Made by a program: the position numbers and the translations under genes. Shown piece after piece: positions 1 to 33,850 of a stretch of 33,850 nucleotides of DNA (positions within the stretch are counted from its first letter, which is position 1; every line of letters begins with the position of its first letter). The notes beneath the pieces were generated by a model. The model did not search any database, was not told the origin of the DNA, and saw only the letters and a list, made by a program, of their open reading frames with translations. Source of the DNA: Ignavibacteriota bacterium (lineage in GTDB: Bacteria; Bacteroidota; Ignavibacteria; Ignavibacteriales; Melioribacteraceae). The DNA is taken from contig PAAX01000016.1 of assembly GCA_002698995.1 (NCBI GenBank), positions 1-33,850 of the forward strand, written 5' to 3'.

Positions 1-1
1 T

Positions 2-352
2 AGGGATAATATTTACTTTATTATCCCTTCATTTCTTTTTCTCACATATTTAAATTTTTTCATACTTAGTGCAAAGGCAAGCAATTCATTTCACATGTTT
101 TCATCAGCAGTATTTTTAACTTTTTTTATGATCAAATTTTTTAGAAAACTTTACTTAAGAAATACATTCTCGCTATTCTATGCATTAATGTTTTCTTATT
201 TTCTCCTTACTTTTACAAAATATATAAACGCGATAACCTTCAATATTGATAATGTTGTAATGTATTTTATGAACACGGCAATTCAAATATTAATTGGACT
301 ATACCTTCTCAAATACACCCACTTGGACAATAATTTTCAAATAAGAAAGTAA
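2..352 (+). CDS. Partial multi-pass membrane protein, function unknown
   Basis: The reading frame is open from base 2 of the window, so the gene probably begins upstream; the first ATG inside it (base 95) has no ribosome-binding site before it. The visible part is about 116 residues with roughly four hydrophobic segments, the last ending in GLYLLKY before a short charged tail (DNNFQIRK). I see no catalytic motif and cannot name a family. It is followed by a weak hairpin at 421-438. The open frame through 350 bases of AT-rich DNA supports real coding, but the start is not visible. Confidence 0.5.
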   Translation, partial: RDNIYFIIPSFLFLTYLNFFILSAKASNSFHMFSSAVFLTFFMIKFFRKLYLRNTFSLFYALMFSYFLLTFTKYINAITFNIDNVVMYFMNTAIQILIGLYLLKYTHLDNNFQIRK

Positions 353-420
353 ATTCACGTCAAGATTTTAAAACTATTCATTAATGTCTATCTTCTTTGT
401 TTTTTTAGTCAAGTATAAAA

Positions 421-445
421 ATCAGTATTTGTACTGATTTCTTTG
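421..445 (+). terminator. Weak hairpin terminator after the partial membrane protein
   Basis: ATCAGTA and TACTGAT form a perfect 7-bp stem with a TTTG loop (421-438), followed by TTTCTTT. The stem is AT-rich, so termination would be weak. Confidence 0.35.
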
Positions 446-491
446 CTGAATATCTTGTCTATATTACATAGAAATTACTTTAGGAGAAATT

Positions 492-713
492 TTGAGAAGA
501 TATAATGGAAGAATGAATGGTGAAAAATTCTTAGCTGATGCTCAAAACAATTTATTGCATAATTTAGATAAAGAGAAAAAAGAGTGTTGTATAAATAATG
601 TTATTTCTAGTAGAAATGAACTCCCATTTAAAACAATTGAGAATGCACTACTCCATAAAGACTATAAATTTTGTAAGTATTGTTTTGTAAAAATAGAATT
701 GGAAATTAGATAA
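492..713 (+). CDS. Small hypothetical protein with a C-terminal CxxC
   Basis: 73 residues if translation begins at TTG 492, which lies four bases after AGGAGA (482-487). The in-frame ATG at 513 (MNGEKF) is the alternative start but has a poorer site. The protein is hydrophilic and carries paired cysteines near the middle (ECC) and a C-terminal FCKYCF, which could bind a metal, but this is only a guess from the spacing. It stands alone, followed by about 200 bases without a clear gene. Family not recognised. Confidence 0.45.
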   Translation: MRRYNGRMNGEKFLADAQNNLLHNLDKEKKECCINNVISSRNELPFKTIENALLHKDYKFCKYCFVKIELEIR

Positions 714-905
714 GGACTGTGAGAATATTTGAAAAGTTTAATTTTAGTTCCCTTTGATAACTTTAAAAGTAGTACGCTATTATTTTAGCCTTTTTGTAAA
801 ATATTAAGATAAAATGTGGGGAGAGAAAATCAGCTCATATTTCTTATTTTTATTATATCTCAAATACTAAAAAAAATTTTGAGTCTATTTTTTTCAATTA
901 AATGG

Positions 906-934
906 AATAAAAAAAGGGGATTTAATAATCCCCC
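906..934 (-). terminator. Rho-independent terminator for the leftward small-gene group
   Basis: On the minus strand GGGGATT pairs with AATCCCC over a 4-base loop and is followed by a run of T. The hairpin includes the stop codon of the gene ending at 922. Confidence 0.75.
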
Positions 935-1290
935 TCCTCAAAGTTTTCGTTGAATTCTAAAATATCGTTTGCCATTGCTTGAGTAATTTTCTTAATATGC
1001 TGCGGGTCACTAGTTTCAGAAACAATTGAGTAATCAATTTGATTACTTTCGAATTTTTCTTCCAAATCTGGACTTATAAAAACATCTTTTCTTTTTGACA
1101 ATTTTTCATATCTAAGTTCTAGATATCTTTTACTGTCCATATTTGCATTCAATTTTTCGATAAATTTGATCTCATATAATCCTTTATGTGAAATGAGATC
1201 AACTGAAAGAAAACTAATATTCTCGGTATAATTCGGTTTTGATATTAGATTTTCTTCCTTATGTACTTTTTTTATTCTTCGATAATTCAT
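922..1290 (-). CDS. Hypothetical charged protein, 122 aa
   Basis: The start ATG follows a strong AAAGGAGGAA site (about 1293-1300). The protein is soluble, rich in Lys, Glu, Asn and Ile, with no signal peptide or membrane segment. It ends in an acidic tail (FEEGDY) directly at a strong terminator, so it is the last gene of a leftward run that begins with the 547-aa gene. The 95-base gap to the upstream coiled-coil gene holds a nested inverted repeat. I do not recognise a family. Confidence 0.6.
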   Translation of the reverse strand: MNYRRIKKVHKEENLISKPNYTENISFLSVDLISHKGLYEIKFIEKLNANMDSKRYLELRYEKLSKRKDVFISPDLEEKFESNQIDYSIVSETSDPQHIKKITQAMANDILEFNENFEEGDY

Positions 1291-1315
1291 TTCCTCCTTT
1301 TAGTGAATAAATATT

Positions 1316-1374
1316 GAATCTGTTAATTAAAACGGGACATTATAATAATGCCCATATATACTTATAACAGATTC
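1316..1374. repeat. Nested inverted repeat between two hypothetical genes
   Basis: Outer arms GAATCTGTTA (1316-1325) and TAACAGATTC (1365-1374) are perfect complements. Inside them GGGACATTA and TAATGCCC form a second stem with one bulged A. There is no T-run, so it is not a standard terminator. It could fold as RNA, be an operator, or be a short palindromic insertion. Confidence 0.6.
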
Positions 1375-1385
1375 ATCAACAAATT

Positions 1386-2042
1386 TTATTCTTCAGAAGA
1401 TTTTTTAAAATACTTTTTTTCAGTAAATCCTTCATTAACAGCTTTCTTTATGTCACTAACTGCATTTGTGTCATCTTTTCTATCTGCTTCATTTTGATCC
1501 ACTTTATTCAATTTCTCTAATTTTTTCATTTCAATCCTTCTTCTCATTTTTTCTGCTTCATATTTAATTCTCTGATTAGCTTTTTTTTTTAAATCTCTCT
1601 TCAAGATTCTAATTTCATCTTTCAGTTCTCTGATTTCATTATTAAGAATAGCAACATTTTTTTTGAGGACCTCTTTTTCACCTCCATCAATTTTTCTGTG
1701 TGAAGTAATTCCATCCTTTTTACGGATTTCATACTTTCTTTTTATATCTGCTCTTAAGTCATTTCGGTCTTTTGTTAATCGAAGAAGTTTTCCTTCTTTT
1801 TGTCTTTTTGTATTTAGTAATTGAGCTATTTTTTTACTATCTGGCTTTCTAAAGGAATAATTCACTTTGTTATTTTGGTTTTCGTTCGATTCGTTATTGT
1901 CGCTGTCAAAATCAATTACTTCGTTCATGTTATTTTCTCCTGTTTTATTTAGGTCTTCATTTGTTTTGTTATTCTGGATATTTAATTCACTAGGTTTAAA
2001 GTCTTCGCTTAAATCTTTTTGATTTTTTTTTGACTTATTCAT
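1386..2042 (-). CDS. Highly charged coiled-coil protein, 218 aa
   Basis: The start ATG follows AAGGAAGG at good spacing. Residues 1-65 are polar, Asn/Asp-rich and probably disordered. Residues about 75-190 are almost entirely Lys, Arg, Glu and Leu/Ile in a heptad-like pattern, with blocks such as LNNEIRELKDEIRILKRDLK, which predicts a long coiled coil. There is no signal peptide or transmembrane segment. It lies between the unrecognised 547-aa gene upstream and the 122-aa gene downstream, all leftward. A structural or nucleic-acid-binding role is possible given the basic charge, but the family is unknown. Confidence 0.6.
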   Translation of the reverse strand: MNKSKKNQKDLSEDFKPSELNIQNNKTNEDLNKTGENNMNEVIDFDSDNNESNENQNNKVNYSFRKPDSKKIAQLLNTKRQKEGKLLRLTKDRNDLRADIKRKYEIRKKDGITSHRKIDGGEKEVLKKNVAILNNEIRELKDEIRILKRDLKKKANQRIKYEAEKMRRRIEMKKLEKLNKVDQNEADRKDDTNAVSDIKKAVNEGFTEKKYFKKSSEE

Positions 2043-2352
2043 ATGATTTCCTTCCTTTTTTGTTTTTTTATAGTTATTAGTTTTACTTAATTCATTATTT
2101 TATAATTTTTTAGGTTTCACTGTTACCTCTTTTTTAATATTATTTTTTTGTTAGTTAAGTGAAAATAATTGTCATCGGATTTCTTTTTTTAATTGATAAT
2201 ATTTTTTGATTTCTGTCATTATCAACTCCCTCCTTATTATTAATAGTTAATCATTGATTATACTTACAAAATAATATTATATAAGGGTAGCATCAGCTAC
2301 TGGTAAACAGTAGCATTTAATGAACTTTACGACTGTTAATTTTAAGGTAGTT
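2043..2352. other. 310-bp gap with a possible 15-codon leader ORF and a small hairpin
   Basis: On the minus strand AAGGAGGGAG (about 2226-2235) sits six bases before an ATG at 2219 that opens a 15-residue frame ending at 2172 (MTEIKKYYQLKKEIR). The site is better than that of either neighbouring gene. A second GTG mini-frame of six codons follows. At 2296-2314 GCTACTG and CAGTAGC form a perfect 7-bp stem with loop GTAAA, about 40 bases after the end of the 547-aa gene; it has no T-run. The rest is AT-rich with nothing else recognisable. Confidence 0.35.
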
Positions 2353-3996
2353 TTATAAAGAAAAGCCGGTAATGGTGATGTCTATTTCGTTTGCGTGGGT
2401 TAAATAATAAGAATAGTTTTCGAACTTTATATATTTCTCAAAAATTATGTTAAGCCCTTTTTTTTCCTTAATACCTTTTAATGATTTTCTAACTGCATCT
2501 GAGGCATTTTTATTTTTATCAATTATTGAAGCACTTGGATTTTCAGTTTCTCCAAGATGTTTATACACGGCTTCTTTTATATCAATTACATGAACTTTTT
2601 TGTTTGTCTTTTTGAATAGTTCGATAAGGGCAGCAAGATAGTGAAGAGATATAGAGTTCATTTTAAAGTTAGCTTCATAATTGTTAAAAGTAATACGTCT
2701 ATAATTATCAGTGATTTCAATATTCAACTTATCTTTCATAAGTGTATATGGTGAGTCATTAATAAGTGATTTATACTTGGCTATAAATGTAATCCAGAAT
2801 TCATCATTTGAAGTGAGATCTTCATATGATATTTTGTTCATAGTTCTGATCGTTTGATTTAATGCATCGAGATCAATAGTATCGCCGAAAAAATCTTTTA
2901 ATAAATTATTTTCTATCAGATTATGTAAAAATGCATCATTTACTGTCCGATCGTATCTACTTCTTTCTCTTAATAACGCAATCAAAATGCCTGTAAATTT
3001 TTTCTTTATTTCATCCTTGGTTGGTAAATCAACTTTCTCATATTCTTGAAAATACCGTTCAATACTTAAATCAGATCCTTCTAATATTATATAATCATTC
3101 TCATTTTTTCTTTTTAACTGTGAAGAAAGTTGATGCAAATTATGGTTCTGAGTACTTTCTAAATTTAGGATCAATATAGAGCTGCCAACATCAGACAGAT
3201 TTGGAAAACCCATCTTCAAATCATAATGCGCAATTGAACCATCGCCAAATAACTTGTTTGAACTCTTTTTGGCAATAAAAACATCTGAACCATAAAAAAA
3301 TATTCTTCTATTTTCATTACGCATTAATTCTGTAAAATCATTATTAAACCCTTCCTTAAAATTTTCAAGAAAAGTCGGCGGTCTGTAATTTCTTATATGT
3401 TCGTGGCTAATTTTATTTTTGCTAATATTTCCTTTTAACCTCTTTACACCATTATTTACATTAATAAGAACTGATTTGTCTATAAACCTTAATTCATTTT
3501 TACTTTCATGAGTTTTTTGAAGCCGGATAATTACTTTACCAAAATTAACGTTTAAGCTATTCTTTGAGACTTCAGATAAATTGTTATAAAAGAGTAAAAA
3601 ATCATCATCTTGATTATCGCTGCTATATTGAGCAATATTTTTATTGGATTCAATTTCTAATTCAGCAATAAGTTTTTCTATTTTAGTTTTCTTATCTTCG
3701 TCAAAAAAATATTCTTCAGTAGGTAATCTTTGATTTAAGTCATCAAAAATTTCAGAATCAATATAGTTTGAAAGGTCCGCTTTGAAGTTTATCAATGCCT
3801 CTCTATACTTTTGTTTTTGTGAAGAAGAGGAAAGTGATCCAAAAACTCTTATAGCTGTTAAGTCATCTAAATGTTCATTCGGTAGGTCATAGAGGAACTT
3901 ATATATTTCAAGAGCTTGAGTTAAGGGATAGGACTGAAACTTCTCAAATTTTTCAAAGCCTTCAGGTATATTTTTTAGCTCCCAAAATAGATACAT
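2353..3996 (-). CDS. Unrecognised 547-aa protein
   Basis: A large soluble protein with no signal peptide and no membrane segment. Visible features: an acidic stretch near residues 95-135; a middle region with strand-like segments such as RRIFFYGSDVFIAKK (about 230-245) and SSILILNLES (about 270-280); and a C-terminal part with SLHYLAALIELFKKTNKK followed by a basic helix and FEKYIKFENYSYYL, which could be a winged-helix-like DNA-binding domain. I see no Walker, nuclease or kinase motif. It is divergent from the ROK-like gene, with only 62 bases between the two starts, so the two probably share a control region and may work together. Function unknown. Confidence 0.65.
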   Translation of the reverse strand: MYLFWELKNIPEGFEKFEKFQSYPLTQALEIYKFLYDLPNEHLDDLTAIRVFGSLSSSSQKQKYREALINFKADLSNYIDSEIFDDLNQRLPTEEYFFDEDKKTKIEKLIAELEIESNKNIAQYSSDNQDDDFLLFYNNLSEVSKNSLNVNFGKVIIRLQKTHESKNELRFIDKSVLINVNNGVKRLKGNISKNKISHEHIRNYRPPTFLENFKEGFNNDFTELMRNENRRIFFYGSDVFIAKKSSNKLFGDGSIAHYDLKMGFPNLSDVGSSILILNLESTQNHNLHQLSSQLKRKNENDYIILEGSDLSIERYFQEYEKVDLPTKDEIKKKFTGILIALLRERSRYDRTVNDAFLHNLIENNLLKDFFGDTIDLDALNQTIRTMNKISYEDLTSNDEFWITFIAKYKSLINDSPYTLMKDKLNIEITDNYRRITFNNYEANFKMNSISLHYLAALIELFKKTNKKVHVIDIKEAVYKHLGETENPSASIIDKNKNASDAVRKSLKGIKEKKGLNIIFEKYIKFENYSYYLTHANEIDITITGFSL

Positions 3997-4058
3997 TTCT
4001 TTTTGAATAGTTCCTTATTTTTAATGTTAAAGGTAATAAAAATTACAGATAGGAATTA

Positions 4059-5153
4059 ATGAATTTAGCAATTCACTGTGCCGGCGATATTACTACTGTT
4101 GGTGTAGAAAAAGAAGAAAAGATTAAATTTATTAATCTCCCCTCCAAATATCTTTTCAGTAATCCCAATGTATTTACAGATCGACTGATTAATATATTGT
4201 CGGATAAATTACAAATACTAGATAATTATCCCTTTGAAAATGCTGTAATTTCTGTTAGTGGTGAAATCAAAGGGACAAGAATATTACTGAGTGATTTTCT
4301 TAACAAGATCTCTCTTACTGATGGATTTACCGGATTCGATTTTGGAGCTGCTCTTAAAAATCTTTCATATAATACTTTTCTTATCAATGACATTGAGACC
4401 TATTCGCACGGTATAATTAAATCCGGAAAATTAGACACCTATTCTCTTCTATTAGTTAAGGATCATTTTGTGGGATCAAGTTTTATTATAAATGATAGTT
4501 TTGCAGTTCTTGACTGGAACCAGTTTAATAGCTGGGGATTAGGATTTAACCCAAATAAACACATCGGAAATATTCTTATCGATGATATTTTATTTGATGA
4601 TATTCGAAACATCACAGAAGAATACACAGATAGATTTATTGATTTCATAAAACTTATTATTGATAAACAGAAAAAGAATTCGATTAATATTACCAATGTA
4701 ATCTTTCTATCAGAGGACATAGATTTAATTGATGATAAAAAACTAAGATTAGAATACCCCGAAATTATTTTTTACATAGATAAACTTTATAAACCCAATT
4801 ACTCTATTCAAGTCAACGGATGTTTTACGTCTCTGAAACAGAATAACGATGATTTGAATGATTCTATTAATAAGTTCTTTGAAGGCGTTCTTCCTTTAGA
4901 TAACAGCTTTTTACAAAAAGCATTTGATTTTATCTCCGGCAAAAAAATTGATCAAGTTGTTTACTGTGCGGAGGGGGGGAAAGAACTTCGGAAATTGAAC
5001 ACAAGTTCAGAGTTTTTTTCACATTTTAATGAAACAAAACCATTTGCAAATCCAGATAACTATTATTTATTCAATTTTGACGATAATCAGAAATTAAAAG
5101 TAAAACTAAGACACATTGATGAAGAAAATTTTCTAAAAAAGATAAAATTTTAA
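4059..5153 (+). CDS. ROK/ASKHA-fold protein lacking kinase motifs (possible pseudokinase)
   Basis: 364 residues. The order of segments resembles ROK sugar kinases: an N-terminal strand-turn (LAIHCAGDITTVGV, where kinases have DxGGT), then NAVISVSGEIKG (61-72, like the usual GIxxPG segment), LINDIETYSHG (108-118, like NDxxxAxxGE), and LLLVKDHFVGSSFIIND (130-146, where GTGxGGG is expected). The phosphate-binding glycines are mostly gone, and there is no Cys-rich zinc site. If the fold is right it is probably a sensor or scaffold and not an active kinase. The resemblance is by eye and uncertain. It carries a 7-G run at 4973-4979, inside codons for EGGK. Divergent from the 547-aa gene. Confidence 0.4.
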   Translation: MNLAIHCAGDITTVGVEKEEKIKFINLPSKYLFSNPNVFTDRLINILSDKLQILDNYPFENAVISVSGEIKGTRILLSDFLNKISLTDGFTGFDFGAALKNLSYNTFLINDIETYSHGIIKSGKLDTYSLLLVKDHFVGSSFIINDSFAVLDWNQFNSWGLGFNPNKHIGNILIDDILFDDIRNITEEYTDRFIDFIKLIIDKQKKNSINITNVIFLSEDIDLIDDKKLRLEYPEIIFYIDKLYKPNYSIQVNGCFTSLKQNNDDLNDSINKFFEGVLPLDNSFLQKAFDFISGKKIDQVVYCAEGGKELRKLNTSSEFFSHFNETKPFANPDNYYLFNFDDNQKLKVKLRHIDEENFLKKIKF

Positions 5154-5248
5154 CAAAAAATTTTACTTTTACACCAAAAATCTGTATAACTGATTGTAAT
5201 TAAAGGGTTTACAGCTACTATAAAATGGTCACATCCATTTCATCTCAA

Positions 5249-5269
5249 GTCAATCTTTCGTCAATCTTT
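5249..5269. repeat. Tandem GTCAATCTTT repeat
   Basis: Two exact copies of GTCAATCTTT (5249-5258, 5260-5269) at an 11-base period, in the 171-base gap between the convergent ROK-like and repressor genes. The spacing of one helical turn would suit a DNA-binding protein such as an integrase arm site or a repressor, but nothing proves it. Confidence 0.35.
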
Positions 5270-5324
5270 ATGTGATCCTCATGTCATGTTAGCTTAATCT
5301 TATATTGAGTTTAAGTTAAGGTCT

Positions 5325-5765
5325 TCATCTTCTTGCTGTTATGTAATTCTTATATCTAGCTTTAAAGGCTGAATCTAATTCATGATTTTTATCAAATTCA
5401 TCAAGTATTGATTGTCCAATATTATTTCTGATAAATCGAGCAAACCTGTTAATCAATTCATCCTGATCCTTTGCTTTTTCAATTTTTAATTCATCCTCAA
5501 AAGCTGTTAGTGCATTTCGATTTTGGACTCTTAAATTAGTTATCCAGCTGTTTGAGAACTTTGAATTACTATTAATCTTTGATACAAGTATTTCTATCGT
5601 CTCTATATCTTCTTCTAAAACATTTGAACATTTTCTAATTAATTCGGGACTAAACTCTCGTCTTCCATTTTCCAAATGTGAATAGTACGATGCCGAAATG
5701 CCCATTTTTGCCGCAAGATCTCTTACAGTTAAATTCTTGGATTTTCTTAAGATTTGTAATGTCAT
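5325..5765 (-). CDS. XRE-family transcriptional regulator (probable element repressor)
   Basis: The N-terminus is a clear Cro/C1-type helix-turn-helix: LRKSKNLTVRDLAAKMGISA, followed by YYSHLENGRR (about residues 5-35). The remaining ~85 residues are helical and variable, as in element-borne repressors. I place the start at ATG 5765, which has GGAG (5771-5774) five bases upstream; an in-frame ATG five codons earlier has no such site. It is divergent from the excisionase-integrase pair across about 220 bases that hold the pair's promoter, which is the usual layout for a repressor controlling excision genes. That regulatory role is an inference. Confidence 0.8.
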   Translation of the reverse strand: MTLQILRKSKNLTVRDLAAKMGISASYYSHLENGRREFSPELIRKCSNVLEEDIETIEILVSKINSNSKFSNSWITNLRVQNRNALTAFEDELKIEKAKDQDELINRFARFIRNNIGQSILDEFDKNHELDSAFKARYKNYITARR

Positions 5766-5859
5766 TTTATCTCCATTCATGATATTATTCTAGTTAAATT
5801 CACTGAAAAAAACAACAATAATTGTATAATATAAACATGATTTTGTAATTTTACTTTTA

Positions 5860-5888
5860 TTGACATTAATAAAATTATTTTGTATACT
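5860..5888 (+). promoter_or_regulatory. Near-consensus promoter for the excisionase-integrase operon
   Basis: TTGACA (5860-5865), a 17-base spacer and TATACT (5883-5888). Transcription from about 5895 would give a leader of some 93 bases to the ATG at 5988. The leader contains CACAA/TTGTG arms but no obvious Shine-Dalgarno. Confidence 0.7.
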
Positions 5889-5987
5889 TGTATATAAATA
5901 TTTGAACTTATTTGTCCCACCGAAAGGTCTTACCCGAAAACACAATTTAATTTGTGGAATAAGTAAGTAGCTATCTATTTAACTTTT

Positions 5988-6296
5988 ATGGAAAGTAAAG
6001 ATGAATTAAGACTTTACTCTCTTAGCGAAGCTGCTAAGTTCTTGGGTATAAGTCGGATGACTCTTTCCAATTTAATAGATTGTGGTAAAATTGATTTTAT
6101 CAATTCCCCCACAGGAAAGCGAAAACAATTTACAGAAAAAATTCTGCGAAACTATTTAGAAAATCAAAAAAATCGATTGCCAGAACTTACCAGAAGAATG
6201 GAAGATGTGAAAGTTTCTAATTCTGGAATCTCTGAATTCGATTTAAATAAAATTTTCGATAAGATTAGATATGAGGTGCTAGATGCTAAAAAATAA
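5988..6296 (+). CDS. Excisionase-like MerR/HTH_17 DNA-binding protein
   Basis: 102 residues. Residues about 8-55 form a winged helix of the excisionase type: YSLSEAAKFLGISRMTLSNL followed by a wing around SPTGKRKQFTEKILRNYL. The gene overlaps the integrase start by 14 bases, so the two are translationally coupled, and the pair shares the promoter at 5860-5888. In such pairs the small protein bends DNA at the attachment site and directs excision or regulates the integrase. The C-terminal third is variable and not assigned. No clear Shine-Dalgarno precedes the ATG. Confidence 0.75.
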   Translation: MESKDELRLYSLSEAAKFLGISRMTLSNLIDCGKIDFINSPTGKRKQFTEKILRNYLENQKNRLPELTRRMEDVKVSNSGISEFDLNKIFDKIRYEVLDAKK

Positions 6297-7371
6297 TAGT
6301 AATAACATTTACGTAAATAAAGGTAAATACTATATTCGCTTTTATGATCCTACCGAGAGTAAATACAAATCAAAATCAACTGGATTATTGGCGATTAAAG
6401 AAAATTTAGGTTCTGCTATTGAAATAAGAGACAAATTTTTTGAAGAAATTAAGAAAATAAAAAAAGTACTTAATGAAACTAAAAATTCTTCGGAATCTAT
6501 TAGTGAGGCTAAAAAGCAATTTCTAAAAATTAATAACAATAAATCTGATAGCTCTAAGTGGTCTTACAACCAGATGTTTAGGCATCTAGAAACTATTATT
6601 AACTTTCAATCAAATTGTAATGCTCTGAATAAAATTAAATCCGAAGAATTTGTACTATATCTTAGGAATTTAGAGTTACAGCAGAATACAAAATTCAATC
6701 TATTCAAATCCTTTAAGAAGTTTTTGAATTTTCTTTTTGAGTATGATTATATTTATAGACACTTTAAAATCAATAAAGACGTAGCAATAAAGCAGGAAGT
6801 TAAACCTCCAGTTATATTTTCTGATAATGATATTGAGTTAATAATTAGTAATCTTAATCCTACAGCCAATGTTTATAAAGATAAATTTGGTTATTTTAGA
6901 AGCCCAAATAGCAATTTCATTACTGCAATTTTTGTTTTGTATTACACCGGGTTAAGACCTTCAGACTTTTTATATTGGAAAGTTTCTGATATTGATCTTA
7001 ATAATAGAACAGTAGCTTATCATTCCCCTAAAGTAAATACATATAATAACATCCCTTTGCACCCAAAGTTAATTCCAATCTTAAGAACTAGGATTTCTGA
7101 GGTTAACTCAGGTAGAATTTTTGAATATACTAATGAAAAAAATTTAGGGCATGCTTTCAAAAGATTTCTTAAGGCTTTAAATATTGATAGACCGGAATAT
7201 ACTCTCAGAACCTTTAGAAAACATTTTATATCTCTTATGCAAAAACAAAAAATGCCTATTACAATGGTTGCCAAGTTAGTTGGTCACAAAAAAATTGAAA
7301 CTACAAATAAATATTACACTTACTTTTCTACAGAGGATATGTCCAATGAATTAGAGAAAATCAAATTTTAA
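6283..7371 (+). CDS. Tyrosine recombinase / integrase
   Basis: 362 residues, with an N-terminal arm-binding region (about 1-80), a core-binding SAM-like domain (about 85-165) and a C-terminal catalytic domain. Catalytic residues visible: Arg225 (YTGLRPSDF), Lys250 (HSPK), the box II motif TLRTFRKH with Arg312 (the usual His at position -3 is Arg309), His335 (LVGHKK) and the likely nucleophile Tyr344. The missing box II His is an allowed variation in some integrases, so the enzyme is probably active. It overlaps the excisionase gene and ends just before a strong hairpin terminator. It lies about 17 kb from the tRNA-Asp att fragment in this window, which is unusual for a tRNA-targeting integrase. 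Confidence 0.9.
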   Translation: MLKNNSNNIYVNKGKYYIRFYDPTESKYKSKSTGLLAIKENLGSAIEIRDKFFEEIKKIKKVLNETKNSSESISEAKKQFLKINNNKSDSSKWSYNQMFRHLETIINFQSNCNALNKIKSEEFVLYLRNLELQQNTKFNLFKSFKKFLNFLFEYDYIYRHFKINKDVAIKQEVKPPVIFSDNDIELIISNLNPTANVYKDKFGYFRSPNSNFITAIFVLYYTGLRPSDFLYWKVSDIDLNNRTVAYHSPKVNTYNNIPLHPKLIPILRTRISEVNSGRIFEYTNEKNLGHAFKRFLKALNIDRPEYTLRTFRKHFISLMQKQKMPITMVAKLVGHKKIETTNKYYTYFSTEDMSNELEKIKF

Positions 7372-7375
7372 ATAT

Positions 7376-7402
7376 GCCGGAATTTAATTCCGGCTTTTTT
7401 TT
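7376..7402 (+). terminator. Rho-independent terminator after the integrase
   Basis: GCCGGAAT (7376-7383) and ATTCCGGC (7387-7394) with a TTA loop, followed by eight T. The loop is also the stop codon of the convergent recombinase-like gene. Confidence 0.85.
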
Positions 7403-7953
7403 ATGATTGAATAACATGCCGATCTTGATACATTTGTTACTTTTGCAATTTGATTAACCGATATACCAGCACTTCTTAATTCTAATATTTTTAGAACTGT
7501 ACTATGTTTTAATTCCGGCCTTCCTCTCCCTCTAGCATTAATAGTTTTTCTTTGTCGATAATTACAATTTTCATGTCTACCGTCAGAAATCAGCCTTAGC
7601 AGTTTAATAAAATTCTTCCCCCCTTTATTTCTTGTATCGATTTGATCTTTAATGGAAATAAATTCCTTATTATTATTTGCTATGATTTGAAAAATCTTTA
7701 TAAGTTCCTTAGGAATACTCATAAATCTTTCAAAACTCCAAATAATTAAAACATCAAAATCTCCTATCTGCATTCTTTTTATAAATTTTTTATACCCGGC
7801 TAGTGGATCTGTTAAATCATTTATTGGAACATCGAAATAATATCCGGACAATTCCATTTTCTCCTTCTCAATAAATTTTTCAATTGCATTAATCTGTTTA
7901 TAATAATGATTATTTGTCCTCTTAGCTGAATAATAATATATAGCTCTTAACAT
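7384..7953 (-). CDS. Degenerate serine recombinase (resolvase-like), probably catalytically dead
   Basis: 189 residues with the full resolvase layout: an N-terminal catalytic fold, a region resembling the E helix ending in ARGRGRP (about 140-146), and a C-terminal helix-turn-helix (ILELRSAGISVNQIAKVTNV). The active site is altered. Where resolvases have YxRVS, this protein has YYYSAKR, placing Lys11 at the nucleophile position (Ser9 is two residues away). The DRLxRS motif reads ERFMSI, keeping one Arg (76) and losing the second. It may therefore act as a DNA-binding regulator or be decaying. Start ATG 7953 has GGAGGT at good spacing, but that site lies in an inverted repeat. It follows the primase operon on the same strand. 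Confidence 0.7.
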   Translation of the reverse strand: MLRAIYYYSAKRTNNHYYKQINAIEKFIEKEKMELSGYYFDVPINDLTDPLAGYKKFIKRMQIGDFDVLIIWSFERFMSIPKELIKIFQIIANNNKEFISIKDQIDTRNKGGKNFIKLLRLISDGRHENCNYRQRKTINARGRGRPELKHSTVLKILELRSAGISVNQIAKVTNVSRSACYSIIKKSRN

Positions 7954-7956
7954 ATG

Positions 7957-7998
7957 GTTTACCTCCGATATTATTACTTACTTATACCAGAGGTAAAC
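7957..7998 (-). promoter_or_regulatory. Inverted repeat masking the ribosome-binding site of the recombinase-like gene
   Basis: On the minus strand GTTTACCTC (7990-7998) pairs perfectly with GAGGTAAAC (7957-7965); the second arm contains the GGAGGT site for ATG 7953. The 24-base loop is AT-rich. In a read-through transcript from the primase operon the site would be paired; the dyad could equally be a protein operator. Confidence 0.6.
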
Positions 7999-8005
7999 TT
8001 TAATT

Positions 8006-8254
8006 TTACTGTTTCATTCTTTGCTTATGTCTTTCAATTATTCCTTTTATTAGTCCCTTATTAGTGCTTGCATATAAATCGACATATCCAAAATTAGATG
8101 ATATCCTTTGCATTTTGCTGTGCATTTCTTTGCGACATAATTCCTCCAAAAGCCTATCTCTATCTTCTTTGGAGCTTGGAGGAGGGGGCTGATTATATCT
8201 AATCTCCGGATTACTTTCCAATGCCGCTTGAAATGAAGTTTTTGATTTTTCCAT
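8006..8254 (-). CDS. Small hypothetical protein with a polyproline segment
   Basis: 82 residues: a Ser/Ala-rich start, a PPPPSSKEDRDRLLEEL segment near residues 23-40, and a basic C-terminal helix ending in IIERHKQRMKQ. No recognised family. It is the last gene of the leftward primase operon, 8 bases after the stop of the upstream HTH gene. A weak AGGGAT site precedes the ATG. Its position suggests an accessory role in the mobile element. Confidence 0.55.
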   Translation of the reverse strand: MEKSKTSFQAALESNPEIRYNQPPPPSSKEDRDRLLEELCRKEMHSKMQRISSNFGYVDLYASTNKGLIKGIIERHKQRMKQ

Positions 8255-8262
8255 ATTTATCC

Positions 8263-8460
8263 CTATACGTCAATCACTTTAAAGTTGTGTAACAAGTGGT
8301 ATTTCTTTGAATTTATTATCCATTTTTTAATAGTCATTTTACCACGGATGTTATATTTTCTTCGTGCCTCAGCGTATGAATTAAGTTCTCCACTCTCTAA
8401 TTCGCTTAGGACTCGATCCTTAAATTTTTTCGTGTACTTTTTGAATGTTCTTATTTTCAT
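8263..8460 (-). CDS. Orphan transposase-OrfA-like helix-turn-helix protein
   Basis: 65 residues. KKFKDRVLSELESGELNSYA followed by EARRKYNIRGKMTIKKW matches the N-terminal HTH of IS3-type OrfA proteins (K-F-K, V-L, S-x-x-E-A, Y-x-I-x-G, T-I-x-x-W). There is no leucine zipper, no OrfB and no insertion-sequence end nearby, so it looks like a domesticated small DNA-binding protein of the element. ATG 8460 overlaps the stop of the upstream gene (ATGA), and GGAGGT lies inside that gene's last codons, giving translational coupling. Confidence 0.6.
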   Translation of the reverse strand: MKIRTFKKYTKKFKDRVLSELESGELNSYAEARRKYNIRGKMTIKKWIINSKKYHLLHNFKVIDV

Positions 8461-8774
8461 AATACCTCCAAATGATCCAGCTCATTTTTTAGGAATATGT
8501 ACTTAAATTCATCCTTAAAGTGCTGCATAAATTCTTCGTATGAATACTCAAGATAAAATTCATCATATATAGTTGAAGCCAAACCATTCATGTCCAAATA
8601 TAAATCTAGCTTATTCTCTGCTAGATAATTTACTTTTATAGTGCTCATTATTATTTTCTTCAAACCAAATATTGTTACTCCTTTTGGTCTGATTATTTTT
8701 TCTTTTTTTTCGCTTTTTGATTTCTTCTCATTTGAACCAAACCGGACATTAAAATTAATTGACATACTTGCCAT
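8457..8774 (-). CDS. Small hypothetical protein of the primase operon
   Basis: 105 residues from ATG 8774, which has AGGAGG (8788-8793) upstream at a rather long spacing. The same frame stays open back to an ATG at 9071, overlapping the primase gene by 26 bases and giving 204 residues, but the upstream part runs through a repeat cluster and yields a repetitive, basic peptide (VSKSMSE, PKVCQR). I prefer the internal start. The protein has a basic N-terminal part (KSKSEKKEK), then VTIFGLKKIIMSTIKVNYL and an acidic, aromatic C-terminus (DEFYLEYSYEEFMQHFKDEF). Family unknown. Coupled by overlap to the downstream HTH gene. Confidence 0.5.
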   Translation of the reverse strand: MASMSINFNVRFGSNEKKSKSEKKEKIIRPKGVTIFGLKKIIMSTIKVNYLAENKLDLYLDMNGLASTIYDEFYLEYSYEEFMQHFKDEFKYIFLKNELDHLEVL

Positions 8775-9065
8775 ATTTTTTTTTAATCCTCCTTTAATTT
8801 TTATTTTATAAGAATTTATTTTCGTTTTGGTTTTTCGCTTTAATGTATGGAAAGTATGGCAATAGTTAGATTTTACTCTATTTTTCAACTTTTCATACTC
8901 TAAAAATACGGCAGAAAGTGTGGCAAGAAGCCATACTTGCCACTGTTTTACTTTCTTCCTAGATATATTTTTATTCCTTTTATCCTCCTTCATTAATTTC
9001 ATTACTCTTTGACATACTTTTGGATAAATTTCTGACATACTTTTACTAACTCCAGACATAGTATT
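8760..9065. repeat. Iteron-like repeat cluster downstream of the primase gene
   Basis: Copies of AAGTATGKCA occur in both orientations: 8760-8769 (as TGACATACTT), 8852-8861, 8916-8925 (AAGTGTGGCA), 8929-8938, 9010-9019 and 9033-9042 (both TGACATACTT, 23 bases apart), with a degenerate copy at 9054-9063. GTGGCAAG (8920-8927) and CTTGCCAC (8936-8943) form a perfect inverted repeat. Repeats of this kind next to a primase-helicase suggest a replication origin, but they might instead be a regulatory array. Confidence 0.55.
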
Positions 9066-11616
9066 GTACATCCTTAGAATCTTGGGTTCTTACTCTTTTA
9101 GGTTGAATTCCATACTGCTTTAACATTTGTGTCAATTTGGTCAAGGTGCAGCTATAATCATTATTTATGTAGCAAAATATGCTTAGTGCCTCTCTCTTTT
9201 CGATTTTCTTCTCCTTAATGTTTACCCTATTTATTTCCGTCAACTGTTTAACTTCCATATTATCATCAAACCACTCCAAGTCTCCTGCTTTTAATCTTGT
9301 GGCAAATTTCTGATACTTGTTCATGCTAAGTTCCTTTATATCTTCCTTAGCTTGATTCTCAATTACAATATCAATTTTCTGCTCATCAATTTTGTAGTTA
9401 TGTAAGAACTGTGCAAAATTTGACAGCTCTTTTTTCATATCATTGATAAACTCATTAGGATTTGCTTTGAACGAATTAAGTCTTTTAAGAGGTCCGCCGG
9501 TTTCAATTATATTATATCTTCTATCCCCCTCCTCCAGCAATACCGGAAGTATCTCATTTGTAAAGAACATTACATTAGCAAGATTATCAGCTTCATATGT
9601 ATTTATATATTTTTGATTAATCAGAATTTTCTGTTCTGTAATTATGGCTTTTAGTTTTGATTTAACCCCTCTTCGTGAATCACTTGAATCATTACCAACT
9701 TCATTAAATGCAATAAATAATTTGTTTGTTATGAAACCGTTATAATCACTCTGGAGGCGGTCATCATCAACTACCATTGTTTGTTTTTCTCCAAATAATG
9801 GTCTTATAATCACTTCAAAGAACAAATTCTTTCCGGATCCTTGTGCTCCTTTGAAAACAAAGGCTGTTCTCATCTTCTCCCTTTTTGTAAAGGCATAAGC
9901 CAGCCAATTCAAAAAGTGTTCTAGTTCTTCTTTTACTGGTATTAAGTTCTTTATTAGTGAATAGATTCTCGGGCATTTTACATCCAGTTCAATCTTCTCA
10001 TCTGTTGGTTTCATCTGCATGTATTTTGTTGGACTAAATAGATTCAAAGTCTTTTCGTAGACTGAAAACCTTTCATCTATTTTGTGAGGGTCAAAGATTA
10101 CTCTAAATGCCGGAAGATTTTTTGGCAGCTCTAAGTTATGATCCACAAGTATATCTTTTAATACTTCTGTCTTTACTCCGGGATAAAATTCGTTTTCGCA
10201 GCTGTCGTAATATCCCCTTGAATTACTCGTCATATCGGTTATCGGGACTATTATCTGTTTTACTAATCTATTTACATCTACTTTCTTGTTCGCTTCAAGG
10301 GTTTTCTTAAAGTCATTAAATGATTTTCCGATTACATTTTTTACTATTTCAAATAGTTCTTTTAAGTATGACTCTTCAAAAGTTCTTCTCGAAAGCAAAT
10401 CAAACAGTTCTTCTTTTAGACTGTCTGTTTCAACCTTATTTGGATTTTTTTGTTTAGATACTATTTTTTTTAGTATCCATTTTATTCCGTCTTCAACTTC
10501 ATCGTTAAATAATTTTTTAAGTTCCTCAACTCCATTTTTCTTAAAATATTCATCGGGATCTTTTGTACCAATACCATATTTAACCGGATCGATTATATAC
10601 GGTTTGATTCTGCTTTCTCTTAAAATCATCTCTATTGCCTTTGCACTGTTTTCTGTCCCTACACCATCATTGTCAAAGGCAATAATTATATTTTTGATTT
10701 TGCGAAATATGGCACTACTCAAATGTTTTTCACCTAAACTACCTTGGCTTATTGCAGTGATATTACTGATTCCGGCTCTGCTTAAATAAACAGTATCCGG
10801 TATCCCTTCAACTATTATTATTGTTTCTTCTTTCCCTGGAACGTTGCTTAAACCAAATAAATCATCTTTATTTATGCCTGTGGAAGAATCCCATCTTACA
10901 TTTTTATTCTCTTTATTATCTTTCGTAACAATATTTAATCCATTAGATGAGCTTGCTCTCTTCATAAATCCAGTTATGTTTCCATTTGAATCTCTATATG
11001 GAATGGCTAATCTGAAATTATCCATATAGTGCCCTTGAAGAGTAAGCCGCACGATAGACATTTTTCTGTCAGGATATTTTTCTATTAAATAATCCTTTAT
11101 CTGTTTCTCTTTTGGAAAATATATCCATTCGGTTTGCTTGAGAATCTCAATATCGTATTTTCTTTCATTGACTAAATATTCTAAAGCTTCTTTTCCTTCT
11201 TCTTTGTAAAGGAGACTTTTTCCGTAGGTATATATTTCTTCAAATAATAAGCTTTTCTCAATCTTTTTTTGGGCCTCATCTTTTTCCTCATCCGTCAGTT
11301 CTTTTAGTTCATAGTTGAACTTTATTTGAGGTGAGAATTTATCCCTTAACCATTTAACTGCTTCACTGAATTCAACTTTCATAACAGCCATTACTAAGGA
11401 AATTACATCTCCCCCGGAATTGCAATTAAAACATTTATATAATTGTTTTTCAGTATCTAACTTAAAACATGCTCCGCTCTCACTCGCATGACCGGTTGGG
11501 CAGTTTCCTACATAAGTGTTTTTTGATTGTTTTTTTAGATTTGCGCCTAATAGGTTTGCTACTTGTAGTAATTCAGCGGCAGTCTTAATCGACTGCACTT
11601 TTTGTTTGTAATTCAT
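9046..11616 (-). CDS. Primase-helicase of a mobile element (CHC2 zinc finger, Toprim, SF3/D5-type helicase)
   Basis: 856 residues. Zinc-finger ligands are Cys39, His43, Cys62 and Cys65 (CPTGH ... CFNC). The Toprim primase core has Glu270 (IIIVEGIPD) and the DxD Asp315/Asp317 (IIAFDNDG). The helicase part has Walker A GAQGSGKN (590-597), Walker B LFIAFNE (633-639) and an arginine-finger segment EEGDRRYNII (about 695-704), as in D5/P4-type helicases. The C-terminal ~80 residues may be a winged helix. It would synthesise primers and unwind the origin for autonomous or post-excision replication. The start overlaps the upstream small gene by 32 bases, so the operon is tightly packed. A repeat cluster lies just downstream. 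Confidence 0.92.
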   Translation of the reverse strand: MNYKQKVQSIKTAAELLQVANLLGANLKKQSKNTYVGNCPTGHASESGACFKLDTEKQLYKCFNCNSGGDVISLVMAVMKVEFSEAVKWLRDKFSPQIKFNYELKELTDEEKDEAQKKIEKSLLFEEIYTYGKSLLYKEEGKEALEYLVNERKYDIEILKQTEWIYFPKEKQIKDYLIEKYPDRKMSIVRLTLQGHYMDNFRLAIPYRDSNGNITGFMKRASSSNGLNIVTKDNKENKNVRWDSSTGINKDDLFGLSNVPGKEETIIIVEGIPDTVYLSRAGISNITAISQGSLGEKHLSSAIFRKIKNIIIAFDNDGVGTENSAKAIEMILRESRIKPYIIDPVKYGIGTKDPDEYFKKNGVEELKKLFNDEVEDGIKWILKKIVSKQKNPNKVETDSLKEELFDLLSRRTFEESYLKELFEIVKNVIGKSFNDFKKTLEANKKVDVNRLVKQIIVPITDMTSNSRGYYDSCENEFYPGVKTEVLKDILVDHNLELPKNLPAFRVIFDPHKIDERFSVYEKTLNLFSPTKYMQMKPTDEKIELDVKCPRIYSLIKNLIPVKEELEHFLNWLAYAFTKREKMRTAFVFKGAQGSGKNLFFEVIIRPLFGEKQTMVVDDDRLQSDYNGFITNKLFIAFNEVGNDSSDSRRGVKSKLKAIITEQKILINQKYINTYEADNLANVMFFTNEILPVLLEEGDRRYNIIETGGPLKRLNSFKANPNEFINDMKKELSNFAQFLHNYKIDEQKIDIVIENQAKEDIKELSMNKYQKFATRLKAGDLEWFDDNMEVKQLTEINRVNIKEKKIEKREALSIFCYINNDYSCTLTKLTQMLKQYGIQPKRVRTQDSKDVQYYVWS

Positions 11617-11866
11617 TATTTACCTCCGATTCTGAAGCAGCATTGTGAATAATACTCTTCAGACTTTTTAGACAAGCACCATAGTGCTTAGGCTTTACCA
11701 ATCCATTGTTATTATAGTATTGGTCTTTTAAGCCTTTCAGAGTTTCGCCATCTTCAAAATGGAATACTGTTATCCCCCCCTCCCTCCTATGTTCCAACAT
11801 CTCTAATCCGGAGGCAAGGAAATATGCAGCTAGATAAAAATCTTTTATTTCTCGGATATTTTTCAT
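11585..11866 (-). CDS. DUF5659-like small protein, first gene of the primase operon
   Basis: 93 residues. KDFYLAAYFLASGLEMLEHR followed by GGITVFHFED, a YYNNNGLVKP segment and LKSLKSIIHN resemble DUF5659, a short domain common next to phage and element primases; the match is from memory of its pattern. The gene follows a near-consensus promoter (11887-11915) and has AAGGAT before ATG 11866. Its 3' end overlaps the primase start by 32 bases. A seven-base C run on the plus strand (about 11775-11781) lies inside it. Function unknown. Confidence 0.6.
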   Translation of the reverse strand: MKNIREIKDFYLAAYFLASGLEMLEHRREGGITVFHFEDGETLKGLKDQYYNNNGLVKPKHYGACLKSLKSIIHNAASESEVNNELQTKSAVD

Positions 11867-12178
11867 TCTATTTATCCTTTAAATAAATTCTAGACATTCC
11901 GGAGTTTCTTGTCAATAGTTAAATGAGGTGGAGGGGGGGGGATAAAATTTAATTCTTCAATGAGCCAGGTACCCTTTTCTTCCGAGAGATAGTACTAGTT
12001 TTTATATGTACCGGTCATATATGTTAAAAATGCTAAATGGATTTCAAATTAAACTGATGCAGTTTTTTGATAAACTAATAATTAGATACCTGGTGAAAAC
12101 AACTATTAATAAATACATAACAGATTTTTTTATCTTTTGAGAATTAAACTCAATTAATAATACAATATTTTCGGAAGA
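11867..12178. other. 312-bp gap with promoter and a 9-G tract
   Basis: The right-hand side of the primase operon promoter lies here, and 17 bases upstream of its -35 box is a run of nine G on the plus strand (11933-11941; nine C on the transcribed strand). The rest, up to the end of the DUF4209-like gene, is AT-rich; I see no gene, tRNA or clear terminator in it. Confidence 0.5.
11887..11915 (-). promoter_or_regulatory. Near-consensus promoter of the primase operon
   Basis: On the minus strand TTGACA (11915-11910), a 17-base spacer and TAGAAT (11892-11887), 21 bases before the ATG at 11866. Confidence 0.7.
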
Positions 12179-14026
12179 TTAATTTGCTTTACTTGATTTG
12201 GAAACATTAAACTGTCCGATTTTCAACAAAGCAATAAATAACAGATGCATTAACTCAACACTATATTGCTGTGGCAGTAATAATGAATGAGCAACTTCGT
12301 TTCTTAAATTGATACCAGTTTTTTCAATTAACAAAATCCTTAAAAATAATAAGTCATCTTCATCAAAGAGCTCTTTTATTTTGTGGTGATATAGAAAGTC
12401 ATTAATATCTAATTCTTCTGTAGTCAAACCATGCTTTCCTTTAATTTGTTTAGTAGTGGGTATTTCTTGAATACTTAAAAAATCTCTCAATAATCCTTCT
12501 ATTTTTAGTGTTAAGGAATCAATAGGTGTGACATAATTTGGGAAATAGTTATAACCATTTTCAAGTAACTTTAGATGAAATAGGTAATCATGAATAGACG
12601 GCATAATTACATCAAGCCAATTATATTCTATCTTTTTATTAAAAACTGTTCTTTCGAGGTTTTTACCAAACCAAGAATGTTTTTGAAATAATTCTACAAG
12701 TGATGTAGTTGTTATTTTGCCATTTATTGTAGAATAGTAAATGATCCAATGTATAAAAGGCAATTGTAAGTTGTTTAAATGTAGCATATAATTACTAATT
12801 AAAAATTCCTTCCCTTTGTCTTCACGTCCAATATTTTTAACGACATTTCCTCTTAAATCATGGAAGGTACTATCTATGAGAGTTAAAAACACACTTGTCT
12901 GCATCATATCATTAGCTGCTTTTTCCATATCTGTCTTAGTTGGTAATATAAATTTATCAGTTGCTAGGAAGATTATAATTTCTTCAAATGAAAATTCGGT
13001 CGCTATTTTCTTTGCATCTTTTTCGATACTTTCTAGTGTTTTACTTAAATCAATTCTAAGAGGGACACCATTCATTGATAGTTTTTCGGTAAGCTTTTTA
13101 TTGGTTTTCTCTAATTGAGTAACTTTTTTATCATTCCCAGATAATTTGTAAAAATGAATAGCTTTTTGGCAAAAATCTATTGCAGCTAGTTCACTAGAAT
13201 TCATTTTTATTAGAAGCTCATAAATTGAACCAATTTTATTAAACCATTTTACTTTACCTATACCTTTTTCAACAAATTTTTCTCCAAGAACCAACATTTC
13301 AATTGCTGGCCAAGGTTCATTTTCATTAAGTAATTTCTTATGAAGTTCATAAAATTTATTTTCGATTTTTGTTTTAATAAGATTTTTAAAATGCTTTCTT
13401 TCATTTAGTACTAGATGTCCGATCTCAAGTTTTATACGATACTCATTAGCCGATGTGAAATGTGTTTTTTTGAGATAGTTATAAAGCAACTTCGAGGAAT
13501 CATTAAATCTATATTTGACTTGTTTTGACAAATAATAAAGATTTTTTAGGTGGTGAGTTAATTTTAGAATGATGTTTGCTTGTGAATCCAATACTTGCTG
13601 ATGAATTTTGGGAATAATTTTAAAATAATTTTCTATTGCAGTTTCTGCATATTTTTTATGCTTTTGGGGAGTTAGCCAAAGAAGATGAGAATAATGCAAT
13701 TTAAGAATTGGATTTTGGGTTATTTCACAACGCTTAATTAAATGTTCATATACTTTCTTATCAAATTTTGTAAGGGAAGGGTATTCTGCAACAACATCTT
13801 TTTTTGAATAATCACTAAAAATAGGATGAAGTTTGTTTTCGATTATATTAAAATCAAGGAATTCACAGTTTATTTGTGAGAGGTCCGCTTCTTCTTTATG
13901 ATTTTGCGCCAGAGCTGTATCTCTAAACTGTCTAAATAAATCAGAAATTTCGGATAATTCATCAAACTTATAACTTGGAAGATCAATTGTGCTAAAAATC
14001 TCTTGTATAGAATTATATTCAATCAT
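12179..14026 (-). CDS. DUF4209-like protein of the defence island
   Basis: 615 residues, largely helical, without signal peptide or membrane segments. The C-terminal part carries LRNEVAHSLLLPQQY, close to the RNxxxHG signature of DUF4209, a domain of unknown activity often found near restriction-modification genes; the glycine is Ser here. RNxxxH motifs also occur in HEPN ribonucleases, so an RNase role is conceivable but not shown. The N-terminal two thirds consist of repeated helix pairs resembling tetratricopeptide-type solenoids. It is the last gene of the leftward run, 106 bases after the metallopeptidase gene, with no strong Shine-Dalgarno. Confidence 0.65.
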   Translation of the reverse strand: MIEYNSIQEIFSTIDLPSYKFDELSEISDLFRQFRDTALAQNHKEEADLSQINCEFLDFNIIENKLHPIFSDYSKKDVVAEYPSLTKFDKKVYEHLIKRCEITQNPILKLHYSHLLWLTPQKHKKYAETAIENYFKIIPKIHQQVLDSQANIILKLTHHLKNLYYLSKQVKYRFNDSSKLLYNYLKKTHFTSANEYRIKLEIGHLVLNERKHFKNLIKTKIENKFYELHKKLLNENEPWPAIEMLVLGEKFVEKGIGKVKWFNKIGSIYELLIKMNSSELAAIDFCQKAIHFYKLSGNDKKVTQLEKTNKKLTEKLSMNGVPLRIDLSKTLESIEKDAKKIATEFSFEEIIIFLATDKFILPTKTDMEKAANDMMQTSVFLTLIDSTFHDLRGNVVKNIGREDKGKEFLISNYMLHLNNLQLPFIHWIIYYSTINGKITTTSLVELFQKHSWFGKNLERTVFNKKIEYNWLDVIMPSIHDYLFHLKLLENGYNYFPNYVTPIDSLTLKIEGLLRDFLSIQEIPTTKQIKGKHGLTTEELDINDFLYHHKIKELFDEDDLLFLRILLIEKTGINLRNEVAHSLLLPQQYSVELMHLLFIALLKIGQFNVSKSSKAN

Positions 14027-14132
14027 TGTACAATTTCATTAGTTTTTAATCTAATAAAGCTATGGAATATTGATAACAATTAGGAATAGATACAATTTAA
14101 GTATCTCAAGATAAAATGTAACTAATATTCGA

Positions 14133-14801
14133 CTACAACTCTAATTCCAGCAACTCGCCGTGTTGAGTTAACCATTTTTTTGCTTTTTTATAATTTGGTA
14201 CTTGCACGGAAACTATATTCCAAAAATCTTCGGAATGGTTTAATTCAATTAAGTGGGCGAGTTCGTGAACGATAATGTAATTAATTACATATAGCGGGGC
14301 TTTGACCAGCTTCCAATTGAGTGTTATTGACTTGTTAGGTGAACACGAACCCCAACTTGCCTTCATACTTTTTATATAAATACGATTGTATTTCACACCA
14401 AGAGTGTCTGAGTAGTAATCAACTATAGGCAAGAATTTTTTTTTTGCTTGGGCAAGATACCAAGCTTTGAATATTTCTTTGGTTTTGGATTTGTTTGATT
14501 TTGAAATTGTAAATTCATTATCAAAGCGTAAGCCGGAAAATTGTTCGTCTAATATTCTCAATTTATAATGTTCACCGAGATATAATAAGGATTCGCCGGA
14601 AACAAATTCCTTAGGAGAAGTAATCGGTTTAGATGAATTCGATAATTTATTATAGATCCAATGTTTTTTGCTGTTGACAACTTTAGCAACATCGTCCCTT
14701 GTCAAACGTTTAGGCGCACGAACAATAATTTTGGAGTTTCGATCAATAATAATATTGACCGATTTACGTTCCGTGAATATTATTTTATAATCTATTGTCA
14801 T
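14133..14801 (-). CDS. YgjP/WLM-type metallopeptidase (DUF45)
   Basis: 222 residues. The C-terminal half has the zinc site IIVHELAHLIELNHSEDFW: His179, Glu180 and His183 of HExxH plus His189 as third ligand, the arrangement of the YgjP-like family. Upstream is the conserved KASWGSCSPNKSITLNWKLV segment (about 147-166). The N-terminal part is a strand-rich domain. These proteins are very often encoded directly after hsdR in type I restriction loci, as here: the start overlaps the hsdR end by 17 bases. Its substrate is unknown; control of the restriction subunit by proteolysis is a possible, untested role. Confidence 0.88.
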   Translation of the reverse strand: MTIDYKIIFTERKSVNIIIDRNSKIIVRAPKRLTRDDVAKVVNSKKHWIYNKLSNSSKPITSPKEFVSGESLLYLGEHYKLRILDEQFSGLRFDNEFTISKSNKSKTKEIFKAWYLAQAKKKFLPIVDYYSDTLGVKYNRIYIKSMKASWGSCSPNKSITLNWKLVKAPLYVINYIIVHELAHLIELNHSEDFWNIVSVQVPNYKKAKKWLTQHGELLELEL

Positions 14802-17800
14802 TTACTATCGAATCGTTTTTATAACGTGCTACTTCAAGAATTCTTGTTGTGATTTCTTTATATTTTTCAAATATATTAGGGAGCTGAACAAATCTTTCAT
14901 TTAATAATAATTTTTGGATTTCGGCTTTTAATTTATTTTGTGAGGGTATGCTATCCCAAAAGCCAACTGTTTTTAATTCATTGTTCAACAAGACATATAA
15001 ATTTTGTGTAAGATCAACAGCGGATGAAATTTCGTCTTCACTCAATTCTTTGTCATTGTATAACTCTCTTTTAAAGATACGGAAGAAGGGCATTTGGGTT
15101 GTGCGATTTAGGCCATAGGTTTCTTCCTTTTCTTTATTTCGGATCTTTTCGCGAAGTTTTTCTAATTCTTCATAGATTTTATTCCAATCACCTTTGAATT
15201 TTTCAAATATTTCTGCAAGCATCTCAGAAAAAGTTTTAAACAATTCAGGATCATCCTCAGCACCAACATCAATATAGTGACGTAGAGCGTGTTCAATTTC
15301 AGCAGCCTTAGTTTTTGTACGCTTACGAGTTTTAACATTTTCATAAAACTCACTGTCAAGAATTGAAATAGGTTTAACTTTTTGATTAATTCCTTTTGAA
15401 TTTAGGTATTCATCTGTAATACTTCTTAATTTTTCCGGAATACCCCGCATACTTAATCTTGAATCTTGAAGGTGTTTTGAGCAAAGAAGATTAACTTCAA
15501 CAAACCGTTGATAATCCATTAAGTAATCCAATGCTTTGGGATGTGGAAGAACTTTATTAAATGCTGCTGAAAGTTTCTTAAAAAGATTTAAGTATTCGAA
15601 CCGAATATCTTCGTCATAAAAGAGATCAAAGAATGCATCGGGATCATTAAAATCAGTACATTCATATTTTTTTAGGAATTCCCAAATTTGAGTATGGAGC
15701 TGAATTAATTCATTAATTTCTGCTTCATTATTACTCAGCGAATCAACAATTTCTTTTTGTTCTCTTTCCGCATAGGAATCGAGAGCTTGCTTTATATGAT
15801 GACCGATACCGATGTAATCAATAACATAACCAACATCTTTGCCTTCGGGACCGATACGATTAACACGCGCAATTGCTTGAAGTAAATTATGATCTCTAAC
15901 GTATCTATCAAGATACATAACTTGTTCAACCGGAGCATCAAAGCCGGTAATAAGCATTTCATTGACAATAATGATTCCAATGTTTCCATCAAGATCATTT
16001 TCTACTTTTTCAAAAGATAATTTGAATCTCCTTATTTGGGTTTTATGACTATCGGAATTAGTATATGGATTAAAACGAGGCTTATCATTGTGGCTGTGAG
16101 AAATAATAACCGCTGTTTCTATTTTTTTTAATAGTTCGATATTAATCCTATGCGGATTATGTTTTTCTAATTTTTCAATAAACTTTGGAAGTAATTCTTC
16201 GATTGCTTCTTTATAACGAATAGCTGCTTCACGAGAAACCGCAACAATCTGAGCTTTGAGTCGGTTGGGGAAAACAAAATTAATATAATGCTCAAGCATA
16301 TCTTCAGCTTTGGATTTTATAGTTGGCACAGCTTCCAGATAAGCTTCTCTTGAACCATAACCCAAAATTCTCATACGTTCTGCTAAATTATATTCACTAA
16401 AAACATCTTGAAATTTTATATCCATTCCTTCGGGATTTGGCACCTCAGCATTATGGGTTCTGCCTTCGTAAACGATTTTCAGAGTAGTACCATCATCAAT
16501 AGATTGACGCATTGTGTATTTATCAATGTACTCTCCAAAGTGTTGTTCGGTTAAGTCTATCGGTGTACCGGTATAAGCGATATGAGTGGCGTTGGGTAAA
16601 GCACGGCGAAGATTAGCTCCTAATAAACTATATTGAGTTCGATGGGCTTCATCTGTCATAACAAGGATATTTGGAGAAGGATTTAATTCAGGGAATATAC
16701 TTTCTAATTCACGCTGTTGGAATTTATGAATCATACCCATAACAAGATCGGGAGCGGGAGACGATAAAAGTTCTTGAAGTTTATTAATACTATATGCTCT
16801 TTTAACGGTATACCCAATACTGTCACTTGTTTCAGAAAGTTGTTCTTCAAGCTGATTTCGATCAGTAATAAAGACAACTTTCCAAGGAAGGAGTTCTTGG
16901 TATTTCCGCATTTCACGTACCATAAACATCATTGTAAGCGATTTACCAGAACCTTGAGTATGCCAAATTATACCGCCTCTTTCGCGTGCATTTCTGCCGT
17001 CAATTAATCTGCGGATAGATTTTTTAACTGCACGATATTGCTGGTAACGGGTAACAATTTTTATTGTATTGCCTTTGTCGTCTGTTGTAAAAATTGTAAA
17101 AGAACGGATTAGTTCAATAAAATTTCTTTTTGTGAGCATACCGGCAATTAGACGCTGCTGGTCATTTGGCGACGTGCCTTCTCTGGTTTGAATTTCGTCA
17201 AGCGTTTTAGGATATGGGTCAGTCCATCTGAAAAAGTACTTTTCTGTATGGGTTGAGATTGTGCCGAATTTGGCAATCTGTCGATCAGTAACAATTGTAA
17301 ACTGATTATAATAAAAAAGAATTTGATTGCCTTCCATTCCCTCGCTGCGCTGCTGTGAATAACGCATCAACTGATCAATAGCTTCGCCGATTGAATCTTT
17401 TACTTTTGGTGACTTACATTCAACAACAACGAGAGGAAGACCGTTTACAAATAAAATAATGTCCGGGATAATGTGATTCTCTGTACCGGGAATGCGAAGC
17501 TTGAATTGTGAAATTGCGAGATAACTGTTTTTTGTTTCATCATAAAGATCGATGAATTTTACAGAAGGACTATCTTCGCCGGTTAATTCATTGCGGGAAA
17601 CTGTTGTTCCTTTTAGAAGAAACTCAAGTACTTCTTGGTTATTTTCAATAAGATTACCGTCAAGTGTAATCGGTAATTTTTGAATAACTTCGGTTATCTG
17701 CGATTCTGTTAAAAAAGGATTGAGATTTTTTAGCGCTATTCTTATGTTCTCCTCAATGAAAACTTCACTGAAACTTTTACGTCTGCTGTGATGAGGTTCT

Positions 17801-17940
17801 TGATGATTATCGAGAACAAGAATATCCCAGCCTTGTTGTTCAAGTTGTTCGAGGAAAGGTTGTTCGACGTGGCGTCTTTCATCCAGTTTGAGAGATTTGG
17901 CTATATCACCTTTGTACTTATTGTCGTTTGAGAGAATCAT
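14785..17940 (-). CDS. hsdR: Type I restriction enzyme R subunit (HsdR)
   Basis: 1051 residues, the usual length. The N-terminal nuclease domain has a PD-(D/E)xK site: IIPDIILF (Asp160) and VVVECKSP (Glu174, Lys176). The translocase has Walker A HTQGSGKS (327-334), the DEAH box MTDEAHR (430-433), and AYTGTPID as motif III-like segment, then GFDAPVEQVMYLDR and ARVNRIGPEGKD as late SF2 motifs. The C-terminal ~300 residues are helical and contact the methylase core. All key motifs are intact, so restriction is probably functional. It follows the DUF262 gene by 15 bases and overlaps the metallopeptidase gene. Confidence 0.96.
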   Translation of the reverse strand: MILSNDNKYKGDIAKSLKLDERRHVEQPFLEQLEQQGWDILVLDNHQEPHHSRRKSFSEVFIEENIRIALKNLNPFLTESQITEVIQKLPITLDGNLIENNQEVLEFLLKGTTVSRNELTGEDSPSVKFIDLYDETKNSYLAISQFKLRIPGTENHIIPDIILFVNGLPLVVVECKSPKVKDSIGEAIDQLMRYSQQRSEGMEGNQILFYYNQFTIVTDRQIAKFGTISTHTEKYFFRWTDPYPKTLDEIQTREGTSPNDQQRLIAGMLTKRNFIELIRSFTIFTTDDKGNTIKIVTRYQQYRAVKKSIRRLIDGRNARERGGIIWHTQGSGKSLTMMFMVREMRKYQELLPWKVVFITDRNQLEEQLSETSDSIGYTVKRAYSINKLQELLSSPAPDLVMGMIHKFQQRELESIFPELNPSPNILVMTDEAHRTQYSLLGANLRRALPNATHIAYTGTPIDLTEQHFGEYIDKYTMRQSIDDGTTLKIVYEGRTHNAEVPNPEGMDIKFQDVFSEYNLAERMRILGYGSREAYLEAVPTIKSKAEDMLEHYINFVFPNRLKAQIVAVSREAAIRYKEAIEELLPKFIEKLEKHNPHRINIELLKKIETAVIISHSHNDKPRFNPYTNSDSHKTQIRRFKLSFEKVENDLDGNIGIIIVNEMLITGFDAPVEQVMYLDRYVRDHNLLQAIARVNRIGPEGKDVGYVIDYIGIGHHIKQALDSYAEREQKEIVDSLSNNEAEINELIQLHTQIWEFLKKYECTDFNDPDAFFDLFYDEDIRFEYLNLFKKLSAAFNKVLPHPKALDYLMDYQRFVEVNLLCSKHLQDSRLSMRGIPEKLRSITDEYLNSKGINQKVKPISILDSEFYENVKTRKRTKTKAAEIEHALRHYIDVGAEDDPELFKTFSEMLAEIFEKFKGDWNKIYEELEKLREKIRNKEKEETYGLNRTTQMPFFRIFKRELYNDKELSEDEISSAVDLTQNLYVLLNNELKTVGFWDSIPSQNKLKAEIQKLLLNERFVQLPNIFEKYKEITTRILEVARYKNDSIVNDNRL

Positions 17941-17955
17941 TATTATTGTCTGTTT

Positions 17956-19731
17956 TTATTGAGAAATCAATTGGTCTATCTCTTCTTCAGTTTTAACAAT
18001 ATTATACATTTTAAATAATTTTTTAAGAACTATTTTATGATTTGTTTCCAAATCACTGAGCTGCCAAGTCGGGAAATCATTCCAAATACGAATTGAATTG
18101 CTAAATAATTCGACATTTCCACTAAAATATCTTGAGCGTTTTGTTGCATAATCTAAATTACTTAGTGAAGAATTTTTTCTTCTTGATATTAAAACTAAGT
18201 TACCAATTTTGTTGGTCCAGAATTCGCGATCATTCTCAGAAAAGTCTGTGACCCAGACGCTATTTTCTTTAGGATTCTGAGGCAAGATATGCTCAATACT
18301 AATTTTTTCGGGTGGATCAAATGGAGTTGTATCACCGTGAATATTGTGATCAATTTTAAGTATAAGGTATTTAGCATATTTTCTACCATAAATGGACACA
18401 TTAATAATACGAACTAAATCTTGAGATTCATATTTTAACAAATCACTATTGAGAATATCATTGAGATCGTTTGAGTCCTCAATAACTTTAATCAATTTAT
18501 TCATATTTTCTAAACGAGTAGTAAAAGTTTGAGATGTTATCCAGTCAGAAGAGAATTTATTGTCCAATAAGTTTACAAAATCTAAAAGTGATGTTTCGGA
18601 ATGCTTATTATAAAATGCTAATAGTGGCGGTATCCAAAAATCAGCCTCGAAACCAGATCTCATCAGTCTAAGTTTGTTCTTAAGTGGTAAATTATTCTTT
18701 AGTATTTCGCTATCAATATCAAAAAGATCTTTGTAATGCTTGAAGTATTTTTCTATAAACTTAAATGTATCCTTTCCTTTTCTGAGCAGTGGGCTCGTAA
18801 AATGATATGTTTTGTTCGTTCTGTCATAGGTTCTTGGTTTATAGATGTTTTCTTCATATTCTTTTAACAAATTATAGCTTGCTTTATTTTTAACTAGAAT
18901 TGTTCTTAAGTGAGATAAGAAGCTGTCAAAGTCCTCCCCGAAATATTCTTCAATTTTTTCCCAGCTTTTTGCTAAAATAACTCTGTCGCTTTCGGGCTCA
19001 ACATTCTTGAGGTTTTCTGCTTTTAGAATATCACTATTACGTAGTTTGATACCGCGATTATTCATAACCGTAAATAAATGGAAAGCATCCTCCAAGTCTT
19101 CAGAGGCTACATAAATTAGGAGTACTTTTGTACGTAAGTACTTATAAAAGTCATCAATTGAAGTGCCGTTGTTAAAAAACTCCTTAATTGTTAAGATTGC
19201 CTTTGACATATTCTTAATTGAAATATCTCCATTTTTATCACTTGCAAATCTCTTAAGAACTTCATCATCATCGGTCCCTTTCCACTGTTTAATATGGTTA
19301 TAAACAAAGTTTTTAACTTCGTCTCTTATATCAAACACTATCCTCATTCTTTCAGGCTTATTATTATCTATGTCTTCTTGAACATAAATAGCTTCGCTAG
19401 TTGTTTGAAAACGTTTAGAAGTAGGATCGGTTACTGAATCACGAATAACCGCGTGAATAAGAAAGAGTGTAGTCAATCTTTGTTGACCATCAAGTAAATC
19501 GTATTCAGTAAACTCAAGATTTGATTCACTTTTTTCATTTTTACGTAATACTAAAGAACCTAGAAAATATTCCGCATCGGGATTAACTGCATTTGCATCG
19601 GCGATGTCGGTAAGTAATTCAGTTACTTGGTCATCTTCCCAGACATAAGGTCGTTGATATTCTGGAATGCGGTACCATTTTTCAAATACATCTTGTATAA
19701 AAAGTTTACCACTTTCAATAGGATTTGACAT
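17956..19731 (-). CDS. DUF262/DUF1524 protein (GmrSD-type nuclease family)
   Basis: 591 residues. The DUF262 (ParB/sulfiredoxin-like NTPase) part shows IPEYQRPYVW (22-31) and DLLDGQQRLTTL (78-89). The C-terminal DUF1524 His-Asn-His-like nuclease part has ISIEHILPQN (477-486) and NKIGNLVLISRRKNSSLSN (507-525). This is the architecture of fused GmrS-GmrD type IV restriction enzymes, which cut modified DNA using nucleotide hydrolysis. It lies between hsdS and hsdR with a good AAGGAG site, so it is probably co-transcribed with the type I system. Whether it acts alone or modulates the type I enzyme cannot be told. Both domains look complete. Confidence 0.88.
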   Translation of the reverse strand: MSNPIESGKLFIQDVFEKWYRIPEYQRPYVWEDDQVTELLTDIADANAVNPDAEYFLGSLVLRKNEKSESNLEFTEYDLLDGQQRLTTLFLIHAVIRDSVTDPTSKRFQTTSEAIYVQEDIDNNKPERMRIVFDIRDEVKNFVYNHIKQWKGTDDDEVLKRFASDKNGDISIKNMSKAILTIKEFFNNGTSIDDFYKYLRTKVLLIYVASEDLEDAFHLFTVMNNRGIKLRNSDILKAENLKNVEPESDRVILAKSWEKIEEYFGEDFDSFLSHLRTILVKNKASYNLLKEYEENIYKPRTYDRTNKTYHFTSPLLRKGKDTFKFIEKYFKHYKDLFDIDSEILKNNLPLKNKLRLMRSGFEADFWIPPLLAFYNKHSETSLLDFVNLLDNKFSSDWITSQTFTTRLENMNKLIKVIEDSNDLNDILNSDLLKYESQDLVRIINVSIYGRKYAKYLILKIDHNIHGDTTPFDPPEKISIEHILPQNPKENSVWVTDFSENDREFWTNKIGNLVLISRRKNSSLSNLDYATKRSRYFSGNVELFSNSIRIWNDFPTWQLSDLETNHKIVLKKLFKMYNIVKTEEEIDQLISQ

Positions 19732-19770
19732 AAAAAAATCTCCTTAAGGCAAAGCATATTTTTGATGAAT

Positions 19771-21057
19771 TTACGTATTTAGTATGCTGTTTATTTCCTC
19801 TATCAATTCTTCCGGTACTCTTACTTTGCCGGTTAGTAAGTCTTGCATTAGACCGGATTTGAGAAGCGATAATTTTGATAGACTTTTGTAGTTACTGTTC
19901 AGAAAATCGTCTATTTGATTTAATTTTTTTATTATTTCTTCTTGTTCATTAATGCCAGTATAAATCACGTTAATTGTTTTCAAAATTCTTAATGAGAGAC
20001 CCGCTCTTCCAGAGCCCGATGAAATTGATCTAAGTTCTTCATACCTAAAATCTAGTTGATGATATAGAAAATAAGAATTATATAATTTTTGATCAGGAAT
20101 AATAGCAGCAATTGATTGATTTGATGTTGTCTCTATTTCAGTAATTGCAACTGTACCTCTAGTTTTGCCTTGTCCGGCTAAAGCAATAAGAACTGAACCA
20201 ATTGGATAAAATCTTGCGTTGGAGTTTTCGAAGCCTAACTGGGTAATTTTGACAGCAGTATTTTTAATTTTTTTATTATGCACTTCGCCGGAAGATAACC
20301 AAGGAATATTTCCATTTTCCCAATATTCTTTTTTAGCTGTAGAAGGTGTACCGCCGGTAGCTAATTCGAAATACTTCCTATTTTCTAAACTAATTAACTC
20401 CCACTCAACGGGGATTCTGCCGAGGGGACTGTCTTTAAATTTATGAGTTTTTTCTGAGCGGATGTTCCCGTTTTCATCTATACCTCTTGTGAGAAGGTCT
20501 TGCATTAAGCCGATTTTAATGCGTTTGTATTTTGCAATTAGTTTTTCTGTCTTTTCTATTGCTTTATCAACTGTTGAAAGGATGTGGGCTATGGCGGTTT
20601 GTTCTTCAAATTTAGCCGGGTAGTCTAATTCTATTTTACAAATATCTTTTTTGGATATTTCACTGAACGTTGTACCATTTCCAAAAGTCAATAGTGAATT
20701 TAGATTTTGGGCTATAAGGTAAAAGAAAAAAAGTGGAGACTTTTCTGAGTTAAATACGAGTGTTTTACAACCTTGATTTGTTGAGGCCGGTACTTTATTT
20801 ATTGCAAGATATCCAATAGGGGCGCGAGTAGAAATGACAAGGGATAATGGTGGAAATAGTTTTGCTGAACTAAATTCAAGACCATCTTCTGTTATTTTTC
20901 TTGCTGAATCAGATATAAACGGTGTATTCAGCTTATTCAAATCATTGGGCGTAATCCAAACAATATCCCCTTCCCAAAATTCAGAATTATTAGTATTTGG
21001 TGTTCCGCCGGAAACAACTTGCCCTATTTCATCAATGCGATTATGCTGCCAATTCAT
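19771..21057 (-). CDS. hsdS: Type I specificity subunit (HsdS)
   Basis: 428 residues with two tandem half-subunits. Each target-recognition domain begins with a similar segment: VVSGGTPNTNNSEFWEGDIV near residue 14 and LATGGTPSTAKKEYWENGNI near 230. Each is followed by a conserved helical spacer that ends in LMQDLLTRG (central) and LMQDLLTGK (C-terminal). The two domains would read the two halves of a split DNA target. The repeated spacers are also where recombination can swap domains. The gene follows hsdM by four bases. Its site sequence cannot be predicted from this alone. Confidence 0.95.
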   Translation of the reverse strand: MNWQHNRIDEIGQVVSGGTPNTNNSEFWEGDIVWITPNDLNKLNTPFISDSARKITEDGLEFSSAKLFPPLSLVISTRAPIGYLAINKVPASTNQGCKTLVFNSEKSPLFFFYLIAQNLNSLLTFGNGTTFSEISKKDICKIELDYPAKFEEQTAIAHILSTVDKAIEKTEKLIAKYKRIKIGLMQDLLTRGIDENGNIRSEKTHKFKDSPLGRIPVEWELISLENRKYFELATGGTPSTAKKEYWENGNIPWLSSGEVHNKKIKNTAVKITQLGFENSNARFYPIGSVLIALAGQGKTRGTVAITEIETTSNQSIAAIIPDQKLYNSYFLYHQLDFRYEELRSISSGSGRAGLSLRILKTINVIYTGINEQEEIIKKLNQIDDFLNSNYKSLSKLSLLKSGLMQDLLTGKVRVPEELIEEINSILNT

Positions 21058-21061
21058 TTTT

Positions 21062-23761
21062 TCAACTAATATAGTTAAGTGATTTTAGATAATTAGTTAA
21101 TTCTAAGAGGTTATCGTCACGTTCTTTTTTTATTTTTTCTGAACTGATACTGTATTTCTCAAAAAGATTTTCAAAGAAATCAATAACTATTCTTTTTTCG
21201 GCATTCATATAGCGTAAAAGCTGCTCAGATATAAGATCATTATGTTTTTTAAGTATAAGCTCTTTTGCCTCTTCCCTTGTAATTAATCCGCCAATGCTGT
21301 CAAACAAAGATTGAAGGCTATCAATTTTATTTTGTAATGTGGTTTTATCTCTGTTAAGCGCATTTCTTTTGCGTGTTTCAGATTCCGGCAGTTCAGCTAA
21401 TTCTTTATCCGCAGCATCAATAAGATTTTGGTATTCTGCATTTTTCTCATCAATTCCGAATCGTTTCAAGTCAATTTTAATTGAGAGTTCTTCTTCTTTT
21501 TCGGCTAACTCTTTTTTGGAATCTTTTATTTCTTTTTCAATATCTTTTATTTTTTTGAGAGCTTCTTCAAATGGTTCTTTGTCATCGTCTTTTTCTACCT
21601 CATCAATTGTAAACTTAAGCTGGTCACGCATTAATTTAGCGGTAAGCTTTTCTCCTTCATCGAGCTCATATTCTAAAAGAGTTTGTGTTTCATCGAGTAT
21701 TTCTTCCAGTCGGCTTTCGGCATTTGAAATTTTAGATTCAATTTCATTAATATATTTTTGCTCATCGGTAAAGAAGTGGTTAATCATATATTCGTCAGGT
21801 ATAAGTCCGGGAAACCAGCCGTTGCTTTGGATAGTTTTAAGATCGTATTTAATGTTATCCCACCAATTAACAAACACACCGGCAATCTGGAATTCATTAA
21901 GAACATTGAAAAGCACAAGCTGATCTTTAAGGGATGTAATAAGTTTATTGCGAACTTCGGGAATCTTTTTACCGTTTGTTGTGAGATAACCGGAAATTCC
22001 TTCGTGAACTTCTCCATCTTTTACTGCGGGTTCAAGTGAAGCAAAATCATCTTTAGCGGACTGCCACCAATTATTCATATGACTTTTCATTTCGGAAAAT
22101 ATCTTATTAAGGTTTTGATTTTCTTCAATAACAGATTTGATCTTTTCTCTCGAATCTATCATTTCGAGAAAATCATAGTATTGATCATCTTTGTTCTCAA
22201 ATAAAAACGAAGGCTCAAGACCAAACTTTGTGAAGATAATATCTTTCGATAGAACTTCGGATTTTGGAACACCGCCAATTAAGTGCGCTCTTACGTCTTC
22301 CGGTTCCGGCTCGGGAGTGTTATCAACATAACGGCGGATATTCAGATTATAATCATTGGATTCAATTTCGGTTAAATCAACAAGCCGGGAATATTTTTCT
22401 ACTTCGAGTTTGTTTGTGAAAACATAATCGATTTTTTCAATGTCTTCAGGTCGAAGAGAATTCTGATTTTTCCCTTCCGCATATTCCGCATCGGCATTAA
22501 TGAAAAATACTTTATTTCTAAGTTCATCTGGCTTACTTTTATTAATAATAATAATGCAAGCGGGGATGCCGGTTCCGTAAAACAACGAAGGAGGCAAACT
22601 GATTATGCCTTCGATTAAATCGTTTGTTATCAATTTAGTTCTAATTGCCTTTTCTTTGCTTCCTCTGAAAAGAACCCCGTGCGGCATTACAACAGCAACT
22701 TTACCGTTGGGTTTACAGCTTGAAATCATATGCAGAACAAACATAAGATCGGCTTTCTTACCTTTTTCGGGAGCGTATTCATAACCGGCAAAGCGTTCGG
22801 TATGCTGCATATTATCGCGGCTGTAATTCTGTGAGAATGGCGGATTGGCAAGTACACGGTCGAATTGTTTTATTCTGCCGTCAGCAATATTTTGCGGATC
22901 GGTTAAAGTATCGCCGTATTCAATATTGTATTTTGTGATGTTATGGAGAATAATGTTCATCTTACAAATTGCCAGTACAGTGGGATCGAGTTCTTGTCCG
23001 TGCAGATCAACATTTTCGTAATTAGCGCCTTGCTCTTGGATATACTGAAAAGACTGAATAAGCATACCGCCGGAACCGGCAGTAGGATCGTAGATGCTCA
23101 TTCCCTCTTGCGGTTTAAGAATTTGCACCATTAACCGAACAACTTGATAAGGAGTATAAAACTGACCTCCTTTCTTACCGGCGCTGTCCGCAAAGAATTT
23201 AATTAAATACTCGTAAGCAGCACCGAGCAAATCGGGGAATTCAAAGTTATCATTTAGTAAGGGTGGAAAGTTTGTAAAGTGATCGATCAGGTCTTTGAGA
23301 TCACGATCTTTGAGAATTTTTTTGTTATCTATTTCTTTGTTAAAATCAATTCTTTTTTTAAGCACACCGGTTAAAGCTTCATTCGATTCTTCAAGTGCGG
23401 CAAGAGCTTTGTTAAGCATTTCACCGATATTTTCGTGAAGGTCTTTTATTGCAGGTTGCTGATTTCCATTGTCGTCAATGAAACCATCATACCAGCGAGC
23501 ACGATCAGGTACATAAAAGACGGGATAGTAATTATCTTTGTCCTTTAGTAATTCAGTTAATTTATTTTTATCCTTAATATGCTTAAAAGTAGATTCAGTC
23601 AGTTCTTTTCTTTTTTCATAGAAAACGTCCGACATTCTTTTAAGGAACAGCATACCGAAAATATATTCTTTGTATTCGGAAGCATCCATTTTGCTGCGAA
23701 GAATATCGCAGGCTTTGAGTAAAAAAGATTCGAGTTGAGAAAGTGAGATTTTAGATCGCAT
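21062..23761 (-). CDS. hsdM: Type I adenine-N6 methyltransferase (HsdM) with a long C-terminal extension
   Basis: 899 residues. N-terminal HsdM helical domain (1-170), then the N6-adenine methylase with SAM motif [10 protein letters not shown] (225-233) and catalytic motif IV ANPPF (305-309). The core ends near residue 480. Typical HsdM proteins are about 500-550 residues; here some 350 more follow, including a Trp-rich segment ([21 protein letters not shown]) and a Glu/Lys coiled coil (about 690-850). This extension may help assemble the subunits. First gene of the island operon; a possible promoter lies at 23842-23871. Its 5' end is about 420 bases from the tRNA-Asp fragment. Confidence 0.95.
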
Positions 23762-24178
23762 GAAAATAAAAACCTTAGAGAATGAGTCGCTAATTTATTA
23801 GTCAATTTCGTGAACAAATGCTTAATATTTTTTGAGTAGCTAAAATACAAATAAATACAATTTTAAGTCAAATTCACTGAAATCCGTCTATGGTCAAATT
23901 TACGTCAAAGCAACTAGTAGTCTGAATACCCTTTTCAATTGATTGCTCAACTATAATATAAATAAGTAAAAGGAAGTTTAATGTAAAATTAATTACTGAA
24001 TTTAACTAATCGACTCCTTAAATTAAACTAACAATATTTTGATAGCCAAACAAAAATTTTAATACTTTACAATTTCATTTTGTTGAGGTAACAAAATTGA
24101 AGTCAATTTAAAGCATTTTATGACAAAATTACCTTTATTTTGAGCTAAAATCGTAATATTAGTTTAAATTTCGACCTT
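23762..24178. other. 417-bp AT-rich gap between hsdM and the att site
   Basis: Contains a possible minus-strand hsdM promoter (TTGACT, 18 bases, TATTTT). No gene, no 5' half of a tRNA and no clear repeat are visible. The first ~240 bases left of the att site are AT-rich and featureless, as expected of element DNA next to a junction. Confidence 0.5.
23842..23871 (-). promoter_or_regulatory. Possible hsdM operon promoter
   Basis: TTGACT (23871-23866), 18-base spacer, TATTTT (23847-23842), about 80 bases before ATG 23761. The -10 is poor, so this is tentative. Confidence 0.35.
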
Positions 24179-24220
24179 CTGTCACGCAGGAGGTCGCGAG
24201 TTCGAGTCTCGTCGGCCCCG
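24179..24220 (+). other. 3' fragment of tRNA-Asp(GUC): attachment site at the element end
   Basis: From the anticodon loop CTGTCAC (anticodon GTC, 24181-24183) the sequence continues as GCAGG, variable loop, a T arm with GTTCGAGTC, an acceptor strand CGGCCCC and discriminator G (24220), all as in tRNA-Asp. No D arm, 5' acceptor or matching 5' anticodon stem precedes it: the five bases before the loop (ACCTT) do not pair with GCAGG. Loss of homology at the anticodon loop is a known breakpoint for tyrosine integrases. The intact gene should be at the other end of the element, left of the window. CCA is not encoded. Confidence 0.85.
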
Positions 24221-24225
24221 CAATA

Positions 24226-24262
24226 AAAAGCCCGAAATCTTAACGAAATCGGGCTTTTTTGT
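24226..24262 (+). terminator. Rho-independent terminator of the original tRNA-Asp gene
   Basis: AAGCCCGA (24228-24235) pairs with TCGGGCTT (24249-24256), then a T-run. It was left on the chromosomal side when the element inserted. Confidence 0.85.
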
Positions 24263-24544
24263 TTCCTCTCTTATCTCATGTCGAACGGTATAACACTTTT
24301 TATATAGTAGTTTGTCAATTTCTTTCGCAGTGATTTTTCTTTAGTAGTTTCATTTTTATCCTATTAATAATAAGAAGCATTCAATATTTTACTTGGCCCT
24401 AATGCTTTACTTTCATATTTGATCTCTAATAGAGAGTTTTTTAGATATAACAGTATAATTTGTTTTTTGAAATAATATATTGATTTACAAAAATCTTTTT
24501 GATTGAAAAAATTAATGAATTCGGAGTAAGTAGAAGGTCATAGT

Positions 24545-25135
24545 ATGGATGGATATGAATTATTACTAAACCACTTTAAGAAAGACGTTAAGTTAAGTCC
24601 TAAAGAAGAAAAACTTATAGCAGATTCTTTCTCAATTATGAAGTTCAAAAAGAATGAAATAATCCTCTCAGCCGGGGAAATTTCATCACACATGCGCTTT
24701 GTAGTTGAAGGATGCTTGAAATCATTCTATTTGAATGAAGACGGAAAGGAGCATATTGTTCATTTCGGTATAGAGGGCTGGTGGATAAATGATTTATACA
24801 GCTATTTCACTGCCACTCCTTCAACACAATACATACAGGCAATTGAAAATGGAATATTTTTGCAAGCTCCTAAAGAGAAATTGGATGAATTATTTGACAG
24901 TTCTCACTCGATTGAAAGATTTTTCCGGTTGAAATTTCAAAATGCTTATGTCGCTTTTATTGACAGAACCGTAAACTCTTTGAGTAAAACCGCTGAAGTG
25001 CGATATGCGGAATTCTGCGAAAAGTACCCCGAAATAGAACAATGTGTTCCCCAGTATACTCTCGCCTCCTACCTTGGCATCACCCCCGAGTTTTTGAGTG
25101 TTTTAAGAAAAAGACAACTTAAGAGACGATCTTAA
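24545..25135 (+). CDS. Crp/Fnr-family transcriptional regulator
   Basis: 196 residues: a cyclic-nucleotide-binding-like beta barrel (about 20-120, with MRFVVEGCLKSFYLNEDGKE) and a short C-terminal helix-turn-helix (YTLASYLGITPEFLSVLRKR). The cAMP phosphate-binding motif of true CRP is absent and there are no N-terminal Fnr cysteines, so the ligand is unknown. This is the common short type in Bacteroidota-like genomes. The gene is 76 bases before the cyclase gene on the same strand and may control that cluster; this is inferred from position only. Confidence 0.88.
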   Translation: MDGYELLLNHFKKDVKLSPKEEKLIADSFSIMKFKKNEIILSAGEISSHMRFVVEGCLKSFYLNEDGKEHIVHFGIEGWWINDLYSYFTATPSTQYIQAIENGIFLQAPKEKLDELFDSSHSIERFFRLKFQNAYVAFIDRTVNSLSKTAEVRYAEFCEKYPEIEQCVPQYTLASYLGITPEFLSVLRKRQLKRRS

Positions 25136-25211
25136 TCTAGATTAATTTTTTTCCGCAGCCTCCAAGTTATATTTGTTTCGTAATCGTTAACAAATATTAA
25201 GGAGGCACAAA

Positions 25212-26228
25212 ATGAAATTATTTCAAAATAGATTAAGCAGATTCGCTTTTCCCATTTTAATCATAACCATTATTTTCACAACTTCGATCATTGCTCAATC
25301 AAAAGACGAAGTTGGCAAAAGTCCCTGGGGACCGGATGATGAAATCGGGACTTTAAACATGATGAATGAAAGTTCACAGCTTTCAATTCTATCAAAAATA
25401 AGCAGCGGTAAAGTATACGATCTCAGCGTTGAGTATTTTGTCGGAATGCCGAGTTTTCACTCGCTGGGTGATCCATCATATCAATATTGGCTAACTCACA
25501 CACCGCATGGTACTGTCGTAGACAATCCAAATAATCTTGGTGAATCGATGAACAAAAAGGTTTCTTATACGGGAGATGCAATTTCAATGTACACGCATAT
25601 GGGAACTCACATTGATGCGCTTAATCATTTTGGACTGAATGGAAAAATTTGGAACGGTTTCACTCCGGAAAAATATCTGGGTGATAAAGGATGGAAAAAA
25701 ACCGGCGCTGAAACTATTCCACCGATTATTGCAAGAGGAGTATTGATTGATATTCCGGCTTACAAAAATGCTACTGCACTCGAAAAGAATTACAGGATAA
25801 ATTCAGATGACTTAAAAGGTGCGCTTAAAAAACAAAACGTATCTCTGAAAGAAGGTGATGTTGTAGTTATTAGAACCGGACAAGCAGCATACTATGAAAA
25901 CGCTGATAAATACTTGGATAATTATCCGGGTATAAATCTGGACGCAGTTAAATGGTTAGTTGAAGAAAAGAAAATTATGCTGTTGGGAGCAGACAATCTC
26001 AGCTTCGAAGCATTTCCACCAGAAAGAGAAGACAACTGGGTTCCGGTTCACACTTACTTACTTGCAGAAAAAGGTGTGATGTTTATCGAACAAATGTACC
26101 TTGAAGAATTAGCAAAAGATAAGGTTTATGAATTTGCATTTATCTCCGCATCATTAAAACTAAGAGGAGCAAGTGCTGCACCGATGCGTCCTTTAGCATT
26201 TCCAATTGGTAATATAATAAACAATTAA
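25212..26228 (+). CDS. Secreted cyclase-family (kynurenine formamidase-like) hydrolase
   Basis: 338 residues. An N-terminal signal peptide (hydrophobic FPILIITIIFTTSIIAQ, cleavage after about residue 29) suggests export. The family metal site is visible as YTHMGTHIDALNHFG (HxGTHxDxxxH), followed by RGVLIDIPAY and the GDVVVIRTG segment. Members hydrolyse amides or cyclic compounds with a divalent metal; the substrate here is not known. Strong AAGGAGG before the ATG. It starts a rightward cluster with an epimerase and a nitroreductase, hinting at small-molecule metabolism or detoxification. Confidence 0.88.
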   Translation: MKLFQNRLSRFAFPILIITIIFTTSIIAQSKDEVGKSPWGPDDEIGTLNMMNESSQLSILSKISSGKVYDLSVEYFVGMPSFHSLGDPSYQYWLTHTPHGTVVDNPNNLGESMNKKVSYTGDAISMYTHMGTHIDALNHFGLNGKIWNGFTPEKYLGDKGWKKTGAETIPPIIARGVLIDIPAYKNATALEKNYRINSDDLKGALKKQNVSLKEGDVVVIRTGQAAYYENADKYLDNYPGINLDAVKWLVEEKKIMLLGADNLSFEAFPPEREDNWVPVHTYLLAEKGVMFIEQMYLEELAKDKVYEFAFISASLKLRGASAAPMRPLAFPIGNIINN

Positions 26229-26244
26229 TGCGAGTGATGATAAA

Positions 26245-27174
26245 ATGAAAATATTCATAACAGGAGCAACCGGTTATATTGGTTTTGCCGTGGCAAAAAC
26301 TTTTAGACGAGCTGGACATCAAGTCACTGGACTGACTCGAAACAATGAAAAGGCAATACTATTAGCTAAGGAAGAGATTGTACCAATTATCGGCTCACTA
26401 CAAAATCCCGATGAGTTTACAAAAGTTGCTGAGCAGTCTGATATTATTATTCATGCTGCCGTTGATTACAATAACGATACTGCCGATTTGGATAAAAATA
26501 TGATTGTAAGATTTATAGATGCCGCAAAGAACTCCGCAAAGATTAAGAAGCTGATTTATACAAGCGGCACTTGGGTTTACGGCAGTTCGGAAGAAATTCT
26601 CACTGAGAATAGTGAAATCATTCCGATTAAAGCTGTAAACTGGAGACCAGCAATTGACAAACTTGTAATCGATAATCCTTATCTGAACGGCATTGTTATA
26701 AGACCCGGCTGTGTTTACGGAGGGCACGGCAATATGACAAATGACTTATTTGATTCAGTTATAAATAAGAATTCTGCTAACCTTATTGGAAACGGTTCAA
26801 ATCGATGGCCAATGGTCCATGTTGATGATCTTGCATATGCTTATTTGCTAGCTGCAGAAAAAGATGTTTCTAATACAGTTTTTAACATTGTAGAAGAAAC
26901 CTCTGCTTCAATCAATGAAATAATTGCCAGGATCAAAAGATTCAACAACGACCGCGTAGAATTAAACTTCATCCCGCTCGAGAAAGCTGTTCATCAAATG
27001 GGCAACTTTGCAGAAGCATTTGCCATAAATCAAAAATTTGACACTTCTTTTGCAAAAAATACTATTGGCTGGTTACCGAAACACAAGGGATTTCTTAACG
27101 AACTGGAATTATATTATTCATCATGGAAAGCATATCAAAACAAATACAATATAAAATTTATAAACGAGGTATAA
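26245..27174 (+). CDS. NAD-dependent epimerase/dehydratase-family protein (extended SDR)
   Basis: 309 residues with the N-terminal Rossmann motif GATGYIG (7-13) and the segments HAAVDY, YTSGTWVYG and RPGCVYGG, typical of extended short-chain dehydrogenases. The usual YxxxK catalytic pair is not in its common form: the Tyr is in the WVYG segment and the region after it reads NWRPAIDKL. That variation occurs in atypical members. It follows the cyclase gene by 16 bases. Substrate unknown. Confidence 0.85.
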   Translation: MKIFITGATGYIGFAVAKTFRRAGHQVTGLTRNNEKAILLAKEEIVPIIGSLQNPDEFTKVAEQSDIIIHAAVDYNNDTADLDKNMIVRFIDAAKNSAKIKKLIYTSGTWVYGSSEEILTENSEIIPIKAVNWRPAIDKLVIDNPYLNGIVIRPGCVYGGHGNMTNDLFDSVINKNSANLIGNGSNRWPMVHVDDLAYAYLLAAEKDVSNTVFNIVEETSASINEIIARIKRFNNDRVELNFIPLEKAVHQMGNFAEAFAINQKFDTSFAKNTIGWLPKHKGFLNELELYYSSWKAYQNKYNIKFINEV

Positions 27175-27175
27175 A

Positions 27176-27832
27176 ATGAAATTAATAAATGATCTAAAAT
27201 GGCGGTATGCAACAAAACAATTCGACAACACGCAAAAAATTCCTGAAGAAGAATTGAAGCAGTTGATGGAAGTCGTGAGACTAGCACCATCATCTTACGG
27301 ATTGCAATTATATAAAGTAATCATCGTTGAAGATCCTGAAATAAGAGAAAAATTAAAAGCTGCTTCTTGGAATCAAAATCAAATTACAGATTCAACCGCC
27401 CTTGTTGTTTTCTGCAATTTTAAAGATATAAATGACAATCATATTGATGATTACATAAAGTTAAAATCTGAAACGGAGCTGATAGATATAAATAAACTCA
27501 AAGGTTACGGCGATTTTATGAAAAGTAAATTAAAAGAAATGAGTCAAGCAGATAAAGATAATTGGACGAAAAGACAAACTTACATTGCACTAGGATTCTT
27601 ACTTACTGCCTGTGCGGAGTTAAAGATCGATGCTTGTCCAATGGAAGGTTTTGAAGTTGAAAAGTACAACGAAATATTAGGACTTACAGACCAAAACTTA
27701 AGCGCATCCGTAATCGCCGCAATAGGTTATCGAGATGAATCCGATAAAATACAGTATCTTCCTAAAGTAAGAAAACCGATAGATGAACTTTTCGAAATTG
27801 TTGGTGAATGCAAACTTCAATTTGTGGCATGA
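27176..27832 (+). CDS. NAD(P)H-dependent nitroreductase-family protein
   Basis: 218 residues, the usual length. The flavin-binding start is RYATKQFD, followed by EVVRLAPSSYGLQLYKVIIV (a variant of the S-P-S-S-x-N-x-Q-P motif with G and L in place of N and P). The C-terminal part has AELKIDACPMEGFE and VIAAIGYRDESDK, as in NfsB-type FMN enzymes. It would reduce nitro-aromatics or quinones. It begins one base after the epimerase stop, so the two are translated from the same message. Confidence 0.9.
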   Translation: MKLINDLKWRYATKQFDNTQKIPEEELKQLMEVVRLAPSSYGLQLYKVIIVEDPEIREKLKAASWNQNQITDSTALVVFCNFKDINDNHIDDYIKLKSETELIDINKLKGYGDFMKSKLKEMSQADKDNWTKRQTYIALGFLLTACAELKIDACPMEGFEVEKYNEILGLTDQNLSASVIAAIGYRDESDKIQYLPKVRKPIDELFEIVGECKLQFVA

Positions 27833-27843
27833 AAGGAATTAAA

Positions 27844-28293
27844 ATGAATCAATTATATTTATCCATTATCGCATTTACCGGAGGTATGTTTTTAGCTGCT
27901 CAAGGTATCTTCAATTCACACTTAGGTGTATTACTTAAGAATCCGATTCTTGCAGCGGTATCGGCTTTTATCAGCAGTACTTTCTTTGCATTTTTATTTT
28001 TATTGATTAGCACAAAAAATCCGCCGTCAATTACAATGATAAAAAGTGTCCCGTTTTACTTGTGGTTCACTGGCGGATTATTGAGTGTAATCGGAATCAG
28101 TATTTATTATTACACAATTCCTAAACTAGGTATTTCCACAATGATTTCAATTGGTCTATTCGGACAGATTATTTTCTCACTAATCGCGGGACATTTAGGA
28201 TTGTTCGGACTCCCTGTTGAGCCGATAACAGTAAAAAGAATCATCGGTGTTGCATCAATGATCGGCGGAATAACTTTAATAAATTTTAAGTAG
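27844..28293 (+). CDS. DMT-superfamily YdcZ/DUF606-type membrane protein
   Basis: 149 residues and five hydrophobic segments. The first (AFTGGMFLAAQGIFNSHLG) and the pattern KNPILAAVSAFISSTFFAFL are characteristic of the DUF606 family of small inner-membrane transporters. The chosen ATG 27844 follows AAAGGA; an in-frame ATG at 27808 lies inside the upstream gene and lacks a site. Substrate unknown. Confidence 0.82.
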   Translation: MNQLYLSIIAFTGGMFLAAQGIFNSHLGVLLKNPILAAVSAFISSTFFAFLFLLISTKNPPSITMIKSVPFYLWFTGGLLSVIGISIYYYTIPKLGISTMISIGLFGQIIFSLIAGHLGLFGLPVEPITVKRIIGVASMIGGITLINFK

Positions 28294-28301
28294 AGGAAAA
28301 G

Positions 28302-29021
28302 ATGATACAAGAAAATATAAATAATCTAATTTCGTTATGGCAAGTTGCCGGAAATTCAGTAAACTCCTATTTCGAAAATGAAAATTTCAATTACGCTGTT
28401 ATTGAAAACTCCGATTGGCCTAACAGAATTTGGTTTGATCACGATGTTGATAATAAGTCTTTAAATGCAGCTAAAGAGTTTTTATCTAAACAGTCAAAGA
28501 ATCTAACAGTACCATATTGGGATATTTACGATTCCTATTCAGATGAGTTGTTCGAATCATACGGATTCAAAATTAAATTCAAGCAGATTGGAATGTCAAT
28601 GAAACTTAAAAACAAATTTGATTTCAAGAAGAGATTAACCATCGAATTGGTCAGCAATGAAAAGGAAGCACAACTCTGGGAGAATATTTATCCCGAAGCA
28701 TTTGGTTATAGAATCAGCAAAGAAATATTATTAAATACGCAAAATAAAATTGATTACTACTTAGCTTCAATAAATGATGAACCAATTGGAACCGCAATAG
28801 TTTACAACACCGGGAATGTCAGCGGAATACACGGAGTTGGAGTTATCCCGTCTGCAAGAAGACAAGGATTTGCTGAAGAAATTATGAAGCACGTTCTTAA
28901 CGAATCAATAAATGTCGGTATGAAATTTTCCACTCTGCAGGCTTCAGATATGGGGAAAGGAATTTATTTACGACTAAGGTATTCGGAAGATTTCACAATT
29001 AAGAATTTTATATTAGATTAA
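28302..29021 (+). CDS. GNAT-family N-acetyltransferase
   Basis: 239 residues. The acetyl-CoA pyrophosphate loop is visible as VIPSARRQGFAEEIMKHVL (QxxGxA-type), preceded by the strand GIHGVGV. The first ~130 residues form a less conserved, acceptor-binding part. It begins eight bases after the transporter gene with AGAGGAAAAG before the ATG. Acceptor unknown; possibly a small molecule handled by the cluster. Confidence 0.82.
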   Translation: MIQENINNLISLWQVAGNSVNSYFENENFNYAVIENSDWPNRIWFDHDVDNKSLNAAKEFLSKQSKNLTVPYWDIYDSYSDELFESYGFKIKFKQIGMSMKLKNKFDFKKRLTIELVSNEKEAQLWENIYPEAFGYRISKEILLNTQNKIDYYLASINDEPIGTAIVYNTGNVSGIHGVGVIPSARRQGFAEEIMKHVLNESINVGMKFSTLQASDMGKGIYLRLRYSEDFTIKNFILD

Positions 29022-29055
29022 AATTACAATCAATGATTCAGAGATGGAGCTGCAG

Positions 29056-29748
29056 ATGAATAAATTATATTTTTCTATTAATCAATTTGCAAAGATAACA
29101 GGTATCGGTTATTTAATAATTTTTATAACCGGCTTTTTTTCTAATTTCTTCGTTTTGGAAAATGTTATCGTATGGGATAAAGCAGAAAAAACAGTACAGA
29201 ACTTAATTCATAATGAAATGCTTTTTCGATTCGGAATAATCGGTTTTGTATTAATGGTAATTGCCGATTTACTGCTCGCTTGGACTCTTTATTATCTTTT
29301 AATAAAAGTAAATAAAAGTATTTCACTATTAGCTGCATTGTTTCGAATCGTAAACGCTGCAATTTTCGGTTTTGCGTTGATGTATTTATTGAATGTTTTA
29401 AACATTCTGCCCGATGCGGAAAATTCTAATCAAATGGGTAAAGAGATAATTTATGCTTTCACCGGTTTCAACAACACTTGGTTAATTGGACTGATATTTT
29501 TTGGTTTGCATTTGATAATCCTTGGGTATTTAATTTTTAAGTCTGGCTATATTCCAAAAATATTAGGAGTACTTCTTTTTATTGCCGGAGTTGGATATTT
29601 AATAGACAGCTTCGCAATTATTCTTCTACCTAATTACAATGATTATAAAGAAACTTTTATGATGATCGTATTGCTGCCCGGAATAATTGGGGAGCTTTCA
29701 TTTACAATTTGGCTGCTGGCTAAAGGTTCTAAAATAATAATCGATTAG
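29056..29748 (+). CDS. DUF4386-family membrane protein
   Basis: About 230 residues and six transmembrane segments. The pattern ITGIGYLIIFITGFFSNFFV and the central RIVNAAIFGFALMYLLNVLN match DUF4386, a family of unknown function. I prefer ATG 29056, which has GGAG six bases upstream (29046-29049), over ATG 29044, whose upstream site is poor. Last clear gene of the rightward cluster. Confidence 0.8.
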   Translation: MNKLYFSINQFAKITGIGYLIIFITGFFSNFFVLENVIVWDKAEKTVQNLIHNEMLFRFGIIGFVLMVIADLLLAWTLYYLLIKVNKSISLLAALFRIVNAAIFGFALMYLLNVLNILPDAENSNQMGKEIIYAFTGFNNTWLIGLIFFGLHLIILGYLIFKSGYIPKILGVLLFIAGVGYLIDSFAIILLPNYNDYKETFMMIVLLPGIIGELSFTIWLLAKGSKIIID

Positions 29749-29885
29749 TTGCAATATTTCTTCATACATTAGAAGTGATTACCAATATTGAAATCAAATG
29801 AAAGTTTTAAAATGGAAACAAAAGAACTGACTCACCTTACAAATAACATTAACAAACAAAATATGTTTGTTCTGATTTATTAGAA

Positions 29886-30125
29886 TTGGAGGAAATAATA
29901 TCTTTTTCAGACCATGAAATTTCTTACAAAATTGATAACTCCATTTTGAAGTTTATTAAAAGAGATCAAACAATGCCTTATCATTTTGCAACCAACATAT
30001 ATTCGATTCAAGAACAAGAAGCATTATCTTGGCTGAAAGAAAGAGTATCTATATTGAAAAAGGTGAAAGAGGAAATACAAATTTTTGAATCGTGGAATAC
30101 GAAATCAATCTTGAGGGAGAACTAA
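29886..30125 (+). CDS. Possible small hypothetical protein (TTG start)
   Basis: 79 residues if TTG 29886 is the start; the frame is closed by a TAA at 29850 and holds no earlier ATG. No convincing Shine-Dalgarno. The peptide has strand-like DHEISYKIDNSILKFIKRD and a C-terminal helix EALSWLKERVSILKKVKEEI. It may be a genuine small gene, a remnant, or chance. Confidence 0.35.
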   Translation: MEEIISFSDHEISYKIDNSILKFIKRDQTMPYHFATNIYSIQEQEALSWLKERVSILKKVKEEIQIFESWNTKSILREN

Positions 30126-30152
30126 TATAAAATTAAATAGAGAAAAACGAAG

Positions 30153-31511
30153 TCAGTGCCACTTTCTCCTAATAGTATAGATAAATGCTATAATGCTTAA
30201 AATCAAACATGCTGTTGGGAAAAAGCTGGGATAGCGGCTGAAGATTGTTTCCACAGAAGATAATTGTACATCAGCAGTTAAGATTTCTTCATTCCACCAT
30301 TCAGCTTTTTTATAAACTCTACCGAATGGATCGCTGAATATTGTGTAACCGGTTGTTGAACATTTTGCTATTGAACGTCTGGATTGAATACTAATTAGCC
30401 GGGATAATCCTTCGAGCTCATGAGCAGTCGAATTGACAATATTTCCGAGTCTGTTTTCATTTGACAACGCTGCGAAAAAGTTATTGCTGTTTAATGCAGC
30501 TTCGGTAACGGAAGCTGGATAAAGTAAATCCCAGCAAATAATCGGACTAACATCAACAATTTCACCATCATGTTTGGCAAAAAGCAGAGATTTGATAGTC
30601 TCACCTGCACTGAAATTTCCTCCGTCTCCAAAATCTAAAGTTAGATGTGCAAGAAATGGGAATTTATCAGAATAAGGAACATATTCTGTTAAAGGCATCA
30701 AGTTCTTCTTTCTGTAAATTTTCAATTTAGAGATATCAAGATTTTCTGCTAAGTATTTATAAGCTAATTGTGGTGTGATAAGAACAGCAGAATTATAAAC
30801 TTCAAAATTTCTATTCAAATATTTTTGAAGTGGCGGAACTTCTGCTGAATCCTGATAAATTTTATAATCATATGTGCCTGTCAGCAAAGGAGTGTTCCAT
30901 TCAAGAACTTTATTAAGGAGATAATCTCTAATAGGTTTAGTATGTCTAATTGAAAAAGGAACTGCTGTTTCGGGCCATATAATCAGATCGGTTTTTTCTA
31001 AAGCGATTTATGAATCAGTCATGGAAACATATTTTTTGACGTCTTCCACTTCTACAGAATCATTCATTATTTCATGCGGCTGAGTATTGGCTTGTATCAA
31101 ACTTATTTATAACTTCTCTGTCGGATTTAGATATATGGTATTAAGTCTGTATAATCCATAAATAAGCGGTAAAACAAACATTAAAATTATTATCAATGCG
31201 GTACGTTTAATAAATAAGGCATTCTTTATTTTGGGGGGAGCAAAAAGATGAATTGCACCGACAACTATTACTAAAAATCCACCGATGAAGAATGAAAACA
31301 AGAAAGCAAATAATATGAAAGCAATAAACACAAAAGAGAAAACATAACTTGCAATCAGATAATGAGAAAATTTATTGATATTTCTTAAACTAAGCAGAGA
31401 CGGAATTATACCTCCCCATGCTAATGGAGACAATGGAATTACATAAATACTGTTCATTGATTAACCGATTAAAATTCCGCTTAATATTGATCTGATTAAT
31501 ATTTTCTTCAT
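30153..31511 (-). pseudogene. lnt: Apolipoprotein N-acyltransferase (Lnt) gene with three in-frame TAA codons
   Basis: From ATG 31511 one frame of 453 codons continues to the stop at 30153, interrupted only by TAA at codons 17 (31461-31463), 135 (31107-31109) and 168 (31008-31010); no frameshift. The encoded protein has the Lnt layout: hydrophobic N-terminal segments (VIPLSPLAWGGIIPSLL; FIAFILFAFLFSFFIGGFL), then the nitrilase domain with SLIQANTQP, WPETAVPF (catalytic Glu), KKNLMPLTEYVPYSD (catalytic Lys, and Glu of EYVP) and IICWDLLYP (catalytic Cys), and a C-terminal transmembrane anchor. The usual NDxWFG segment reads NENRLG. Lnt adds the third acyl chain to lipoproteins at the inner membrane. 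Probably non-functional here; another copy may exist. Confidence 0.85.
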
Positions 31512-31533
31512 TACTTTATTTATTTGGAATGGT

Positions 31534-31571
31534 TAAAATAAGAACGCAGAAAGTCTAAGCAGACTGCGTTC
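31534..31571 (-). terminator. Terminator of the T9SS-protein gene
   Basis: GAACGC (31542-31547) pairs with GCGTTC (31566-31571), and AGTCT with AGACT inside it, around an AAGC loop. On the minus strand it is followed by TTATTTTAA, ten bases after the stop at 31582. Confidence 0.7.
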
Positions 31572-31581
31572 ATTATTAAAA

Positions 31582-32376
31582 TTATTTTATCAACATCATC
31601 TTGCGCACCTGTGAAAAACTTCCCGCTTGTATTTTGTAGAAATATAAACCGCTGGCAAGGTTTGAAGCAGTAAATCTCGCTTCATAATTTCCGGCTGATT
31701 TCTTCTCATTCACCAATATTACAATTTCATTCCCTAAAATGTCATAAACCTTCAAACTGACAAACACATTACTTGGTACTGAGTACTCAATAATAGTACT
31801 CGGATTAAACGGATTAGGATAATTCTGCTCTAATACAAACTCTGTTGGTAAATTATTTACCTCAACTTCCACAACATCTGAATACTCAAACTTTCCATCA
31901 AAATCTATCTGCTTTAGTCTGTATTGCAGTTTGCAATCTAAACCTTCGAGGTTTCCTAAAACCTCTGAGGTTTTATCGTCTGTAAATGTATATTGTTTAG
32001 GGCTGTTGCTGTTTCCTGAACCTTCAACAAATCCAATTTTTTCCCACTGTAGGGACAACTCATGAGTTGTCCCTACGGAAGTGCGCTGAATTTCAAATCC
32101 GTAGTTGTTTACTTCTGTTGAGGTCTCCCATTCAAGCAAAACTCTTTCTTTAGTTATTGTGCCTTCAAATAATGTTAGTTCAACGGGAAGAGGTAAGTTT
32201 TCACATCGTGTACCTTCACCACTTATTGATCCATAAATTAGAATATCATCTGAACAAACATCAGCTCCGCTTTCCACAATCATTGATGCACCGGATTCAA
32301 TAGTAATAGAGGATTGCGCAAATAATTCTACTCCCAGCATCATCGTTATAAAGATTAGAAAATATTTATTTTTCAA
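31582..32376 (-). CDS. Secreted protein with a T9SS type A C-terminal sorting domain, carrying two in-frame palindromic inserts
   Basis: 264 residues. Signal peptide of about 20 residues (FLIFITMMLGVELFAQ). A short Ser/Gly-rich region follows, then a beta-sandwich segment starting LPVELTLFEG (62-72) and continuing to YRLKQIDFDGKFEYSDVVEV, and the sorting domain from NYPNPFNPST (185-194) to the C-terminus (ASNLASGLYFYKI). The T9SS exports it through the outer membrane and removes the domain. Two palindromes lie inside the beta-sandwich, encoding SVGTTHELSLQ (about 100-110) and SEVLGNLEGLD (about 137-147); these residues look inserted relative to similar domains. It follows the fibre-like gene by 29 bases. 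Confidence 0.85.
   Translation of the reverse strand: MKNKYFLIFITMMLGVELFAQSSITIESGASMIVESGADVCSDDILIYGSISGEGTRCENLPLPVELTLFEGTITKERVLLEWETSTEVNNYGFEIQRTSVGTTHELSLQWEKIGFVEGSGNSNSPKQYTFTDDKTSEVLGNLEGLDCKLQYRLKQIDFDGKFEYSDVVEVEVNNLPTEFVLEQNYPNPFNPSTIIEYSVPSNVFVSLKVYDILGNEIVILVNEKKSAGNYEARFTASNLASGLYFYKIQAGSFSQVRKMMLIK
31796..31902. repeat. Direct repeat, copy 1 (T9SS linker coding region)
   Basis: 107 bases matching 33744-33850 with two differences. It encodes FDGKFEYSDVVEVEVNNLPT and the following NYPNPFNPST segment. Copy 2 runs off the window end, so the true repeat may be longer. Confidence 0.9.
31940..31974. repeat. Tandem palindromes inside the T9SS gene
   Basis: AAACCT-TCG-AGGTTT (31940-31954), then AAAACCTC-T-GAGGTTTT (31958-31974), separated by CCT. 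Both are perfect hairpins, in frame with the coding sequence. Similar AAACCT/AGGTTT palindromes are known to me as dispersed short repeats in bacteria. Confidence 0.75.
32049..32076. repeat. 28-bp perfect palindrome inside the T9SS gene
   Basis: GTAGGGACAACTCA followed directly by its exact complement (14 + 14 bp). In frame, it contributes the residues VGTTHELSL. Its symmetry and GC content differ from the surrounding AT-rich gene, so it is probably a dispersed palindromic element. Confidence 0.85.
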
Positions 32377-32405
32377 TTTTTACCTCTTTGTTAAAATTCA
32401 AATTG

Positions 32406-32957
32406 CTATAGCGCTACACCTATGGCAATAAAGTTTATATCGCGGCCATCAAAATATTTTGATCTAAGAATAAACTTAGAGGATTCCTTGCTTGTTACTC
32501 TTCCAATCACCGTTTCATGGTCCGAAATAGGAACACTTCCATCATTTACCGACACACCTGAATAACTTAAAGAATAATTTCCATCACCAAAATTTGTCGG
32601 CAATTCAACATGTATATCAGAGATGCTGGAAGGACCAGTGATATTAAAAGTCCCCCATTGAATTAAAATGGGCCCAACTACTACATAATTGCCCGTATAA
32701 GTTGCTGATCTATTAGGAGAACTTCCCGCATCTCCCCATTGTATATCTTTAGTTAGACTGTTAATATTAGTTGGCAAATTATTTGCATTAATATCTCCGT
32801 TTACAGTTATATCGCCGTTTGATTCATCAACAGTAACCAAAGTCTCGTCATCGTCTTCAACAATAAATTTACCTCCATTACCAATTTTATTTCTAATATC
32901 CTGTGCAAATAGACCTGTTGTAATTAGCAGTAAAAGAATGAATAAATACTTTTTCAT
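32406..32957 (-). CDS. Secreted protein with a tail-fibre gp53-like C-terminal domain
   Basis: 183 residues. Signal peptide MKKYLFILLLLITTGLFAQ. Residues about 25-60 contain a GGKFIVEDDDETLVTVDESN segment typical of repeat-type fibre shafts (ITVNGDI). The C-terminal ~95 residues, from ILIQWGTFNITG to INFIAIGVAL, resemble the C-terminal domain of phage tail-fibre gp53-like proteins (an IQWG start and a WIAIG-like end). No sorting domain. It is upstream of the T9SS gene on the same strand, and the two may form a surface structure. Start supported by an AAGGAG site upstream. Confidence 0.6.
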   Translation of the reverse strand: MKKYLFILLLLITTGLFAQDIRNKIGNGGKFIVEDDDETLVTVDESNGDITVNGDINANNLPTNINSLTKDIQWGDAGSSPNRSATYTGNYVVVGPILIQWGTFNITGPSSISDIHVELPTNFGDGNYSLSYSGVSVNDGSVPISDHETVIGRVTSKESSKFILRSKYFDGRDINFIAIGVAL

Positions 32958-33505
32958 TTATTTCTCCTTAGTAGTTTTAAATGTTTGCAAATAAAGCATA
33001 TTGAATAGCTATTGAATGGTTTTACTAGTTGAATTATTTTTATTGAAGTCGATCTGTTTCGGACTGTATTGGTTATGGTATAAAATCGATGGAGTTATTT
33101 CCAACCCCCTAATGAACTACATATTACTCACATCATTTGCTCAAAGGAAAACCAAACGTATTGACCACTATAGAAATTCAATTAATGCTCTCGCATCGAA
33201 CAATAAAATCAAAACACCCTCTATTTGAAACTAATTTGATCTGCTCAAATTCATTGATACAGAATTAATCAGATTTACTGTCTATTTTGTTAATATAATT
33301 ATCTTGATAAACTATATCAATATTTGTATCAAATAATTTTAAATCTTATCAATATTTTTTTAACATAGAAATCTATTCATCTGCTTTATATATATAAATT
33401 TAGATGAATTAGAATAAGATGCAGCTTCAAACTAAGCGTAGCATTTTCATACGATATATAGGATTTTTGCAGAGACGAATTATCAATTCATCTTTACTAG
33501 AAATT
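32958..33505. other. 548-bp AT-rich intergenic region
   Basis: Promoter region of the fibre-like gene on the right-hand side, with AT-rich sequence (several TATCAATATTT-like stretches at 33316-33360). An open frame at 33016-33228 has no ribosome-binding site and no recognisable features. No RNA gene seen. Confidence 0.5.
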
Positions 33506-33850
33506 TTACTTAATCAATATCATCTTCTTTATTGAACTAAATTCATATTCAACATCAATTCTATAAATATATAATCCACTTGTGAGGTTACTTGCATCAA
33601 AATTAACTTCATGATTACCGGGCAGAAGTTTTTGGTTCACTAATGTGGCTACTTCTTTACCGAGAATATCATAAACTATTAGCTTTGTATTGTAAGACGA
33701 AGAGCTGCTTTGCCCTGCATTTGGAATAGAAAATTTAATTTTTGTACTCGGATTAAACGGATTTGGATAATTCTGCTCCAATACAAACTCTGTTGGTAAA
33801 TTATTTACCTCAACTTCCACAACATCTGAATACTCAAACTTTCCATCAAA
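33506..33850 (-). CDS. C-terminal end of a second T9SS-sorted protein (partial)
   Basis: The frame is open to the window end, so the gene begins beyond it. The visible ~114 residues are FDGKFEYSDVVEVEVNNLPT, then NYPNPFNPSTKIKFSIPNAG and the type A sorting domain ending in SGLYIYRI and a basic tail (IKKMILIK). The first ~107 bases are nearly identical to the first T9SS gene, after which the two genes diverge. Probably a surface or secreted protein; the function of the missing part is unknown. Confidence 0.85.
   Translation of the reverse strand, partial: FDGKFEYSDVVEVEVNNLPTEFVLEQNYPNPFNPSTKIKFSIPNAGQSSSSSYNTKLIVYDILGKEVATLVNQKLLPGNHEVNFDASNLTSGLYIYRIDVEYEFSSIKKMILIK
33744..33850. repeat. 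Direct repeat, copy 2 (T9SS linker coding region)
   Basis: Matches 31796-31902 with two differences; cut by the window end. Confidence 0.9.

Follow-up and report, generated by a model that had tools for sequence, protein, structure and literature searches.

The integration scheme invoked below is the established one for islands in tRNA genes, and both tandem tRNA islands and attachment within the anticodon loop are known. In the available portion of the Islander article, many islands (2083 of 3919) use the anticodon-loop subsite, a tandem array is recognised by the fragment and integrase that each island has of its own, and Table 1 gives 125 tandems of two or more islands and 4 of three or more (PMC4383910). 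The array that we describe here, in genome G000, is a strong example of this arrangement. As in the Islander tandems, to judge from the same portion of that article, each island has a displaced tDNA fragment and an integrase, and the site is in the anticodon loop, as it often is among Islander islands; set against the tandems listed there, the G000 array comprises three complete elements and a probable fourth (PMC4383910). The elements are named E1 to E4, counted from the intact tRNA gene outwards.

Like lambda-type integrases, those of E2 and E3 possess SAM-like and catalytic domains, and an N domain of beta-beta-beta-alpha form is predicted for a relative, L144. They differ from lambda-type integrases in that one core site is common to integrases with different arm repeats. 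A further comparison concerns phages of Oenococcus oeni, which we take to belong to another phylum than G000. For the oenophage integrases IntF and IntB-F, the authors' proposal is that integrases with unlike N-termini recognise different arm direct repeats, N-terminus and repeats coevolving; the available part of their account gives no base-to-residue correspondence (PMC8074189). In the E2/E3 integrase family, as is proposed in that part for IntF and IntB-F, the N-terminus and the arm repeats may vary together.

The window analysed here is the whole of contig C21 (33,850 bases) of G000, a draft assembly from an environmental bacterium, of 4.23 Mb in 36 contigs, that is 99.99% complete. Bases 24179–24221 of the window are the 3′ half of a tRNA-Asp(GTC); they begin with the first base of the anticodon loop and reach the 3′ end. 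The shared piece extends one base beyond 24220, giving a core of 43 bases. A 17-mer from the fragment, with up to 3 mismatches allowed, occurs once in the window (mean of 0.00 in 100 shuffles), and ARAGORN calls no tRNA there. Whole-genome BLAST with the fragment revealed four further copies, all on contig C4 (E 1.8e-20 to 1.2e-16). A 23-mer within the fragment is present exactly five times in G000, once on C21 and four times on C4, and no sixth copy was found in the genome with up to 3 mismatches. One of the C4 copies is the intact tRNA-Asp(GTC) gene at C4:130585–130658, recognised by both ARAGORN and the Rfam model; ARAGORN, run on 33 tRNA or BLAST loci of a genome with 42 Rfam tRNA matches, called no second tRNA-Asp. 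The other three are fragments at 92.1, 40.9 and 10.6 kb, and all four C4 copies share a single orientation.

The five copies are identical in extent, running from CTGTC, which begins with the first base of the seven-base anticodon loop, to the end of the tRNA; the copy at 92 kb has one base different. Upstream of CTGTC, the four non-intact copies, cut at one common base, are preceded by other sequence. The sequence-only reading had taken the window piece for a tRNA-Asp 3′ fragment at the right end of an integrated element, broken in the anticodon loop and with probably acquired sequence to its left, and these observations bear it out on all three points; the complete tRNA-Asp sharing the piece, whose existence it had proposed to check, is the C4 gene (BLAST, ARAGORN and Rfam). 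Its statement that the tRNA terminator follows stands only in part: a terminator-like hairpin follows each of the five copies, but its sequence differs between most of them, so the hairpin in the window need not be the original terminator of the tRNA.

When C4 is read in reverse and followed by C21, the order is phosphofructokinase (PFK) gene, intact tRNA-Asp, E1, fragment, E2, fragment, E3, fragment, E4 and the window fragment. E1, E2 and E3 measure 38.6, 51.2 and 30.3 kb, and E4, which contains the contig gap, at least 34.8 kb. The PFK gene lies upstream of the intact C4 gene as it does in relatives (matched by tblastn in 24 of 30 tRNA-Asp loci, own locus counted), and since it adjoins tRNA-Asp there too, the intact copy is at the native site. 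All displaced 3′ fragments are oriented like the intact gene, that of C21 by way of the inferred join. Integrase genes are present in every interval, on C4 at 129 kb (E1), 41.5 kb (E2) and 11.2 and 14.6 kb (E3) and in the window (E4), such that each of the four elements has its own fragment and integrase, those of E4 lying across the contig gap. In E1, E2 and E3 an integrase is located within 1 kb of one end, whereas some 17 kb separate the window integrase from its scar. A row of some four mobile elements has thus very probably entered one tRNA-Asp gene, the piece in the window being the scar at the far end.

Gene content was scanned for part of each element's genes. E1 encodes a phage portal, a P2-type capsid and a glycosyl hydrolase 108, which identify it as a prophage. 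E2, a metabolic-cargo island, carries an ABC1 kinase, an aminotransferase and a myo-inositol-phosphate synthase next to a primase, and E3, a defence island, a type III restriction system, a TIR protein and AbiLi/AriA-like and LmuB-like proteins. The C4 part of E4 encodes a COOH.NH2 ligase, an ABC transporter set and a GHKL ATPase with a Shedu C-terminal domain; its window part encodes an HTH protein, integrase, resolvase, primase and hsdRSM with a GmrSD gene (Table 1). Within the type I restriction cluster, it is the GmrSD-type gene that separates hsdR from hsdS.

Table 1. Features of the window around and to the left of the tRNA-Asp scar.
Feature	Position	Strand	Remarks
Small HTH_17 protein, excisionase-like	5988..6296	+	Adjoins the integrase; role suggested by its size and position
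Tyrosine integrase (PF00589), candidate E4 integrase	6283..7371	+	Domain match
Serine recombinase (Resolvase)	7384..7953	-	Domain match
Primase-helicase (DnaG zinc ribbon, Toprim, DUF5906)	9046..11616	-	Domain set is that of the E2 primase
YgjP-like metallopeptidase	14133..14801	-	
HsdR, type I restriction subunit	14785..17940	-	
GmrSD-type protein in hsd cluster	17956..19731	-	
HsdS specificity subunit	19771..21057	-	
HsdM methylase, last E4 gene ahead of the scar	21062..23761	-	
GGTAACAAA, E4 right-end arm-type repeat	24087..24095	+	Matches E4 left-end repeats, C4 about 10.3–10.5 kb
tRNA-Asp 3′ half, attR core of E4	24179..24221	+	Five genome copies
Terminator-like hairpin and T run after the fragment	24226..24262	+	Seen in the sequence; unlike the hairpins after the C4 copies
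TATAACACTTTTTATA, probable relic of E1-type left-end arm repeat	24289..24304	+	Right of the scar
cNMP-binding (Crp-type) regulator, first gene right of the scar	24545..25135	+	G019 conservation starts here

Just inside both ends of each element are short repeats that are distinct for each: TATAACAC in E1, TGTACCCA in E2, TGTACCGA in E3 and GGTAACAAA in E4, the last occurring two or more times at the left end and once at the right. From their place and form, these repeats would be arm-type sites of the integrases, and each set is probably read by the integrase of its own element, which would thereby act on that element; arm differences between neighbouring elements were read by eye. Left and right ends of 18 elements from 13 genomes were compared by their shared 9-mers (in 7 of the 18 end pairs, that of E4 included, the ends are on different contigs and the pairing is assumed). 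Own ends share 9-mers in 17 of the 18 elements, the exception being that of G073, whose ends are on different contigs, and 89 of 306 non-own pairs share them, many within one integrase family. The own-pair score of 49 compares with a permutation mean of 12.5 and a maximum of 33, and none of 20,000 permutations reaches it. In G105, an element that carries E1-type repeats at its left and right ends encodes an integrase 62% identical to the E1 enzyme.

The tRNA-Asp loci of relatives (33 loci, 16 intact and 17 classed as fragments, among which L085 is cut by a contig end) have a like layout with other repeats again, and their fragments are cut at the G000 break point or a few bases from it. When the order was searched for tandem E4-type repeats, the sole exact match was the own locus, and four other genomes gave one match each with a single mismatch. 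The reversed pattern, used as a control, gave 12 matches, and E4-type arms are therefore not traceable in relatives.

Immediately to the right of the fragment, the sequence cannot plainly be taken for native chromosome. TATAACACTTTTTATA contains the only TATAACAC in the 33,850 bases of the window, and this 16-mer is found at a nearly equal offset in the left ends of E1 and of the G105 and G022 elements (E 0.008–0.009). The first 320 bases or so to the right of the scar have nothing in common with G019, the nearest relative found, whereas from 24544 onwards 5.2 kb match it at 79%. This block encodes a regulator, a cyclase, an epimerase, a nitroreductase, an exporter, an acetyltransferase and a DUF4386 protein; its G019 counterpart lies 34 kb upstream of tRNA-Asp and is no chromosome edge beside that tRNA gene, and the G019 sequence that precedes the Crp-type gene corresponds to contig C31 in G000. 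Judging by the repeat and its offset, a relic of a fifth element, probably of E1 type, is likely to lie in these bases. The alternative, plain chromosome in which the 16-mer arose by chance, is consistent with the metabolic genes that come next, with the lack of any convincing E1 protein to the right of the scar (best E 0.091) and with the lack of a clear further tRNA fragment there, the best att-like score being 11 (+ strand) against 8–10 in ten shuffles and far below that of a full copy. We nevertheless regard it as doubtful, since the repeat is unique in the window and sits at an E1-type left-end offset, and since conservation with G019 begins only some 320 bases from the scar.

Contigs C4 and C21 most likely join within E4. 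The main evidence is that the two E4 ends, although on different contigs, match each other best, with 7 nine-mers in common (including GGTAACAAA) and at most 2 in common with any other end tested; the matched repeats and the orientation point the same way. If the contigs were not joined, the scar would be the right end of some other element at another place, or what we call E4 would be two elements, with a further scar in the gap. In favour of this, no bridge over the gap was found in the draft assembly and the integrase is far from both ends; the orientation is right, however, the end repeats match, and DNA and pattern searches gave a single intact tRNA-Asp and no sixth piece, which makes such a separation improbable. 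With C4 and C21 joined, the intact tRNA-Asp lies to the left of the window in the reconstructed order, as the sequence-only reading had expected, along a route that crosses the C21–C4 assembly gap and thus depends on the inferred join. The element to the left of the fragment is indeed integrated, but four stand in tandem between the intact gene and the fragment where that reading saw one, so the direct partner of the fragment is the copy at C4:10.6 kb and not the intact gene.

That the fragments are instead decayed tRNA-Asp duplicates, produced by tandem duplication with loss of 5′ halves and never attachment sites, finds some resonance in the palindrome-bearing tRNA-Asp relics of relatives, some of them in rows (G035, G019 and G043), but is highly improbable for four nearly exact fragments that are cut at one base and lie 30–51 kb from one another. 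A hairpin follows each fragment, element-specific repeats flank it, and every interval contains integrase genes.

In all probability, then, E4 integrated site-specifically at tRNA-Asp and left the attR core in the window, and four elements now lie between the intact gene and this scar. This is the best explanation of the five copies, their common break point, the conserved PFK–tRNA-Asp site, the integrases in four intervals and the matched end repeats. In the proposed mechanism, a tyrosine integrase would recombine the attP of the element with the tRNA-Asp gene, with strand exchange in the anticodon loop. The incoming element would bring a tRNA 3′ half of its own and rebuild an intact tRNA-Asp at its left end, whereas the old 3′ half would be pushed to the right end as a scar, represented for E4 by the window fragment. 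The rebuilt gene would still be a valid target, and later elements would stack beside it. Because it can be hit again, the elements nearest to the intact gene would be the latest, from which we infer the order of arrival; E4, farthest from it, is probably the oldest of the four. The window integrase may have moved E4, as its location within the element suggests, and its relatives are situated beside or within tRNA-Asp elements in G019, G056, G009 and G152.

We surveyed 164 genomes of the order with a 28-mer, allowing at most one mismatch. The 28-mer is present in 124 of the genomes; 108 of these have a single copy (flanks were read for part of them) and 16 have two or more, with the largest number in G000. 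No close strain without the array was found among the 164. G043 has two intact tRNA-Asp genes, and not every second copy therefore need be a scar; these two copies (L110, L111) are 27 kb apart, each followed by palindrome-bearing relics. Some tRNA-Asp relics of relatives carry a TCCCG...CGGGA palindrome, which takes the place of the T-loop segment at 9 of 63 loci and of the anticodon arm at 7. Relics of this kind occur at L057, L069, L078, L081, L110, L071, L086 and L109, some in rows, although several of these loci overlap and have one genome in common. The palindrome looks like a small mobile sequence settling in tRNA relics. Within G000, a tRNA match at C4:148467–148553 is about 1 kb from another integrase (C4:149587–150042), and a further island is probably present on the left side of the PFK gene, at about 148.5–150 kb. 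An integrase at C16:155488 is near tRNA-Thr, and a short integrase piece at C15:219166, below the Pfam cut-off, is near tRNA-Lys; these are likely to mark additional tRNA islands.

The integrases of E2 and E3 combine a PF00589 catalytic domain with a PF13102 SAM-like core-binding domain, and genes of this family often start beside anticodon-loop fragments of various tRNAs. An integrase start is present at 58 loci; the motif places 9 of these at tRNA-Asp, and the other tRNAs were read from the sequence by eye. Two GTAnnnA repeats about 11 bases apart often lie between the gene and the core. Our code set comprises 35 integrases with a called triplet, out of 41 that passed an N-domain filter (L216 has no call, and the triplets of L158, L160 and L204 come from ambiguous or single repeats). 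In this set, C at base 2 is accompanied by Lys25 in 9 of 10 cases and G by Thr or Ser25 in 25 of 25; Thr16 is matched by G at base 1 in 9 of 9, and proteins lacking Thr16 never have G there; and G at base 3 goes with Lys9 in 26 of 26, whereas among the 9 with C or T, Arg occupies position 9 in 5. The training exception is L161, with Ser25 and CCT. We lean, with moderate confidence, towards a swappable N-terminal module with a code in GTAnnnA, in which base 1 would correspond to residue 16 (G where this is Thr), base 2 to residue 25 (C where this is Lys, G where it is Thr or Ser) and base 3 to residue 9 or 10–11, domain and repeats switching together while the catalytic domain and the core site stay. 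The code is drawn from the E2/E3 family; the window integrase belongs to another branch.

For a tree of the proteins, residues 1–62 were removed; its 37 rows are the code set of 35 and two with hand-called triplets. A minimum of 17 triplet changes falls on this tree, and the triplet tends to follow the N-terminal residues and not the phylogeny of the remaining protein. Where independent pairs are separated by supported branches, base 2 and Lys25 change in the same direction in 6 cases, in opposite directions in 0 and with no difference in 1 (sign test, p 0.03); for base 1 and Thr16 the counts are 4, 0 and 0, too few for a test. A 46-row tree that includes nine held-out loci fitting the rule as a whole or in one repeat, and leaves out the misses, yields 5, 0 and 1 for base 2 and 4, 0 and 0 for base 1, and a 52-row tree with the misses gives 6.8, 0 and 1.2 of 8 (p 0.016) and 4, 0 and 1 of 5. 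Crossed residue–base controls show a trend in none of the three trees. Some of the rows also belong to the set that gave rise to the rule, so the trees are no independent test of the residues.

The rule was fixed before held-out loci were fetched. Of 40 stretches, 8 encoded proteins that were already in use and were removed; of the 32 left, 15 were scored, having a prediction and either a GTAnnnA pair or a single GTAnnnA near the gene; 13 others had no usable repeat or prediction. Eight of the 15 are fully right: L228, L230, L243 and L261 at all three positions, L237 and L255 at the first two, and L231 and L233 at the third only. Two (L229 and L265) are right in one of two repeats, and five (L242, L246, L251, L256 and L263) are missed; counting a lone GTAnnnA farther from the gene adds three misses (L252, L253 and L258) and one hit (L262). 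Several hits are accounted for by TGG, the commonest triplet, and Lys25 is present in just two scored loci, a hit (L255) and a miss (L263). The outcome supports the rule within the close family, not beyond it. In the left ends of G019, G023 and G150, both CCG and CCC repeats are present, so strict separation fails there.

The predicted structure of L144 (mean pLDDT 84, pTM 0.58) has strands 14–19 and 22–27 as a likely hairpin, in which residues 16 and 25 would face each other. Full-length lambda Int (1z1b) is the top Foldseek match of the model (TM 0.59), in a loose whole-length fit with an rmsd of 19.1 over 354 columns, which indicates that the domains are set differently from those of lambda Int. 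A sequence search of solved structures gives matches that start at query position 56 and cover the core-binding and catalytic domains only. The predicted fold, together with repeats at both ends, fits an E2/E3 N domain that would bind arms in a lambda-like manner. In the available portions of the open-access literature, we found no base-level rule relating an integrase N-terminus to its arm repeat, and the residue-to-base rule, if real, may be new to the literature.

What appeared as a single scar is thus the end of an ordered stack at one tRNA gene, in which a prophage is followed by metabolic, defence and restriction islands, at a tRNA-Asp site that is used repeatedly across a bacterial order. 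If the arm code is true, related elements could share one tRNA gene without moving each other, and it would provide a testable rule for how integrases are kept separate and for predicting arm sites from protein sequence.
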